The notes beneath the pieces were generated by a model, which made no database searches, was not told where the DNA came from, and saw nothing but the letters and a program-made list of their open reading frames with translations. From an uncultured Clostridia bacterium (GTDB lineage: Bacteria > Bacillota > Clostridia > Oscillospirales > CAG-272), in assembly GCA_944392615.1 (NCBI GenBank), contig CALXXF010000007.1, positions 1-64,000 on the forward strand: 64,000 nucleotides of DNA, read 5' to 3'. A program made the position numbers and the translations under genes. Below are positions 1-64,000 of this stretch, piece by piece; the stretch's first letter is position 1; each line of letters begins with the position of its first letter.

Positions 1-81
1 GTTTCGTTTTTCACTGCCTTCTTTTCTTCATTCTATTCCTTTTTGTTTTTCTTTACCCCAACTATTGACAAAGAGCCCTTT

Positions 82-187
82 TTTCTTAAAAAACCGCGAC
101 AAACTTTTTTCTTAAAAAAACGCGACAAACTTTTTCTTAAAAAAATGCGTACAAAGTTCTTTCTTAAAAATGCGTACAAATTCCTTT
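82..187. repeat. Tandem repeat, four copies of about 26 bp
   Basis: The segment CTTAAAAAA followed by a GCG-ACAAA element recurs at positions 85, 111, 136 and 163, so the spacing is 25 to 27 bases. Copies one and two carry CGCGACAAAC; copies three and four carry TGCGTACAAA, which shows divergence within the array. The region is T/A rich and lies between the window edge and the terminator of the first gene. No coding role is credible: the minus-strand frame across it only gives lysine/arginine/phenylalanine repeats. Confidence 0.8.
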
Positions 188-251
188 CCTGATTTTTCGG
201 CGGTACCCGCCAAAACAAAACGCTCGCTAACATACGCCCGTATAAAACGGA

Positions 252-291
252 AAAAGAAGCGGCAGGCATCTGCCCGCCGCTTCTTTTGCTT
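252..291 (-). terminator. Intrinsic terminator of the GH106-like gene
   Basis: A 12-base arm at 252-263 pairs with 276-287 (AAAAGAAGCGGC against GCCGCTTCTTTT). Read on the minus strand the hairpin is followed by a T-rich run, as expected for the gene ending at 353. It is symmetrical enough to work on either strand. Confidence 0.75.
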
Positions 292-352
292 TGTAAACCG
301 GCTGTTAAGCCGCCGGATCTATTGATTCAGCACACGCAAAACCGGAATAAGA

Positions 353-3298
353 TTATTCCGAAACTTCAACTAAGAACACCGATTCAACGGCGTCAAGCTC
401 AAGGGTGACCTTTGTAAGTCCGTCTGCAACTGTTGTCGTTGCTTTGACGGCCTCGCCTGTCATGGGATCCCAGAATTCAAGGTTTTCAAACTCGCCTGCT
501 ATCGTAACCTCGGTGCTCACCTTTGTGTCGGAGGAGTTAGCGAAGAAGTAAATGTTGACGCCGTGGTTGACCTTGTGGATATAGGTGAGGTTTCCTCCCG
601 AAACATTAACTGCCCCTATGTTGACATCATAGCTGTCAAACGCTTTGTTTACCAGAGATTTGAAAGCAGCTGTGTTGGTAGCGTGATATGCGGCTCCGCC
701 CTTGTCGTTGGTATTTACGCTCTGGGCAGTGGAGGTGTTTCCGAACATGTCGGATATTATCTTCCTCACGCTCTCGTCGTCCTCGGCGCGCGTAGCCTGG
801 TCGGGGAGAGTTCCTACGGAGATGACGACTCCGCCGTTCTGGTAGAACTCGTATATCTTCTCAAGGTTTGAAAGGCTTATGACCTTCATGGAGGGTATTA
901 CGATGAGCTTGTAATTCTCGTAGTTGACCTCATTTTCAAGATGGAGTATATTGCCGTTCACCGTGCACTTTTCATCCAGAACGGAGGGGTGCAGGTATGT
1001 GAAGTCTATTCTCAGCTCTGTGGAAAGAATATCGGTGAGAGTGATGTAATTGCTGTCTGAGGGCACGTTGTAGCCGCCGTTGAATATATATACTGATTCA
1101 AGGTAATCAATGGGGTAGAGAACAGCCACATCAGCGACGTGCCTGCCGCCCTGAAGCATTACCGAAAGTCTTGATGTGTATTCGTTGTATGTCGGAAGCT
1201 CCTCTGCGTAGCGCGGGTTTCTGTATGACAGCTCCGGAGGATATACAACGTTGTTGACGTTGTCATACCACACGGCGTGAGGAACTATGAGGTTTATGCC
1301 CTTTGCATAGAGGTCCATTGCGGTTTTGTAGAGATGTGACACGGGAAGATTTGCTCCCATGGCTCCGTATGTCTCGGATGCAACAAGCTCCTTGTCCCAG
1401 TTGTATGCAGCTGAGGAAATGACCTTGTAGTAAAGCTCTGTCATTCCGAATCTGTCAATGACGTCGACGGCCGGGATAGACTGATACTTGAAGCAGTACA
1501 TGAGGTCGCCGGAGATGCCTACGGGGTTCTCGACGTCTTCCATAAGCATGTGGCCCATAAGCTGTATTCCGTGCTCCTCGCACCAGTCGGTTATCTGACC
1601 AAGATAATTCTTTGCGAACATTTCGGTGCGTACGGACTGGAGCATATCTCTTGCTTCGTTGGTGTTTTCGCCTATGTCATACCAGAGTGCGGCATAGAGC
1701 AGAACAGGGTTTATGTCGTCGCCGTACATCTGGGCAAAATATTCGTTGAAATCGTCGGTCCACATGCGTGCGCCTTCGACTCCGTATGCGGTGAGTCCTC
1801 CTGCGGGCCAGAACGAAGGTTCGTCGTAGAAGGCGGAGGTGATGGTGCCGTTGTCAAAGTACTCTTTGAATCTCTTGTAGTATCCTTCGTAGGTTATTTC
1901 TATGAAGCCGGCGACTGCCTCTTCGCTGAGGTAGTCCATACCGGTGCATCCTTCGTAAACGCAGACAAACGCCATGAGACGCCATCCGCTCCCGCTCACG
2001 GGATACTCTACGTATGAGCCCTTGTAATTTGAGTTGTCCTGAGCCGCCGCTATGACCTTGCCGTCTCCGTAAACCTCAAATTCGTTTATCGAAACAGTGT
2101 CTCCGTTTGTTGTGTTTACATACAGCCTCATTCCGTAGGCGGTGACAGGCTCAAAGCTGAGCTCCTTGCCCTGCGTGCCTATGGTCGTTCCGCTTGCGCA
2201 GTCTATCCAGTTTCCTTTTTCGTCCATGTACTGGATTTTGAAGGAGCGCACGCGGTCAAAGGATTCATATATGAATACTGTATCAACAGTCTTTGCCTCG
2301 TTGTAAACGACGGCAAGCCACTGATTGCCGGCCGTTCCCTGACCTGCGTTCCACCTGGAGGAGCTGCTTCCGTCAAATGCAAGGTCGGCTGTGTAGGATT
2401 CAGAATAATCGCTTGATGATGAATAGGTGAATTCGGATTCCGATTCATCCTTTATAACCGCCATCTGGGGCGCAGGGATCATCTCGCCGTTGTCGTAGAG
2501 AGCTATCTCGGAAATGGTGGCGCTGTCTCCAACTACCTTTGTAAAGACAATGCGTACAAACTGCGCCTCTATCTCGTCAAATTCAAGAGTGACTCCGCTT
2601 CCGGTGATTTTTCCGCCCTCGGTAGCTGTCACCCACTCGTCATTTTCCTCGTCGTACCAGTTGAACTCAAACGCGCTGACTCTCCAGAGCGATTGCAGCG
2701 TAGGCTCGGTTATCTTTATTGAGTCTATCTTTATTTTCTCGCCGTAGTTTATCTGTATGTAGCTTCCGCTTCCGGTATAGCCTTCGGCGTTCCAACGGGT
2801 TGACTGGTTGCCGTCAAACGCCTTTGCAAGGTCGTAGCCGGGCTCGTTAGAAAACGTACTTGATGCGAGAGCGCCAAGAGGCTGCGTCTCGGTATCAAAG
2901 TCCGGAAGCTCAACAAGAACAGCCTTGTCGCTTATGTCTATCATTTCCTTCGTCTCGGTGTTGAAGGCTACGGCTCCCATGAATGTGCCCTGCGGGATCC
3001 TCAGGAATATTTTTCCGTCCGATACTATCGAGGCTTCCGCAAGGTCGAGTCTTTTGGCGGTCAGCTCGGGGTATTTCTCGGCAAAAAGTTCGCCTGCGGT
3101 ATAGCTCGGAAATCCGTTTTCGTCATAAAGCGAAAACTGCATTCCATATTTGCTGCCTTCGTCAAGAGCGGCTTCATAAAGCTCAAAATATTTTTCGCTC
3201 ATGTAGTCGTCCATCCAGTAGGGTAGGATCCCAAAGCCTGTATATCCGCTTTGCAGATAAGATTCGCGAACTATTTCGCGCACCTGATCGGTTGTCAT
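353..3298 (-). CDS. GH106-like glycoside hydrolase with two nested discoidin (F5/8 type C) domains; main open part of a gene interrupted by TGA
   Basis: This 981-codon frame holds most of a large carbohydrate-active protein. Residues 1-90 (motifs GFGILPYWMDD and YDENGFPSYTAG) and about 445-800 (AFYDEPSFW, GHMLMEDVENP) resemble the TIM-barrel of alpha-L-rhamnosidase-like GH106 proteins; the C-terminus (about 870-981) is a beta-sandwich. Two discoidin-type modules, at about 140-270 and 290-415, each with an AFDG...RWNA-type signature, sit inside the barrel sequence. The ATG at 3298 has no ribosome site: upstream the same frame continues through a TGA at 3323-3325 into a lipoprotein signal peptide (3323-3598), so the intact ancestor was one 3246-bp gene. 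An AraC regulator lies just upstream on the same strand. Family is inferred by eye; substrate is not determined, though rhamnosides are the family precedent. Confidence 0.75.
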   Translation of the reverse strand: MTTDQVREIVRESYLQSGYTGFGILPYWMDDYMSEKYFELYEAALDEGSKYGMQFSLYDENGFPSYTAGELFAEKYPELTAKRLDLAEASIVSDGKIFLRIPQGTFMGAVAFNTETKEMIDISDKAVLVELPDFDTETQPLGALASSTFSNEPGYDLAKAFDGNQSTRWNAEGYTGSGSYIQINYGEKIKIDSIKITEPTLQSLWRVSAFEFNWYDEENDEWVTATEGGKITGSGVTLEFDEIEAQFVRIVFTKVVGDSATISEIALYDNGEMIPAPQMAVIKDESESEFTYSSSSDYSESYTADLAFDGSSSSRWNAGQGTAGNQWLAVVYNEAKTVDTVFIYESFDRVRSFKIQYMDEKGNWIDCASGTTIGTQGKELSFEPVTAYGMRLYVNTTNGDTVSINEFEVYGDGKVIAAAQDNSNYKGSYVEYPVSGSGWRLMAFVCVYEGCTGMDYLSEEAVAGFIEITYEGYYKRFKEYFDNGTITSAFYDEPSFWPAGGLTAYGVEGARMWTDDFNEYFAQMYGDDINPVLLYAALWYDIGENTNEARDMLQSVRTEMFAKNYLGQITDWCEEHGIQLMGHMLMEDVENPVGISGDLMYCFKYQSIPAVDVIDRFGMTELYYKVISSAAYNWDKELVASETYGAMGANLPVSHLYKTAMDLYAKGINLIVPHAVWYDNVNNVVYPPELSYRNPRYAEELPTYNEYTSRLSVMLQGGRHVADVAVLYPIDYLESVYIFNGGYNVPSDSNYITLTDILSTELRIDFTYLHPSVLDEKCTVNGNILHLENEVNYENYKLIVIPSMKVISLSNLEKIYEFYQNGGVVISVGTLPDQATRAEDDESVRKIISDMFGNTSTAQSVNTNDKGGAAYHATNTAAFKSLVNKAFDSYDVNIGAVNVSGGNLTYIHKVNHGVNIYFFANSSDTKVSTEVTIAGEFENLEFWDPMTGEAVKATTTVADGLTKVTLELDAVESVFLVEVSE

Positions 3299-3322
3299 GC
3301 TGTCAAGGTCGGTGTTCCAGAA

Positions 3323-3598
3323 TCAAAGCGGCTTTGTAGTGAGGTTCTTATCCGGCTCGCTGAACTGCGGATAAAGCTCTTCTTCGCTTACGCCTGCAGT
3401 CTGTCCGCCGGTATCTTCCGGGCTGGAAGAAGTGGTTACATCCTGTGTCATTGTATCGTCTCCTCCGCTCTCTGTCGTACCTCCGGGAGTTGGATCTGTG
3501 GTCTCTCCCGAAGAAGTTTCTACATTATTATTGCCACAAGAAGTTATGAGCAATAATGATAGAAAAACGGACATAACGAGTATCAGTAATTTCTTCAT
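3323..3598 (-). pseudogene. N-terminal lipoprotein leader of the GH106-like gene, cut off by in-frame TGA
   Basis: A 91-residue product starts with a classical lipoprotein signal (MKKLL, hydrophobic core, lipobox ITSC with Cys21) followed by a Ser/Thr/Gly/Pro-rich linker. It ends ...TTKPL-stop, and the next codons in the same frame read FWNTDLD. GH106-like proteins typically have a W-F-W-N type motif just where the stop lies, so TGA replaces an expected TGG. The ribosome site (AAAGGG, about 9 bases upstream) and the promoter at 3633-3661 look sound. If translation stops here, only a short lipoprotein would be made. If it reads through, a surface-anchored enzyme results. Confidence 0.8.
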
Positions 3599-3632
3599 AT
3601 CAAGGCACCCTTTCTATAATCTTTTAACCTTG

Positions 3633-3661
3633 ATTATACAATGACTTATGACAGCTATCAA
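3633..3661 (-). promoter_or_regulatory. Sigma-A promoter of the GH106-like gene
   Basis: On the minus strand TTGATA (3661-3656) is separated by 17 bases from TATAAT (3638-3633), 35 bases before the lipoprotein ATG. The GH106-like gene can thus be transcribed separately from the AraC gene that ends at 3685. Confidence 0.7.
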
Positions 3662-3684
3662 GATTTATTTTGCCATTATACCTG

Positions 3685-4575
3685 TTAAAATTGCTTTAAT
3701 TTTTCTTCCGGATTACTCCAGAGGTAGGACGTGCGTCTGTATGCTGACGGAGTCATGCCCGTTGTCTCGCCGAAAACTTTGGTAAAACGAGCCGGATTCG
3801 GAAAGCCCGCCATGTCGGATATTTCGTTTATCCTGTAGTCGGTTGTGACAAGGAGCTCTTTCGCCTTGTTTATGCGACAGAGCTGAACGTACTGATATGG
3901 AGACACTCCCATGTACTGCTTGAAAAGACGGATAAAGTAGAATTTTGACAGGTGTACTATCTGTGTCAGAAGGTCAATGCTTATGTCCTTTGAGAGATTC
4001 TCTTCAATATAATTACATGCAGCGGATATGGCATCTTTTCCGGACGCCGCTTTATCGTCCTCTGAGTACTTGGCGTTGAGCACGACAAGGAGCAGCCCCG
4101 ATATGGTGTGGCTTATTCTTGCGTATTTCTTTATGTCGTTTATCTTGTCTGCTGTTTCTCTTATTTCTTCAAAATACTTCGCCATTTTTATTTTTTCGCT
4201 TATACTCACAACAGACAGCTCTTCTGTCAGCGCCTCGGCGTACGGCTCCACGCCGGTGCCTGAGAAATGTATCCAGTAAAAGCACCAGGGCTCCTTTGAT
4301 ACCGTTCTGTAATCGTGCAAAAGGCTGCAGTTGAGCATGACCGCACTCCCGGCGGACATATGACGGGTCTTGTCCCCCACCTTTACAGTGCCACAGCCTG
4401 ATACCGTATAGATGAGAAGATACATATCCTTGCCGTCGCGTGTGGTGTAGTAACTGCTTCCGGCTTCAAAATATCCCTCCTCGTAAAGGCAGAAGGGAAA
4501 CATCTTGGCAAGCCTGTCTGCGGCGTGGATTCTCATGTAGGATTTTTCTGAAATGTCGAGTTTGTAGTCTAACAT
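3685..4575 (-). CDS. AraC-family transcriptional regulator
   Basis: The 296-residue protein has an N-terminal cupin-like sensor region (about 1-160) and a C-terminal pair of helix-turn-helix motifs (about 185-285) ending with the family signature around GFPNPARFTKVF and TGMTPSAYRR. The start ATG follows GGAGG with 6 bases between. It lies 86 bases upstream of the lipoprotein leader of the GH106-like gene, on the same strand, and heads a roughly 1-kb divergent region shared with the discoidin-protein gene. This placement suggests local control of one or both sugar-acting genes; the inducer cannot be read from sequence. Confidence 0.9.
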   Translation of the reverse strand: MLDYKLDISEKSYMRIHAADRLAKMFPFCLYEEGYFEAGSSYYTTRDGKDMYLLIYTVSGCGTVKVGDKTRHMSAGSAVMLNCSLLHDYRTVSKEPWCFYWIHFSGTGVEPYAEALTEELSVVSISEKIKMAKYFEEIRETADKINDIKKYARISHTISGLLLVVLNAKYSEDDKAASGKDAISAACNYIEENLSKDISIDLLTQIVHLSKFYFIRLFKQYMGVSPYQYVQLCRINKAKELLVTTDYRINEISDMAGFPNPARFTKVFGETTGMTPSAYRRTSYLWSNPEEKLKQF

Positions 4576-5208
4576 GGTAACCTCCGTTTTCTACAACAAA
4601 TTTTGCTTTTCAGGCATTTTCAAACGGCAATACTTGCGCAGTCACCTTCAGATGCCTTTCGGAATATCCGGATTTTGCCGGTGCAATGGTTATTTTGCAT
4701 AACCGGACGCAGAAAACGGATTTTCTGAAATGAAGCGGGTAATTTAATGATATTTCTCCCGCTTAAATGTCATTTATGCTTGTTCATTGCAATCGGCAAA
4801 ACGGACAATGGCGCACTGAAGGTAAATTTTGACAAATTTCTTTCATCATATTGCTCATCGACTAACATTTTATCACATAAATCGATTTCTGTCAAACAAC
4901 ATCAAAAAAAAGAGTTGTTTGCCCTAAAAAAGATGATTTGCCCAAAATTATATTAAAAAATAACGTATGTTCAAGGTATACATTTTAAAAATCACGGCGA
5001 AAGCAACAGCCAAAAAAACGAAAAAGGACAAATATTTCCCTGTTTGCTGCTGTTACAAGTGCTTATTGAACATTTAAATTTAAATAAATATAACAATTAG
5101 TTAAAAAATATTGCATATTGCACAAAAAAGCTTGTGAAAAAATGTGCAAACTGTAAGTATTACATGAAATTTGGCAACATAAGTTTTCTATGTTGACAAT
5201 TATACGCA
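4576..5208. other. AT-rich divergent intergenic region
   Basis: About 630 bases between the AraC start and the next promoter hold no convincing gene. The region is clearly richer in A/T than its surroundings from about 4730 on. Two similar words, GTTGTTTGCCC (4914-4924) and GATGATTTGCCC, lie close together and could be operator half-sites, but this is only suggestive. One 69-codon frame at 4747-4956 lacks a ribosome site and any recognisable motif. Confidence 0.5.
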
Positions 5209-5237
5209 TTCAAAACGGAACAAAATGGTGGTATAAT
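5209..5237 (+). promoter_or_regulatory. Promoter of the discoidin-protein gene
   Basis: TTCAAA (5209-5214), a 17-base spacer and an exact TATAAT (5232-5237). It is the best-placed promoter for the gene starting at 5550 and implies a leader of about 300 bases. Confidence 0.6.
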
Positions 5238-5243
5238 CATGAC

Positions 5244-5549
5244 GTCATTCGGTCAGGTACGGATCCGCCTTACGCCCGACGCACACGGGTACCGGCTGTA
5301 AATTCAACTTGACGCATGAATTTTCTGTTTTGCAAGCGAAGTTCCCGGAGACCCTGAAGCTCCGGAAAACAATGCTGCCGCTGCAGGGACGCTTACCGCA
5401 AAAGCGTCGTGCCTCGGCGCAGTATTTCCGCATCAGGACATTAAATGGCGGAAAGCGCGTCCGCAGAGCGCAAGCTGCGCCGCGAGTGTGCGTGCTTTCG
5501 GGTCTGTTGTGTCCGATTCATCAATATTTCTTAAGGAAAGGTGTCACAA
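5244..5549 (+). other. Long GC-rich 5' leader, no known riboswitch recognised
   Basis: The stretch from the presumed transcription start to the ATG at 5550 is about 300 bases, markedly more GC-rich than the DNA upstream, and contains several self-complementary words (for example around 5355-5410 and 5450-5490). I could not match it to a known riboswitch class. The ribosome site AAGGAAAG lies at 5533-5540, nine bases before ATG 5550. Confidence 0.4.
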
Positions 5550-5765
5550 ATGAGTATGAAGAAAACTGTACGCAGGTCGCTTGCGTTGCTGCTCCTGTTT
5601 ACAATGATCCTTTCAATGATCCCGGCATTTTCAGTAGTTGCTACCGATGAGGGTCAGGAAACCTACGACCTTACCGCCAAGGGCGGAAATCTCGCGCGTC
5701 TTGACGGCGTGGAGATTATATACCAGTATGAACCGCACGCCGATGCAAACTGGGGCTGGGATTAA
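5550..5765 (+). pseudogene. N-terminal part of the discoidin-domain protein, cut off by in-frame TAA
   Basis: Starting at ATG 5550, preferred over the GTG at 5541 because of the AAGGAAAG site, this frame encodes an export signal peptide (MSMKKTVRRSLALLLLF..., cleavage likely near FSVVATDEG) and the first strand of a discoidin-like domain. It ends at TAA 5763-5765 after NWGWD. The next codons in the same frame, KRLNDGDMNVN, continue the domain without a gap. The natural product is therefore split by a single stop codon; AAA, CAA or GAA are the closest sense codons. Confidence 0.8.
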
Positions 5766-5786
5766 AAAAGGCTCAATGACGGCGAC

Positions 5787-7544
5787 ATGAATGTCAACAG
5801 TGACGGCAGCAACGGCGGCTATCATTCAAACCTTAATTATTACGGCAGCAATCATTCGGAGTGGGTGGGCTATAAATTCCCTGAGCCTCAGACTATAGAT
5901 ACCCTTGTGGTCTATCCCTGCCTTGAGCAGAACGGAGCCACGCCCATTGTCGGCATGCCCAACGCCTTTGCAGTAGAGGTTTCGCTCGACGGCAACGACT
6001 GGATCAGGGTGTATGAGGAGTATTGCTTCGACGCTCCGTCAAAGTTCGGCCCCCAGACCTTCCAGTTTGAGGAGGTCACAGTCAGCTATGTGAGGTTTGT
6101 AGCTCTCTCGCTCAACAGGAGCACTGCGGGCACATGGGCAATGAAGCTCTGCGAGATGGCTGTTTATAACACCGATTACGTGCCTGTAGTCGAGCCTGTC
6201 TCTGTGAATGTTCTGCGCGGAGCCAAGGTGGAAAGCAACTCTACTCACACCGACGGTCCATGGAATCTTGTGAACATAAACGACGGAGACAGGTACAATC
6301 TTGTCACGACGTCGGCTGACTACGGTCAGTTTGCCGGATACCACACAAGTCCGTCCACTGCTGCCGGAACCGACGTATATATATCGTTTGACCTCGGCGG
6401 CGAAAAATACGTAGACCAGCTTGTGGTCGTGCCCGGAACGGAAAAATATTCAAAAAATTATCAGAATGCATCTATATTCTATTTCCCCACCGACTTTGAA
6501 GTGCAGGTGTCGGACGACGGTAACGATTGGACGACCGTGGCAAGTGAAAGCGGATATGTGCTCGATGAATACAAAGACGTTGTAATCGATTTTGACAGAA
6601 CAGAGACGTCGTACATTAGATTCTACATGAAGGCTATACCCGGCCATATCAAGCTCTCCGAAATAGAGGCGTATGACACCGAGACGCTTGTCACTCCGGG
6701 CGAGACGGTCGTAAAGCCGGGCGTCAACCTGGCATACGGAGCAAGCGCTACGGCGAGCTCGTACATATCCGACCAGTACTGGAGCCCTGCGCTTCTCGTG
6801 AACGGGATAATAGAGGAGTCCGGAGGCTTCACCACGCAGAACGTATCGAGCGCATGGGTAGGAGTATCCTTTGACTCTCCCACGGTCGTCAACACTATGA
6901 AGCTCTATTCGGCTTCCACCGGCGACGACGAAGGGACCTGGTCCGGAATACCCGAGGGCTTCAAGATAGAATACACGACAAACGGTCTCAACTGGTATCC
7001 CGTTTCGGATGTGACTCTCTCTGCGATACCGTCAGGTCAGGAAGCAGTAGAAGTCTCGTTTGAGACTGTCACGGTAAAGGGAATCAGGATAAATTCCGAC
7101 ACGCTTTACCCGAAGCCTTCCGACAGCGGGCGCACATATATCCAGCTTGCCGAGATGGAATTGTTCTACGATCCCTACAAGCTCGGAAGCTATGACAGCT
7201 TTGCTGCATACTATCAGAAGAAGGAAGAGAGCGACTCGACTCACGCTATGAGAGTCATTATAGCGGCGAGCGAGAACGGAATAAACGCCCTTACCGCCGG
7301 TATGAAGGTAAAGATCACCTTCAATCTCGAAGACGGTACGAAAAAGTCGACCGAGGGAACTCTCGGAGAAGAGTATTCGCTGTTCAGAAGCGTTATGGCA
7401 GCCGGCGACCAGTATACCGCAGTTGATGGCTGCGCACTCTTCGGCTGTGTCATAACCGGCATACCGAACGACGCATATCAGACTGTCACCGTCGAGATTA
7501 CAGACAGCTCCACAGGCTCTGTCATTTTTTCTGCACAGAACTGA
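5787..7544 (+). CDS. Discoidin (F5/8 type C) multi-domain exported protein, main open part
   Basis: This 585-codon frame continues the sequence begun at 5550. It contains three beta-sandwich carbohydrate-binding modules of the F5/8 type C class: the one shared with the upstream fragment (to about residue 135), one at about 145-300 (FDLGGEKYVDQLVV) and one at about 315-470 (WVGVSFDSPTVVNTMKLY). A C-terminal stretch of about 110 residues has no obvious family. No catalytic domain, LPXTG motif or membrane anchor is visible, so the protein looks like a secreted glycan-binding or scaffold protein. The ATG at 5787 has no ribosome site; it is in frame with the upstream signal peptide across the TAA at 5763. 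It is followed by a strong terminator at 7731. Confidence 0.75.
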   Translation: MNVNSDGSNGGYHSNLNYYGSNHSEWVGYKFPEPQTIDTLVVYPCLEQNGATPIVGMPNAFAVEVSLDGNDWIRVYEEYCFDAPSKFGPQTFQFEEVTVSYVRFVALSLNRSTAGTWAMKLCEMAVYNTDYVPVVEPVSVNVLRGAKVESNSTHTDGPWNLVNINDGDRYNLVTTSADYGQFAGYHTSPSTAAGTDVYISFDLGGEKYVDQLVVVPGTEKYSKNYQNASIFYFPTDFEVQVSDDGNDWTTVASESGYVLDEYKDVVIDFDRTETSYIRFYMKAIPGHIKLSEIEAYDTETLVTPGETVVKPGVNLAYGASATASSYISDQYWSPALLVNGIIEESGGFTTQNVSSAWVGVSFDSPTVVNTMKLYSASTGDDEGTWSGIPEGFKIEYTTNGLNWYPVSDVTLSAIPSGQEAVEVSFETVTVKGIRINSDTLYPKPSDSGRTYIQLAEMELFYDPYKLGSYDSFAAYYQKKEESDSTHAMRVIIAASENGINALTAGMKVKITFNLEDGTKKSTEGTLGEEYSLFRSVMAAGDQYTAVDGCALFGCVITGIPNDAYQTVTVEITDSSTGSVIFSAQN

Positions 7545-7730
7545 TATACGTCCGGGTTTGCAGTCGGCTTTTGGCTTTGCCGTATTATGCGGGACAGTCG
7601 TCGTGTGAAATGTCTGATGACGGTCTGCTCGGCAATTTGCGCGCATCATCTGCAATCAGAGTGTATACATAGGAACACATACGTGTCTTGTGCCATTCAC
7701 GGCGCAATAAAGTGACAAACATCGGCATGA

Positions 7731-7775
7731 AACGCCGCCTCCTATTTGCTTAGTGCAAAAGAGGCGGCGTTTGTT
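7731..7775 (+). terminator. Intrinsic terminator after the discoidin gene
   Basis: AACGCCGCCTC (7731-7741) pairs with GAGGCGGCGTT (7761-7771), an 11-bp stem followed by TTGTTTGT. It lies 187 bases after the stop codon. Confidence 0.8.
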
Positions 7776-8109
7776 TGTCCGGGAGATGCTTTGACGCATT
7801 CGTAAACACCTGAACTCTTTTCAGCGCAGGAGACTTTATGGAAAAAGAAAAAATGACCGTTCTTACGGATAATCTTTGCTTTCAGTTTTTTTTACTTTCA
7901 GGGCTTTCTTTGCTTTCAGGGATTATCTTTGTGTTATAAATTATGCGCGTTTTTCGTTTTGTTCAAAGTCTGAAAAGGCGCCAGGTACCGTAGACACAAG
8001 TGCGGCAAGGAACGCGGGGGAAAATAAGGTGAAAACATATCAGAATAAAAAATGTCAAAACGCTCAAAAATTTGACGCTTTGTTTCGGGATTGTTTTGAT
8101 AAAATACTA
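7776..8109. other. Intergenic DNA, no gene seen
   Basis: The stretch between the terminator and the regulator promoter holds no frame with a ribosome site. A weak direct repeat of CTTTCAGGG occurs near 7890-7920. Nothing else is recognisable. Confidence 0.5.
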
Positions 8110-8138
8110 TTGACAAAGCGTAAAAAAGGATATATAAT
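8110..8138 (+). promoter_or_regulatory. Consensus sigma-A promoter of the Fur/PerR-like gene
   Basis: TTGACA (8110-8115), 17 bases, TATAAT (8133-8138): an exact match to consensus, about 30 bases before the coding region. No clear Per or Fur box palindrome was seen. Confidence 0.9.
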
Positions 8139-8167
8139 AAAAACAGTAACAATTCCTAATTTCGGGA

Positions 8168-8578
8168 GTGATATATATCAGGTATCTGACAAAGCAGAAC
8201 AGGGCGATACTCGATATAATCGAAAGCACATGTGACCATATGACGGCGGAGGAGATATACCGCGAGGTCAGAAAAGTGATGCCGCGCATATCGGTGGGTA
8301 CAGTCTACAGGAATCTCAACGCCCTTTCAGACGAGGGTTCCATAAGGCGGATAAGCCTGCCGTGCGGTCCTGATAGATATGACAGAAATGTAATGCCTCA
8401 CGGTCATCTTGTGTGCGAGATGTGCGGCAGTGTTTCTGACTTGTTTGTAGAGCAGGTGCAGTCAATTATCAGAGAGACCCTCGGAACGGAGTGCTTCAGT
8501 TATGAGCTGAACGTGTCGGCACTCTGCGAAAAGTGCAGACGGCTTGCGACTCACGATGCGGAACGGGTGTTGTTATGA
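8168..8578 (+). CDS. Fur-family metalloregulator, probably PerR-like
   Basis: The product (up to 136 residues) has the winged-helix DNA-binding half (motif MTAEEIYREV, then SVGTVYRNLNAL) and a C-terminal dimerisation half with two structural zinc pairs, CEMC and CEKC. Fur-family proteins sense iron or peroxide. The neighbouring rubrerythrin gene favours a peroxide/oxygen role (PerR-like), but sequence alone does not separate PerR from Fur. The start is unclear: GTG 8168 overlaps the only ribosome-like site (CGGGAGTG 8163-8170), whereas an ATC at 8177 would be ideally spaced and would give the usual RYLTKQ N-terminus. The exact start therefore needs protein data. Confidence 0.85.
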   Translation: MIYIRYLTKQNRAILDIIESTCDHMTAEEIYREVRKVMPRISVGTVYRNLNALSDEGSIRRISLPCGPDRYDRNVMPHGHLVCEMCGSVSDLFVEQVQSIIRETLGTECFSYELNVSALCEKCRRLATHDAERVLL

Positions 8579-8674
8579 CAGTTGCCCGGCAAGGAAACTG
8601 TAAAACAAAGTTTTTATGAATATCCTGAAGTAAGAATACCATCTTAACTATTATCTGACAAAGGAGAAGAAAAA

Positions 8675-9208
8675 ATGGAACTCAAAGGATCAAAGACAGA
8701 GAAGAATCTTGCCACAGCTTTTGCAGGTGAGTCACAGGCCAGAAACAAGTACACATATTTTGCAAGCGTTGCCAAAAAAGAAGGATATGAGCAGATTGCA
8801 GAGATTTTCCAGAAGACAGCAGACAATGAGAAAGAACACGCCAAGCTCTGGCTGAAAGCGCTTTCCGGCATAGGTACCACCGCTGAAAACCTCAAGGCAG
8901 CTGCCGAAGGTGAGAACTACGAGTGGACCGACATGTACGATACCTTTGCCAAGGAAGCAGAGGAGGAGGGCTTTACAAAGCTTGCCTACCAGTTCAGAGC
9001 GGTTGCTGCAATCGAAAAAGCGCATGAGGAGAGATACCGCGCTCTGCTCAACAATGTTGACATGCAGGCTGTTTTCGAAAAATCAGAGGAGACGATGTGG
9101 GAGTGCCGCAACTGCGGTCACCTTGTAATAGGCAAGAAGGCTCCTGCTATTTGCCCTGTATGCGCTCATCCTCAGAGCTACTTTGAAGTAAGAAAAGAAA
9201 ATTATTGA
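8675..9208 (+). CDS. rbr: Rubrerythrin
   Basis: The 177-residue protein is a full-length rubrerythrin, a cytoplasmic peroxidase that reduces hydrogen peroxide in anaerobes. The N-terminal ferritin-like four-helix domain carries the di-iron ligands (E in [12 protein letters not shown] in [12 protein letters not shown] in IEKAHEERY). The C-terminal rubredoxin domain has two CxxC pairs, CRNC and CPVC, for the Fe(Cys)4 site. The ribosome site AAAGGAGAAG lies 6 bases before ATG. It follows the Fur/PerR-like gene by 96 bases on the same strand, a common oxidative-stress pairing, and is likely part of that regulon. Confidence 0.97.
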
Positions 9209-9286
9209 GAAAATCGCATTTTTCCCGCAGGGCAGCAGTTGTCCTGCGGGATCCAAAGAATTTTCAGAGTGTGCTGTTAAAAACTG

Positions 9287-9324
9287 AAAGCCGGCTTGAT
9301 CCGCGGATCAAGCCGGCTTTTGAT
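9287..9324. terminator. Perfect palindromic bidirectional terminator
   Basis: A perfect 34-base palindrome at 9287-9320 (AAAGCCGGCTTGATCCG and its complement), flanked by T residues, lies between the convergent rubrerythrin and MBL-protein genes. A second hairpin, CCCGCAGG/CCTGCGGG at 9224-9250, lies just upstream but lacks a T-tract. Confidence 0.85.
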
Positions 9325-9431
9325 TTGGATATGCTCTATGCTTTGTATAGCACGGCGGCAGACGGCGCTGAAAGCTATTACACATTATTTGATCTGTCAC
9401 TTGCTGCTCACCGTCATTTATTGTTATATTT

Positions 9432-12400
9432 TTACATACCGGAACCGTCGTACGGTCCGCCGACAACCGCCGCTTCATAGACAAGTTTCCATCCGTCGTC
9501 GGTGAGCCCGAACCCGTACGTGCCGTCTCCCTCGTAGTAAACGTTTTCTTCACCGGTGAATTTAATCACATCCGCAAGTTTTGGCAAATTGGTTGATGAC
9601 GTTGCGTTTGACCTTGAATTGGGAACAAGAGCAAGCTCAGGGGCTATCCAGTTATACAGAGTTCTCAGGTAGTTGAACGCATGGTGTGATACCTGAACGA
9701 TGTCGCTTTTGAATGTATCGGGAGACCGGTACATGGAGGTGATTATTGCCTCAGCCTCTGTATCCGTGTCGCCGAGAAGCATGAAGGCGCTCTGGTTTAT
9801 CGTTATCTTCAGAACGGTGGAGGTGCTGTTAAAGTTCGTTACAGAGCAGGATGAGGGCCTTGATGCTGTGACTGCGTCCTCGTGCGTGTACATCACTTCG
9901 ATTTGCAAATCTCCCAAGTTGAAGTTCATACCTGTGTGAGGCTTCATGAATACGGCGTTGTCGTAATATGTCGTTACAATATGCTTGAACCATGTTGTGG
10001 GAAATGCGCGGTATCCGCTTTTGACGGTCTGGAATGACGGGAAATTGAACATTACTCTCTCAAGGTCAATTTCATCGTGGTATCTGTGAAGCAGCTTCGC
10101 CGCAAGCATCAGATGGTCGGCGTGGGCGTGTGTTATGAACCATGCTGATATGGTAATACGTTCGTCTTCCGCGGTCTCTGTTATCTCGTGCATAAATGAC
10201 ATGAGCTCATCGGTAGCAGCGTCTGTTGCCTGGAATTGGTGACCGCCGTCTATTACGAACAGACTGTTGTCAGACTGTTTTATTATGTAAATCATTCCGC
10301 AGTCCATGGTGGTATGTGTGTTTCCGGCCTGATAAAGACCAAACTGATATATTTTTGTGCTCCCGTTGTAATCGCAGGTGTAGGAGAATTGGCTCAGATT
10401 GGCGTCGGAAGACCTGTCATCGATGATTTTGGCAGTGGAAAGCGAGTTTATATAGTATGCATAAATGAGCTTTCCTCCGCCTTCATATTGAATATAGATG
10501 TTTTCTTCGGTGGTACTTTCAAATGTCTTTTTGTATCCCAAAGCAGACAATTTTTCCGAATAGGCAATAAACTCGTCGGCACTTGTTCTTGCCACTGTCT
10601 GCATGAAGGAATCCGATGAGGTGTACCCGGTAGTATCACTTGATAAATCGGTTCCGCAGTTATATACGCCTTTTGAAAGTATCCCGCCCTCGTATGACGG
10701 TATCCCTTCCAGCAGCCATCCGTCTCTTACATTTTCTTCGGGTATTATTTCTCCCTCCTGCGGGGTAGACGTGTCGTCCGGGTTTTCAGCTGATGTGTCG
10801 TCCGGGCTTTCAGCCGACGTGTCGTCCGGGCTTTCAGCTGATGTGTCGTCCGGGCTTTCAGCCGACGTGTCGTACTCGCTCGTGGTATCTGAAGATGTTA
10901 CATCCGCCGGCTTTTTCTCACATGAGTACAGTGAAAATGCCGTTGTGGCGCTCAGAAGAACAAAAAACATGGCGATGCTGGTGCTCTTTTTGATTTTACC
11001 GGTCGCGGCAAGCAAAATCAGTAAAACCAGAACTACAAGTAACACTGCTACCGCTGCTATTATTCCGATATATGAGGTTTTATTTGTTTCCTGAGCCGCC
11101 TGTATGCCGTTTTCTGCAGTGAAACCGGTTTTAACTTCATCTATTGTACCGGCACTGTATGCGGAAGAAATCATCTGGCTGCCGTCTGCCGCCTGGTTTC
11201 CGTCTGCCGCCTGGCTGCCATCTGCCGTCGACCCGGCATCCGGGACGGGTGCAATGCTTTGAGAGCTGTTTTGCTCTTTTCTGCTGAGAAAAGCGTACTG
11301 CTGAGGATCCCCGTACAGTTCAAACTCATATACCGAGCCGGGTCCGTTTTCAGACGTAGCGTATATTTCAAGCTTGAAATATCTTGCAGTTACAGGTTCA
11401 AAGGTTATGGTGTCTGTTATGGGTGAAGACGGGCTTCCGTCCCCATCCTGCCGTTTGAGTGCAGAGAGCTTTATTTCCGTGAAATTCTCTTTGTCGTCGG
11501 AAATAAATAGCTTATAGTATCCGATTGCTCCGCAGTCTTTTCCCCATATTATCCGTGCTCCGTCTATTGTTGTGGGTATTTCAAATTCAAGACAGAGCCA
11601 CGGATAACTGCCGTACGGATTGGCATACAGCCCTGTGTTGAGGTCCTTCTTAACAGAGGCTCCGGAAACCCAACAAGATCCTGAGAGCACGTCTCCGTCT
11701 ACCGCCGTTACGGCGATTGTCCCCTGGTCCTTGTATGAGTCCTGTGTTGCAAACGAATATCCTGACAGATTTTCATATCCCGGCGTGGGAAATTCCCCGA
11801 TATCCGAGGGAAGTTCCGGGACTGTCTCCGGAAGCTCTATTCCCGTGTCTTCGGCAATGCCCTCTCGCGGGTCACCTACAAAGACGGCTATCTGGGATAC
11901 GGCTATATCTATGCTGTTTCCTGATCCGGATGCTCCGTTATAATAAACCTGGTTGTTGATTTTCACCGTATTATACCCTGAAAAGCCGAAAAACCTTTCT
12001 TCGGCTACATAATAAACATACGTCCAACCATCCTCGTCATAATCAAACTGTCTTACTTCTCCGGCTGTAAACACGAGGCGGTCTTTCTCTTCGTCGTTTA
12101 TCTTTTTATCGTCACCGTAAATTATCTGCTGAAATCCGAAGACGTCGGCATAATCCGGAGTCGTGCCATCGTCAGAAAGAATTTTTACGCGGTATCGTAT
12201 TACAATATCCTCACCGTTTGTTTTTATGCCGCTGGCAGTGAAATTCTTTATAGGGCGTACGCCTTCGTTCACGCCGTGGATAAGGGTGCGGTAACCGCCC
12301 TCTTCGTTTGTGTATCCGGCACCACCGGTATTTCCTCCCACCGATTCTCCGCAATTCAAAGCCTCCTGACTCCATTCAATAACCATCTGTGCTCCTGAAT

Positions 12401-12503
12401 CCGCAAAAACCGTTGTCCCTGTGTACAGGAGCATGGTGAGAACAAGAATGGATATTATGAGAATGACGGGTGTCTTACACCTGGGCATTTTGCTTTTTTT
12501 CAA
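9432..12503 (-). CDS. Two-part membrane protein: discoidin-like ectodomain, membrane hairpin with internal lipobox, extracytoplasmic MBL-fold hydrolase
   Basis: The 1023-residue product starts at TTG (GGAAG 12 bases upstream). It has a signal peptide (1-35), an ectodomain with a discoidin-like module (about 268-400), a low-complexity linker, a transmembrane helix (about 480-505), the basic loop KIKK, a second hydrophobic stretch and a lipobox-like LYSC with Cys528. An acidic Ser/Asp repeat (TSAESPDD) follows, then a metallo-beta-lactamase fold with the metal motif THAHADH (about 786-792), the upstream DGGH, and a late SHHAF. Apparent topology puts both large parts outside. It looks like a membrane-anchored protein fused to a lipoprotein MBL hydrolase resembling ComEC/Rec2-type domains. 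A divergent AraC regulator begins 187 bases away. Substrate unknown. Confidence 0.75.
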   Translation of the reverse strand: MKKSKMPRCKTPVILIISILVLTMLLYTGTTVFADSGAQMVIEWSQEALNCGESVGGNTGGAGYTNEEGGYRTLIHGVNEGVRPIKNFTASGIKTNGEDIVIRYRVKILSDDGTTPDYADVFGFQQIIYGDDKKINDEEKDRLVFTAGEVRQFDYDEDGWTYVYYVAEERFFGFSGYNTVKINNQVYYNGASGSGNSIDIAVSQIAVFVGDPREGIAEDTGIELPETVPELPSDIGEFPTPGYENLSGYSFATQDSYKDQGTIAVTAVDGDVLSGSCWVSGASVKKDLNTGLYANPYGSYPWLCLEFEIPTTIDGARIIWGKDCGAIGYYKLFISDDKENFTEIKLSALKRQDGDGSPSSPITDTITFEPVTARYFKLEIYATSENGPGSVYEFELYGDPQQYAFLSRKEQNSSQSIAPVPDAGSTADGSQAADGNQAADGSQMISSAYSAGTIDEVKTGFTAENGIQAAQETNKTSYIGIIAAVAVLLVVLVLLILLAATGKIKKSTSIAMFFVLLSATTAFSLYSCEKKPADVTSSDTTSEYDTSAESPDDTSAESPDDTSAESPDDTSAENPDDTSTPQEGEIIPEENVRDGWLLEGIPSYEGGILSKGVYNCGTDLSSDTTGYTSSDSFMQTVARTSADEFIAYSEKLSALGYKKTFESTTEENIYIQYEGGGKLIYAYYINSLSTAKIIDDRSSDANLSQFSYTCDYNGSTKIYQFGLYQAGNTHTTMDCGMIYIIKQSDNSLFVIDGGHQFQATDAATDELMSFMHEITETAEDERITISAWFITHAHADHLMLAAKLLHRYHDEIDLERVMFNFPSFQTVKSGYRAFPTTWFKHIVTTYYDNAVFMKPHTGMNFNLGDLQIEVMYTHEDAVTASRPSSCSVTNFNSTSTVLKITINQSAFMLLGDTDTEAEAIITSMYRSPDTFKSDIVQVSHHAFNYLRTLYNWIAPELALVPNSRSNATSSTNLPKLADVIKFTGEENVYYEGDGTYGFGLTDDGWKLVYEAAVVGGPYDGSGM
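10778..10873. repeat. Coding 24-bp tandem repeat, four copies
   Basis: Units start at 10778, 10802, 10826 and 10850. They encode the eight-residue acidic linker DDTSAESP of the MBL protein just after its internal lipobox. Alternating copies differ at the same silent sites (GCTGAT against GCCGAC), which suggests duplication of a two-unit block. A shorter coding repeat (AADGNQ/AADGSQ) lies at about 11180-11225. Confidence 0.9.
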
Positions 12504-12620
12504 TATAGTGTTACACTTCCTTTCTTTACAGCTACGCGGATTTTACGTAGAAATCAATCCGCTTACACAAAAATTATACGATTTCACAAGAGTATTTTCA
12601 TTGATTTTTGTTAAAATATA

Positions 12621-12648
12621 TTGTATTATTCTTAACTGAGTGTATAAT
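12621..12648 (+). promoter_or_regulatory. Promoter of the second AraC-family gene
   Basis: TTGTAT (12621-12626), 16 bases, TATAAT (12643-12648). Transcription would begin near 12655, which rules out the GTG at 12654 as start codon. Confidence 0.65.
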
Positions 12649-12689
12649 TAGTAGTGGTACCGGCAAAAGCCGAAAAAGGAGAAATTCAA

Positions 12690-13541
12690 TTGGACGGAAC
12701 CATAAATTTCAGATATCCCGTTAATTTCAACAGCATTCCGGTCGTTGTCAGAAAAAGGAAAAAAACCGATGAATTCGGCGGTCATATGAACTGGCATAAG
12801 GAAATAGAAATCATATATCTGAAAAGCGGAAGATGTCAGACATTTATAAACGGAAACACGTATGAGATAACGGGCGGCGACATAGCTCTGGCAAACAGCA
12901 ATGAGGTCCATCACAGACTGTGGTTTTACGGCGAGTGCGATTTTATTGTGCTTCAGCTTGACCCGCATTTTTTTGTATATTCCGATTCCGACTTCGTTGA
13001 AGAATCACTCGTGGGAAAGGTAGACTCCTACAATGCAGTGTTCGACACAATTATAAGAGACGAAAAACTCGGAAACCAGATAGATAAAATCGCCGATCTG
13101 CGAGCCGCCTGCGACACGGACGTTTCTGTAGCTCTTCTCACTATAGCCGAGACATACAGGCTTTACTCGATGCTTATAGAGAAGTATTGCAAGGAAACCG
13201 AAAAAGAAGTCTATATGACCGACAGTCAAAGAAAATATGTGATCCATGTCCTGAATTATGTCAACGACAATTTCTCGGGGAAAATATATATTCCGGACAT
13301 TGCCGCGCAGCTGCATATATCAGCCACATATCTCAGTCACGTTTTTTCTGAAAGCACAGGCATGAAAATTTCCGAATATATAAATCAGATAAGATGCAGA
13401 AATGCAGTCATGTTCATGAAAAAGGGAATGACTGTCACAGAAGCGGCTTTTTCAGCCGGATATAACGACACTGCGTATTTTTCAAGAGTCTTCAAAAAAA
13501 TAATGGGGACGTCTCCTTCTGAATCAGGAGAGAAAACGTGA
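12690..13541 (+). CDS. AraC-family transcriptional regulator
   Basis: I place the start at TTG 12690 because AAAGGAG lies 8 bases upstream, and because the longer GTG start would precede the transcript. The 283-residue protein has an N-terminal cupin sensor region (GGHMNWHKEIEIIYL, with the metal-like WHxExE pattern) and a C-terminal double helix-turn-helix (about 185-280; IPDIAAQLHIS, then AFSAGYNDTAYFSRVFK). It is divergent from the discoidin/MBL membrane protein, so it probably controls that gene. The effector is unknown. Confidence 0.88.
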   Translation: MDGTINFRYPVNFNSIPVVVRKRKKTDEFGGHMNWHKEIEIIYLKSGRCQTFINGNTYEITGGDIALANSNEVHHRLWFYGECDFIVLQLDPHFFVYSDSDFVEESLVGKVDSYNAVFDTIIRDEKLGNQIDKIADLRAACDTDVSVALLTIAETYRLYSMLIEKYCKETEKEVYMTDSQRKYVIHVLNYVNDNFSGKIYIPDIAAQLHISATYLSHVFSESTGMKISEYINQIRCRNAVMFMKKGMTVTEAAFSAGYNDTAYFSRVFKKIMGTSPSESGEKT

Positions 13542-13566
13542 AACTCGCGCTGCGTCCTTGTTCTTA

Positions 13567-13596
13567 TTGACAAACCGGCAATAGCAGTGGTATAGT
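13567..13596 (+). promoter_or_regulatory. Promoter of fumC
   Basis: TTGACA (13567-13572), 18 bases, TATAGT (13591-13596), 69 bases before the fumarase ATG. A small hairpin (TACCGGCG/CGCCGTA, about 13627-13646) lies between it and the ribosome site. Confidence 0.75.
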
Positions 13597-13664
13597 ATTA
13601 CAGAGAATGAGTGTTACAGTATCGTGGTACCGGCGCTTTTCGCCGTACTGCAGGAGGTTATTTT

Positions 13665-15074
13665 ATGAGTAAGACAGACGTATTGTCAGATAACAGCGGG
13701 AGCGAGCATTTCAGAAAAGAGCACGATTCTATGGGAACGGTGCTCGTCCCTGCGGATAAATACTGGGGCGCACAGACAGAACGAAGCCGCAACAATTTCC
13801 GCATAGGCACAGAGAGAATGCCTACAGAAATAATACGCGCATTCGCCATATTGAAAAAAGCGGCTGCGCGTGCAAATCACGCCCTGCTGCCCGGAAAAAT
13901 GACAGATGAAAAGCTGTCGGCTATAGAAAAAGTGTGCGACGAGATATCGGAGGGAAAGCTCGACGACAATTTTCCTCTGGTGGTCTGGCAGACCGGAAGC
14001 GGAACACAGTCGAACATGAATGTAAATGAGGTGATCGCAAACCGCGCAAACAGTCTTGCAGGCAAGAGACTTTTACATCCCAACGACGATGTTAACATGT
14101 CTCAGAGCTCAAACGATACCTTTCCGACTGCTATGCACATAGCGGCTCTTATATCTGTGAGAGAAAATCTCATTCCTGCCGTGTGCCGTCTCAGGGATAC
14201 TTTTAAAAGACTTGAAAAGGAAAACAGTGGGATAATAAAAAGCGGCAGAACTCATCTTCAGGATGCCACTCCGATCTCTTTCTCACAGGAGGTATCAGGG
14301 TGGAGGGCAATGCTCGAAAGGTCGCTTTCAATGCTCGAAAGCTCCTCATACGGGATTTCCCATATAGCTCTCGGAGCTACTGCCGTCGGAACGGGGCTCA
14401 ACTGTCCGCAGGGATTTGCAGGGCTTGTCGCAAAGGAAATATCGGATTTGTCATCTCATGATTTTGTAAGTGACGAAAACAAGTTCCATGCGCTTACATC
14501 GAAGGATGAGCTGGTATACAGCCATGGTGCAATAAAGGCTCTCGCCGCAGACCTTTTCAAAATTGCCAACGATGTGAGGTGGCTTGCAAGCGGCCCGAGA
14601 TGCGGGATAGGAGAGATCTTCATACCTGAAAACGAGCCCGGCTCATCCATAATGCCCGGCAAGGTGAATCCCACTCAGTGCGAGGCACTTACAATGGTGT
14701 GTCTGCAGGTAATGGCAAACGACACAGCGGTGGGATTTGCCGCCGCAAGCGGAAATTTTCAGCTCAATGTATACATGCCTGTGTGTATATACAACTATCT
14801 TCAGTCGGTAAGACTGCTGTCTGACGCCGTGCGTTCCTTCGACGACCACTGTGCCTCTGGAATACGGGCAAATCGTTCAAAAATGGAAGAGAATTTAAGG
14901 CGCTCTCTCATGACAGTCACGGCGCTTAACCCTTACATAGGATATGAAAATGCGGCAAAGACTGCAAAGCTCGCTTACAGCGAAAATATTTCCCTCAAAG
15001 AAGCGTGCACAAGACTCGGCTTTCTGACTGAGGATGAATTTGATTCTGTTTTTCATCCGGAAAAAATGATTTGA
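13665..15074 (+). CDS. fumC: Fumarate hydratase, class II
   Basis: The 469-residue protein belongs to the fumarase/aspartase superfamily and interconverts fumarate and malate in the cytoplasm without an iron-sulfur cluster. The signature GSSIMPGKVN lies at about 326-335, and QSSNDTFPTAMHIAA and SGRTHLQDATP give further conserved active-site regions. TAFKIA-type aspartase hallmarks are not evident, so fumarase is preferred. The start ATG 13665 follows AGGAGG by 7 bases; a longer in-frame start at 13611 has no ribosome site. Malic enzyme follows 107 bases downstream, so the pair can convert fumarate via malate to pyruvate. Confidence 0.95.
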   Translation: MSKTDVLSDNSGSEHFRKEHDSMGTVLVPADKYWGAQTERSRNNFRIGTERMPTEIIRAFAILKKAAARANHALLPGKMTDEKLSAIEKVCDEISEGKLDDNFPLVVWQTGSGTQSNMNVNEVIANRANSLAGKRLLHPNDDVNMSQSSNDTFPTAMHIAALISVRENLIPAVCRLRDTFKRLEKENSGIIKSGRTHLQDATPISFSQEVSGWRAMLERSLSMLESSSYGISHIALGATAVGTGLNCPQGFAGLVAKEISDLSSHDFVSDENKFHALTSKDELVYSHGAIKALAADLFKIANDVRWLASGPRCGIGEIFIPENEPGSSIMPGKVNPTQCEALTMVCLQVMANDTAVGFAAASGNFQLNVYMPVCIYNYLQSVRLLSDAVRSFDDHCASGIRANRSKMEENLRRSLMTVTALNPYIGYENAAKTAKLAYSENISLKEACTRLGFLTEDEFDSVFHPEKMI

Positions 15075-15077
15075 GCG

Positions 15078-15122
15078 GGCAACAGGGACAACAGGGGCAA
15101 CAGGGACAACAGGGACAACAAG
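15078..15122. repeat. Short tandem repeat of about 9 bp between fumC and the malic enzyme gene
   Basis: The word GGGACAACA/GGGGCAACA repeats five times in a row, directly after the fumarase stop codon. It leaves the ribosome site of the next gene untouched. If the fumarase stop were read through, the array would stay open in that frame, but nothing suggests it is translated. Confidence 0.85.
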
Positions 15123-15181
15123 GAAAGCAATCTTGAAAAGGTCTTTAAGGATAAACAGACAAACGAAAGGAAGCAACAGCC

Positions 15182-16354
15182 ATGGATTACTCCAAAACAG
15201 CTATGGAAAAGCACTATCAGTGGAAAGGAAAAATAGAGGTAGTCACAAGATGCCGTATTGAAGACCGGGACGACATGTCCACGGCATACACTCCGGGAGT
15301 TGCGGCGCCTTGTCTTGCAATCAGAGATGATACAGACAAATCCTACGAGCTCACACGCCGCGGAAATCTTGTCGCGGTGGTTACGGACGGAAGCGCTGTG
15401 CTCGGTCTGGGGAATATAGGCCCTGAGGCGGGTATGCCCGTCATGGAGGGCAAGTGCGCTCTGTTTAAGAGATTTGCCGATGTCGACGCCTTTCCCATAT
15501 GCATAAAATCGCAGGATGTCGATGAAATAGTTCGCACCGTCTACCTGATATCAGGTTCATTCGGAGGTATAAATCTGGAGGATATTTCGGCGCCGCGCTG
15601 TTTTGAAATAGAAAGACGTTTGAGCGAAATCTGCGATATCCCGGTGTTTCACGACGACCAGCACGGGACGGCAATAGTCGTTGCCGCCGCTCTTATAAAC
15701 GCCTGCAAGTATACCGGGCGTTCTCATGAAGGCGCCCGCATTGTCATAAACGGCGCCGGCTCCGCAGGCATAGCTATTGCAAAGCACCTCATGGGCATGG
15801 GATTTTCGGATATAACCATGGTTGACAGATTTGGTATAATCAACGAAAATGATGTCCTTGAAAACCCGGCTCACAGGGAAATAGCAGCGCTTACAAACAA
15901 AAGGCATCTGTCAGGCGTGCTTGCCGATGCAATGAAGGGCGCCGATGTATTTATCGGGGTGTCTGCTCCGGGCGTCGTAAACGGGGATATGATAAGGAGC
16001 ATGGCAAATGACCCGATAGTGTTCCCGATGGCAAACCCTGTGCCTGAGATACAGCCGGGTGAGGCGGAACAGGCAGGCGCAGCTATAGTCGGAACCGGTC
16101 GTTCGGATTATCCGAATCAGATAAACAATGTACTTGCTTTTCCGGGAATATTCAGAGGTGTTCTTGACTGCAGAGCTACGAAGATAAACGAACAGATGAA
16201 GGTCGCTGCATCGTATGCGCTTGCATCTCTCATTCCGGACGATAAGATAGACAAGTACAATATAATACCAGGAGCGCTCGATGACCGCGTCGCGCCGGTC
16301 GTAGCGAAAGCTGTCATGGAGGCTGCCCGCAAAAGCGGCTGTGCTCGCAAATAA
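15182..16354 (+). CDS. NAD(P)-dependent malic enzyme (short form)
   Basis: The 390-residue protein matches the short prokaryotic malic enzyme in length. It decarboxylates malate to pyruvate with reduction of NAD(P). Visible hallmarks are YTPGVAAPC (catalytic Tyr, about 38), the substrate region FPICIKSQD (about 103-111, catalytic Lys), HDDQHGTA (metal/cofactor region, about 157-164) and a Rossmann motif GAGSAGIA (about 191-198). ATG 15182 follows AAAGGAAG by 8 bases. It lies downstream of fumC and is probably co-transcribed. Cofactor preference cannot be fixed from sequence. Confidence 0.95.
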
Positions 16355-16691
16355 CAGTTTGCACTCAAGTCGGCGCATGTCCGCTGCCCCTGAGTTTCTG
16401 TCGCTCCGGAGGCGTCGTCGCAGAAGGGCATATGTCATATAGTGCCATGTCAGATGCATGCGCATGGCTTGTGCCTGTTGATGTATGCGCGCGGCTCGTG
16501 CCGTATGATACTTCTGAAGGGGTACACCGCCGTGTAAATGCAGACCCGACTGCCAATATATCGACGGTAAAAAGCGCATACGCAGGGAATAACCGGATTT
16601 ACGGGAGGGCTGACCGGGGCTTTTGGACATAAAATAAGGAAAGTGAGAAAAAGGCTGTACTATATGAATAGCGGTGAAAGGAGTTTTTTAC
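16355..16691. other. Intergenic DNA with a 27-bp double repeat
   Basis: The 337-base gap holds no convincing gene. Two degenerate copies of a 27-base unit (ATGCGC.YGGCTYGTGCC...) lie at 16458-16484 and 16485-16511. The ribosome site for the next gene (GAAAGGAG) ends 8 bases before ATG 16692. Confidence 0.6.
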
Positions 16692-18236
16692 ATGCAAGAA
16701 GCGAAAATTAACAGAAGCAGGATTTTTCCCGCATTTCCTGACGGTCAGGAAATTCTCGATGCTGTTGAATCCAAAGACTGCTCTTCCGAGGAGCTGTCGG
16801 CTCTTGCCTCCATTCAGGGAGCCGTAAACAAAAACGGGGTGCGGATAGCAATATTCGACAGCCATACCGACGAGGGTGCCTTTACATGGGCGGATACGCT
16901 CGGACTGCGGTATACTTTGACCGACAAATATGACATATTCAGAAAATATCTTCCGCTTTCCGGAGGAGTAGTGCTGTATGATACCGAAAAAAGCAGACAC
17001 TATCTTAATCTTGCATTCTGCGCAGGGGCAACTTATGGTTGCGCGGTTATGAGCAGGCGCCTTTTTGAACGGCTTGGCGAAATGGGAATCAGTGCGGAGA
17101 TAAATGAGGATCTGAGTACGCTGCCTTTCGTCACGCCGGAAGAAATATACGGTTATGCGTATGAAAAATACTGGCCAAGATGCAACCACAGGTTGCTTAT
17201 AAGTCAGAATCCTAACGAGGCATTTCACATAAGGGACATGGCTATAGCCGGGGGCTGCGCTGTGATCTTTACCGAAAACCGCGATGAAAATCAGCGCAGA
17301 ATATACGAAAAATTTCTCGACGACATGGAGCCGGGTGCGTCGGTTGTCACCGGGTGGTATACAGAAGAACGCTCAGGCATCACCGCCGCCACGTCGAGAG
17401 GACTTTCCACTGTTCCGTCGGACCTGTTTTCAAATATGACGGTTTTCAGCCGCAGCAAAGAGATAATCAAAAGAGAGCCTGCAGCCCCGAGAGAAGCGGG
17501 GAACGGTATTTACGCCGCTCTCTTTATAAGCGACGGCGACAATATACAGTATTGTCAGAGGTATCTGAGAAAGCTGTGGGACGCAAGTGCGGCAGACAGG
17601 GGAAGCGTTGCTCTCAACTGGACGATAAGTCCGGCACTTACAGAGGCCGCTCCCGACATAATGAACTACTATTATTCCACGGCAACTCAGAAAGACTGCT
17701 TTGTTTCTGGTCCGTCGGGATTCGGATATGCCATGCCTGTCAACACGCTTGCCGAAGAAATTCCGGCAGGCAATTATGTCAAAGATGATTCCGCTTTTGC
17801 CGAATATGCCGCTATGTCAGGGTATTACTGTGGACTTGCCGGTCTTCCGGCGGTTACCGTCTGGGACAATATGACTGCTGAGCAACGGCATCTTTACGCC
17901 GTCAATGCCCCAGAGCTTTTGGGAATAACGGTTCAGCTCTTTACGGATAATGAGGAAAAAATATCCTCCACCGAAACGGGCGGAATGCCGGTAAAACAGC
18001 TGACGCCCTGCTACTGTACGGAAATATCGCATCTTGAAAGAGTGCTTGAAAGAAAGATAGAGGCGGAAAAAAAGGATGCGCCGCTGTTCATAGCATGCCA
18101 GATAAGCGTGTGGGGAAAAATAACCATATCTCAGATAGCCGGGCTTGAAAAACGTCTTTGCGAAAAATACGCTGCCTTTGAGTTTGTCAGGGCAGACGAG
18201 TTTTTCTCGATGATGAGAAAAGCATCACGGATATAA
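16692..18236 (+). CDS. GxGYxYP-domain protein, putative glycoside hydrolase-like
   Basis: The 514-residue protein carries GPSGFGYAMP at about 340-349, matching the signature for which the GxGYxYP family is named, and a preceding SDGDNIQYCQ motif typical of that family. Members are often encoded near glycan-degradation genes and proposed to be glycoside hydrolases, but the reaction is not established. No signal peptide is visible (start MQEAKINRSR), so it appears cytoplasmic, which differs from many exported relatives. The start is fixed by AAAGGAG 8 bases upstream. It stands alone between two non-coding gaps. Confidence 0.75.
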   Translation: MQEAKINRSRIFPAFPDGQEILDAVESKDCSSEELSALASIQGAVNKNGVRIAIFDSHTDEGAFTWADTLGLRYTLTDKYDIFRKYLPLSGGVVLYDTEKSRHYLNLAFCAGATYGCAVMSRRLFERLGEMGISAEINEDLSTLPFVTPEEIYGYAYEKYWPRCNHRLLISQNPNEAFHIRDMAIAGGCAVIFTENRDENQRRIYEKFLDDMEPGASVVTGWYTEERSGITAATSRGLSTVPSDLFSNMTVFSRSKEIIKREPAAPREAGNGIYAALFISDGDNIQYCQRYLRKLWDASAADRGSVALNWTISPALTEAAPDIMNYYYSTATQKDCFVSGPSGFGYAMPVNTLAEEIPAGNYVKDDSAFAEYAAMSGYYCGLAGLPAVTVWDNMTAEQRHLYAVNAPELLGITVQLFTDNEEKISSTETGGMPVKQLTPCYCTEISHLERVLERKIEAEKKDAPLFIACQISVWGKITISQIAGLEKRLCEKYAAFEFVRADEFFSMMRKASRI

Positions 18237-18250
18237 TCCATATTTACTTG

Positions 18251-18311
18251 TGCGCCGCTTTGCAGCGCTTCGTCTATTCTGCATAATACCGACGGTCTGC
18301 AAGGCGGCGCA
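18251..18311. repeat. Long-range inverted repeat
   Basis: TGCGCCGCTTTGCAG (18251-18265) pairs with CTGCAAGGCGGCGCA (18297-18311) with one G-U pair and a 31-base loop. No T-tract follows, so it is not a standard terminator, though it sits where one would be expected, just after the GxGYxYP gene. Confidence 0.7.
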
Positions 18312-18365
18312 ATGACGCTTTTCGTTGAATTTTATCGAAATCACGGACCGGTTGTCAAAAAACTA

Positions 18366-18394
18366 TTGAAATAACAACAGAAATGTGATACCAT
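18366..18394 (+). promoter_or_regulatory. Promoter of the transketolase pair
   Basis: TTGAAA (18366-18371), 17 bases, TACCAT (18389-18394), about 120 bases before the first transketolase gene. The -10 element is imperfect. Confidence 0.5.
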
Positions 18395-18514
18395 TATTCT
18401 GTGACAGGCTTGTACTGCCACCCGGTGTGATTCTGCACTTAAAAAATGAATTTCCCGGCTTTTTGACGGGGCATTCCGGCAGGACACACAAATAAACCGT
18501 AAAGGAGCTCATCC

Positions 18515-19330
18515 GTGGTTAAAGAAGAGATAAGAGAATTGGAAGAAAAGGCAAGGAAAAACAGACTTTTGTCGCTTGAAGGAATTTACAATGCCAGATC
18601 CGGACACCCCGGTGGCTCGCTTTCAATTGCCGAAATGGTGACGTATCTCTACTTCTGCGAGATGAGAGTGGATCCTGAGCATCCGGATATGCCGGGCAGG
18701 GACAGGCTGGTGCTCTCAAAGGGTCATGGCGCTCCCGCCCTTTATGCCGCACTTGCCATGCGCGGCTTTTTCCCGGAAAGCGAGCTGAAAAATCTGAGAA
18801 AGCTCGGCGGGATACTCCAAGGGCATCCGGATATGAAAAAGACTCCCGGAATAGACATGTCGACAGGCTCTCTTGGTCAGGGCCTTTCCGCTGCGTGCGG
18901 AATGGCGCTTGCCGCGCACGGGGCTTATAATGTGTTTTGCATAGTCGGCGACGGCGAGCTTCAGGAAGGACAGATCTGGGAAGCTGTAATGCTTGCCAAC
19001 CATTACAGGCTCTCCAACCTGTATGTGCTTGTGGACTATAACAAGGTCCAGCTTTCGGGAAAGGTGGACGACATAAGTCTGCCCGGTGATATAGAAGAAA
19101 AATTCCGCGTGTTCGGGTGGTATGCCGACACCATAGACGGGCATGATTTTGCCAGCATAGAGTCGGCTGTAAATGCCGCAAAAGGGCAGGATAAGCCGGC
19201 GGCGATAATCTGCAATACCGTAAAGGGCAAGGGCGTTTCGTATATGGAAGGCAATTACAAGTGGCACGGCAATGCCCCCGGCGACGAGCTCTATGAGAAA
19301 GCAGTCCTTGAGATAAATCAGGGCGTGTGA
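18515..19330 (+). CDS. Transketolase, N-terminal (thiamine-diphosphate binding) subunit
   Basis: The 271-residue product corresponds to the N-terminal third of transketolase, encoded separately as in many anaerobes and archaea. It binds the diphosphate part of thiamine diphosphate: GDGELQEGQIWEA (about 145-157) followed by VDYNKVQ is the metal/TPP motif, and SGHPGGSLS (about 28-36) and SKGHGAPALY are further conserved. The start is GTG 18515 with AAAGGAG 7 bases upstream. The C-terminal subunit follows after 96 bases. Together they transfer two-carbon units in the non-oxidative pentose phosphate pathway. Confidence 0.95.
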   Translation: MVKEEIRELEEKARKNRLLSLEGIYNARSGHPGGSLSIAEMVTYLYFCEMRVDPEHPDMPGRDRLVLSKGHGAPALYAALAMRGFFPESELKNLRKLGGILQGHPDMKKTPGIDMSTGSLGQGLSAACGMALAAHGAYNVFCIVGDGELQEGQIWEAVMLANHYRLSNLYVLVDYNKVQLSGKVDDISLPGDIEEKFRVFGWYADTIDGHDFASIESAVNAAKGQDKPAAIICNTVKGKGVSYMEGNYKWHGNAPGDELYEKAVLEINQGV

Positions 19331-19426
19331 ATTTCATATAAATGAGCGCGTGTTTTTTCTTAAAATCGTGTCTTGGGCATGATTGGTAAACAACGCAAAA
19401 TTGTACCACTGAAAGGCGGAGCAAAA

Positions 19427-20356
19427 ATGGCTGACATTGCAACAAGAGAAGCGTACGGAAGGGCTTTGGTCGACCTCGGACGCGAATATGATTTTTATGT
19501 TCTCTCCGCGGACCTTGCGGATTCGGTAAAGGTGGATTATTTCAGGAACGCTTATCCGGAAAGATATGTCGAGTGTGGCATAGCGGAGGAAAATATGATA
19601 GGCGTCGCTGCGGGAATAGCGTCAACCGGGACGCCGGCGTTTGCTTCTTCATACGCTATGTTCACAGCGGGCAGGGCATACGAGCAGATACGGAATTCTG
19701 TTGCATACCCGAATCTTCCCGTAATAATAGGCGCGTCGCATGCAGGCGTCTCTGTGGGTGAGGACGGGGCTACGCATCAGTGCTGTGAGGATATAGCCCT
19801 CATGCGGGTCATACCTGGAATGACGGTCTTTTCTCCTTGCGATGCCATAGAGGCAACGCAGGTCACAAAGGCGGCTCTTCTGGCAGGCTCACCTGTATAT
19901 ATCAGACTCAGCCGTCCCGCTTCGCCTGCGGTAAATACCGATAGCTACGTATTTGAGCCCGGAAAGGGCGTCGTGCTCTGCGACGGGGATGATGTCGCAA
20001 TATTTGCAACGGGGCTCATGGTGTGGCAGGCTCTTGAAGCAAGAAGGCTGCTTGCCGAAAGAGGGATAAGCGCGGCAGTTATCAACATACACACCATAAA
20101 GCCGATAGATTCCGCATTGATAGAGCGTTACGCAGCAAGAGTAAAGCAGCTGTTCACTGTTGAGGAACATTCTGTTATAGGCGGTCTTGGGAGCGCTGTA
20201 TGCGAGGTGCTGTGTGCTACGCACCCTGCAAGACTAACAATGATAGGTATAAACGACAGATTCGGACTTTCCGGAACGTCAAGCGGTCTTCTTTCATATT
20301 TCGGGCTGACCGCATCCTCAATAGCCGACAAGATCTCCGCTTCCTTGGAGTCGTGA
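19427..20356 (+). CDS. Transketolase, C-terminal subunit
   Basis: The 309-residue product holds the pyrimidine-binding and C-terminal domains of transketolase. ECGIAEENMIGVAAG (about 47-61) contains the catalytic glutamate that activates the thiamine ring; a C-terminal domain with EEHSVIGGLGSAV follows. ATG 19427 is preferred over the in-frame upstream start at 19373 because it follows GGCGGAG. It pairs with the subunit encoded just upstream. A strong terminator at 20565 ends the unit. Confidence 0.95.
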   Translation: MADIATREAYGRALVDLGREYDFYVLSADLADSVKVDYFRNAYPERYVECGIAEENMIGVAAGIASTGTPAFASSYAMFTAGRAYEQIRNSVAYPNLPVIIGASHAGVSVGEDGATHQCCEDIALMRVIPGMTVFSPCDAIEATQVTKAALLAGSPVYIRLSRPASPAVNTDSYVFEPGKGVVLCDGDDVAIFATGLMVWQALEARRLLAERGISAAVINIHTIKPIDSALIERYAARVKQLFTVEEHSVIGGLGSAVCEVLCATHPARLTMIGINDRFGLSGTSSGLLSYFGLTASSIADKISASLES

Positions 20357-20564
20357 TGATCTTATAGTCTGCGCTCTTGTCGGGGCAGTCTGCGGGTAAG
20401 CTGTATTATCAGAAGTGTAAAATACAGACTTGTCAGGAGGACAGGCTGAGCCGCAGACAGGATAGTTTGGATCGTTCTGTAATTCCCGGTGTGCGTCAGA
20501 GCGCATCAAGAATACCGAAAAATGGAAGAAGCATGCAAAAAAATATGGGCATCGATATAATTTG
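20357..20564. other. Intergenic DNA, no gene seen
   Basis: About 200 bases between the transketolase stop and the terminator contain no recognisable gene or regulatory site. Confidence 0.4.
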
Positions 20565-20590
20565 AAAAGACCGCTTTTGCGGTCTTTTTT
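20565..20590 (+). terminator. Intrinsic terminator of the transketolase unit
   Basis: AAAAGACCGC (20565-20574), TTTT loop, GCGGTCTTTT (20579-20588), followed by TT. Confidence 0.9.
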
Positions 20591-20614
20591 CGTCCATAAA
20601 TAATTTTTAGCATA

Positions 20615-20652
20615 CAAAAGGGCGTCGGTACTGCGAGCACGGCGCCCTTTAT
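20615..20652 (-). terminator. Probable terminator of the PduL gene
   Basis: On the minus strand AAAGGGCG pairs with CGCCCTTTT around an 18-base loop and runs into T residues (20624-20615). It lies about 45 bases after the PduL stop. Confidence 0.6.
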
Positions 20653-20694
20653 GTTAACAAAAGAAGCTGTATAAAGTATGTATGAGACTCTGTA

Positions 20695-21273
20695 TTATTT
20701 CACTATGTATCCGACTGTTCCGGCAAAGGCGCAGGCGGCATTGGCTTCATCGGTGTCAATATGCATAGCAAGCGAAAATTTATCGCTCACCCTGACAACC
20801 GTATCGTCAAATATGGTCTTTCTGTCTTTTGTGTCGAGGGCAACGGAAACAACATCCTTGTCTTTCACACCGAGTCTCTGGGCATCTGCCGGCGTCATAT
20901 GTATGTGTCTTTTTGCAATTATCACGCCCTCGTCTATTGTGACCTGCGCTCCGTTAAGAGGATTTACCAGAGTTATGCCGGGGCTTCCGGCGATATCTCC
21001 GCTCTCTCTCACAGGCGCGCTGACACCTAAGGTCCTCGCATCTGTAAATGATATTTCAACCTGGGCTGCTTTGCGAGCAGGTCCGAGAATACTGACTCCT
21101 GCAATGGTTTTCTTGGGCCCCACGACGTCGAGACGCTCATAGCAGGCAAACTGCCCCGGCTGGCTGAGGTCCTTTTTGTTTGTAAGCCCTACGCCTTTGC
21201 CGAAAAGTATCTCTATCTGTTCCTCTGTAAGGTGTATGTGGCGCGCGGATGTCTCTACAATAAAAGTTTCCAT
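20695..21273 (-). CDS. pduL: Phosphate acyltransferase, PduL type
   Basis: The 192-residue protein is a full-length PduL-family phosphotransacylase, which interconverts acyl-CoA and acyl-phosphate and is unrelated to Pta. The two zinc-binding histidine motifs of the family are present, SARHIHLT at about 9-16 and AKRHIHMT at about 119-126. There is no N-terminal encapsulation peptide and no microcompartment shell gene nearby, so it is more likely a free cytoplasmic enzyme of acetate or propionate formation. The start follows AAGGTAGG. It is a single gene between convergent and divergent gaps. Confidence 0.93.
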   Translation of the reverse strand: METFIVETSARHIHLTEEQIEILFGKGVGLTNKKDLSQPGQFACYERLDVVGPKKTIAGVSILGPARKAAQVEISFTDARTLGVSAPVRESGDIAGSPGITLVNPLNGAQVTIDEGVIIAKRHIHMTPADAQRLGVKDKDVVSVALDTKDRKTIFDDTVVRVSDKFSLAMHIDTDEANAACAFAGTVGYIVK

Positions 21274-21670
21274 TTTATACCTACCTTCTTCGCACAGGCA
21301 CGCTTTTAAGTATACCGGGACTCAGTCAAAATGCATCCCCGGCGTCACGTTTACTGATACAGAACGCCATCCGGCGGTTTTTCAAAAAGATCCGGCGCTT
21401 TTCTGCATGGATAATTGAGGAGAGACGCGACGATAATAAAACGTGTCTTTGTGAAAATAATATTATTGCAACGTTCATTGCGTCAGTTGTGCCAGCTGCG
21501 GATTTTCCAGCCGCGACCCTGCTATCCGGCATGCGGATTTACACGGGCACTTTCGTGCTCCGGCACCTTCGTGCTTATCGGACAGATTATGCCGTATATC
21601 TCCGGTATTACCGCCCGAATCGTATTTTAACACAAATTTCGCCAGATGTAAACACAAAACGGAGATTTTT
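21274..21670. other. Intergenic DNA, no gene seen
   Basis: About 400 bases between divergent genes. Two copies of a CAC-TTCGTGCT word lie near 21545-21575. No promoter with both elements was found. The ribosome site GGAG lies 7 bases before ATG 21671. Confidence 0.4.
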
Positions 21671-22429
21671 ATGAAAAAAAGAATGACAGAAACATTTTTC
21701 CGTGGGACAGGCATCCTTCAGAATTCTGATATGCTTTCGGAATCTGATGTGCTTTCAAAAGAAGAAAAAAAGGAAAGCTCAGAGCGTCGCGAAAGCGACA
21801 TCCTTAATGAAAGGTCAGATGAAGACAGCGGACTCAGGTGTATAACCATAATAGGGCAGGTCGAAGGACACACACTTCTCCCTGAAAATCAGAAAACCAC
21901 AAAATACGAGCATATAATACCGGCTTTGGTGTCTTTCGAGCAGGACAAAAGAGCTACCGGTCTTCTGGTACTGCTCAATACAGTCGGCGGAGATGTGGAA
22001 GCCGGTCTGGCAATAGCTGAAATGATAGCTTCGCTGAGCAAGCCGACCGCCTCTTTGGTTCTCGGAGGAGGACATTCTATAGGCGTGCCGCTCGCTGTCA
22101 GCGCAAGACGCTCATTTATAGTGCCCACTGCTACCATGACAATACATCCGGCAAGAATAAACGGGACGGTCATCGGCGCGCCGCAGACTTATCTGTTTCT
22201 CGAAAGGGTCCAGAAACGCATAGTCAGCTTTATAAGATCACATTCGTCTGTAAGCGAAAAAAGGCTCCTTGAGCTAATGATGGTCCCTGACGAGATGGCA
22301 ACCGATATAGGCACCGTCCTTGACGGCAGACAAGCGGTCGAAGAGGGAATAATAGACTGCATAGGCGGGGTGAAGGAAGCAATGTCTTTTCTTGAGGAAG
22401 AGGTAAAAAGGCAGGAAAAGGGCATATAA
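21671..22429 (+). CDS. ClpP-like serine protease, TepA/YlfB type
   Basis: The 252-residue protein has the ClpP/crotonase fold region from about residue 58 on. Apparent catalytic residues are Ser136 in GGGHSIGVPLA and His160 in TMTIHPARI, 24 residues apart as in ClpP. An N-terminal extension of about 55 residues is charged and low in complexity. The pattern matches the TepA (translocation-enhancing) subgroup of Firmicutes rather than the general ClpP that works with ClpX; no Clp ATPase is nearby. TepA proteins have been linked to signal-peptide degradation and spore germination in Bacillus, an analogy only. Confidence 0.8.
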   Translation: MKKRMTETFFRGTGILQNSDMLSESDVLSKEEKKESSERRESDILNERSDEDSGLRCITIIGQVEGHTLLPENQKTTKYEHIIPALVSFEQDKRATGLLVLLNTVGGDVEAGLAIAEMIASLSKPTASLVLGGGHSIGVPLAVSARRSFIVPTATMTIHPARINGTVIGAPQTYLFLERVQKRIVSFIRSHSSVSEKRLLELMMVPDEMATDIGTVLDGRQAVEEGIIDCIGGVKEAMSFLEEEVKRQEKGI

Positions 22430-22560
22430 TGTCATCGGGAGATGCAGACATAGGCGCTGTCTTTCGTTATGTGAAGGACAGAGAAAAGATCATTTGCGTA
22501 AAAAGCCAAGTGAAGGCGGGAAAAGACTCTCAAAAGCGCTTATTTTAACGGCGTTTCTTG

Positions 22561-22589
22561 TTGACACAGCGTTGGATTTATTATATAAT
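22561..22589 (+). promoter_or_regulatory. Exact consensus sigma-A promoter with long downstream leader
   Basis: TTGACA (22561-22566), 17 bases, TATAAT (22584-22589). The next credible gene starts at 23054, so transcription would cross about 460 non-coding bases that include a tandem repeat. An in-frame ATG at 22601 opens 117 codons but has no ribosome site and shows only basic low-complexity sequence. Confidence 0.85.
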
Positions 22590-22672
22590 GTTTAAATAAA
22601 ATGACAGACACAGTGTATCGGAAACAGAGACGATGTAAAATTGGAATGCATCTGTTCGGTAAAAGCAGGAAC

Positions 22673-22731
22673 CAGCGGCAAACGCGAGGGACAAAAACGC
22701 GCGGGCAGAATCAGCGGCAAACGCGCGGGCG
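22673..22731. repeat. Tandem repeat, 39-bp period, about 1.5 copies
   Basis: CAGCGGCAAACGCG starts at 22673 and again at 22712, with further ACGCG.GGG words between. It lies inside the long leader behind the consensus promoter at 22561. Confidence 0.75.
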
Positions 22732-23053
22732 GTTGTGCCTGAAGTATAGCGTGAAAGGCTCTTTTGGAAATATATCGCAGACATACTGCCCTCACGGCTT
22801 TCAGCAGTTTCTCATTCGGTCGTATGCAGGCTTGTCTTTGTTTTGCGTCGGCTTCTGGCATGCATTTCCACAAAAAGGAAAAGGCAGTAAGCGCAGGGCT
22901 TTGCAGGTTTGCAGAAAACTGTCACCGGCTCTTTTCCGACTACTGCAAAACTGAAAATAAACGCAGGAAACGTGTGCATGCGACGTGAGAAATTATTATC
23001 ATGACGCAGTGGGGGATGCCACGACAACGCCGCACGGGAAAGGAGCGCGTAAA

Positions 23054-23962
23054 ATGACAACTGATACCATAAAATTACTTGAAGCGCTGCGAAAAAAAAT
23101 AATTGCCCTTTCAGCTTTTTCCTTTGCTCTTTTTTGCGCGGCTATTGTCGTGCTGATATTTGTGTCGGATGTCAGCCTTACAGCGACGGCGGTGATATGC
23201 GCTGTGCTTCTCGCCGTCTTCATCGTTGCGATGGCATTCATTTCAAGGGTGCGCCGCGTTTTCAGAACCGTCTACAGGGTCAGGCTCATGCGCGAGCTTT
23301 ACCGTGAGGTATTCGACGAATTTTCTTCAGAACCGGGAGACGGTATAGGCCGGGAGACGGTTGAAAACACCGGAATGATAATGATGGGGAATACATACTC
23401 ATCTGTCAGAAGGTTCAGAGCTGAATACAAGGACGTTTCCCTCTCGCTTTCCGAGGTGTCGATAAAGCAGATTTCCGGGGACGGAAAAAGAAATTCCTTC
23501 ATGACCATGTTTTCCGGATATTGGATAGAGGCAAGATTCGGACGGCGTTTTGCCTGCCCAATGCAGATACGCGAAAGGAGCTTCAATTCAAACCCGCGCA
23601 CAGGAGAGCTTTTTTCAAAAGACAGGATTGCTGTCAGGATTTTTGCCGACAACGAGGAGTTCGACCACATTTTCAAGGCGTACGCCTCTCCGGAGGATGA
23701 TGCCCAGAGGTTGCTTGACTCCGGTCTGTGCAGTGCGGTAATCAAATTCAACCGCGAGGTTAAGGGCGATTTCATGTTCGGCTTTTCCGACGACACCCTT
23801 CATATAGCGTGTCACGGGAAGCGTGACGTGTTTGAGCCTAAACTGTTTGAGGCTCCCGACAAGGAGCTGATAAAGAGCACAGCTCTCCACGATGCGTGCG
23901 CGCTGGTTGAGTTTATAGATTCTCTTGAAAATATCGACGGCTTGTTTGCCTCGCCGCAATGA
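23054..23962 (+). CDS. Membrane protein of DUF3137-like type
   Basis: The 302-residue protein has two adjacent transmembrane helices near its N-terminus (about 17-37 and 43-63), followed by a soluble domain. The stretch FSGYWIEARFGRRFACPMQIRER (about 157-179) recalls the core of DUF3137 proteins, which often accompany LemA; no LemA gene is present here. ATG 23054 follows AAAGGAG by 9 bases; an upstream in-frame start at 22985 is not supported. The cdaA gene begins 101 bases downstream on the same strand, but a functional link is not implied. Function unknown. Confidence 0.6.
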   Translation: MTTDTIKLLEALRKKIIALSAFSFALFCAAIVVLIFVSDVSLTATAVICAVLLAVFIVAMAFISRVRRVFRTVYRVRLMRELYREVFDEFSSEPGDGIGRETVENTGMIMMGNTYSSVRRFRAEYKDVSLSLSEVSIKQISGDGKRNSFMTMFSGYWIEARFGRRFACPMQIRERSFNSNPRTGELFSKDRIAVRIFADNEEFDHIFKAYASPEDDAQRLLDSGLCSAVIKFNREVKGDFMFGFSDDTLHIACHGKRDVFEPKLFEAPDKELIKSTALHDACALVEFIDSLENIDGLFASPQ

Positions 23963-24063
23963 GCCCCGGAAGAACAGAACATCAAAAGAGCATTCAGGGA
24001 ATCCGCAGATAAAATTGCGGGGTACGATTGAAGAAGTAAAACACTGATGACGGAGTTACGGAA

Positions 24064-25272
24064 ATGAATTTTTTCAGGAATCTTCTCAATTCCTTTATGG
24101 AAATGGATATACTCGATGTACTCGATATATGCCTTGTATGGATACTCCTATATCTCGCGTGTACCTTCATAAGAGAGAGAAGAGCAGGTAAGCTTGCTGT
24201 GGGAGTCATGGTCATGCTCGCGCTTCAGCTTGTCAGCGACGCACTTGAGCTGCGCGCCATGCAGTCCATATTGCAGAACGTGTTTCAGGTCGGACTCATA
24301 GCACTTATAGTCGTTTTCCAGCCGGAGCTCCGTTCGGCTCTTGAAAAGGTGGGCGCCGAGCCGCTCAAAAGCATAAAGAGCTTTACTGACGACAGGGATA
24401 TAACCGCGTATAATGAAATAATAGACAATATATGCGAGGCGGTATGCGACATGTCTTTAGACAAGACGGGAGCGCTTATAGTAATAGAACGCGGCACCAA
24501 GCTTGAGGATTTTATAAGAAGCGGCACAATCATCAATTCTGATGTCAGCTCTTTTTTGCTGAAAAACATTTTTTTCAACAAAGCACCTCTGCATGACGGC
24601 GCAGTCATAATAAGAGATACCAAGATAAGGGCGGCGGGGTGCTTTCTGCCCCTGTCCACCAACGCCGATATAGTTAAAGACCTTGGTACAAGACACAGGG
24701 CGGCTATAGGCATGAGCGAAAATTCTGACGCGGCAGTCATAGTCGTCAGTGAGGAAAACGGGATAATATCGATAGCTTTCGACGGCAAGCTCACGAGAAA
24801 TTACGACTACACGGGGCTGCGCAAGGCGCTTTGCTCCTTTATGCTCCCAAAGGCAGAAAAGACACAGTTAAAAAAGCGTATTTTCAAGAAGGAGAGCGAG
24901 GACGGCGAGTATGACTACAGCACTGTTTTCCACGCCGGTTCAAAAGGCCAAGATACGCAAAAGCGCGACCATACAGATAAGACGGAAAGGCATGAAGGTG
25001 TAGATCCGGAGGAAAGCTCCCAAAGCTCTGACGACTTAAAAAGGTATGACGGAATGACAGAGCAAAACAGCGATTATTCGGGCGTGTCGACGAAAAACAG
25101 CGCTTCTCCGGATGTGGAGATTGCTGAATCCGGGGAAGAAACCGGGTATTTCGGCAAGACGGTTGCCGGGGAACACAAACCGGATGTCAATGAAAACGGA
25201 AATGACAGCGGCAGAAGGGCAGACACGGTGATGTCGGCTGCCGGAAAGGAGAATTCGGGCGATGAAAAATAG
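24064..25272 (+). CDS. cdaA: Diadenylate cyclase CdaA with unusual acidic C-terminal tail
   Basis: The protein (402 residues) makes cyclic di-AMP from two ATP at the membrane. Three N-terminal transmembrane segments (about 15-100) precede the DAC domain, which shows the DGA motif in APLHDGAVII (about 175-184) and the RHR motif in GTRHRAAIG (about 207-215). Typical CdaA proteins are about 270-280 residues; this one has about 120 extra residues (from about 282), rich in Asp, Glu, Ser and Lys and predicted disordered. The start follows GGAG. The gene overlaps cdaR by 11 bases, the conserved pair in which CdaR modulates CdaA. Confidence 0.96.
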   Translation: MNFFRNLLNSFMEMDILDVLDICLVWILLYLACTFIRERRAGKLAVGVMVMLALQLVSDALELRAMQSILQNVFQVGLIALIVVFQPELRSALEKVGAEPLKSIKSFTDDRDITAYNEIIDNICEAVCDMSLDKTGALIVIERGTKLEDFIRSGTIINSDVSSFLLKNIFFNKAPLHDGAVIIRDTKIRAAGCFLPLSTNADIVKDLGTRHRAAIGMSENSDAAVIVVSEENGIISIAFDGKLTRNYDYTGLRKALCSFMLPKAEKTQLKKRIFKKESEDGEYDYSTVFHAGSKGQDTQKRDHTDKTERHEGVDPEESSQSSDDLKRYDGMTEQNSDYSGVSTKNSASPDVEIAESGEETGYFGKTVAGEHKPDVNENGNDSGRRADTVMSAAGKENSGDEK

Positions 25273-26677
25273 AGAAGAAGAACAGTATCAGAAGCACGTG
25301 GAGACTTCTTCCGGTGATTATACCGTAAAGAAAAGCCGCGTTGCCAATACTGTAATAAAGATCGTCACCTTTCTCGCCGCAATTCTCATATGGTTGTATT
25401 TTGTACAGAACAATGACGCGACACAGGAAAAGGTATACGACCTTATACCGATAGAGCTTCAGGGAACACAGAGCATGTCAAACAACGGACTGGCAGTCTA
25501 TTCTATGAGCTTTGATACAATAAACGTCACGCTTACCGGCTCCGGAAACGCGCTGAAATCGGTTGACAGGAGTGATATATCTGCATATATAGACCTGTCC
25601 GATGTCATGGAGCCCGGTAAATACGACCTGACCGTTAAGGTAAAGGTCCCTTCGGGCTTCGCACCTCCCACATATTCCGATACAGTGACCGTGCACGTGG
25701 ATAAGCTTGCAGTGAAGACTTTTACCGTAGACAGCAGCAATATAAATGTTTCAAGCTGGAGTCTTGAAGAATTCTGCGTTATGGACCTTGAAAATTCAAG
25801 TGTGAATATAAATTATGTTACCGTAAGAGCTCCTACAAGCGTGCTTTCTTTGATAAACGACGTCCGGATCTCTTCCAATACGACTATAACCTCCGGAGGA
25901 AACCATGATTCCTCAGCTACTGTGGTTTTTGTCGATGAAAACGGAGAAGAGATAGTTGATAATGAAATAAAATATACCCTTTACAGCGGCGGCAGCGTGG
26001 ATATCTCCGGAGTGGTGACCGGAGGACAGAAGGTTGCCACTCCGAGCGTTTCTGTCGTACTTGTCAAAGAAAAAACGGTGCCCCTTACCGTGACAGACAG
26101 CGAGGGCTTTATCTCTTCTGACAGGATAATAATGACTCCGTCTGTAGTTACAATAAAGGGAAGCCCTGAGGCGGTAAATGCAATAAGCGAAATGTCTCTC
26201 GGCACTTTCAGTTCGAAAAATCTTGTAGACCCCAACAAAAATTATACGGATCTGGTCTTTGAATATCTCACACTGCCGGATGGAATAACCGGAGTTTACG
26301 ACAGTTCGGGAAGGGAATACCAGGACGGCAAGATAAACGCCAAGGTCCGTGTCAATACCGGAAAGGGATATGCTCTCAACGTACCTGCCGAGTATGTCAC
26401 ATTTGTAGGAGGAAACGCAAGACTTGCCTCGGGATTTGTCACTGTGTATATCCGCTCTGTTACAGACGACGATACGTATTTCCTCCTGCTTGAGCAGATG
26501 ATCATGAACGGACAGCCGGGGATAAATCTTGTTGTAAACCTCACCGGGATCAATGTGACCGGAAGAACCGAAGCACCGGTGACGGTGATATTCTCTTCGG
26601 AATTTTCCGGAAAGCTCTATGAAATCTATACTGAAGAGGATACGCCTTATACGGCGACGGTCATGCCTGTTGGATAA
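25262..26677 (+). CDS. cdaR: CdaR, YbbR-domain regulator of CdaA
   Basis: The 471-residue protein has a single N-terminal membrane helix (about 31-48) and an extracytoplasmic region made of repeated YbbR domains (about 55-440), rich in beta strands. CdaR binds CdaA and tunes cyclic-di-AMP synthesis. The gene begins inside the cdaA 3' end (11-base overlap), showing translational coupling. The stop overlaps the likely TTG start of the next gene. The usual third member, glmM, is not adjacent here; an FAD protein takes its place. Confidence 0.93.
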   Translation: MKNREEEQYQKHVETSSGDYTVKKSRVANTVIKIVTFLAAILIWLYFVQNNDATQEKVYDLIPIELQGTQSMSNNGLAVYSMSFDTINVTLTGSGNALKSVDRSDISAYIDLSDVMEPGKYDLTVKVKVPSGFAPPTYSDTVTVHVDKLAVKTFTVDSSNINVSSWSLEEFCVMDLENSSVNINYVTVRAPTSVLSLINDVRISSNTTITSGGNHDSSATVVFVDENGEEIVDNEIKYTLYSGGSVDISGVVTGGQKVATPSVSVVLVKEKTVPLTVTDSEGFISSDRIIMTPSVVTIKGSPEAVNAISEMSLGTFSSKNLVDPNKNYTDLVFEYLTLPDGITGVYDSSGREYQDGKINAKVRVNTGKGYALNVPAEYVTFVGGNARLASGFVTVYIRSVTDDDTYFLLLEQMIMNGQPGINLVVNLTGINVTGRTEAPVTVIFSSEFSGKLYEIYTEEDTPYTATVMPVG

Positions 26678-28310
26678 CAAAAGCAAAGAGCTCGCAAGCA
26701 GGGAGCTCATACTGAGAAATATTTCAGCGCCTATTGATTCATATGCCGAATATGCCTGCGCCAAGGCTGAAGAAAAAATGAGGAAAGCCGGGCTTAGCAT
26801 CATCGGCGCTCCTGCGCTCTTCAGATATTCAATAGACGCGCGCAGGAAAGGCGATACTGTTGTAAGATATGCGTGCTCAGTGCTTGTGCACACAGAGCAT
26901 ATACCGCCTCCGGGCGTGCTGGCGTCGCTTGACGCGGTGGTGAAGGAGGAGAGCCGCTATCAGCCCGTTCCGGGAGATGAGCGGATGGAGCACCCTCCAG
27001 TCGTTGTCGGTTTCGGCCCTTGCGGTATGTTCGCCGCCCTGGCGCTTGCCGAGGCGGGGTATCGACCCGTTGTTTTTGAAAGAGGCGGAGACATACAGAG
27101 CAGGGACCGAAGTGTGCGCGCATTTTATAAAACCGGGGTGCTGGACGAGCAGACAAATATTCAATTTGGCGCCGGCGGCGCCGGTACATATTCTGACGGC
27201 AAGCTGATGACGCGAAAAAATGACGCAAGGTGTGAGTATGTACTGAATGTACTCAATTCATTCGGAGCGCCTGATGACATACTTGTGAATGCAAGGCCGC
27301 ACATAGGCACGGACAATCTGAAAACCGTCGTGAAGGGAATTGCCGCGCGTATAGAAAAGCTGGGCGGAAGGATCTTTTACCGCACCCGCGTGACGGGCTT
27401 CGGGGCTGAAGGCTCATCAGAGGTAACAGTGCTGACGGACAGGGGAAATTTTTCCTCTCCCGCCGTTCTCCTTGCAGTCGGGCACTCAGCTCGCGATACA
27501 TATTCGGCGCTGCTCGAAGGCGGTTTCGATATCGTGCCGAAGGCGTTTTCCGTAGGTGTCAGGATAGAGCATCTCAGGGAGGATATAAACCGCGCGCTTT
27601 ATGGCAGTTTTGCTGACAGGCTTCCGCCTGCAGAATACAATCTTTCGTTCAGAAAAGGCGAAAGAGGAGTTTATTCCTTCTGCATGTGCCCGGGGGGACA
27701 TGTCGTGGCTGCCGCTTCCGAAGAGGGCGGCGTTGTGACGAACGGCATGAGCTACTGTGCAAGAGATGCCGTCAACTCCAACTCTGCTCTTGCTGTTTCG
27801 GTGTTTCCGGAGGACCTCTCTTCCGGTCCTCTCGCCGGCGTTGAATTTCAGCGCAAGCTTGAGAGACTTGCCTTCAGCGCGGCGCTGGAAGCAGGAGCCT
27901 CTCCGTATTCCGCTCCTGTTTCGACTGTGGGCGATTTTATGAATCCGGGGCGCTTGTCACATCCGGACCGGGTGCAGCCGTCATATATGGGCGGCGAGCG
28001 CTTTGCTCTGTGCGACCTTTCAAGAATACTTCCGGGGTTTGTTACAGATATGCTCAGGGCGGGGATATGCGAATTCGGCAAAAAGATAAGGGGCTTTGAT
28101 TCCCCGTCTGCCCTTCTCACCGGTGTGGAAACGCGCACCTCCGCGCCTCTCAGAATAAAAAGAGAGGATTCGGGGACAGCACCCGGATTTCCGCACGTAT
28201 ACCCGTGCGGCGAGGGCGCCGGTTATGCCGGGGGAATAACGTCTGCGGCGATAGACGGTCTGAATGCCGCCGAGAAGGTCATCAACAGATATCGTCCGTT
28301 TTCTGATTGA
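26670..28310 (+). CDS. FAD-dependent oxidoreductase of the COG2509 type
   Basis: The 546-residue protein resembles uncharacterised FAD dehydrogenases common in Clostridia. A dinucleotide-binding motif is visible as VVVGFGPCGMFAALALAEAG (about 106-125), then ERGGDIQSRD, and a C-terminal GEGAGYAGGI segment closes the FAD site. An N-terminal alpha/beta region of about 90 residues precedes it. Start TTG 26670 overlaps the cdaR stop (TTGGATAA); a longer start at 26619 inside cdaR is less likely. Ribosome site is weak, consistent with coupling to cdaR. The substrate is not known. Confidence 0.85.
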   Translation: MDNKSKELASRELILRNISAPIDSYAEYACAKAEEKMRKAGLSIIGAPALFRYSIDARRKGDTVVRYACSVLVHTEHIPPPGVLASLDAVVKEESRYQPVPGDERMEHPPVVVGFGPCGMFAALALAEAGYRPVVFERGGDIQSRDRSVRAFYKTGVLDEQTNIQFGAGGAGTYSDGKLMTRKNDARCEYVLNVLNSFGAPDDILVNARPHIGTDNLKTVVKGIAARIEKLGGRIFYRTRVTGFGAEGSSEVTVLTDRGNFSSPAVLLAVGHSARDTYSALLEGGFDIVPKAFSVGVRIEHLREDINRALYGSFADRLPPAEYNLSFRKGERGVYSFCMCPGGHVVAAASEEGGVVTNGMSYCARDAVNSNSALAVSVFPEDLSSGPLAGVEFQRKLERLAFSAALEAGASPYSAPVSTVGDFMNPGRLSHPDRVQPSYMGGERFALCDLSRILPGFVTDMLRAGICEFGKKIRGFDSPSALLTGVETRTSAPLRIKREDSGTAPGFPHVYPCGEGAGYAGGITSAAIDGLNAAEKVINRYRPFSD

Positions 28311-28362
28311 AAAAAGGCTTCGGCTTTTTACTCTTTGCTCAGTAAAAGCGCCGATTAAGAAG

Positions 28363-28371
28363 TGATATAAT
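28363..28371 (+). promoter_or_regulatory. Possible extended -10 promoter
   Basis: TG-A-TATAAT (TG at 28363-28364, TATAAT 28366-28371) without a clear -35 box. It is the only promoter-like site before the RseC-like gene and would give a 290-base leader containing the 46-bp repeat. Confidence 0.4.
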
Positions 28372-28483
28372 CATACATTTATAAAATGATATGTCGAGCG
28401 TCGGGTAAATGCGCCGACTCATAAAATTTGTCGCCGCACACCGGATCAGCGACCGGCGGAAATAAATTTTCAAGTGAAGATGC

Positions 28484-28575
28484 CGCTTTCAGAAATCCTG
28501 TGCGCAAAAAACCGCAGATGGAAGATCGCCGCTTTCAGGAAGCCTGTGCGCAAAAAAGCGCAGATGGAAGATCGC
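28484..28575. repeat. 46-bp tandem repeat, two copies
   Basis: Copies begin at 28484 and 28530 (CGCTTTCAG...GGAAGATCGC) and differ at only a few positions. They lie in the 350-base gap between the FAD protein and the RseC-like gene. Confidence 0.9.
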
Positions 28576-28663
28576 TGTGCGGCGCGCGCCGCATATTGAC
28601 AGGGTGCAAAGACATTGTCAGTCCGGTACGTACCGGTATCCGGGCTTTATGTGTGAGGGTCAA

Positions 28664-29119
28664 ATGAAGCAGATAGCTACCGTTAAGGAAATACAGGAGG
28701 ACGGAAAAGCACTTGTCGTCGTAAAAAGGCAGACGATGTGCGAGGCATGTCACAAGGATGCTTCGGGATGCGCAGCGTGCTCAAGACAGATATCTGTGAG
28801 CGCGGTGAATGCAGCCGGAGCAGGGGTCGGAGACACGGTTGAAGTAGATACGTCGTCAAAGCAGATTTTTGCCGCTGCCGCGGTAGTCTTTCTGCTCCCC
28901 ATTGCAGCCGCCGTGGCTGGATATTTTGTCGCTGTCCGCGGATTCTCCGCCGGCAGCTCATCCGGATGTCTCGTTGCTTTTCTGAGTGCGGTTTTTTTCC
29001 TTCTTCTTACGGCGGTTGTCATAAAAATATCTGGAATCGCGCCCTCCATCACTGTCACAAGAATTGTTGAGAGCGCCGGAGCCTCGTTGCATGAAGGCGA
29101 GGACATGCCCTCCGGGTGA
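28664..29119 (+). CDS. RseC/MucC-like membrane protein
   Basis: The 151-residue protein has the SoxR-reducing-system/RseC architecture: an N-terminal soluble part with cysteines (CEACHKDASGCAAC, about 26-39), then two membrane helices (about 65-88 and 100-122). In other bacteria RseC-like proteins work beside Rnf complexes in keeping redox regulators reduced, but no rnf gene is in this window. ATG 28664 follows GAGGG. A perfect 14-bp palindrome, CCGGTACGTACCGG (28623-28636), lies just upstream and could be an operator. Confidence 0.75.
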   Translation: MKQIATVKEIQEDGKALVVVKRQTMCEACHKDASGCAACSRQISVSAVNAAGAGVGDTVEVDTSSKQIFAAAAVVFLLPIAAAVAGYFVAVRGFSAGSSSGCLVAFLSAVFFLLLTAVVIKISGIAPSITVTRIVESAGASLHEGEDMPSG

Positions 29120-29221
29120 TGAGAATTTCGGCATTTTACAAGGTGCGGCATGCTTTTAATAACCGACAAGTGTTGACTGCCGGTGCTAAAGATAACAGAA
29201 AATCAGAAAGGCTATCAGTAA

Positions 29222-31345
29222 ATGAACAGCAGCAGATGGAAGCTGATAAGTGACTATACAACAAAAGACGAGATAATAAAAGACATTTCACGCCGTACCG
29301 GGATCCCCCCGGTGGCGGTGATACTGCTTATGAACCGTGGAATGAAAAAGGAGAGCGAAATGCTTGATTTTATCCGCATGTCGGATGAAGAATTTCACGA
29401 CCCCTTTCTCATACCTGACATGGATAAGGCGGTAGACCGGATAGAGAAGGCAATAGAAGCAAGGGAAAAAGTTGTTATATACGGAGATTATGATGTTGAC
29501 GGCGTCACCTCCGTGAGCGCGCTTTATCTCTATCTGAAAAATCGTGGGATACTTCCCGGATATTACATACCTGACCGCACCGAAGAGGGATACGGGATAA
29601 ATAATTCGGCAATAGAGCGATTTGCACTCGAAAAGGTCAGTCTTATGATAACTGTTGACACAGGAGTTACCGCGGTGGAAGAGGTGGAGCATGCCCGCTC
29701 TCTCGGCATAGATACGGTAATAACCGACCACCACGAATGCCGGCCTGAGCTTCCCGGCGCCTGCGCTGTCGTGAATCCGAGACGGCAGGATTCCATGTAT
29801 CCTTTTAAGGAGCTGGCGGGTGTGGGCGTTGTTTTCAAGCTGCTTATGGCGATGGAATTCAAACGCGGCGGCAAAGAGCACGGATATGAATATATGTCGA
29901 AGCTGTGCAACGAATATATAGACATAGCGGCAATGGGCACTATTGCCGATGTAATGCCCCTTGTGAACGAAAACCGGCTTATAGTGAAAAAAGGACTTTC
30001 AATAATGAACAACCGTCCGCGCAGCGGACTCACCTCGCTTCTGAACGCCGCCGGGAAGAAGGATGCAGGCAAGCGCGCCACCGTCTATTCGTCCACGATA
30101 AGCTTTACAGTGGCGCCGCGTATAAATGCCGCCGGAAGAATAGACAGCGCTCGCCGTGCAGTCGGATTGTTTCTGTCTGATGACCCTGACGTCACCGACA
30201 GGATTGCCGAAGAGCTGTGTGAAATAAACAGGGAACGTCAGGCGGAGGAAAACAGGATAATAGAAGAGGCGTCGGAAAAAATAAAGAATGAGGTAGACCT
30301 TCAGAATGACAGGATAATAGTGCTGTCTGACGATGGATGGCATCACGGCGTCATCGGCATAGTTGCCTCACGCATAACAGAAAAATACGGTCTTCCCTCA
30401 ATCCTCATATCATTTGACAAGGATATCGGAAAGGGAAGCGGCAGGTCGGTCAAAGGGCTCAATCTTGTAGAGGCGCTTACCGATTCCTCGGAGCTGCTTC
30501 TTAAATTCGGCGGGCACGAGCTTGCCGCGGGGCTTTCAATAGAGCGTTCTGCACTGCCTGCTTTCAAAAAGCGCATCAACGAATACGTGAAAAACAATCT
30601 GAGCGAGGAGGGCACAGTAAGCTGTCTTGAGGCGGACTGCCGTCTTTCCCCGTCAGATATCAACGTCTCCACTGCAGAGGATGCATCGCTCCTTGAGCCG
30701 TTCGGAATAGCAAATCCGAGTCCCCTTTTCGTCATGGAGGGCTGTGAAATACAGAAGGTACAGTCGTTGGGCGAGAAGCATACCAAGCTCATCCTGACAA
30801 AGGACGGCGCAGAGCTCACCGCACTCCTCTTCGGTACGCCGAGACAGGCCTTGGAAATGTACAGGCAGGATACAACAGACGTTATCTTTAATCTCGGAAT
30901 CAACGAATTCAGAGGGGAACGCACGGCACAGCTCATATTGCGGGGAATCAGGCTTTCAGACGGTGTCTGCGAACCTTTCGAGGCTTTGCGGTCAAGATAC
31001 CGCGAGATAATGTCCGGAGCCGATTTTGACAAGAGCGAGGATATACTCCCTTCAAGAGACGACCTTGCTGCAGTGTATCTGTATCTGAAAAGACGGCACG
31101 GAAATACCAGGGATGAAATAATAGGGATAAGGGAGATGCTCTCATACTTCAAGACAAATCCCAGAATAAATTATATAAAGCTGAGGATCTCCCTTTTCGT
31201 GCTTGCTGAAAGCGGTCTTATCGATGCCGCTTTTTACGGCGAACACGGTGAAAACATGAAATATCTGATAAAATACGTTACAGCAAAAGCCAACACAGAG
31301 CAGGCTCCCACATATGTGAAGCTGAAGTACCGCGGTCAGAAGTAA
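29222..31345 (+). CDS. recJ: Single-stranded-DNA exonuclease RecJ
   Basis: The 707-residue protein is a DHH-family 5'-3' exonuclease for recombination and repair. Motifs are DYDVDGVTS (about 89-97) and TDHHEC (about 168-173), with a DHHA1-type segment GGHELAAGLS (about 428-437). The C-terminal extension after the OB region (about 620-707) is longer than in Escherichia coli RecJ and resembles the tail of Firmicutes RecJ. Position ahead of rel is typical of Clostridia; the apt gene that often lies between them is absent. Confidence 0.95.
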   Translation: MNSSRWKLISDYTTKDEIIKDISRRTGIPPVAVILLMNRGMKKESEMLDFIRMSDEEFHDPFLIPDMDKAVDRIEKAIEAREKVVIYGDYDVDGVTSVSALYLYLKNRGILPGYYIPDRTEEGYGINNSAIERFALEKVSLMITVDTGVTAVEEVEHARSLGIDTVITDHHECRPELPGACAVVNPRRQDSMYPFKELAGVGVVFKLLMAMEFKRGGKEHGYEYMSKLCNEYIDIAAMGTIADVMPLVNENRLIVKKGLSIMNNRPRSGLTSLLNAAGKKDAGKRATVYSSTISFTVAPRINAAGRIDSARRAVGLFLSDDPDVTDRIAEELCEINRERQAEENRIIEEASEKIKNEVDLQNDRIIVLSDDGWHHGVIGIVASRITEKYGLPSILISFDKDIGKGSGRSVKGLNLVEALTDSSELLLKFGGHELAAGLSIERSALPAFKKRINEYVKNNLSEEGTVSCLEADCRLSPSDINVSTAEDASLLEPFGIANPSPLFVMEGCEIQKVQSLGEKHTKLILTKDGAELTALLFGTPRQALEMYRQDTTDVIFNLGINEFRGERTAQLILRGIRLSDGVCEPFEALRSRYREIMSGADFDKSEDILPSRDDLAAVYLYLKRRHGNTRDEIIGIREMLSYFKTNPRINYIKLRISLFVLAESGLIDAAFYGEHGENMKYLIKYVTAKANTEQAPTYVKLKYRGQK

Positions 31346-31346
31346 C

Positions 31347-31370
31347 GCCGGGCGGTTTGCCCGGCTTCTT
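31347..31370 (+). terminator. Weak hairpin between recJ and rel
   Basis: GCCGGGC (31347-31353) pairs with GCCCGGC (31359-31365), followed by TTCTT. It may be a partial terminator or attenuator; the T-tract is poor. Confidence 0.4.
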
Positions 31371-31421
31371 ATGAAAGGCGCCGGTGTTGGCAACTGGACC
31401 GTAAGAGCGGGGTAAGGACAT

Positions 31422-33623
31422 ATGTATGCCGAGATTGCAAAGCTGGTAATGACTCTTGATGACAACTATCAGCACTATGACATGAACAAAATAAAGCGCG
31501 CTTACAAGTGCGCAGAGGAGCTTCACCGCGGTCAGTTCCGCGTGAGCGGCGAGCCGTATATTATGCATCCTGTTGCGGTGGCGGAGATAGTCGCCTCTCT
31601 CGGACTTGACACCGATTCTGTCTGCGCCGCTCTATTGCACGACACGGTCGAGGATTGCGGAATGACAGTTGAGGAAATACGCAAGCGCTTCGGAAATACC
31701 GTGGCAGAGCTTGTCGACGGCCTGACAAAGCTCGTGCAGATTCCGTTTGCCGATAAAGAAGAAGAGCACATGGAAAACCTGCGCAAAATGTTTCTCGCTA
31801 TGTCAAAGGACGTCAGGGTCATCTTCATAAAGCTTTGCGACCGCCTTCACAATATGCGCACCCTCATGGCAAAGCCTGAAATGAAGAGAAGAATAACCGC
31901 CCTCGAAACCATGCAGGTATACGCCCCGCTTGCTCACCGTCTCGGTATACAGAAAATAAAGCAGGAGCTTGAAAACCTGTCGCTTCAGTATCTTGACCCT
32001 ATAGGCTATGACGAGGTAAGCAGGGATATAGAGAGCAAGTACGGGCAGAACAAGGATTTTATAGAGCGTACAAAGGAGCTCCTCTGTGAAAAACTTGCCG
32101 AAAACGGCCTTTCCTTTACCATAGACGGAAGAGTGAAGAGCGTATACAGCATATACAGGAAGATGTTCACGCAGAACAAATCTTTCGACGAGATATACGA
32201 TTTTTACGCCTTCAGGATAATAACTGATACAGAACTTGAGTGCTATACCGTGCTTGGTATAATACACGATGCTCTGAAATCGATGCCGGGACGCTTCAAG
32301 GACTACATCTCAACGCCTAAGCCGAATATGTACCAGTCGATACACACAACGGTCATAGGCAGGGACGGCATACCCTTTGAAGTGCAGATACGAACCAAGC
32401 AGATGCACCGTATCGCAGAATACGGTGTCGCCGCTCATTGGAAATACAAGACCGGAGTACAGTCGAATGACGAAAATTTCGACAGCAAGCTGCAGTGGAT
32501 ATCCACGCTTGTAGAGGGCGAGGAGAGCACGCGCGATCCAGACGAGTTTATACGCGCCCTCAAGGTCGATATGGTTCAGGATGAAATATTCGTTTTTACG
32601 CCTAACGGAGATCTTGTAACACTTCCGCAGAATGCCACTCTTATAGATTTCGCATACGCCATACATTCGGCTGTAGGAAACAAGATGGTGGGCGCTAAAA
32701 TAAACAATGTCATAGCGCCTATCGACAAGGTTCCGCAGAACGGCGATATAATACAGATTATTACCTCAGCTTCGTCAAAGGGACCGTCGAGAGACTGGCT
32801 CAAGGTGGTCAAAACCGCCGAGGCACGCAATAAAATACGCCAGTGGTTCAAAAAAGAGAAAAAGGCTGAAAATATCGTCGTCGGCAAGGCTGAGATAGAA
32901 AAAGAATTCAAGAAGTATAACAGAAGCTATACCGCCGCGCAAAGAGACGAAATACTCAATAATGTTATACATCGCCTCGGCTTTTCGTCTATAGACGATT
33001 TCTACAATATGATTGGCTACGGCGGGCTTGCCGTGAGCAAAATATCGATTAAGCTGAAGGACGAATTTGACCGGGTCGTAAAAGCTACCGAGCAGGAGGA
33101 TGCGCAGGCGGTTCCTGACATCGAAAAGATAAGCCTCAAGCCGAGAAAGAAGAAGAGCAGCGGCGTCGTTATAGACGGTCTTGACGGCTGCGAAGTCAAA
33201 TTTGCAAAATGCTGCAATCCGCTTCCGGGTGATCTGATCGTCGGCTTTATAACAAAAGGATACGGCATTTCGATACACAAAAACGACTGCCCGAATGTGC
33301 TGTCCGCTGAGAAAAATCCCGAAAATGACGGCAGGTTCGTGAGCGCGTACTGGAAGACAGAGGCTGTCAGGGATTCTTCAGATAACCTTTTTGAATCTAT
33401 CATACAGGTTTTTGCAGAACAGGATATGATGCTGATAGCAAATCTGTCTATGGCGCTCGCAGATATGAAGGTGTCACTCCATCATATAAACACACAAAAC
33501 AAAAACGGCGGGATAATCGTAAACATGGTCGTAGGCTGCCGCAATACCGAGCATTTCAGATCGATAATTTCACGTCTGAGATCGATAGACAACGTCGTCG
33601 AGGTGAGAAGAGGACATATTTGA
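31422..33623 (+). CDS. rel: Bifunctional (p)ppGpp synthetase/hydrolase, Rel type
   Basis: The 733-residue protein has the full long-RSH layout: HD hydrolase domain (HDTVED, about 73-78), synthetase domain (GRVKSVYSIYRKM about 235-247, and EVQIRTKQMHRIAEYG), TGS domain (VFTPNGDLVTLP, about 386-397), a helical/zinc-finger region with CCNPLPGD, and a C-terminal ACT domain. Both HD and synthetase motifs are intact, so it should both make and degrade (p)ppGpp in response to amino-acid starvation. ATG 31422 follows AAGGA. It lies 76 bases after recJ, and dtd follows at 80 bases. Confidence 0.97.
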   Translation: MYAEIAKLVMTLDDNYQHYDMNKIKRAYKCAEELHRGQFRVSGEPYIMHPVAVAEIVASLGLDTDSVCAALLHDTVEDCGMTVEEIRKRFGNTVAELVDGLTKLVQIPFADKEEEHMENLRKMFLAMSKDVRVIFIKLCDRLHNMRTLMAKPEMKRRITALETMQVYAPLAHRLGIQKIKQELENLSLQYLDPIGYDEVSRDIESKYGQNKDFIERTKELLCEKLAENGLSFTIDGRVKSVYSIYRKMFTQNKSFDEIYDFYAFRIITDTELECYTVLGIIHDALKSMPGRFKDYISTPKPNMYQSIHTTVIGRDGIPFEVQIRTKQMHRIAEYGVAAHWKYKTGVQSNDENFDSKLQWISTLVEGEESTRDPDEFIRALKVDMVQDEIFVFTPNGDLVTLPQNATLIDFAYAIHSAVGNKMVGAKINNVIAPIDKVPQNGDIIQIITSASSKGPSRDWLKVVKTAEARNKIRQWFKKEKKAENIVVGKAEIEKEFKKYNRSYTAAQRDEILNNVIHRLGFSSIDDFYNMIGYGGLAVSKISIKLKDEFDRVVKATEQEDAQAVPDIEKISLKPRKKKSSGVVIDGLDGCEVKFAKCCNPLPGDLIVGFITKGYGISIHKNDCPNVLSAEKNPENDGRFVSAYWKTEAVRDSSDNLFESIIQVFAEQDMMLIANLSMALADMKVSLHHINTQNKNGGIIVNMVVGCRNTEHFRSIISRLRSIDNVVEVRRGHI

Positions 33624-33703
33624 CAGTGCCGCAACATGTTTGAGTTGGTCTTCGTCTTAAACCGGATAAGGGAGATGCGGATGATGTAGTTCCGCAGAGC
33701 ATT

Positions 33704-34159
33704 ATGATAGCAGTTATACAAAGAGTGAAAAGAGCAGCAGTGAGAGTAGGAGGAGCCGTTACCGGAGAGTGCGGGCAGGGACTCGCCATTCTTCTCGGAG
33801 TCAGTCGCGGTGACGATGAAAAAGACGCGCTGTTGCTTGCAAAAAAAATAGCTAAGCTGAGAATTTTTTCAGACCAGGACGGGAAAATGAATCTTTCTGT
33901 CACAGATGTAAAAGGCGGCGCAGTGATAGTGTCGCAGTTTACTCTCCTTGCCAACTACGTCCACGGCAATCGTCCGGACTACCTCGCTGCCGCCGAGCCC
34001 GGCGAAGCAAAGCGCCTTTATGAGCGCTTTGCCGAGCTTTTTGAGGAAGCGTCTTCAATAAAGGCGGGCATGGGGGTTTTCGGCGCTCATATGGAATACG
34101 AAATACTGAATGACGGTCCCGTCACCATAGTGATGGACAGCAGACTCTTAAAAAAGTGA
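33704..34159 (+). CDS. dtd: D-aminoacyl-tRNA deacylase
   Basis: The 151-residue protein is a full-length DTD, which removes D-amino acids wrongly attached to tRNA. The active-site motifs SQFTLLAN (about 77-84) and NDGPVTIVMDS (C-terminus, GP cis-proline) are present. It follows rel in the conserved order rel-dtd. A 13-copy 36-bp array begins about 25 bases after the stop. Confidence 0.97.
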   Translation: MIAVIQRVKRAAVRVGGAVTGECGQGLAILLGVSRGDDEKDALLLAKKIAKLRIFSDQDGKMNLSVTDVKGGAVIVSQFTLLANYVHGNRPDYLAAAEPGEAKRLYERFAELFEEASSIKAGMGVFGAHMEYEILNDGPVTIVMDSRLLKK

Positions 34160-34181
34160 CTGCACCTTCAACATAAACCAT

Positions 34182-34640
34182 TTTTTCAAAAAGGCTTCGC
34201 CGTCATACAGCTTGCGTTTTTTCAAAAGGGCTTCGCCGTCATACAGCTTGCGTTTTTTTAAAAAGGCTTCGCCGTCATACAGATAACGCTTTTTTAAAAA
34301 GGCTTCGCCGTCATACAGCTTGCGTTTTTTCAAAAGGGCTTCGCCGTCATACAGCTTGCGTTTTTTCAAAAAGGCTTCGCCGTCGCGCAAATAACGCTTT
34401 TTTAAAAAGGCTTCGCCGTCATACAGCTTGCGTTTTTTCAAAAGGGCTTCGCCGTCAAACAGCTTGCGTTTTTTCAAAAAGGCTTCGCCGTCATACAGCT
34501 TGCGTTTTTTTAAAAAGGCTTCGCCGTCATACAGATAACGCTTTTTTAAAAAGGCTTCGCCGTCGCGCAAATAACGTTTTTTAAAAGGCTTCGCCGTCGT
34601 GCAGATAGCGTTTTTTAAAAAGGCTTCGCAGTCGTGCAGA
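34182..34640. repeat. 36-bp tandem array, 13 copies
   Basis: The word GGCTTCGC marks copies at 34193, 34229, 34265, 34301, 34337, 34373, 34409, 34445, 34481, 34517, 34553, 34587 and 34622, so the first ten intervals are exactly 36 bases and the last two 34 and 35. Each unit has a T-run, an A-run, GGCTTCGCCGTC and a variable tail (CATACAGCTTGCG, CATACAGATAACGC or CGCGCAAATAACGC). Variants alternate in a block pattern. There are no unique spacers, so it is not CRISPR. Because 36 is divisible by three, a minus-strand frame stays open across it, but that is a consequence of the period. Confidence 0.95.
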
Positions 34641-34729
34641 AAAATACAGTGCGCTGCAGTACAACCGCATTGATCAGCGCGCAGATGCGCGCAGGAACGA
34701 AAACATCAGTACAGAGAAGAGACGTTGAA

Positions 34730-36217
34730 ATGAAACTTATACTTGACACATCTGTAAACGAATATTATATACAGACGTTATGCATGATTTTCTTTCCGGG
34801 GGCAAAATTCGCCCACGATGAAGTGGTAACCGAGGAAACTCCGATAGTGACTGTCACCAGCAGGACCGAGAACGCCTGTGTTAACGCATATGCAAAAATA
34901 CAGATAGGCGAGCAGTGGTCCTCTTCAGAATTTTCACAGCCGATAAAAGAGGATGCCGACAAGAGCGCTAAAATCGCCGTCGGAAAGGCGGTCTTCAAAG
35001 CCGGAGAACAATTTTTCGGTCATACTCCGTCGTGGGGCATACTGACAGGGATAAGGCCTGCAAAAATATCGGCTGTTCTTTATGAGAGAACCGGTGGCAG
35101 CGAGTTTCACGTAAAAAAAATACTGCGCAACGAGTATTTTCTCAATCCGAAAAAAGCCTCGCTTCTCACCGACGTCACGGTCAATGAAAAGAAGATTGTC
35201 GATTCATTGAAGCCTGATACGTGCAGTCTGTACATATCGATCCCGTTCTGTCCGACGAGATGCGCGTACTGCTCGTTTGTTTCATTTGCCACAAAGCGCC
35301 TGCTTTCCATGATACCGGAATATGTTGACAGGCTGATAGCCGATCTCGATATAGTGTTCTCGGTAATAAAAGAGCGCGGGCTGACCTTGTCAACTGTTTA
35401 TATAGGCGGGGGAACGCCGACAACCCTTAGCGCAGGACAGCTTAAGCGCATATTCGGGAAGATATCAGAAAATGTTGATATAGACTCTCTCGACGAGTAT
35501 ACGTGTGAGGCGGGAAGACCCGATACTATAACCGAGGAAAAGGTGATGTGCGCCATAGACAGCGGCGTCACACGCATGAGCATAAATCCGCAGACCCTCA
35601 ACGACAGCGTGCTCTCCGGCATAGGCCGCAATCATACAAGCGAAGATTTTTTCAAAGCGTATGATATTGCAAGGCGATGCGGAATAAAATATATAAACAC
35701 AGACCTTATAGCCGGTCTTCCGGGAGACAGCTACAGGAGCTTTTCAAAAAGCGTTGACACAATACTGAAGCTGCGCCCGGAGAATCTCACAATACACACC
35801 TTCTGTATTAAGAAATCCGCCGAGATGGCGGCAAAGGGAGCTGAAAATTACGCTATAAACGGCGGTGAAGCGCAGAAAAGCGTCGATTATTCGCAGGTTC
35901 AGGCAAAACTTGCAGGCTATCGCCCGTATTATATATACAGGCAGAAAAACACCGTCGGAAATCTTGAAAACGTAGGGTTCTCACTTCCCGGAGCCGAGGG
36001 ACTTTACAATGTGTATATCATGGAGGAACTGCATCACATATTTGCGGTCGGGGCAGGTTCGGTGACAAAGCTCGTATCGGCTGACCGCAGGCATATCGAG
36101 CGCTTCTTCATGCCGAAATATCCCTACGAGTACTTAAAGATGACCGACGAGGATGTGAAGAGGCTTTATAAAGAAAAGGTCGTGAATTTTTTCGGGAACG
36201 ACGGCTCAGTAAAATGA
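34730..36217 (+). CDS. hemZ: Coproporphyrinogen dehydrogenase-type radical SAM protein HemZ
   Basis: The 495-residue protein matches HemZ in length and layout. The radical-SAM cluster motif CPTRCAYC lies at about 173-180, followed by GGGTPTTLS; an N-terminal domain of about 165 residues is typical of HemZ and absent from HemN. The family oxidises coproporphyrinogen III without oxygen in haem synthesis, though HemZ activity in heme-poor anaerobes is uncertain. The start ATG 34730 is preferred over an upstream frame starting at 34634 inside the repeat end; its ribosome site is weak. It lies beyond the 36-bp array that separates it from dtd. Confidence 0.88.
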   Translation: MKLILDTSVNEYYIQTLCMIFFPGAKFAHDEVVTEETPIVTVTSRTENACVNAYAKIQIGEQWSSSEFSQPIKEDADKSAKIAVGKAVFKAGEQFFGHTPSWGILTGIRPAKISAVLYERTGGSEFHVKKILRNEYFLNPKKASLLTDVTVNEKKIVDSLKPDTCSLYISIPFCPTRCAYCSFVSFATKRLLSMIPEYVDRLIADLDIVFSVIKERGLTLSTVYIGGGTPTTLSAGQLKRIFGKISENVDIDSLDEYTCEAGRPDTITEEKVMCAIDSGVTRMSINPQTLNDSVLSGIGRNHTSEDFFKAYDIARRCGIKYINTDLIAGLPGDSYRSFSKSVDTILKLRPENLTIHTFCIKKSAEMAAKGAENYAINGGEAQKSVDYSQVQAKLAGYRPYYIYRQKNTVGNLENVGFSLPGAEGLYNVYIMEELHHIFAVGAGSVTKLVSADRRHIERFFMPKYPYEYLKMTDEDVKRLYKEKVVNFFGNDGSVK

Positions 36218-36283
36218 CCGGTTACCAGCAGGTTGTTTTACGCCGCTCACATAACCGAACGACTTTTACCGGGAGATATTTTC

Positions 36284-37222
36284 ATGGACAGGATCGTTGA
36301 CGTAAGCTATGATTTTGCCGACGACAGAGCGGTGAAGGAATTTGTTGATTCGTGCGAAAGCTCATTTTTGTCACAGGTGGACCGATGTGCCGATAAAATA
36401 GTAGCCTCCGGAGGACTTCGCTTTGTCGCTCTCAGCGGACCGAGCTGCTCCGGCAAGACCACCGCCACCGCGCGTATCAACGCCGAATTTGCAAGAAGAA
36501 AAATAAAAGCCAAGACCATATCGATAGATGATTTTTATCTTGACAGAAAGACGCTTGAAAAACGCGCGCTCGCAACCGGCGGCAGTATCGATTTTGATTC
36601 GCCTTCCACGATTTATTTTGAGTATCTGGCAAAGTGTATAGACGGAATAAAGTGCGGAAGGAAGGTAATGCTTCCTCATTATAATTTTACAAAGGGCAGC
36701 TGCGACGGATTTGAGGAGTACGATCCCTCAAGTGACAGATTTTTTATATTTGAGGGCATACAGGCGGTATATCCTGAGTTCACCGGTCTGTTTTCTGACG
36801 AAAAGCTCTTTTCTGTCTATATAAGACCTTCAAGCTCAATCAGAGCCGGCGGAGAGCTTTTTGAAAGTCATGAGATCCGTTTTGCGCGAAGGCTCGTGCG
36901 GGATTATAAATATCGCAATGCGTCGCCGGGCTACACGTTCAAGCTCTGGTCGGGTGTGCGCGAGAACGAAAAAAAATATATAATACCGTACGAAGGCGAT
37001 GTGGACGTGAGTATTGACTCTACCATGCTTTACGAGCCGGCGATAATAAAGAAGCAGTATATAAGCTGTCTTAAGGAGATATCTTTTGAAGAGGAATACT
37101 ACAAAGACGCTCAAAGGCTGATTGAGGAATACAGGCATATACCATCGATATCGGAGGATTTTGTACCTTCTGATTCGATTTTCAGGGAATTTATAGGCTA
37201 CAGAAAAAGCAAGGACGAATGA
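36284..37222 (+). CDS. Uridine-kinase-like P-loop protein
   Basis: The 312-residue protein has a Walker A motif GPSCSGKTT (about 52-60), a DDFY segment (about 83-86) and a LPHYNF segment (about 128-133), the pattern of uridine kinase/phosphoribulokinase proteins. Length and C-terminal extension resemble clostridial uridine-kinase-like proteins rather than canonical Udk of about 210 residues, so the substrate is unsure. ATG 36284 follows GGGAG by 7 bases; the TTG at 36233 has no such site. The next gene starts one base after its stop, so the two form an operon with hemZ. Confidence 0.8.
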   Translation: MDRIVDVSYDFADDRAVKEFVDSCESSFLSQVDRCADKIVASGGLRFVALSGPSCSGKTTATARINAEFARRKIKAKTISIDDFYLDRKTLEKRALATGGSIDFDSPSTIYFEYLAKCIDGIKCGRKVMLPHYNFTKGSCDGFEEYDPSSDRFFIFEGIQAVYPEFTGLFSDEKLFSVYIRPSSSIRAGGELFESHEIRFARRLVRDYKYRNASPGYTFKLWSGVRENEKKYIIPYEGDVDVSIDSTMLYEPAIIKKQYISCLKEISFEEEYYKDAQRLIEEYRHIPSISEDFVPSDSIFREFIGYRKSKDE

Positions 37223-37223
37223 C

Positions 37224-38531
37224 ATGGGTATACTCTTCAAGAATTGCAGACTGATAGAGGCGGACGCGCAAAATAGCAGTCCGGGAGATATTGAGGCAGG
37301 CGGAATGTTTGTCGCCACCGATGGCAAAAAGATATCATACGTCGGAGCCTTCAGACCCGACGGAAATTTTGAACGCGAGATCGATTGCCGCGGCAACCTC
37401 CTCACAAGCGGTTTTTACAACCTGCATTGCCATGCCGCCATGACGATGTTCAGAGGATACGGCGAGAATCTTCCTCTTGACGAATGGCTTAATACGAGAA
37501 TATTTCCGGCAGAGGAAAGGCTTGACGCCGAAAAAGTAAAATATGCCTCATACATGGCAATAGCCGAAATGATACAGAACGGAATAGTTTCATTTTCAGA
37601 CAGCTATTTTTTCTGTGAGAGCACGGCTGAGGCGGTCATATCCTCCGGCATCAAGGCAAATCTCTCGCGCGGGATGTCGTCGTTTGACGAAGGGGCGCGC
37701 GCAAATGCCGGCGACCGCAGATTTTCCGAGTTTCTGAATCTCTACAACGAGTATGACGGCGAGGCGGACGGGCGCCTGAAGGTCGATATGTGTATTCATT
37801 CTGAATACACAAATGTCGAAAGCTATATAAGGGATCTTGCAGACTTTTCCGCACGCAACGGGCTTATAATACAGGTGCATATGTCCGAGACAAAGAAAGA
37901 GCATACAGAATGCATGAAGCGGCGTAACGGGCGCACTCCCGCTGCATTTCTCAGGGACTGCGGCGTGTTTGAAAGCATGGCACTCTGCGCACACTGCGTG
38001 TGGGTCACCGATGACGACATGGAAATAATGGCTCAAAATGGTGCTTTTGCCATTCACAATCCGTGCAGTAATCTCAAGCTCGGCTCGGGCATAATGCCCC
38101 TTCATAAATTTGTTGAACGGAAAATACCTGTGGCAATAGGAACTGACGGAGCCTCGTCAAACAATTCACTTGACATCCTTCGGGAGATGTACACAGCGTC
38201 GCTTCTTTCAAAGGGAATTACCGGAAATGCAATGGCTGCCCCGCCGGGATTTTGTATAGAGATGGCGACTGTAAACGGCGCCGCGGCTCAGAGGCGTGAA
38301 AAGCACGGCAGAATAAAAGAGGGCTATGCAGCCGATATCATATTGGTAGATCTTGACACGCCCGGAAATATTCCCTGCTACGATCCGGAATATGCGCTTT
38401 TATACAGCGCGCACGCGTCAGATGTCATGCTGACCATGGCAGACGGAGTTGTGCTTTATGAAAACAAAGAGTTTAAAACCATAGATATAGAAAAGGTAAA
38501 GGACGGCTTCAGACGGGTCTGCGATTATTGA
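37224..38531 (+). CDS. Amidohydrolase of the SAH/MTA deaminase (MtaD) type
   Basis: The 435-residue metal-dependent hydrolase shows the family's ligands: HCHAAMTM (about 68-75), HMSETKKEH (about 218-226), HCVW (about 257-260) and GTDGASSNNSLD (about 306-317). These fit 5'-methylthioadenosine/S-adenosylhomocysteine deaminases and related chlorohydrolases. It would deaminate an adenosine-type nucleoside; together with the upstream kinase-like protein this suggests nucleoside salvage, an inference from context. The start overlaps the previous stop by one-base spacing (TGACATG), showing coupling. Confidence 0.88.
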   Translation: MGILFKNCRLIEADAQNSSPGDIEAGGMFVATDGKKISYVGAFRPDGNFEREIDCRGNLLTSGFYNLHCHAAMTMFRGYGENLPLDEWLNTRIFPAEERLDAEKVKYASYMAIAEMIQNGIVSFSDSYFFCESTAEAVISSGIKANLSRGMSSFDEGARANAGDRRFSEFLNLYNEYDGEADGRLKVDMCIHSEYTNVESYIRDLADFSARNGLIIQVHMSETKKEHTECMKRRNGRTPAAFLRDCGVFESMALCAHCVWVTDDDMEIMAQNGAFAIHNPCSNLKLGSGIMPLHKFVERKIPVAIGTDGASSNNSLDILREMYTASLLSKGITGNAMAAPPGFCIEMATVNGAAAQRREKHGRIKEGYAADIILVDLDTPGNIPCYDPEYALLYSAHASDVMLTMADGVVLYENKEFKTIDIEKVKDGFRRVCDY

Positions 38532-38603
38532 TGCCGCCGCCGACCGGGGCGCCTTTGCCCCTTCGTGCCTTCCGCGACGGCAGGTTCGGAAAGGGGTCAT
38601 TCG

Positions 38604-40367
38604 ATGCGTTCCGGTTGCGCTTTAAAAAGCCGTGCTCTGACGGCAGGTGATGAAAAGATCACCTCCTCACGCTCTGTGGGAAAGACACAAAGCCGCCTGT
38701 TTTTCACAGGCGCCGCTCTGCTTGCCCTTTCGGGAGTGATAGTAAAGCTCATAGGCATGCTTTACAAGATACCGCTCACCAATCTTATGGGCGACAGCGG
38801 AATGGGATATTTCAATTCTGCATACACGATATACACTTTTTTTCTCGTCCTGTCAAGCTCAGGACTTCCGTCCGCCGTCTCGCTTGCCGTATCTGAGGCA
38901 AGGGCGAAGGGACTCTACAAAAAAGTGTCGCTCTCGTACAAATATTCTCTTATTATTTTTACCGCAGTGGGAGGAGCAGGAACGCTTGCCATGCTGCTTT
39001 TTCCGCACCAGCTTGCGGCGGCCATAGGAAATGAGGACGCGGCTGTCGCTATTGCGGCGGCAGCACCTACGGTGGTCTGCATGTGCGTGATATCTGCGCT
39101 CAGAGGGTATTTTCAGGGCCATCAGTATATGGCTCCGACAGCTCTTTCACAGATTTCAGAATCGGCGGGAAAGCTCGTTTTCGGAATGGTTCTTGCGCTC
39201 TATTCGAGCGGAAGGGGCAATCCTGTCCATGTCACGGCGGCGTACGCCGTGGCGGGTCTTTCACTTGGTACCTTTGTGACAATGGTCGGGCTCCTCGCGG
39301 TGAAAAAACGGGACGATGTTATAAGATCAAGAAAATGTCGCGGTGAGTGCCTCTCAAGGCGGGGCGCAAAGGGCATAAACAGGTGCAAAAGCCCAGTAAG
39401 CAGCGAGGCTTTGGCAGGATATTCTCAGGAAGACGGCGTATTCTCACCGGCAGACATAGTGTGGGATATACTCAAAACATCTCTTCCTATTATGATAGGC
39501 AGCCTCACCCTTACGCTTGCTTCTTCCTCAGATCTGTTTCTTGTCATGCGGATACTTCAGAAGCTGGGCTTCAGTGCCCAGGAGGCGAACGCCGCATGGG
39601 GCAATTATTCAGCCATGGCGGTTCCGCTGTTCAGCATGCCGTCGGTGCTCACGCTTCCTATTGCAATGTCTGTCTGCCCTGTAATAAGAGCGTGCGTGTC
39701 GTCGGGGCAGGGAGAAAGGGCGCTTTCGTACGTCAAGGGCTCGTTCATGCTCACGGCATACGTAGCTCTGCCCTGCACGTTTGGTCTTGCCGCACTGTCT
39801 CAGCCTATTTTGTCCCTTATTTTCAAAAACAGCGAAAGCGCGTGCACAGCAGCGCCGCTTCTCACACTGTTGTCGGCGTCTGTTTTTCCGCTGGCGCTTC
39901 TGGCACTTACGAACACCGTCCTGCAGGCATACGGCAGGGTGCTTTTCCCGGTTTTTTCAATGTGCACCGGTATAATATTAAAAATATCTCTTTCGCAAAT
40001 GCTTATCGGAACGTTTGGAATGAAAGGGGTGCCGATCGGCACATTCATCTGCTATACGGTTATCTGCTCGCTCAATCTGGCATATCTTTCGAGATTTACC
40101 GGGAAAACAGGCATGATATCTATGACGGCAAAGCCTTTTTGCGCCGCTTTTATATGTGCGGCGGGCTCATACATATGCTATGTGCTTTGTCTTGACAGAC
40201 TCGGAGGCACCGCCGCCTGCCTTACGGCGATTGCCGTCGCCGTCATAATATATTTTCTTGCAATAATACTGACAGGCGGGATAAAATTAGACAGTCAGAT
40301 AAGAAGCATGATTCCGAACCATGCAGCAGAGGCTCTTGAAAGAGCACGCATCATACGTCCGCAGTAG
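38604..40367 (+). CDS. Polysaccharide/lipid flippase of the SpoVB/YabM (MATE-like) type
   Basis: The 587-residue protein has about 14 predicted membrane helices and belongs to the oligosaccharidyl-lipid flippase family (SpoVB, YabM, MurJ relatives). It starts the cluster yabM-mazG-rqcP-yabP-yabQ-divIC as in Bacillus, so YabM-like is the best guess. An N-terminal basic tail of about 35 residues precedes the first helix (FFTGAALLALSGVIVKLIG). A cytoplasmic loop of about 70 residues (about 240-290) is unusually long. ATG 38604 follows GGAAAGGGG; the GTG at 38565 is an alternative start. It may transport cell-wall or spore-cortex precursors. Confidence 0.85.
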   Translation: MRSGCALKSRALTAGDEKITSSRSVGKTQSRLFFTGAALLALSGVIVKLIGMLYKIPLTNLMGDSGMGYFNSAYTIYTFFLVLSSSGLPSAVSLAVSEARAKGLYKKVSLSYKYSLIIFTAVGGAGTLAMLLFPHQLAAAIGNEDAAVAIAAAAPTVVCMCVISALRGYFQGHQYMAPTALSQISESAGKLVFGMVLALYSSGRGNPVHVTAAYAVAGLSLGTFVTMVGLLAVKKRDDVIRSRKCRGECLSRRGAKGINRCKSPVSSEALAGYSQEDGVFSPADIVWDILKTSLPIMIGSLTLTLASSSDLFLVMRILQKLGFSAQEANAAWGNYSAMAVPLFSMPSVLTLPIAMSVCPVIRACVSSGQGERALSYVKGSFMLTAYVALPCTFGLAALSQPILSLIFKNSESACTAAPLLTLLSASVFPLALLALTNTVLQAYGRVLFPVFSMCTGIILKISLSQMLIGTFGMKGVPIGTFICYTVICSLNLAYLSRFTGKTGMISMTAKPFCAAFICAAGSYICYVLCLDRLGGTAACLTAIAVAVIIYFLAIILTGGIKLDSQIRSMIPNHAAEALERARIIRPQ

Positions 40368-40408
40368 CGGCACCACACAACTCAAATACGCCGGAGGGAA
40401 GTATAACT

Positions 40409-41062
40409 ATGAGCATAGAAGAACTTAAAAGCAAGGAAAAATATGATGTCGGGGATCTTGTGGAGATAATGCGCATATTGCGCTCTGAAAACGGATGCCC
40501 GTGGGACAAAGAGCAGACGCATGAGAGCATAAGGAAAAACCTCATTGAGGAGACATACGAGGCTGTGGAAGCAATAGACAGCCACGACATGCCGCTGCTC
40601 AGAGAGGAGCTCGGCGATGTTCTGCTTCAGGTCGTTTTTCACGCGCGCATATCGGAGGAAGAGGGAAGCTTTGATTTTTCGGATGTCGCGGATGAGGTGT
40701 GCAGAAAGCTGATAATACGTCATCCTCATATTTTTTCAGATGTCAAAGCCGATACGGCAGAGCAGGTACTGAAAAACTGGGACAGCATAAAGGCGGCTAC
40801 AAAAAAGCAGAGCGTAGTATCGCAGAAGCTTGATTCAGTCTCAAGAGCGCTTCCGTCGCTAATGCGCGCGCAGAAAATAGCCGGAAAGATCTATTCGGCG
40901 GGCATGTCGCGTTCGGAGGAACAGGCTATAGGAGATATGCTGTTCGACATTTCGGCGTATTGCGCACGGAACGGCATAGACGCCGAAAAGGCGCTTTATG
41001 ACGCATGTGAAAGAAGAATATCAGACGTCGTAGCAGCAGAGAAAAAACAGGCTGAAGAATAA
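40409..41062 (+). CDS. mazG: MazG-type nucleoside triphosphate pyrophosphohydrolase
   Basis: The 217-residue protein has a complete first MazG domain: NGCPWDKEQTH (about 29-39), EETYEAVEAI (about 49-58) and EELGDVLLQVVFH (about 68-80), which hold the metal-binding acidic residues. A second domain is shorter than usual: the region after LKNWDSIKA keeps a helix with EQAIGDMLFDISAY but lacks the normal WxD...EExxE first helix. MazG proteins are typically about 260 residues. It corresponds to the mazG half of YabN in Bacillus. The ribosome site GGAGGG lies close upstream. Role: hydrolysis of abnormal NTPs. Confidence 0.9.
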   Translation: MSIEELKSKEKYDVGDLVEIMRILRSENGCPWDKEQTHESIRKNLIEETYEAVEAIDSHDMPLLREELGDVLLQVVFHARISEEEGSFDFSDVADEVCRKLIIRHPHIFSDVKADTAEQVLKNWDSIKAATKKQSVVSQKLDSVSRALPSLMRAQKIAGKIYSAGMSRSEEQAIGDMLFDISAYCARNGIDAEKALYDACERRISDVVAAEKKQAEE

Positions 41063-41196
41063 ATTTCCGGCAGCTAAGACCGGGCTTTGCTGATATCATA
41101 CACGCCTTATGCGTGCCGTGCATTCGCTTTCCTGCACTATATGCCATTAAAAAAGCGCAGGACTGGTCGTCGCACTTTTGATTGCCGCAGGGAAGC

Positions 41197-41226
41197 GGAC
41201 AGCAAAAGAACGGACAGCAAAGGAAC
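41197..41226. repeat. 15-bp direct repeat, two copies
   Basis: GGACAGCAAARGAAC starts at 41197 and 41212 in the 240-base gap between mazG and the S4-domain gene. The rest of the gap holds nothing recognisable. Confidence 0.8.
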
Positions 41227-41301
41227 GGAAGCAGTATAACCGATTGAAAAGGGTTTTTACTCCGAAATTGCCGGTCACCGGCGGGAAGGATCGATTGCAA
41301 A

Positions 41302-41550
41302 ATGCGTATAGACAAATTTCTGAAGGTCTCGCGGCTGATAAAAAGGCGCACGGTAGCCAACGAAGCGTGCGATTCCTCATTCATAAGTGTGAACGGAAGA
41401 AATGTAAAGGCTTCATACGACGTAAAACCCGGGGATGTCGTGGACATAAAATTCGGACAGCGCACACTCTCGGTAAGGGTCGTTTCTGTTGAAGAACGAG
41501 TTGGAAAAGCCAACGCAGATTCAATGTATGAGGTAATATCACAAAAGTAA
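41302..41550 (+). CDS. rqcP: S4-domain RNA-binding protein, RqcP/YabO type
   Basis: The 82-residue protein is nearly all one S4 RNA-binding domain (MRIDKFLKVSRLIKRRTVANEAC at the N-terminus), like Hsp15 and RqcP. In Firmicutes RqcP works with RqcH in adding alanine tails to stalled nascent chains on the 50S subunit. Context is decisive: it lies between mazG and yabP as yabO does in Bacillus. ATG 41302 follows GGAAGGAT by about 9 bases. A promoter of sigma-E type overlaps its 3' end. Confidence 0.88.
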   Translation: MRIDKFLKVSRLIKRRTVANEACDSSFISVNGRNVKASYDVKPGDVVDIKFGQRTLSVRVVSVEERVGKANADSMYEVISQK

Positions 41551-41576
41551 TACAATATCCACTCGCGGCATATAAT
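41547..41576 (+). promoter_or_regulatory. Candidate sigma-E (mother-cell) promoter of yabP-yabQ
   Basis: A -35-like GTAATACAAT (41547-41556) is followed 12 bases later by CATATAAT (41569-41576), which fits the CATAnnnT -10 element known for sporulation sigma-E. It lies 34 bases before yabP and overlaps the rqcP stop codon. Expression of yabP/yabQ from such a promoter is established for Bacillus and only inferred here. Confidence 0.45.
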
Positions 41577-41609
41577 TTAACGATATGAATTTCATTCGCG
41601 GGGTGGATT

Positions 41610-41879
41610 ATGGAAAACAAGAGTGTTCAGCCGCATAACGTAAGCATCTCGGACAGAAAGAGCATTGCTCTCAGCGGGGTATCTGATGTCATGAATTTTG
41701 ACGAGGGGCAGGTGACACTGTCTACATCGTTGGGAGTGCTCATGATCGAGGGAGCCGGAATGCACATACAGAAGATGAACATATCAAGCGGCGAAATGGT
41801 AATAGACGGAGAAATAAACGGCGTCATGTACATAGACAAGAACGCGCGCAAGCCGGGTCTGTTCTCAAGGCGAAGATGA
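41610..41879 (+). CDS. yabP: Sporulation protein YabP
   Basis: The 89-residue protein is YabP/YqfC-like, required for spore-coat or cortex formation in Bacillus. The beta-rich core (ISLSGVSDVMNFDEGQV type, then GMHIQKMNISSGEMVIDGEI) is characteristic. The ribosome site GGGGTGG is close to ATG. The stop overlaps the yabQ start (ATGA). Presence of yabP and yabQ marks a spore-forming lineage. Confidence 0.9.
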   Translation: MENKSVQPHNVSISDRKSIALSGVSDVMNFDEGQVTLSTSLGVLMIEGAGMHIQKMNISSGEMVIDGEINGVMYIDKNARKPGLFSRRR

Positions 41880-42442
41880 CCCTGTATCTTTCACAGACCG
41901 GGCTGTTGCTCCTCATCACGGTATTTTTTATACTTGGATTTGTACTGGGCGCGGCGTATGATATTCTCAGGCTGATAAAGGGAGCGATCGGTTCAAAAAG
42001 CCGCGCCCGACGCATTGTCGCCGCTGTATTTATAAATCTGTCAGATATTTTGTTCTTTGTTTTCACGGCGGCTGTATTCGCGATTTCATTTTACGCCTGC
42101 AATGACGGAAAGGTTCGTCCGTCGGCATTTATTGCCGGGGCTCTGGGGCTGGCGCTTTACCGGCATACGCTGTCCCGCCCCTTTCAAAAGCTTGTAAGGT
42201 GTATTTTCAATTTAGTTGTGCTTTTGCTGCGTATTATACTGCGGCCTCCGGCTCTTCTGCTCAAAGCCCTATTATCGGCAATTTCGGCGCACATCAGGAA
42301 AAAATCAAGGTGCGCAAGGAGCAAACGCGCCGTGAAGAGACTTCTGAGCGAAGCGGCGACAGGGTTTGAGCACTCTCCGTATTTTGAAAGTCGCATATTT
42401 AAAACAGCTCAGAGTGGCGATTGCCGGAAGAGTAAAATATAA
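41876..42442 (+). CDS. yabQ: Spore cortex protein YabQ
   Basis: The 188-residue membrane protein has three to four hydrophobic segments (starting LYLSQTGLLLLITVFFILGF, then about 60-80 and 95-125) with the pattern LGAAYDILRLI typical of YabQ, and a basic tail. YabQ is needed for spore cortex formation in Bacillus. The ATG overlaps the yabP stop. A divIC gene follows after 73 bases. Confidence 0.85.
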   Translation: MTLYLSQTGLLLLITVFFILGFVLGAAYDILRLIKGAIGSKSRARRIVAAVFINLSDILFFVFTAAVFAISFYACNDGKVRPSAFIAGALGLALYRHTLSRPFQKLVRCIFNLVVLLLRIILRPPALLLKALLSAISAHIRKKSRCARSKRAVKRLLSEAATGFEHSPYFESRIFKTAQSGDCRKSKI

Positions 42443-42515
42443 AAAATAAGACCTGTTCCGTGCCGCGTGACGGTCAGAAGAAAAAACAGCATATCAAAGA
42501 AAGAAGCGGAAAGAT

Positions 42516-42818
42516 ATGATCAAAAGGATACCTTTGAAAAAAACAGTGATACTTGCGGTAGTGCTGCTTCTTGCCGTGTTTGCCGTCGCAACCATTGTGA
42601 GCATTCAATTTGAAATAAACGACATGAAAGAACAAAAAGAGGCTCTGGAGGCTCAAAAAGCTGCTCTTCTCGCCGAAAATGAGAAAATGGAGCACGATAT
42701 AAGCATGCCGGTCGGAGACGAATATATAATAGCCATAATGAGAAAGCTCGGATATCGCTTTCCGGGTGAGGAAAAAATCACTTTTGACTCTGAGCAGACC
42801 GGCGAAGGCGAGCAGTAA
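42516..42818 (+). CDS. divIC: Septum formation initiator, DivIC/FtsB type
   Basis: The 100-residue protein has one membrane helix (about 9-30) followed by a coiled coil (about 33-62) and a short conserved end, YIIAIMRKLGYRFPGE, typical of DivIC. It acts with DivIB and FtsL in septal cell-wall synthesis. The position after yabQ matches Bacillus; the spoIIE gene that usually follows is not present. The ribosome site GAAAG is weak. Confidence 0.88.
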   Translation: MIKRIPLKKTVILAVVLLLAVFAVATIVSIQFEINDMKEQKEALEAQKAALLAENEKMEHDISMPVGDEYIIAIMRKLGYRFPGEEKITFDSEQTGEGEQ

Positions 42819-42984
42819 AAAATGCCGAAGAGCGACGCGCGTGTTATGCGTCGCAAGCACTGATTTTGACGGGATCATTACCCTGAGAAGCCTTTTGCGC
42901 ACGCCGGAGCACTGCAGCGACAGACGCTGAGGCGGGCTGCCGTTTGGCAGGGCGCGTTTGACGATAAAGTGGCATATATTAATA

Positions 42985-43024
42985 AAAGCACACCGCAGGG
43001 ACAGACCTGCGGTGTGCTTTGCTT
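42985..43024. terminator. Bidirectional intrinsic terminator, divIC / GH127
   Basis: A 15-bp stem, AAAGCACACCGCAGG (42985-42999) with CCTGCGGTGTGCTTT (43006-43020), 6-base loop, T-rich on both sides. It separates the convergent divIC and GH127 genes. The 160 bases between divIC and this hairpin hold nothing else. Confidence 0.9.
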
Positions 43025-43086
43025 TTGTCGCAGCAGTATTGATTCTTCCGGACGAAAACGGTGCAGTAAAGACAACGTTCCGTATT

Positions 43087-44940
43087 TTATTTTATCTCAG
43101 CCACCGGCATCTCTGTCATTCTCAGACAGGTAGCCCCGTATGGTATCAGCTCCGCCTCTTCAGCGTCTGAGACCGGAATGTTGCTCTCAGGAAGCAGTGC
43201 GCATCTTCCGTCCGGCATCTTCCAATCTACGTGTACAAGACGCGTTTTTATTCTGAGAGGCGCAGTTTGCGGGCTGAACGGAGTTATTCCTCCTATAACC
43301 TCTGAATGTTCTACGGTGAAATAGTCGTCTGTAAACGCCATGTTCCAGTCTGATTCGGGATATACGTAGTAGTCGCAGTAAGGGAATTTTCTTTCCACGC
43401 CGTTTGATTCATACTCGCGTTTCTTCCAGTTCTCCTTTATGGGAAGCGAGAAGAGGAGCGGTCCTCTGTTGAGGCAGTAGAGTCCTGACGGCCTCTTGGT
43501 GAGCTTTACGTCAAAGCAAAGGTCGAGGATGATTTCTCTTCTTCCGTTCCAGAGCTCATTTATAGACACGATCTTGCCGCCTGCGACCTGTTTTCCGTCA
43601 AGTGTAGCGCTGTCGCATGAAGGTATCCTTATATCAAAAGTGAATTCGACAGGCTCCTGTGTCTCTACTGTGTACACAATGCGGTCTGTAAACGGATACT
43701 GGCCGCCGGTTGTAAAGCTGACGGTCTTTCCGTCTATAACGGTAGTCAGGGCTGAAGGAACAGGCAGAGCTGCAAGCACGCCTCCCCCGCTCTTTTTCAT
43801 GTAGGCGGTCAGCGCGAACTTCGGATATCCCTGTACCATATTAGCGGTACAGCAGCCGTAGTTTGGCTCAAGACCGAATATATGAGCCTCCTCGTCGTTG
43901 GTCCTGAAGACCCTCTTGGGAAGGCGGGAGCATTCAACCTGATTTGTAAGCTGAACATATTGATGGGTCCACATATCGGGACTGAATGTTGCCGGCAGGG
44001 CGTTGAAAGCTTCTCTTTCAAGCATATCCAGCCAGCGGGTGTTTCCTGACACCGAGAAAAGCTGTTCAAATGAGTACATTGCCTCTACAACGCTGCAAAG
44101 CTCGCTGCCCTGTATCGGCGATGTGCCGGACAGGTTTTCATCCCCGGTAAAATGCCCTGTAGCCATGCCGTGCTTCTCGTGCAGATATGCAAGGGCTTCC
44201 GCCGCAAACTTATCCGGGTCCTCTCCGGTTATTCTCGACATGAGCGAGCGAGACTTGAGCATCATGCCGAGATTCACAACGTGAGATATGTAATCCCAGC
44301 TTTTTGTTAGCTCGTCGAGCATGTTCTTTCCGTCGGCATCCTTTTCAAACACCTTCTGCCAGTCAAAGCCCTGTACGTCGAGCTTTTTGGCAAGCAGCAG
44401 AAGCCAGTCCTCTCCGGTCTTTTCGTACATGTAAAATACCGGAATAAGTCCTTCAAACCATCGTGCCGCGCCCCAGTTATGCAGTGTCTGACCGTCAAGA
44501 TGCTGGTTAAACTGACGCAAAGCCCTGTAAAGAGCCTTTTCAGCCTTTTCGTCGCCTGATTCAGCACAATATACAGAGAGAACCTTGAAAAGAAGCAAAG
44601 CCGCCCAAGGATCATATGCGCGTCTTTCGGAAGGAGCGCAGGGACAAAGCCATCCGTCCGGACTGCTGCGGTCTATTATTGCATAAATGTATTTTTCAGC
44701 GCGTTCTTTCATGTCTTCATTGTCGAGAAGGTATGCAAGAGGAATGAATCCGTCAAGCCAGTACGGTACTCTTTCCCACCCGTCGCGCTCCCCTCCTATC
44801 CACATGCTGTCGCGTATGTCGGGCCAGACCTTGTCGAGATTGCCTGCAAGTCCCTCAGCCTCACATGTGAGCTGATCGCGCAGCCAGCCTGACGGTTTCA
44901 GTTCTCCGGCGGTGAAAAACGAATATTGCAAATTTCGCAT
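43087..44940 (-). CDS. GH127-family beta-L-arabinofuranosidase-like glycoside hydrolase
   Basis: The 617-residue protein is close in size to GH127 enzymes (DUF1680), which release beta-L-arabinofuranose from arabinose-rich glycans such as hydroxyproline glycoproteins. The zinc/nucleophile residues are visible: ELC in GSELCSVVE (Glu and Cys ligands, about 283-291) and YGCCTANMVQG (about 363-373), where one of the paired cysteines is the known nucleophile. No signal peptide is evident, so it acts inside the cell on imported sugars. Start ATG 44940 has AAAGGGG 7 bases upstream; TTG 44976 is a longer alternative. A divergent AraC regulator probably controls it. Confidence 0.9.
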   Translation of the reverse strand: MRNLQYSFFTAGELKPSGWLRDQLTCEAEGLAGNLDKVWPDIRDSMWIGGERDGWERVPYWLDGFIPLAYLLDNEDMKERAEKYIYAIIDRSSPDGWLCPCAPSERRAYDPWAALLLFKVLSVYCAESGDEKAEKALYRALRQFNQHLDGQTLHNWGAARWFEGLIPVFYMYEKTGEDWLLLLAKKLDVQGFDWQKVFEKDADGKNMLDELTKSWDYISHVVNLGMMLKSRSLMSRITGEDPDKFAAEALAYLHEKHGMATGHFTGDENLSGTSPIQGSELCSVVEAMYSFEQLFSVSGNTRWLDMLEREAFNALPATFSPDMWTHQYVQLTNQVECSRLPKRVFRTNDEEAHIFGLEPNYGCCTANMVQGYPKFALTAYMKKSGGGVLAALPVPSALTTVIDGKTVSFTTGGQYPFTDRIVYTVETQEPVEFTFDIRIPSCDSATLDGKQVAGGKIVSINELWNGRREIILDLCFDVKLTKRPSGLYCLNRGPLLFSLPIKENWKKREYESNGVERKFPYCDYYVYPESDWNMAFTDDYFTVEHSEVIGGITPFSPQTAPLRIKTRLVHVDWKMPDGRCALLPESNIPVSDAEEAELIPYGATCLRMTEMPVAEIK

Positions 44941-45019
44941 TTTCATTCCCCTTTCTTGTTCTTTTTCATGATCCAAATCAAAATAAAAATATTTATTATT
45001 TCATATTTATTTGCCGAGA

Positions 45020-45049
45020 TTGACAACCGCGTCCCGAAAATGATATAAT
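45020..45049 (+). promoter_or_regulatory. Promoter of the AraC-family gene next to GH127
   Basis: TTGACA (45020-45025), 18 bases, TATAAT (45044-45049). The leader is about 170 bases. Confidence 0.75.
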
Positions 45050-45224
45050 TACTATGTAAAGATGATAGCATAAACAAAACTTCACTTCAATTACAATAAC
45101 CGGGATTTCTATTGCAAAAATCGAACAATATACGATGTTTTCCAATTTGTCAGCATTTTGTCCGGAATACCGGGTACTGAGAAGATACTTGGCTCGGACA
45201 ATGCCGTGAAAGGTATGATAATAA

Positions 45225-46094
45225 ATGTTCTACATGTGCAAAAGACCAATGCCAGAATTTTCAATATGCTCTATGCGGCGTTTTGAAAAAGGGGAGCACC
45301 ATATATCGAGAGTGTTTGAAAAAAGCGTCCTGCTGCTTGTTTTTGACGGCGTCCTCAGATTTGAAGAAAACGGGAAACAAGTTGAAATTCTGCCCGGAGA
45401 ATATTACATACAGCGCGCCGGATTTTTTCAGAGCGGCCGCCGTGAGAGCGACGAGCCGGTGTATTTTTACATACATTTCAGCGCGGAATTTTCAGAAAAT
45501 CCTGACGACGGAATACCGATACGGGGGAGATTTCCTGTAAACAGCGTAAGAAGAATTGCAGATGAGTATGAGCGCATTATAAAAATGCACGAAAATTCGT
45601 ATTTTCTTCTGAGCTCCCTTATGTACAGGATATTTGCGGAGATAGAGATGGGCGGCGTTACCCCCGACAGCAAGCGGACGGCGATTGCAAAGGATATAAG
45701 AAGATACATAAATACCGAGTTTTCATCCAATATTACAATATCAAAGATAGCTGAGCGCTACGGATATTCGGATGACTACACCATAAAGCTCTTCAGACAG
45801 GAGTACGGGATAACTCCCTATCAGTATATCATAAAACAGCGGCTGTCCTGCGCTCAGGGTCTTCTCTACAATACCGACATGTCCGCCGAGGAAATCTCAC
45901 GTGAGGTCGGGTATAATGACTTCTCAACATTTTACCGTGATTTCAGAAAACATTTCGGTATTTCTCCGAGAAGTGCCAGAAATATGGATAAAACAGACGC
46001 CGACACCGTTGCAGAAGACGAAAGGGACCCGTTGCCCGATGACGTGGACAAGACCTCGGACGATCCTGATTTAAGACATAAAGCACTTGATTAA
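45225..46094 (+). CDS. AraC-family transcriptional regulator
   Basis: The 289-residue protein has a cupin-like sensor domain (about 1-125, with a LLVFDGVLRFEENGK strand pair) and two helix-turn-helix motifs (about 160-255; ISKIAERYGYSDDYTIKLFR then ISREVGYNDFSTFYRDFRK). The C-terminus adds an acidic tail of about 30 residues. It is divergent from the GH127 gene across a 280-base region with an AT-rich centre, so control of GH127 is probable, with an arabinose-type inducer as a guess. No clear ribosome site precedes ATG 45225. Confidence 0.9.
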   Translation: MFYMCKRPMPEFSICSMRRFEKGEHHISRVFEKSVLLLVFDGVLRFEENGKQVEILPGEYYIQRAGFFQSGRRESDEPVYFYIHFSAEFSENPDDGIPIRGRFPVNSVRRIADEYERIIKMHENSYFLLSSLMYRIFAEIEMGGVTPDSKRTAIAKDIRRYINTEFSSNITISKIAERYGYSDDYTIKLFRQEYGITPYQYIIKQRLSCAQGLLYNTDMSAEEISREVGYNDFSTFYRDFRKHFGISPRSARNMDKTDADTVAEDERDPLPDDVDKTSDDPDLRHKALD

Positions 46095-46171
46095 CAGCCA
46101 TGATTGTACTGCGCTGTTATCATAAGCCAGCGGCATGAATTTGAGGTCATTAAAAGTAAAATCCGCGTGCC

Positions 46172-46210
46172 ACTTTTGTGTTCTGCTTTTGTGTTCCGTT
46201 TTTGCGCTCC
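46172..46210. repeat. 13-bp tandem repeat, three degenerate copies
   Basis: CTTTTGTGTTCTG, CTTTTGTGTTCCG and TTTTTGCGCTCCA follow each other from 46172. They lie in the 440-base gap between the AraC gene and the BspA gene; no gene is visible in this gap. Confidence 0.7.
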
Positions 46211-46419
46211 ATTTTCGGGCGGCTGCAGAAGCTATGAATAACATCTGCCTGCCATGTCCTTGACCTGCATTATTTTCCCAGATCTGTTTTTAGTGTATTT
46301 TTATCGTGATTTGAACTCTTATGCGGTATCTCGTCCTGACGTACTTTACGGTTGTATATATGGTCTTACATAGCTATACAAGCGGGTTATGTAAAAAGTC
46401 GCGGTGCTCCGGGGTCACC

Positions 46420-46490
46420 TCCCACAGCTCATAAAAGAAAAAGCTTCCACAGCTTATAAAAGAAAAAGCTTCCACAGCTCATAAAAAAAA
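46420..46490. repeat. 25-bp tandem repeat, three copies
   Basis: CCACAGCTYATAAAAGAAAAAG words start at 46422, 46447 and 46472. The array touches the terminator of the BspA gene. Confidence 0.9.
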
Positions 46491-46491
46491 T

Positions 46492-46528
46492 AAAGCAGCC
46501 TGACCCTCACGGTCAGGCTGCTTTTGTT
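46492..46528. terminator. Terminator of the BspA-like gene
   Basis: A perfect 14-bp stem, AAAGCAGCCTGACC (46492-46505) with GGTCAGGCTGCTTT (46511-46524), five-base loop. T-tracts on both sides allow action in either direction. Confidence 0.9.
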
Positions 46529-46538
46529 GTATGTCAAC

Positions 46539-49500
46539 TCAGATTGTGTCAAAGAAAGGGGTGTTGGCAAAAGCATCGTTGGAGTTTGCAAGGGTGCTTC
46601 CTGCCGGGCTGTTGATAGTCACCGTCTTGAGAGCGGGGTTATCGGCAAAGGCTCTTACTCCGAGGTAGGTGGCGTTGTTGATTATTACCGTGTTGAGTAT
46701 TGTGCAACCGGAGAAGGCTTCTTCGCCTATGGTAAGTGCGCTCACAGATACGCTTGTCACGTTCGTGCAGCCTTTGAAGGCGTAGTCACCGATTTCTGTT
46801 ACTGAGCTTCCGAGGACCAGTCTCTGAAGCTTTGTAAAGTTCTCAAAGGCATGGTCGCCGACATAGTTGATATTTTCAAATGTTATCGAGGTTACATAGC
46901 CGGCATATCCGCTCCACGGGACATTTTCAAAGCTGGTGTAATCGGATATCGCTGAGCCGCCAGCGCTTCCCGTTATCGTGAGAGAACCGTTGTATTTGAA
47001 TGTCAGCGTCGTCTTTCCGTCGTCTGTTTCAAAAACAGCCATGTCGTTTGCCGTGTTACACGTTGCGTGATATCCGTTCCACAGACCGTTTTCAAGCTTA
47101 TAGTTGTCAATGTAGTCGTTGTAATAGAAGAAGTGCGCGTAGGCAGGGGCTCCGTCGAAAACTCCGGTTCCGACAGCAGGAACATCACCCTGCAATGTAA
47201 TTCTGTTGGCGTACTTGCAGTCGGCAAATACTCCGTTGCCAATCGATTTGAGCGTCTTGGGAATAGTCACATCGACCACAGCCGTGCCGCGGAATGCGTA
47301 ATCACCGAGGATTTCGAGATTAGCCGCGATATTTGCGGAGGAGAGAAGCTCGCATCCGTCAAATGCTTCGGCTCCGATTTCGACTGCGTTTGACGTAATA
47401 GCAGTGAGCAGCTTGCAGTTCTTGAATGCACCTGCCCCTATTTTGGTCAGTGACTCAGGCAGCGAGATAAGCGCTATGGAAGTGTTTTCAAAAGCGTAAT
47501 CGCCTATTTCCGTGATTGCATTGTGCACAGTCAGCGTGGCAAGTTCGGAACAGCCTGCAAATGCTCCTGCGGGAATTGCGAGAAGCTTTTCGGGAATGGT
47601 TATCGTCTTCACTGCCGTGCCGCGGAATGCATATTCGCCCATGCTTGAAAGGGTTGTCGGCAAAGTGAATGCGGCAAGTGAAGTGCATCCGTCAAATGCA
47701 TAGCTTCCTATTGAGGTGAGCGGAGATACAAGCGAAATAGTCTGTATCTTTTCAAGTCCTGAGAAAGTATAATTTCCTATCCTGGATATTCTCTGCATTG
47801 TGACCGCGCTTATATAGGGCTTGAACTCTGCCCACGGCACTGCATCGGCGGACTCAAAGTCGGGTATTTCTTCGCCGGACGCCGTTGCTCCGGTTATTGA
47901 GAGCGAGCCGTTATATCTGAGAGCCGCTATTACCGTGTGTCCTTCAACATCTGAGAGGGTGTACTGCATGAAATTGTCGGTCATCGAATCAGATGTGGCT
48001 TTATAACCGTTCCAGAGACCGTCAACAACCTGATAAGTGTCGTTTGACTTCGGATAGTGGAAGAATGTCATAGGAGTAGTGTTGTCAAGTACGCCTGTGC
48101 CTATCTCCGGAGCGTCTCCGATAAGCGTTATGCCTATGAGGTTAGGGCAGTCGGCAAAAGCGTCGTTGCCTATAGAGCCTACCTTCTGAGGAAGCGCTAT
48201 AGTGCGTATAGCTGTGCCTCTGAAGGCATTGTCGCCGAGGGTAAATACCTCTTTTGAAGAGCTGGAAATCGAAACTGTTGCAAGAGCTGAGCATCCGAAG
48301 AACGCGTTGTCTCCTATCGACGTCACTGTAGAGGGTATCGATACGGAGGTTATCGCAGTGTTTGCAAATGCACCGTCTGAAATTGAGGTAAGCGTCTTAG
48401 GAATGTTGACCGTTGCAAGCTGAGTGCATCCTGAGAATGCCTCTGCGCCGATTGAGGTTACCGTTTCAGGAATCGTAACGGCTGTGACATCGGTGTTGTC
48501 CTTGAGGAATCCTGCGTCTATGCCAACAACCGTTCCTTCAAGGTAGGTCTCACTTATATTTATCGTGGTGAGGTCGCCTTTGTATCCTTTGAGGATATAC
48601 TGATCAGTCGTTCCGGAAACAAGCACGGCTACGAGGTCAGCGAAAGGAACGCATCCGGAAACACCTATGCTTGTGAAGGGAATGCTGTTCTGACCGAGGT
48701 AGAGGGCAACTGTGCCGCCGGAGAAGCAGAATATGTCGGTCGTCTCGTTTACTGAGTAAACATTGTCAACCATGTTCATGCCGACGGAGTTTCTTCCTAT
48801 CTCAGCTACTGTGTCGGGAATCGTGAGCTCCTCAAGCGACGAGCAGTTCAGGAAGGAGTTCATGGCAAGCCTCGTCGTGTAGGGGCTGAGCGTCGCGGTC
48901 TTAAGAGCAGAGCATCCGGAGAAGCATCCTGTTCCTATGGAAACCAGCGAATCGGGAAGAGAAATCGATTTGAGCGAAATATTGGAGACGAACGTCGAAG
49001 CCTCAAGTGTGGTGAGGACTGAATCATCGGCAAAGGTCACATTCTCCAGATCCGAGCAGTAAGCAAATGCCTGAATTCCTATCGTCTGAACGGTGGCGGG
49101 AATGCTGAAAGAGGTAATAGCGGTGTAGGAAAGCGAAGCCGTTCCTATAGATGTTATGTCGTCCGCAAAATTGAGGGTCTCAAGCGCTGAACAACGATAG
49201 AGCACTCTGTCGCTGAGGACCTTGACTGAAGAGGGCAAAGTAAGCTCTGTTATGCCTGTGCAGTACGCAAACGCACCGGAACTTATCGTTGATACAGAGG
49301 CAGGAAGGTTTATCTCCTTGAGTGCGGAGCAGTTGTAGAAGGCAAACGAGCCTATAGAAGCGACGCTGCTTCCGAATTCAACAGATTTCAGCGAATCGCA
49401 GTAGTAGAAAGCATAGCGCGGGATAGATTTGAGACTGTCGGGAAGGTCAATGCTTTCAAGCGACGTGCAGTTGTAGAAAACGCTGTTTCCGAGCGCATTA

Positions 49501-50270
49501 ACATTCGCGGGAAATTCAAATGATTTCAGTGAGGTGCAGTAGTAAAAAGCCTCTTCACCGATTATAGTCACGCTGTCGGGAAGGTCAATGCTTTCAAGCG
49601 ACGTACAGTTGTAGAATGTTTGCGTGGGAATTATCTGCGTTCCGGAGGGAAGAGTCACATCTTTCAGAGACGTGCAGTCAAAGAAAATATCCGAACCCAT
49701 AGAAACGACACTGTCCGGAATCGTTATTTCCTCAAGTGACGAGCAGTATCTGAAAATGCCGTCTCCGAGCTTTGTCACCGTGGACGGAATGCTCACGTCG
49801 GTAAGATCAAAGCACTGGTAGAACACGTCGTTGCCAAGGGTCTGTATTCCGCTTGAAATGACGACGGAAGCCAGTTTGTCCAAATCCTTGAAGGCGCGCG
49901 AGCCTATGGCAATAACCTTTACGCTTCCGGATTTTATCGTGGCAGGAACGGTCAGCTCTGTGGCATCACCGCTATAAGAGAGCAGCTTTGCGCCGCTTTT
50001 GAATATGTCATATGTAAAACCGTTTTCGGTGTATCCCGGTTCGACAAGGTCGGCACTTGAGAATCCGAGCTCGTCTGTAGTCACGGCGGGAGCAGGTGCC
50101 GTTGTGACAGCTGTGCTCACTTCATTCGTTACGGATGTGTCATCAGCCGAGGAAACGTCAGGAGAGCCGGTCGTTACATCCGTTCCGCTTGTGACTTTGG
50201 GGTCCGTACAGGACGCAAAGATGACGGTCAAAGCTGTCAGGACCATGAGCAAGAAAATTAATTTCTTCAT
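46539..50270 (-). CDS. BspA-type leucine-rich-repeat surface lipoprotein
   Basis: The 1243-residue protein begins with a lipoprotein signal (lipobox FASC, Cys21) and a Ser/Thr-rich linker. From about residue 90 it is built of some 30 LRR_5 repeats of roughly 23 residues (pattern ...IGxxAFxxCxxLxxVxLPxSVxx). Two copies of a separate module of about 110 residues interrupt the repeats at about 735-845 and 1045-1155, each with WNGY, YNGSLxITG and VPW motifs. No LPXTG or S-layer anchor is seen, so it is held by the lipid. Such proteins bind host or microbial surface ligands; here the ligand is unknown. Promoter at 50501-50530, terminator at 46492. Confidence 0.9.
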   Translation of the reverse strand: MKKLIFLLMVLTALTVIFASCTDPKVTSGTDVTTGSPDVSSADDTSVTNEVSTAVTTAPAPAVTTDELGFSSADLVEPGYTENGFTYDIFKSGAKLLSYSGDATELTVPATIKSGSVKVIAIGSRAFKDLDKLASVVISSGIQTLGNDVFYQCFDLTDVSIPSTVTKLGDGIFRYCSSLEEITIPDSVVSMGSDIFFDCTSLKDVTLPSGTQIIPTQTFYNCTSLESIDLPDSVTIIGEEAFYYCTSLKSFEFPANVNALGNSVFYNCTSLESIDLPDSLKSIPRYAFYYCDSLKSVEFGSSVASIGSFAFYNCSALKEINLPASVSTISSGAFAYCTGITELTLPSSVKVLSDRVLYRCSALETLNFADDITSIGTASLSYTAITSFSIPATVQTIGIQAFAYCSDLENVTFADDSVLTTLEASTFVSNISLKSISLPDSLVSIGTGCFSGCSALKTATLSPYTTRLAMNSFLNCSSLEELTIPDTVAEIGRNSVGMNMVDNVYSVNETTDIFCFSGGTVALYLGQNSIPFTSIGVSGCVPFADLVAVLVSGTTDQYILKGYKGDLTTINISETYLEGTVVGIDAGFLKDNTDVTAVTIPETVTSIGAEAFSGCTQLATVNIPKTLTSISDGAFANTAITSVSIPSTVTSIGDNAFFGCSALATVSISSSSKEVFTLGDNAFRGTAIRTIALPQKVGSIGNDAFADCPNLIGITLIGDAPEIGTGVLDNTTPMTFFHYPKSNDTYQVVDGLWNGYKATSDSMTDNFMQYTLSDVEGHTVIAALRYNGSLSITGATASGEEIPDFESADAVPWAEFKPYISAVTMQRISRIGNYTFSGLEKIQTISLVSPLTSIGSYAFDGCTSLAAFTLPTTLSSMGEYAFRGTAVKTITIPEKLLAIPAGAFAGCSELATLTVHNAITEIGDYAFENTSIALISLPESLTKIGAGAFKNCKLLTAITSNAVEIGAEAFDGCELLSSANIAANLEILGDYAFRGTAVVDVTIPKTLKSIGNGVFADCKYANRITLQGDVPAVGTGVFDGAPAYAHFFYYNDYIDNYKLENGLWNGYHATCNTANDMAVFETDDGKTTLTFKYNGSLTITGSAGGSAISDYTSFENVPWSGYAGYVTSITFENINYVGDHAFENFTKLQRLVLGSSVTEIGDYAFKGCTNVTSVSVSALTIGEEAFSGCTILNTVIINNATYLGVRAFADNPALKTVTINSPAGSTLANSNDAFANTPFFDTI

Positions 50271-50500
50271 ATCTTAGTTCCATTTCTCCGCCGGGATATT
50301 CTGGGGTGTCGGGCACGCGTCCGGCGGGAACGCATGTCCCCGGCTGCATATGGCTCAGCGCGGCAAGGCACGTCGCAAGCCTATCCCGCACGCTATATGA
50401 AGCCGCCATGCACAAGTGCATGAAAAACAGTTGAGCGCCGCCGCCTCTCAAGAAAACCGGCGGAAACTCACCGTATGGCATGAGTATTCATCATGGGGAT

Positions 50501-50530
50501 ATTATACTATACTTCGTATGATTTTGTCAA
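50501..50530 (-). promoter_or_regulatory. Promoter of the BspA-like gene
   Basis: On the minus strand TTGACA (50530-50525), 18 bases, TATAAT (50506-50501). The leader is about 225 bases. Confidence 0.8.
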
Positions 50531-50649
50531 GGTCAAAAGAGCTTTTTTTATTCAAAATCACCACTGTAATAACACAGGCTGAAATGCCGCCCCGGCAGCC
50601 CTCAAACAGCGCTTATACATGCAGTCCGAGTACTGAAAACAGAGCGCCC

Positions 50650-50806
50650 GGCAAAAAAGCCCCGGTGAAAAACATCTCGGTGAAAAAGCCCCCTGCGAAA
50701 AGCCTCGTTAAAAATCATCTCGGCGAAAAACTCCATGCGAAAATCCTCGTTAAAAATCATCTCGGTGAAAAAGCTCCCTGCGAAAAAAGCCCCGATGAAA
50801 ACAAAG
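50650..50806. repeat. Degenerate tandem array, about 42-bp period, adjoining the pdp remnant
   Basis: Read on the minus strand, GAGATGATTTTTAACGAG and neighbouring blocks (TTTTTCACC/GCC..., TTTTCGCA) recur with a period of about 42 bases, three full or partial copies from about 50800 to 50690, then shorter pieces to 50650. The array starts just where similarity to pyrimidine nucleoside phosphorylase stops. Confidence 0.8.
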
Positions 50807-50807
50807 G

Positions 50808-50952
50808 ACCGTATAAATATCGCCATAAGGAGGGCAGATGTCTGCTCGTCGGGTATTTTGCCCGATGAACAGCCCTTGACAAAGAAGGATATCTCTTGTC
50901 GCGACAGCTCGCTCCCGTCTCTTTTCTTAGCTATTATGTCGTACATTCTCAT
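50808..50952 (-). pseudogene. pdp: N-terminal remnant of pyrimidine-nucleoside phosphorylase
   Basis: The first 48 codons encode [13 protein letters not shown], then [12 protein letters not shown] and [14 protein letters not shown], clearly the N-terminus of pyrimidine-nucleoside/thymidine phosphorylase (full-length about 435 residues). A good ribosome site (GCGGAGGA) remains upstream. After codon 48 the frame runs into the tandem array and stops at 50602 without any further family similarity. About 390 residues, including the catalytic domain and phosphate site, are missing. The best reading is a truncated, non-functional gene. Confidence 0.88.
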
Positions 50953-51203
50953 GTAGGTTCCTCCGCAAAAAGCTTCTCACAAAATCAAACAAGCCTTAAA
51001 GAATCGTTCTTCTTTAATAAATTTTGCGCTCATCCGCCTGACCTTTCACATCCGGTCTAAAAAGAGAGCGCGCTCGGCGCCGGGGCCTTCTTCAGCCTAC
51101 GACGCGTAAAACGACCGGCTACCTGTTTTTCATTCTATCATATCGGAGAAAACGAGCAAAGAACCCGCGTGATTAAATGTTTTTCAAAAAATTGTTTTTT
51201 CTA
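50953..51203. other. Intergenic DNA
   Basis: About 250 bases between divergent units. Only the pdp-type ribosome site at the left edge is recognisable. Confidence 0.4.
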
Positions 51204-51232
51204 TTGAAAAAAACAAAAATATATGATATAAT
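51204..51232 (+). promoter_or_regulatory. Promoter of the ricin/metzincin gene
   Basis: TTGAAA (51204-51209), 17 bases, TATAAT (51227-51232) with a TG one base upstream. It is a strong promoter, 80 bases before the ATG at 51312. Confidence 0.8.
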
Positions 51233-51311
51233 ATAGGCACAGTGTGGCAATTGAAAGGAATTAAAAAATCGTAAATGCAATAATATGTATAAAAATGATA
51301 GGAGATATGAT

Positions 51312-51389
51312 ATGAAGATGCTAAAAAACACATGTAACCTCTGAATAGCCATTCTATCCCTGATATCGGTCTTCAGTTGTCTTACAATC
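51312..51389 (+). pseudogene. Signal-peptide segment of the ricin/metzincin protein interrupted by TGA
   Basis: ATG 51312 follows GGAG by 7 bases and opens MKMLKNTCNL, then TGA at 51342-51344, then IAILSLISVFSCLTIVGYA in the same frame, running directly into the main protein. Together this is a typical export signal (basic start, hydrophobic core). One base change (TGA to TGG, CGA or GGA) would restore it. As it stands, translation from the normal start ends after ten residues. Confidence 0.8.
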
Positions 51390-52982
51390 GTGGGATATGC
51401 TAGTGAAAAGAATGACAAAATATCAGTTACTACAGAGACAGCGTCCCTCATCACAAATTCACAAGATCAAATCGAAAGATCTCTTGAAAAAAGTAACATG
51501 TTTGCTACTAATGAATACGAATCGTATCCAAGTGGATTTAGCAGAGCTACTATATTGAATGGAATTTATTACATAAAAAACATTGGTACCGGAAAATATA
51601 TAGATATACATGGGCCAAGCACAGATATGATTCATCAATGGACGTATCATGTTGATTTGCAGGAAAATTGGGAAATTACAAAACTAGATGACGGTTATTA
51701 TACAATAAGGTCACTTTATAAAGACAAGTACATAGGCGTTGCAAACACAAGCCTGGGCGTAGATAATATTAATTTATATTCTTCAGTAAGTAATCAAACG
51801 AAATGGGTAATATTAAAAAATTCAACCGGACAATACACATTTGTACCATATAACAATATAGCTTATATGTTATGTGCTCCTAATAACTTAACTGGAGAAG
51901 AACTTCAATTAACAAACAATAATTTGTCAAACAACTATAACAAATGGATATTGATAGAACAAGTTCAAAACTCTAACACAAATTTGATTCAAAATATCGA
52001 AACTCGTAGGTTTGCATCGCCATATGGACCATATTTGGATGACGGTACACGAATTCATCAGTGGGATTTTTCGACTAGCTCGGCAAGAAGATGGATTTTT
52101 CAAAAACAATTCGATTACTTCTTTACAATTAAAGACAAATATACACAGAAGTACATGGGATTTGCGGAAGATGAGGATGGATCAATTTATATTGAGCAGT
52201 TCTCATCTATAAGCGACTGTGCAAAATGGAAAATGTATAAGTCTTCTTCGGAAAATTTGGTTTTTACACCAAAAGGATATGAACCATACTCGTACGCAAT
52301 ATCAGTCAACCCCTCATATGATAATGTTGGTTCAATTTTAAAATTGATTCCGTACACTGATGATACTAATTATAAGGACGAGTGGCAACTCATTACAGAT
52401 AGAACCTATTTGGGGTCTTTATCAACTACATGGCACAGCGATTCAAGAAGTGTTGGATATTGGGATTTGGACGGAACTTTAGAAAGTATCGATATATACT
52501 CAAAAAAATTAAACGCCGGTGAACTTTCATTCTATTTCACAGCTGGAACAAATGAAGCTATTCGGCAATGGGAAGATTTATTGAATATTAATATTGACAA
52601 AGTCTACAATGAAGATTCTGCAGATATAAGAATATATGGAGGAACGAGAGAGCAAATTGAAGACATTGGAGGATTTTCAGGTACGACTTGGGCTGGATTG
52701 TCCAAATATTGGTTTAGTTACCAGGGAATAATGAATATAAATGGAGGCAACGAAATTGTAAACATCTGTAGAATATCATCATCACTAATACACATAATTA
52801 GTAGAACAGACACAGATTCTGTACGCATGTGTATCGCTCACGAGCTTGGACATTCACTAGGGTATTTTGGTCATGCTCCTTACTCTACTGATGTAATGTA
52901 TGCTTATTTGCACGGATCGTATACGTTGAAGACATTGGAGAGTAATCACATTAAAGCAATTTATTTACTTTACAACAAATAA
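51390..52982 (+). CDS. Exported ricin-type lectin plus metzincin-like metalloprotease
   Basis: This 530-codon frame (from GTG 51390, inside the signal peptide) has two ricin B-type lectin regions (about 50-195 and 198-345; repeated Q/K-W pattern, for example ENWEITKLDDGYYTIRS and KWILIE). A C-terminal protease domain follows (about 345-530). The zinc motif HELGHSLGYFGHA (about 480-492) is an extended HExxHxxGxxH motif, followed by DVMY, a Met-turn, as in matrixin-type metzincins. Codon use and base composition are clearly more AT-rich than neighbours (many AAT, ATA, TTA), suggesting transfer. A lipoprotein gene follows 30 bases later. It would be secreted if the stop in its signal peptide were bypassed. 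Confidence 0.85.
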   Translation: MGYASEKNDKISVTTETASLITNSQDQIERSLEKSNMFATNEYESYPSGFSRATILNGIYYIKNIGTGKYIDIHGPSTDMIHQWTYHVDLQENWEITKLDDGYYTIRSLYKDKYIGVANTSLGVDNINLYSSVSNQTKWVILKNSTGQYTFVPYNNIAYMLCAPNNLTGEELQLTNNNLSNNYNKWILIEQVQNSNTNLIQNIETRRFASPYGPYLDDGTRIHQWDFSTSSARRWIFQKQFDYFFTIKDKYTQKYMGFAEDEDGSIYIEQFSSISDCAKWKMYKSSSENLVFTPKGYEPYSYAISVNPSYDNVGSILKLIPYTDDTNYKDEWQLITDRTYLGSLSTTWHSDSRSVGYWDLDGTLESIDIYSKKLNAGELSFYFTAGTNEAIRQWEDLLNINIDKVYNEDSADIRIYGGTREQIEDIGGFSGTTWAGLSKYWFSYQGIMNINGGNEIVNICRISSSLIHIISRTDTDSVRMCIAHELGHSLGYFGHAPYSTDVMYAYLHGSYTLKTLESNHIKAIYLLYNK

Positions 52983-53012
52983 GCACATACGAATATTATT
53001 TAGGAGGCTTTT

Positions 53013-54029
53013 ATGAAGAGATTTTTTGCATTTATCTTATGTCTTGCAGCGGTGATATCTCTGTCGGGATGCTCTGCACAAAGTCAGCGCGATACAGACG
53101 ACAGCGAAGAAAATCCAGCTATTATCGAGCCCTCCGACACCGTCTTAAGCGATGAACACAGCGCAGGGACGGATTCCTCGCCGTTCTATGAGACGAACGA
53201 GAGCGATGGGGGCTACACGACAACCGCCTATATGGTATATCTGGACTTCGAGGACGCCTGTGCACTTGCAACCGACGTTGTAGTCGCCTCGTTTGACGGC
53301 AGCAGGCCGTACGGCTCTTCCTTCACGGAATATAGCTTCACCGTAAAAGACAGACTTCTGGGAAATGCACCAGAACAAATCAACGTGTATGCCATGGATG
53401 TCGACATCTCTGTGGAAAATGAGTCGGTAGGAAGCTACAACGAACAGGAATTGTTTTTAGAGCATGATACCGACTATCTGCTCGTATTGGATCACAGGGT
53501 GTCTGTTTACAACGAAGTGGACATATATCAATTTGTCTGCAACATTGTCATCGACGTCTCTGAGCTTTCTGACAGCACCATGTATAATCAACCGATTTTT
53601 TCTCACTCGGAAGCCTTTGACTTCACAACGTCGGACGCCTCTGACGCCGTCGAGTACGTCAGAGATTTGGTAAAGGACAATACCCCATCGGCTCAACCGA
53701 CAAAGACGCCGGATATTGACGAGGTCATAGCTGCGTCTACCGATATACTCGTCGTAAACGTAAACGAGTGCGTTAAAAGCGTCATCAATGATTTCAGAAA
53801 CACAGGCTTCTATTCCTGCAGTGTCACGGAATCGTTAAAGGGGTCGATTTCTGCCGGAGAAACAATCCAGATACTTTTCAGAAACGAAGATGTGACCGAA
53901 GGAGATAGCATTATCGTCGCGCTGAATAATCATGACGGCGCGTATTACTACAGGCTGACCACTCTGAACAGCATCATTTCGCTTGACCAAAAGGATGCGC
54001 TTGCTTCTTTGATCGACGACGCTTCCTGA
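53013..54029 (+). CDS. Lipoprotein of unknown function
   Basis: The 338-residue protein has a lipoprotein signal (lipobox LSGC, Cys20), an acidic Ser/Asp-rich linker and two similar halves (about 80-175 and 235-320). Each half shows the same pattern: a CALATDVVVASFDG or VIAASTDILVVNV strand, then Y-S-F/C-x-V-K/E-x-L-x-G, then DTDYLLVLD or DSIIVALNN. So it contains an internal duplication of a beta-rich domain of about 90 residues. I do not recognise the family. A ribosome site TAGGAGG precedes ATG. It is 30 bases after the metzincin gene and likely in one operon with it; GC content is closer to the genome average. Confidence 0.75.
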   Translation: MKRFFAFILCLAAVISLSGCSAQSQRDTDDSEENPAIIEPSDTVLSDEHSAGTDSSPFYETNESDGGYTTTAYMVYLDFEDACALATDVVVASFDGSRPYGSSFTEYSFTVKDRLLGNAPEQINVYAMDVDISVENESVGSYNEQELFLEHDTDYLLVLDHRVSVYNEVDIYQFVCNIVIDVSELSDSTMYNQPIFSHSEAFDFTTSDASDAVEYVRDLVKDNTPSAQPTKTPDIDEVIAASTDILVVNVNECVKSVINDFRNTGFYSCSVTESLKGSISAGETIQILFRNEDVTEGDSIIVALNNHDGAYYYRLTTLNSIISLDQKDALASLIDDAS

Positions 54030-54077
54030 CCTATCGCGCGTATATAATATAGCGCCTTTTGTAAAGCGATAGTGCAG

Positions 54078-54130
54078 CGGGGCCCTCTCAGACGCCTGGA
54101 TTTCAGGCGCTATGAGCGGCCCCGTTTTTT
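54078..54130 (+). terminator. Strong terminator of the metzincin-lipoprotein operon
   Basis: CGGGGCC (54078-54084) pairs with GGCCCCG (54118-54124), with an inner stem CGCCTG/CAGGCG, followed by TTTTTT. Confidence 0.9.
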
Positions 54131-54393
54131 ATATTTGCCCCGCATCTTGAAAAAAGGACTCGGATGCTTTATAATGTCGTTGTACGACTCTGTGTGACCG
54201 CACTGCCTGGTACTGTCAATAATTTACACTTCCGCGGTCCTTTATTTTGATTGCTCTGCATCCGGATCTGTCCTTTACTCGCATCATGGTGATTCGGGCT
54301 CGTCGGTATCTTCCGCGCCGGAGCTGCATGGGTGTGTTGCTGCGACTCTGATCATTGTCTCATACACGACAATCAATCCGTGTAAAGGCAGGC
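54131..54393. other. Intergenic DNA, no gene seen
   Basis: The 260-base convergent gap shows no recognisable gene, repeat or terminator for the SGNH gene. Confidence 0.4.
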
Positions 54394-55023
54394 TCAGTTG
54401 TCTGAAAAGCTGTCGATAAACGGGCTTATGGCATCAAGATAGTATGACGCCATGAGCTGCGCTCCGGCTTTGGTTGGGTGCACTCCGTCCTCAGCCCAGA
54501 ACGTGGGCTCCTTGTCCACGCTTGCTTTGGCGAAGAGACCGTCCATGGGTATGTATGCATCCGCATATTCGCGCGCGAGTTTTCTTGTTATTTCGATCTT
54601 AGGAGCGAGATCTGTGCGGAAGTAGGCTTTGTCATCGGTATACAGGAGGAATTGCTCTATCATTATTATTTTGGCGTTAGTGTTCTTCTTCACATCCTCC
54701 AGAATTGTGCGGTAGCAGTATTCAAAATACTCGTGCTTCATCCAGTTGGTCTGAGGAGCGCTGTTATGCCAGGTGTCATTTACTCCTATGAGTATTGAAA
54801 TAACGTCGGGCTGTATGTTTATGGCATCCTCCTGCCACCTTGCAAGGAGCAATTCGGCTCTGTCTCCGGACACTCCTTTGTTTATAAATTCAAACTTTCT
54901 GTCGGGGTATTTTTCCTTTATCAGCGCGGCTGCGTAAAACGGGTATCCTTCTCCCAGGTCGTACTTGTCCGCGCGGTTCCTGCCTGCGTCGGTTATGCTG
55001 TCTCCCTGAAATAATATCCTCAT
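54394..55023 (-). CDS. SGNH/GDSL-type esterase or lipase
   Basis: The 209-residue protein has the SGNH catalytic elements: FQGDSITDAG (block I, Ser about 8), GVSGDR (block II), IGVNDTW (block III, Asn) and DGVHPTKAG (block V, Asp-His, about 186-194). It hydrolyses ester bonds, commonly acetyl groups on sugars, but the substrate is unknown. No signal peptide is present, so it is cytoplasmic. ATG 55023 follows GAGGTG; a longer frame starting at 55200 runs through the region upstream and is not supported. Confidence 0.92.
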   Translation of the reverse strand: MRILFQGDSITDAGRNRADKYDLGEGYPFYAAALIKEKYPDRKFEFINKGVSGDRAELLLARWQEDAINIQPDVISILIGVNDTWHNSAPQTNWMKHEYFEYCYRTILEDVKKNTNAKIIMIEQFLLYTDDKAYFRTDLAPKIEITRKLAREYADAYIPMDGLFAKASVDKEPTFWAEDGVHPTKAGAQLMASYYLDAISPFIDSFSDN

Positions 55024-55178
55024 AAAAATCACCTCTGTTTTTAAGATGTTCCCGCCTGTGGAGGACGTCAAGCCTTCTATTGTATACAGTATAGCATTAT
55101 CGATCTGCTTTTTCAATTCCTTTGCGCCCTTATGTGCAAATTTTTTTGAGGTAATTAAAAGCCTTTTCCACTTTTGCG

Positions 55179-55318
55179 GACGGGGCATGCAGGCGGGCAT
55201 GTAGTCGGGTGCACGGATGGGGTATGTAGGCGGGCGTGCGGACGGGGTATGCAGTGGGGCATGCGGATGGGTATGCAGACGGGCGCACGGATGGAAAAAC
55301 GGACGGGTATGCAGACGG
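55179..55318. repeat. GC-rich tandem array of 10- to 12-bp words
   Basis: Words such as GGGGCATGC, GGGGTATGC, GGGCGTGCGGAC and GGATGGGTATGCAGAC recur about twelve times over 140 bases. The unit is short and degenerate. It lies in the 550-base gap between the divergent SGNH and acyl-ligase genes. Confidence 0.85.
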
Positions 55319-55415
55319 AGTATATTTGAAACAAGCCTCTATAAAAAATGTGAAATTTCCGGTTATTGCGCATGAAAACCTGAAGTTTTTTAATTGATCT
55401 TTCGAACAAATTTGC

Positions 55416-55444
55416 TTGACAAAAACGCTGAAATATATTATAAT
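55416..55444 (+). promoter_or_regulatory. Exact consensus promoter of the acyl-ligase/ACP unit
   Basis: TTGACA (55416-55421), 17 bases, TATAAT (55439-55444). The leader to the TTG start is about 125 bases. Confidence 0.9.
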
Positions 55445-55575
55445 TAACGATGATTGTTGTTTTATCAACAAAAAAAAGAAGGGGATATTCTGAGATTCCC
55501 GGACGATTTACAGGTTTTTCCACGATGTGCCCGGTAAAATCAGCGGGATATTAGCCTCGATATAAGGAAAGAAGG

Positions 55576-57279
55576 TTGATCACCATTAAAAAGCCCGAAT
55601 ATAAAGGTAAGATCGCGACCGACCTGAGAGATGTGATAGTAAAGAGCGCGCAGATGTACAAGGATAAGCCGCGCTACATTTACAAACAGAAGCGCCGCGA
55701 GTGTGTGTTCACATACAACGACTTTCTGAATGAAATGAATGCAATCGGAACCGCATTCATAAAATTGGGAATAGGAGGCGCGACGATTGCCGTTATAGGC
55801 GACACTCACCCGTCATATGTGACGACATATTACGCTACTGTAAACGGAAACGGCATTATAGTTCCGCTTGACAAGGAGCTTAAGGATGAAGAGATAGTAG
55901 GGTTCATCAACAAAAGTCATGCCTCAGCCGTTGTCTACACAGAGTGCTACAACAACCGCATGGCTCTTCTTGCCGACAGCCTGCCCGACGTCAGGTATTT
56001 CATACCTATAGAGGCTTCCACAGAGAGGACTCAGTGCGAAAGAATACTTCCGTTCAGCAAACTGGTTGAAACAGGAATGGCGGCTCTTGAGTCAGGCGAC
56101 AGAACATATCTTGATATTGAAATAGACATGGACAAGACCTGCGCCCTGCTTTTCACCTCCGGAACCACCGGCACAAGCAAGGGAGTCATGCTGTCACAGA
56201 GAAATCTGACTGCCGCTACAAATTCCTCGTGCATGTCGATGTATCATGTAAACGAAAAATCGAGGCTTGTCTCGGTGCTACCTATACACCATACCTACGA
56301 AATGACCTGCGGACATCTTGCCGCCGCCAATATCGGGGCGACTACATTCATAAACGACAGTATAAAATATGTCATAAAGAACATAGAGAGCTTCAAGCCA
56401 ACTGCCATGCTTTTCGTTCCTCTTTTTGTTGAAACACTCCACAAGAAGATATGGGATACAATAGAAGCAAAGGGCATGACAAAGAAGGTGCGCGCGGCAA
56501 TGAAGCTGTCAAACGCCCTGCGCAAGGTAGGAATAGACCTGCGGAAAAAAATTTTTGCCGACATACACAAGACTTTCGGGGGATGTCTTGAGAGCATAGT
56601 TTGCGGAGGCGCACCGCTGTCACAGTCCCTCATAGATGACTTTGATGCCTTCGGTATACCGATACTCAACGGGTACGGGATAACGGAGTGCGCTCCCCTT
56701 GTTTCGGTAAATCGCCTTGGTATGGCACGTTCGGGCTCAATTGGCACCCCGGTTGAAAACTGCGAGGCAAAGGTCGTTCTTGACGAGGGTCAGGATACAG
56801 GCGAGATACTTGTAAAAGGCGAAAATGTCATGCAGGGGTACTATGAGGATCCGGCGGCAACGGCAGAAGTCTTCACAGATGACGGCTGGTTCAGGACGGG
56901 CGACGTGGGATATATAGATGACGACGGATATCTGTATATAACCGGACGCAAGAAAAATGTCATAATACTCAGCAACGGAAAGAACATATATCCTGAGGAA
57001 ATAGAGGAATATATATCCGTAATACCGGAAATAAAAGAATGCGTTGTGGTCGGAAGAAAGAACAACAGCGGTGAGACTGTCATAACCGCTCTTGTTTATG
57101 CAGATGAGGATCGCACACAGGGAATGGCAAGAGATGATATATATAATCTTATCAAGACTCAGCTCAACGAAGTGAACAAGAATCTGCCCCTATTCAAACA
57201 GATACATGAGCTGGAATTGCGCGATACCGAATTTGAAAAGACAACGACAAAGAAAATAAAGAGGTTTAAGGTCAGATGA
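55576..57279 (+). CDS. AMP-forming acyl-CoA/acyl-ACP synthetase
   Basis: The 567-residue protein is an ANL-superfamily enzyme that activates a fatty or other acid with ATP. The adenylation motifs are intact: TSGTTGTSKGVM (about 194-205), GYGITECAPL (about 366-375), a TGDVGYIDDDGYL stretch and the catalytic-lysine region TTTKKIKRF at the C-terminus. Sequence resembles long-chain acyl ligases. An ACP gene follows 37 bases later, so the acyl group may be passed to ACP rather than CoA. Start TTG 55576 is preceded by AAGGAAAG. A consensus promoter lies upstream. Confidence 0.92.
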   Translation: MITIKKPEYKGKIATDLRDVIVKSAQMYKDKPRYIYKQKRRECVFTYNDFLNEMNAIGTAFIKLGIGGATIAVIGDTHPSYVTTYYATVNGNGIIVPLDKELKDEEIVGFINKSHASAVVYTECYNNRMALLADSLPDVRYFIPIEASTERTQCERILPFSKLVETGMAALESGDRTYLDIEIDMDKTCALLFTSGTTGTSKGVMLSQRNLTAATNSSCMSMYHVNEKSRLVSVLPIHHTYEMTCGHLAAANIGATTFINDSIKYVIKNIESFKPTAMLFVPLFVETLHKKIWDTIEAKGMTKKVRAAMKLSNALRKVGIDLRKKIFADIHKTFGGCLESIVCGGAPLSQSLIDDFDAFGIPILNGYGITECAPLVSVNRLGMARSGSIGTPVENCEAKVVLDEGQDTGEILVKGENVMQGYYEDPAATAEVFTDDGWFRTGDVGYIDDDGYLYITGRKKNVIILSNGKNIYPEEIEEYISVIPEIKECVVVGRKNNSGETVITALVYADEDRTQGMARDDIYNLIKTQLNEVNKNLPLFKQIHELELRDTEFEKTTTKKIKRFKVR

Positions 57280-57316
57280 CCTTACAATACAGTCATATAC
57301 TTTAAGGAGAAATGAA

Positions 57317-57550
57317 ATGTTTGATCGCGTTAAAGAAATACTTGTCAATGACCTTCATGTCAAAGAGTCTGATGTGACGCCTGAGGCAGAGCTGATCAAT
57401 GACCTCGGTATCAACTCTCTTGAACTTGCCGATCTCATCTGCGTATGCGAAGAGGAGTTTGACATAGAGATTGCCGATGACGATCTGAAGGGCTTCATTA
57501 CAGTCTCCGACGTCGTTAAATATCTTGAAAAAGCGACATCGGACAAATAA
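57317..57550 (+). CDS. acpP: Acyl carrier protein
   Basis: The 77-residue acidic protein has the four-helix ACP pattern and the serine that receives phosphopantetheine in GINSLELADL (Ser about 36). The usual motif is DSL; here Asp is replaced by Asn (NSL), which is seen in some specialised carriers. AAGGAGA lies 6 bases before ATG 57317. It is in an operon with the acyl ligase, so it probably serves that enzyme rather than general fatty-acid synthesis. No ACP synthase or FAS genes are near. Confidence 0.92.
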   Translation: MFDRVKEILVNDLHVKESDVTPEAELINDLGINSLELADLICVCEEEFDIEIADDDLKGFITVSDVVKYLEKATSDK

Positions 57551-57608
57551 AAAAATGGAGGTCGGCAGGAATGCCGCAAGGCGCATAGGCAGGCATTATC
57601 CAGTCAAG

Positions 57609-57648
57609 GGGCTTAATTCTCGCATTAAGGGCTTAATTCTCGCATTAA
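57609..57648. repeat. 20-bp perfect direct repeat, two copies
   Basis: GGGCTTAATTCTCGCATTAA occurs at 57609-57628 and 57629-57648, exactly repeated, just ahead of the terminator of the ACP unit. Confidence 0.95.
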
Positions 57649-57655
57649 TAAAGTC

Positions 57656-57698
57656 AAAGACCGTGATCGATCCGTATGGTCGGTCACGGTCTTTATTT
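57656..57698. terminator. Terminator of the acyl-ligase/ACP unit
   Basis: AAAGACCGTGA (57656-57666) pairs with TCACGGTCTTT (57684-57694), followed by ATTTGC. The next 200 bases to the phosphomutase stop hold no gene. Confidence 0.85.
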
Positions 57699-57905
57699 GC
57701 TTTTTTCAGACTGCTTCGATATGTCAGTTGAACGATTCAGACAATAACTCACAATGGATGAGTCCTCCGCTGATGCACAGCGAATATCCGGAAAAGTCAA
57801 ACGTCAGCGAGGCACATGGACATCAGCAGATACATGGAAAATCGGCTCACACCGGTGGCGGGCTACGCTGGTTTCGGTCGGTGTAGCGGTTGATTCACGC
57901 AGGCG

Positions 57906-59624
57906 TCAGACCCATGCTTCAACTGTCTTCCTGAATTCTGCGAGAAGGGCGGCGCAGCTATTCTGGTCTGCTCCGTTGATAAGGAGATACAGCTTTATTT
58001 TAGGTTCGGTGCCGGAGGGGCGTACTACGACTACGTTTCCTCCTTCGGTTTCAAAATAAAGGACATTTGACACCGGAAGACCTGTGGGAGTTTTTTCTCC
58101 TGTCACAAAATCTGTTATAGTTTCGGTCTGATAGTCGCGCATTGACATCACTTTCAGGCCGCCTATTGTCTTCGGAGGCTCCTTCCTGAGTGAATCCATC
58201 AGTGCCTTCATTTTTTCTGCTCCGTCAAGACCCTTCATAGCCACATTTACAGTGGTCTCGGTGTAGTATCCGTATTTTTCATACATTCTGAGCAGCGCGT
58301 CGTACAGCGTCATGCCCTTTGCCTTATAATATGCCGCCATTTCGACTATGAGCATCGAAGCAACAACGCTGTCCTTGTCGCGCGCGTACGTGCCTTTGAG
58401 ATAGCCGTACGACTCTTCAAAGCCGAACAGATAGTGTCCGTCTCCCACGTCGTCGTGATTTTTTATGACCTCTCCGATGAATTTGAAGCCGGTTAGCACA
58501 TTGTATATGTCAACATTGTGCTCGCGGCATATTTTTGTGGCAAGCTCGGTTGAGACAATCGTCTTTACTGCGTAAGGCTTGTCGGGCATTGTGCCTGTAT
58601 TTTCGTATGCCGTGAGGATATAGTCAAGAAGAAGCGCTCCCACCTGATTGCCCGTTATGGACATGAACTGACCGTCCGCACGGCGTATCATTATTCCGAC
58701 GCGGTCGGCGTCGGGGTCGGTCGCAAGTACGAGGTCGCTTCCCACCTTTTCAGCAAGTGCACAGCCGAGAGAAAGTGCCTCCGGATATTCGGGGTTAGGA
58801 CTCTTGACAGTAGGAAAGTTGCCGTCTATCACCATCTGCTCTCCGACTGTGTACAGGTGCTTGAGCCCGCAAAGGCGAAGTACCTCAGGAACAAGCCTGT
58901 GTCCGCAGCCGTGGAGAGGCGTATAAACGACCTTCAGATGGTCTGCCATAGAGGGAATTACCGATTTGTCAACCAGCTGGGCGGTGACGTTCTGTATATA
59001 AGCGTCGTCTATTATCGTTCCCACTATTTCAATGAGCCCCGATTTTACTGCTTCGTTGAAATCCATTCTTTTCACGCCGCTGAATATGTCGGTTGCTGAA
59101 ATGTAAGAGCTTACGAGCTCGGCCTGCTCTGGCGACAGCTGGGCGCCGTCCTCCCAGTACGCCTTATATCCGTTGTATTCCTTCGGGTTATGAGACGCCG
59201 TAACATTTACGCCCGCGATGCATCTGAGGTAGCGTATGGAAAAAGAAAGCACCGGAGTCGGACGAAGCGAATCAAAATAGTAGACCTTTATGCCGTTGGC
59301 TGCGAACACCTCGGCGGTCACCTTTGAAAAAAGGTCGGAATTGTTGCGGCTGTCATGTGAAATGACTACCCCTCTTTCCTGCTTTCCTTCCTTTATTATG
59401 AGATTTGCAAAGCCCTGCGTCGCATGTGCGACGGTGTAAACGTTCATGGCGTTCATCCCTGCGACCATGGTTCCGCGCAAACCTCCGGTCCCGAAAGCAA
59501 GGTATGAAATAAACCTGAATTTGATCTCCTCTTCATTGTCGGCAAGAGCCTTCAGCTCCGCTTTTGTTGCAGCGTCCACCTTGTCGGAGGACATCCATCT
59601 GAGATATTCCTGCTTGTAATCCAT
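57906..59624 (-). CDS. pgcA: Phosphoglucomutase/phosphomannomutase (alpha-D-phosphohexomutase)
   Basis: The 572-residue protein has the four-domain phosphohexomutase layout, length typical of the Firmicutes PgcA type. The catalytic serine lies in TASHNP (about 143-148), the metal motif is DPDADRVGI (about 306-314), the sugar motif is GFEESYGYL and the phosphate-binding segment RPSGTEPKIK lies near the end. It converts glucose-1-phosphate and glucose-6-phosphate, linking glycogen and cell-wall precursors to glycolysis. AAAGGAG lies 7 bases before ATG. The gene is followed by a prephenate-dehydratase-like gene further upstream on the minus strand. Confidence 0.95.
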   Translation of the reverse strand: MDYKQEYLRWMSSDKVDAATKAELKALADNEEEIKFRFISYLAFGTGGLRGTMVAGMNAMNVYTVAHATQGFANLIIKEGKQERGVVISHDSRNNSDLFSKVTAEVFAANGIKVYYFDSLRPTPVLSFSIRYLRCIAGVNVTASHNPKEYNGYKAYWEDGAQLSPEQAELVSSYISATDIFSGVKRMDFNEAVKSGLIEIVGTIIDDAYIQNVTAQLVDKSVIPSMADHLKVVYTPLHGCGHRLVPEVLRLCGLKHLYTVGEQMVIDGNFPTVKSPNPEYPEALSLGCALAEKVGSDLVLATDPDADRVGIMIRRADGQFMSITGNQVGALLLDYILTAYENTGTMPDKPYAVKTIVSTELATKICREHNVDIYNVLTGFKFIGEVIKNHDDVGDGHYLFGFEESYGYLKGTYARDKDSVVASMLIVEMAAYYKAKGMTLYDALLRMYEKYGYYTETTVNVAMKGLDGAEKMKALMDSLRKEPPKTIGGLKVMSMRDYQTETITDFVTGEKTPTGLPVSNVLYFETEGGNVVVVRPSGTEPKIKLYLLINGADQNSCAALLAEFRKTVEAWV

Positions 59625-59701
59625 TCGCTGTACTCCTTTTTGTTTTTATGGTCTGTGTTGTTTAAATGTTTTCAGAAGCTTCCGCGACTTTTCTGAACGT
59701 G

Positions 59702-60646
59702 TCATGCGTTAAGCGGCGGAAGAACGCGGGAAAGTCCGGTTATAAGACTGTGTGAAAACTCGCACCTGATGAATGTAAGAGCAGCGTCGACAGATGCCTT
59801 TCTCTCAGTGCCTGCCGCCGCACTAAGACAGAAAGAGAGTCTGAATGCGGCAACGCCGTCTGCCTGAGATGATACGCGGCAGCAATCGGCAAGCTCAAAT
59901 CCGAGTATCTCAAGGGTACGCATGAGGTGGGAAAGGCGGTGCTCTTCGTCGGTAAAGGCAATAAGCTCAAGTGAATCCGCATTTTCCGAAAAATAGCCTG
60001 ATGACGAAAAAAGTCCGAATTCCATGATACCTCCCGGACCCTCAGCCCGGCAGGTGAGGAGCAAGAAAAGCCCGTATCCTTCGGTGAGGCGATCTATGCC
60101 AGACAGCCGTCCCTGCGAAGGGTCGCCGAGCGGCAATATGCAAAAGTCGCATCTGTCGTTGTAAAGCTCTTCACATACAGACTGCATGTCGTCAAAATAT
60201 ACCGCACGGCAGTCGCCAAACGCACCGGAAAACACCCGGTACGCCATATCAGAGTATGAGTTCCTGAAATAAGCTATCAGCGGTGACTCCGGCGGCGAAA
60301 AGGAGGGAAGGACGCATCTTCCGGTCATCCCGGAAAGCGTCGCTGCGGCAAAGGCGCTTACTGCCGGCTGGCATGAGCTTGATATGTCGAGGATAAAACG
60401 CCGGGTCCTGTCCGAAATGCCGTCATCAAACGGCACATGCATTTTCTCTGAAAGCCTGCGCTTCATATTTTCATATGAATACGTCAGAAGCTCTGCAGAT
60501 TCGGCAGGGTCGGCAGAGTCGCCGCTCAGCTCAAGGATTGTGCGGCACGCCTCGTCTATCTGACACGGAAGTCTGTCGTAAAGGCAAAACAGCTCCTTGA
60601 CGGCACACCTTATGTTTTCGCCGATCACATCTTCTTTTGCTGGCAT
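59702..60646 (-). CDS. Divergent prephenate-dehydratase-like protein
   Basis: The 314-residue protein has an N-terminal helical part of about 90 residues (chorismate-mutase-like length), then a segment (about 120-230) whose pattern SYSDMAYRVFSG...AVYFDDMQSVCEEL...CDFCILPLGDPSQG resembles the ligand-binding core of prephenate dehydratase, then an ACT-like end (about 240-300). Key residues of an active dehydratase (the TRF motif) are not evident, so it may be a non-catalytic or sensory relative. No aromatic-pathway gene is near. ATG 60646 follows GGGAGGA by 6 bases. The family call is by eye and uncertain. Confidence 0.45.
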   Translation of the reverse strand: MPAKEDVIGENIRCAVKELFCLYDRLPCQIDEACRTILELSGDSADPAESAELLTYSYENMKRRLSEKMHVPFDDGISDRTRRFILDISSSCQPAVSAFAAATLSGMTGRCVLPSFSPPESPLIAYFRNSYSDMAYRVFSGAFGDCRAVYFDDMQSVCEELYNDRCDFCILPLGDPSQGRLSGIDRLTEGYGLFLLLTCRAEGPGGIMEFGLFSSSGYFSENADSLELIAFTDEEHRLSHLMRTLEILGFELADCCRVSSQADGVAAFRLSFCLSAAAGTERKASVDAALTFIRCEFSHSLITGLSRVLPPLNA

Positions 60647-61019
60647 GGATATCCTCCCGCGCGGGCTCACGCATACGCCTGCACTTCTTGTCTTTTACGT
60701 GGGTTTTTGTGCCTGCGGCTAACATTTCCATTTGTCCCGCATATATCAAATCTCCGGTATGCCGGGTATCCCTTTGCTGCGGTTTTCATACATTATACCG
60801 TTATACCGCGGCTTATATTTTTTATGACGTCTTCTCTGTCGCCCTGTCTTGCCGCTTTTCATGTCCGTGTGTTTTCAGCTCCGGAAGGCAGAGCGGTCCG
60901 ATTTCTTCTGCACACGCTTTTCGCATGCAGAGTGCACACCCTTTTTCGCATGCAGATCAAACATATCTTTTGCGGATGCCTTTTGCCGATGCCCGTTTAC
61001 ATACTGCCGACGGCTGTGT
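60647..61019. other. Intergenic DNA with degenerate tandem words
   Basis: About 370 bases downstream of htpG hold no gene. Between 60917 and 60993, CTTTTCGCATGC-type words (CTTTTCGCATGCAGA, CTTTTTCGCATGCAGA, CTTTTGCGGATGC, CTTTTGCCGATGC) recur four times. Confidence 0.6.
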
Positions 61020-62894
61020 TCAGAGACTGTTTTCTATAGACGAAAAGCTGTCGTTGATGAAGCAGTACAGTTCGTCTGCGGTGAGTCTGCGCTGCGCAAG
61101 CAGCGAAAGATACCAGATCTGTTTTACCGCGGACACGAGCTTTTCGTTTTCAGCATCCTTTGACGCTGCATCGCACAGTTTGGTTATAAGCGGGCTTGAA
61201 GAATTCAAAATGAGCGAGTAAGACGGGTCATCCGTCGTTTCATTCCGGGAAGTAGAGTAAAATTTCATCATGTCGTCGAATCTTCTGTCAGATTCAGAAA
61301 GATTCAGAACGGCAGCCGGCGCTTTCTCTCCGAGCTTTTCGAAGCGGACGGACATGTCCTCTTTGCCGCTCCTGTCGCGGAAGAGCTTTGTTATTGCCTC
61401 TTTTCCTGCAATGTCGTCGCTTTGCCCGCCTTCCTCGCGCAGAGCTGCTGTATCAGAGTCCACGCGGCTGAAGGTTATTTTCATGTCGGATTCAAGAAAT
61501 GAGATATACTGCATGTCGAGAGGACCGGAAAGACAAACGACCTTTATGCCCTTGTCGGTGAACATTTTAACATACTGGGCCTGAAGAACTTTGTCGGAAG
61601 TGTAGTACACCTTGTCCTTATGCGTTTCCTTCGCCTGCTCAAGATATTCGTCGAGGTTCACGAAGCTGTCGTCGGTAAGCTTCAAAAGCAGAGCGCTCTT
61701 TACCTTTTCGTAAAATTTGCGGTCTTTTATCGCCCCGTATCTTGCAAACACCTTTATGTCTTCCCAGAAGCCCTCGTAGCTCTTCCTCTCATTCGTAAAA
61801 AGCGATACGAGCTTGTCAGCCACTTTTTTGGTTATGTGCTGGGATATTTTAGATACGTAGCCGCTGTTCTGAAGGTATGAACGCGAGACGTTGAGAGGAA
61901 GCTCAGGGCAGTCGAGAACTCCGCGCAAAAGGAGAAGATAGTCCGGTATGACTTCCTTGATGTTGTCCGCCACAAAAACCTGATTGTAGTACAGCTTTAC
62001 CTGCCCCTCAAGGGTGTCGTATTCACTGCGTATCGGAGGGAAATAGAGTATTCCCTTAAAGTTGAGCGGATAGTCTGCATTTATGTGTATTCTGAACAGG
62101 GGCTGTCTGAAATCGTGGAATACCTTGCGGTAGAAATCGTTGTATTCCTCATCAGTACAGTCTGAAGGATTCTTCAGCCACAGAGGATGGGTGTCATTCA
62201 CAGGCACCGGAGGCTTTTTATCGGCGTCTTCCTTTTTGTCGTCGGTCTCGTCCTGAGCTTTTTCAAAGAATATTTCGACAGGCATGAAGGAACAGTACTT
62301 TGAAAGTACTTCGCGGCATTTGAATTCGTCGAGGTACTCCTCCCCTTCTTCGTTTATATGGAGGATGACGTCTGTCCCGCGTCCTCTTTCGCAAGCGTCA
62401 TCAAGGATTTCGTATTCTCCCGAATCGTCGATACGCCAGTGTGTGCCGGGGGCTCCGGTGTAAGACTTTGTCACTATCTCCACAGAGTCCGCGACCATGA
62501 AGGCTGAATAAAAGCCCAGTCCGAAATGACCTATTATACCGCTTGCCGAATCCTTGCCTTCGTATTTTTCAATAAAATCGGCGGCTCCCGAAAGAGCGAT
62601 ATTACAGATATATTTCTCTACTTCTTCTGAGGTCATTCCGACGCCATTGTCAGATACAGTGAGGGTCTTTTCGTCTTTGTCGGCCTTTACAGTTATGCGG
62701 TAATTCTCTTCCTCCTGAGGTGAATATTCACCGAGGGAGGACAACCTTTTAAGCTTGCTCACGGCATCGCATGCGTTTGACACAAGCTCCCTTAAAAATA
62801 TTTCTTTTTCGGAATACAGCCATTTCTTTATTACCGGGAATATATTCTCGGTGCTGACCGATATCCCGCCTTTTCTTGATTCTTTTTCAGTCAA
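61020..62894 (-). CDS. htpG: Chaperone HtpG (Hsp90 family)
   Basis: The 624-residue protein is a complete bacterial Hsp90: ATP-binding GHKL domain (about 1-215; motifs ELVSNACDAV, DNGVGM, GHFGLGFYSAFM), middle domain (about 225-490) and C-terminal dimerisation domain. A poorly conserved acidic Lys/Asp-rich linker lies at about 215-235. It folds client proteins under heat and other stress in the cytoplasm. The start is TTG 62894 with AAAGGA about 11 bases upstream, and the leader is about 125 bases from a consensus promoter. No CIRCE or sigma-32 site was seen. Confidence 0.97.
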   Translation of the reverse strand: MTEKESRKGGISVSTENIFPVIKKWLYSEKEIFLRELVSNACDAVSKLKRLSSLGEYSPQEEENYRITVKADKDEKTLTVSDNGVGMTSEEVEKYICNIALSGAADFIEKYEGKDSASGIIGHFGLGFYSAFMVADSVEIVTKSYTGAPGTHWRIDDSGEYEILDDACERGRGTDVILHINEEGEEYLDEFKCREVLSKYCSFMPVEIFFEKAQDETDDKKEDADKKPPVPVNDTHPLWLKNPSDCTDEEYNDFYRKVFHDFRQPLFRIHINADYPLNFKGILYFPPIRSEYDTLEGQVKLYYNQVFVADNIKEVIPDYLLLLRGVLDCPELPLNVSRSYLQNSGYVSKISQHITKKVADKLVSLFTNERKSYEGFWEDIKVFARYGAIKDRKFYEKVKSALLLKLTDDSFVNLDEYLEQAKETHKDKVYYTSDKVLQAQYVKMFTDKGIKVVCLSGPLDMQYISFLESDMKITFSRVDSDTAALREEGGQSDDIAGKEAITKLFRDRSGKEDMSVRFEKLGEKAPAAVLNLSESDRRFDDMMKFYSTSRNETTDDPSYSLILNSSSPLITKLCDAASKDAENEKLVSAVKQIWYLSLLAQRRLTADELYCFINDSFSSIENSL

Positions 62895-63027
62895 AAAATA
62901 TCAGTCCTTTCTTTGCGCTACAGCGTGACGGGCGTTTTCCGGCTTCCGCCATTGAATTCCTGCACCCGCCTGCAGCCGTACCCTGCGCTGGGTCCTGCCG
63001 TGCAGGACGGCTCTGCTATACGCTTAC

Positions 63028-63056
63028 ATTATATACCAATGCTCAGACTATGTCAA
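63028..63056 (-). promoter_or_regulatory. Exact consensus promoter of htpG
   Basis: On the minus strand TTGACA (63056-63051), 17 bases, TATAAT (63033-63028). The leader is rich in CTGC words and can form hairpins. Confidence 0.88.
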
Positions 63057-63198
63057 TTATCAAATCAATTATTTCTGACCGGAGAGCGTGTCGGAAAAAG
63101 CGTGAAAGAAAGAGAAAGGAAAATATTTGTAAATTTTTTGTTTCATACAGTTCACTAAATATTTCCAATATTTTAATAGTTGGCCCGCTGTTTCCGTA

Positions 63199-63227
63199 TT
63201 GACTAAAAGAAAAACAGGGTATATAAT
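63199..63227 (+). promoter_or_regulatory. Promoter upstream of the possible small RNA
   Basis: TTGACT (63199-63204), 17 bases, TATAAT (63222-63227). Confidence 0.8.
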
Positions 63228-63233
63228 ATAGCC

Positions 63234-63402
63234 GAAGAATAGTTTATCTTCTCGCGGGGTTACATACTTGACGCGTCTTGTTTCAGCGCGCCGTCTTTAG
63301 CTTCCGCGCAACATGGAAAATGACTGTTTTTTCATAAATTTCTCTCTTTTCAAAGAAAAAGGCGCTTTTGCGGAATGCCGACCGCACAAGCGTCCTTTTT
63401 CA
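63234..63402 (+). ncRNA. Candidate small RNA or attenuated leader (about 170 bases)
   Basis: A near-consensus promoter is followed after about 130 bases by an intrinsic terminator, with no ribosome-site-led gene between. The 5' end can form a GAAGA/TCTTC hairpin. I matched it to neither 6S RNA, SRP RNA, tmRNA nor RNase P. An ATG at 63313 opens a phenylalanine-rich frame but lacks a ribosome site. The alternative is an attenuated leader of the downstream flavin-reductase gene. Confidence 0.4.
63356..63402 (+). terminator. Terminator ending the possible small RNA
   Basis: AAAAAGGCGCTT pairs with AAGCGTCCTTTTT with one bulge, and an inner TGCGG/CCGCA stem. A T-tract is part of the right arm. 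Confidence 0.7.
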
Positions 63403-63416
63403 TTAATGGCAGCTGT

Positions 63417-63491
63417 TTCGGAGGCAACTGCTTCGGTGACGACCGCTTCAGAGGCAACCGCTTCGGTGACGACCGTTTCGGTGACGACCGC
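63417..63491. repeat. 15-bp tandem repeat, five copies
   Basis: Copies start at 63417, 63432, 63447, 63462 and 63477 and alternate between TTCGGAGGCAACTGC-like and TTCGGTGACGACCGC-like forms. The array directly follows the terminator at 63402. Confidence 0.95.
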
Positions 63492-63634
63492 ATTGTGACG
63501 CATTGTGCGCATGTACTTTGCCGCACACACCGGGCTTCAAAAAAAATAAGCAGCACTCTTCAGAATTGATTTAACACAAGTCCCTCAAAATACTGCGCAG
63601 CTGCTTACACGCTCGTTGTATCGTAAAAATTCAT

Positions 63635-63827
63635 TATAATCAAGAGAGAAATTCATTCGGGGGAAAATTCTGCTTTGCCCCAGTCCTTTGAATGATATGA
63701 GCCCTTTGCAGTGTCTTCACTCAGCAGATGGCGCACATGAAGTTTTGCCGAATAACCTGAAAGCGGGCAAAACTGCTGAGAGAAGTACTATGACGAGCGA
63801 AACCGTCTTGCCTGGAGGTCAGTTAAG
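63635..63827 (+). promoter_or_regulatory. -10 box and structured leader of the flavin-reductase gene
   Basis: TATAAT at 63635-63640 has only a poor -35 match. The leader contains a 9-bp stem AGTTTTGCC/GGCAAAACT (63741-63749 with 63766-63774), enclosed by CTCAGC/GCTGAG. It was not matched to a known riboswitch, including FMN. The structure could influence translation but this is unproven. Confidence 0.4.
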
Positions 63828-64000
63828 ATGTCTAAAATTTCTTTCGGTCCCGGAGCCATGCTTGCTCCTGTACCTGCTGTTCTTGTTTCGAGCGGTAGTG
63901 TCGAAAAGCCCAACGTGTGCACCGTCGCCTGGACGGGAATAATAAACACAAAGCCGTCGCAAACCTATATTTCACTCAGAAAGTCGAGATATTCTCATTC
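63828..64000 (+). CDS. Flavin reductase family protein (NADH:FMN oxidoreductase-like), 5' part
   Basis: Only the first 57 codons lie in the window. They show the start of a flavin-reductase-like split-barrel domain: GPGAMLAPVPAVLVSSG, then KPNVCTVAWTGIINTKPSQTYISLRKSRYS, which matches the FMN-binding first strands of the family. AGG AGG-like GGAGG lies 12 bases before ATG. The rest of the gene continues beyond the window. Confidence 0.85.
   Translation, partial: MSKISFGPGAMLAPVPAVLVSSGSVEKPNVCTVAWTGIINTKPSQTYISLRKSRYSH

Follow-up and report, generated by a model that had tools for sequence, protein, structure and literature searches.

In-frame stop codons in bacteria are commonly found in carbohydrate genes, and they persist mostly at the time scale of polymorphism (PMC7918605). 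The locus described here resembles the recent pseudogenes of that report, which are single nonsense alleles, in having one young stop in an otherwise intact carbohydrate gene, unshared with relatives; it differs in that two adjacent, linked genes have one stop each. As to the enzyme concerned, the closest described proteins belong to glycoside hydrolase family GH106, namely BT_0986 (structures 5mqm and 5mwk) and RHA-P (6q2f), and a Ram106B/Niabella subgroup of the family has also been described (PMC6828813). A different kind of precedent for an in-frame TGA is the UGA-suppressing tRNA-Trp of the Hirsh type, in which G24A has a suppressor effect in E. coli (PMC13092985). In a reporter in wild-type Bacillus subtilis, the quoted readthrough of UGA is about 6% (PMC7918605).

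In the present study, we analysed a 64,000-nucleotide stretch (hereafter, the window) that starts at base 1 of contig C7 of an uncultured Clostridia bacterium. It contains a GH106-like gene with an in-frame TGA and, nearby, a gene for a secreted discoidin-domain protein with an in-frame TAA. We consider it probable that the TGA arose by a recent nonsense mutation, which inactivated a GH106-type enzyme, and that the linked glycan-use locus has recently lost selection. If real, the locus captures, in a host-associated bacterium, a stage in the loss of glycan use at which the regulator is still intact. The TGA is an ordinary kind of event, made somewhat more telling by the second nonsense codon, and it poses no challenge to the genetic code.

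A GH106-like lipoprotein gene interrupted by TGA

The features of the gene and its surroundings are as follows.

353..3598, minus strand: GH106-like secreted lipoprotein gene, 1,081 codons with one internal TGA (PF17132, PF00754, Foldseek)
3323..3325, minus strand: in-frame TGA, codon 92, in the context CTT TGA TTC; reads NLTTKPL*FWNTDLDSM
3326..3598, minus strand: leader left by termination, 91 amino acids, with signal peptide, lipobox LLITSCG and low-complexity linker
353..3322, minus strand: remaining open frame, in which D592, E593, H683 and E742 are conserved
3633..3661, minus strand: promoter-like TTGATA-17-TATAAT preceding the gene, 11/12 sigma-70-like, consensus match only
252..287, minus strand: terminator-like hairpin of 16 pairs, 3' of the gene, consensus match only

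When the TGA is translated through, the frame from the ATG at 3598 to the final TAA at 353-355 gives a product of 1,081 residues (1,082 codons including the final stop), and the TGA at 3325-3323 on the minus strand is the sole stop in between. An earlier sequence-only reading of this DNA had proposed that the TGA splits one lipoprotein frame, and this was confirmed by re-translation, coding scores and homologue alignment. The coding score was positive in the leader (13.3 for its final 60 codons) and strong in the body downstream of the TGA; both parts are coding. The promoter and ribosome site, which the same reading had called clean, are present as the element at 3661-3633 and as GAAAGGGTGCC upstream of the ATG at 3598. 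The frame 3' of the TGA is 989 codons long from stop to stop and opens directly after the TGA; thus, the ATG at 3298 is simply its first start codon. No Shine-Dalgarno-like sequence was found before the first in-frame starts past the TGA. An automated annotation would misleadingly list two products here, a small lipoprotein and an enzyme without a leader.

In the Pfam search, the read-through protein matched PF17132 (Glyco_hydro_106) with 104.7 bits against a cut-off of 29 (E 6.6e-30, residues 609-1051), and PF00754 (E 3.5e-28) matched at two F5/8-type C (discoidin) domains, which interrupt the sequence of the barrel. An AlphaFold2 model of this protein, built with 15 sequences, had a mean pLDDT of 74, with low confidence at residues 20-72. 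The top three PDB matches of the model in Foldseek were the GH106 structures 6q2f, 5mqm and 5mwk (E 2.8e-41 for 6q2f and 2.7e-34 for 5mqm), at a TM score of about 0.45 and with moderate model confidence. The model thus predicts an (alpha/beta)8 barrel like those of BT_0986 and RHA-P, and the Pfam match together with the top fold matches upheld the GH106-like assignment made from the letters alone.

D592-E593-P594, H683, E687 and E742 are kept across the aligned family. E742 belongs to the motif LVASE, which aligns with LVAAE in RHA-P; every homologue that covers this position has the glutamate, which would by analogy be the catalytic base. The product is therefore likened to BT_0986 and RHA-P by the Pfam match, the fold matches and this conserved glutamate, whereas the identity in the structural alignment is just 12-15%, and two discoidin domains lie within the barrel sequence here. 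Two further differences are E593, directly after D592, and H683, at a position occupied by Glu in RHA-P. Going by published motifs and not by a tree, this D-E pair and the His are more like those of the Ram106B/Niabella subgroup than like BT_0986 (PMC6828813). We regard the product as a predicted GH106 alpha-L-rhamnosidase-like secreted enzyme.

Close homologues from the same genus and family (52-64% identity) are all uninterrupted, and most were aligned over the full length; judged from the sequences, this alignment is far beyond chance. At the position of the TGA, four of the eight close homologues have Trp (TGG) and the other four Phe (TTC/TTT). The nearest homologue (64% identity) carries TGG, and more distant GH106 proteins with the WN motif also have Trp. 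The Phe-Trp-Asn that directly follows is invariant in the 15-sequence alignment. The sequence-only reading had expected a Trp at this site, conserved among homologues; a conserved aromatic residue was found, but not strictly Trp. Its proposal that TGG to TGA is the simplest change is likely correct, since TGG needs one change and TTC or TTT needs two. None of the homologues compared has a stop at this position.

In the model, the residue of codon 92 falls within the first barrel strand (91-93). Some leaderless homologues (L006) start a few residues ahead of the motif and still include it; thus, a restart at the ATG at 3298 would lose the first strand. A true gene boundary with a separate start, which the sequence-only reading had named as the result that would speak against it, was rejected, and the opposite was observed, since the frames of the close homologues continue across the site without a break. 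Intact orthologues together with a lineage-specific stop are what is expected of a recent nonsense pseudogene. No near match of the region was found in plasmids.

That reading had also offered a switchable strain difference, that is, a phase-variable allele flipping between stop and sense. Surface glycan genes are often phase-variable. At this site, however, a repeat scan detected neither tandem repeats nor closely spaced inverted ones, and a single-base change supplies no switch mechanism, so we consider such an allele extremely unlikely.

Reading of UGA in this genome

TGA was the commonest terminator, ending 113 of the 190 complete long ORFs in 368 kb of the genome including the window. All four bases occur after terminal TGA (26 cases are TGAT), and RF2 is present and intact (500 bits). 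These observations indicate that UGA terminates translation in this organism. Among 39 tRNAs, no UCA anticodon was found. The only tRNA-Trp has the CCA anticodon with an anticodon stem of five pairs (GCGGU/ACCGC); a tRNA-Trp with a 4-bp anticodon stem was thus rejected. Reassignment of UGA to Trp of the code 4 type does not agree with the terminator use, the RF2 or the tRNA set.

Other dedicated forms of recoding fared no better. In the case of selenocysteine, the tRNA-Sec profile gave weak, below-threshold matches that overlapped ordinary Leu, Ser and Gly tRNAs, and the SelB profile gave matches below the cut-off that were confined to the N-terminal half. No SECIS-type Rfam match was found, and the homologues have W or F at the site, never Cys. 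The words CTT TGA match the slippery site of prfB; a shift to +1 there would meet a TGA after nine codons, and it is frame 0 that encodes the body. The searches, the terminator use and the closed +1 frame led us to reject reassignment, selenocysteine and a programmed frameshift, and dedicated recoding of this UGA can practically be discounted.

Leakage at an ordinary stop is a separate matter. In the genus, five sampled members gave a tRNA-Trp match, and every one of these carries U11-A24 (L054:280-355 (-); L129-L157), whereas C11-G24 was found in 19 of the 30 tRNA-Trp compared and in most of the order. The likeness to the Hirsh-type suppressor is the A at nucleotide 24, here paired with U11 (PMC13092985); the difference is that the state is fixed in the genus together with standard use of TGA as a stop, and any suppression is putative. 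It is plausible that UGA is read as Trp at a low level, and such leakage need not be functional. A selected allele, in which tRNA-Trp(CCA) reads UGA at a few per cent to give a low dose of the lipoprotein, would suit a site that accepts Trp, the genus-wide U11-A24 and the reporter value quoted for B. subtilis. We nevertheless consider it quite unlikely: strong leakage would be costly because TGA is the commonest ordinary stop, the tRNA-Trp retains the 5-bp stem, the stop occurs in no homologue and so shows no sign of maintenance, and the TAA of the neighbouring gene is unreadable by tRNA-Trp. It would be a broader proposal, and in our opinion a very improbable one, that the genus uses this tRNA-Trp under the standard code to set a low dose of surface glycan enzymes through leaky in-frame UGA codons at Trp sites. 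Translational readthrough, listed in the sequence-only reading as a possible cause, is therefore disfavoured by both the adjacent TAA and the normal use of TGA.

A second nonsense codon and the age of the locus

The second interrupted gene and the regulator gene between the two are as follows.

5550..7544, plus strand: secreted protein with three discoidin domains, interrupted; signal peptide and ribosome site lie upstream of the stop
5763..5765, plus strand: in-frame TAA, codon 72 of the discoidin gene, NWGWD*KRLNDGD; missed in the sequence-only reading
3685..4575, minus strand: AraC-family regulator gene (HTH_18, AraC_binding), intact, between the two broken genes

The frame of the discoidin gene is intact on either side of the TAA, where homologues are open and have mostly Val, Ile or Leu. 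Two further species of the genus (L092; L093/L002) show the same order of GH106 and AraC genes, and a discoidin-family gene lies directly upstream of a GH106 gene in two related species. The two stops are 2.44 kb apart; for two random points, the probability of lying this close is 0.013 (a post hoc calculation).

We scanned 368 kb, sampled in stretches that included the window, for coding regions with internal stops, by a procedure that recovers about 65% of internal stops introduced artificially. The TAA at 5763-5765 was the second convincing case, and at this sensitivity no further one was found in the 368 kb. The other candidates were antisense to long ORFs, short intergenic frames or ordinary gene ends. 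A TGA in G000:C26:16240-16689 was rejected as the natural end of a 673-residue gene that the alignment had overrun. In genome-wide scans, no stop lay within the domain in 44 ABC-transporter matches or in 11 discoidin-domain matches.

Of random substitutions in these frames, about 3-5% would produce another stop. Since neither gene has a further stop, each stop is recent, or the part downstream of it is still under selection. Under neutrality, 95% of copies would gain a further stop by a divergence of about 2-3% in the GH106 gene and 3.5-5% in the discoidin gene; thus, one stop per frame limits neutral ageing to roughly less than these values. The argument of the sequence-only reading against old decay holds in this respect.

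The main rival explanation is a problem in the consensus, because both stops are located less than 6 kb from the contig end: one or both would be base-call or strain-mixing errors, and the genes would be intact. At its very end (window 78-180), the contig has an AT-rich repeat of about 25 bp in four copies (TTTCTTAAAAAA.CGCGACAAAC), both frames are otherwise perfect, and the closest relatives found are metagenome-assembled genomes, all of which would agree with an artefact. On the other hand, errors would be mostly silent, missense or indel, whereas here two single substitutions both give stops with no frameshift nearby. The remaining genes on the contig were clean in the scan, and the genome, in 56 contigs, has a completeness of 98% and a contamination of 0%. 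We therefore regard an artefact as unlikely, and suppose that the mutations exist in the organism.

Recent inactivation of the linked locus is favoured because the TAA is inexplicable by Trp readthrough. TGG in the GH106 gene would have changed to TGA by a recent mutation, and translation would now end after the 91-residue lipoprotein leader. If translation restarted, the product would lack both a leader and the first barrel strand, and no ribosome site is evident for it; thus, apart from traces made through UGA leakage, the cell is not expected to export a working enzyme. The adjacent discoidin gene would then have been hit independently by a single TAA, the loss of the first gene possibly having relaxed selection on the second. 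The small glycan-use locus has thus probably lost selection recently in the strain or species, with the AraC regulator and the reading frames otherwise intact. Two points speak against inactivation and decay: the body of the GH106 gene still looks fully coding, which suits a functional gene and a recent null equally, and the tRNA-Trp shared by the genus could permit some readthrough.

In a related species, the orthologue of the interrupted discoidin gene (L114, G004:C155) has its own in-frame TAG at a different position, near the C-terminal domain (QLAEFER*YDMDL). In the window, a single ORF at 9435-12503 on the minus strand contains a discoidin domain, a transmembrane segment, an internal lipobox-like SLYSC and a metallo-beta-lactamase-like domain, and looks like two fused genes. 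Because a similar frame of 1,016 amino acids in a related species (G006) matches both halves, this fused architecture is probably ancestral.
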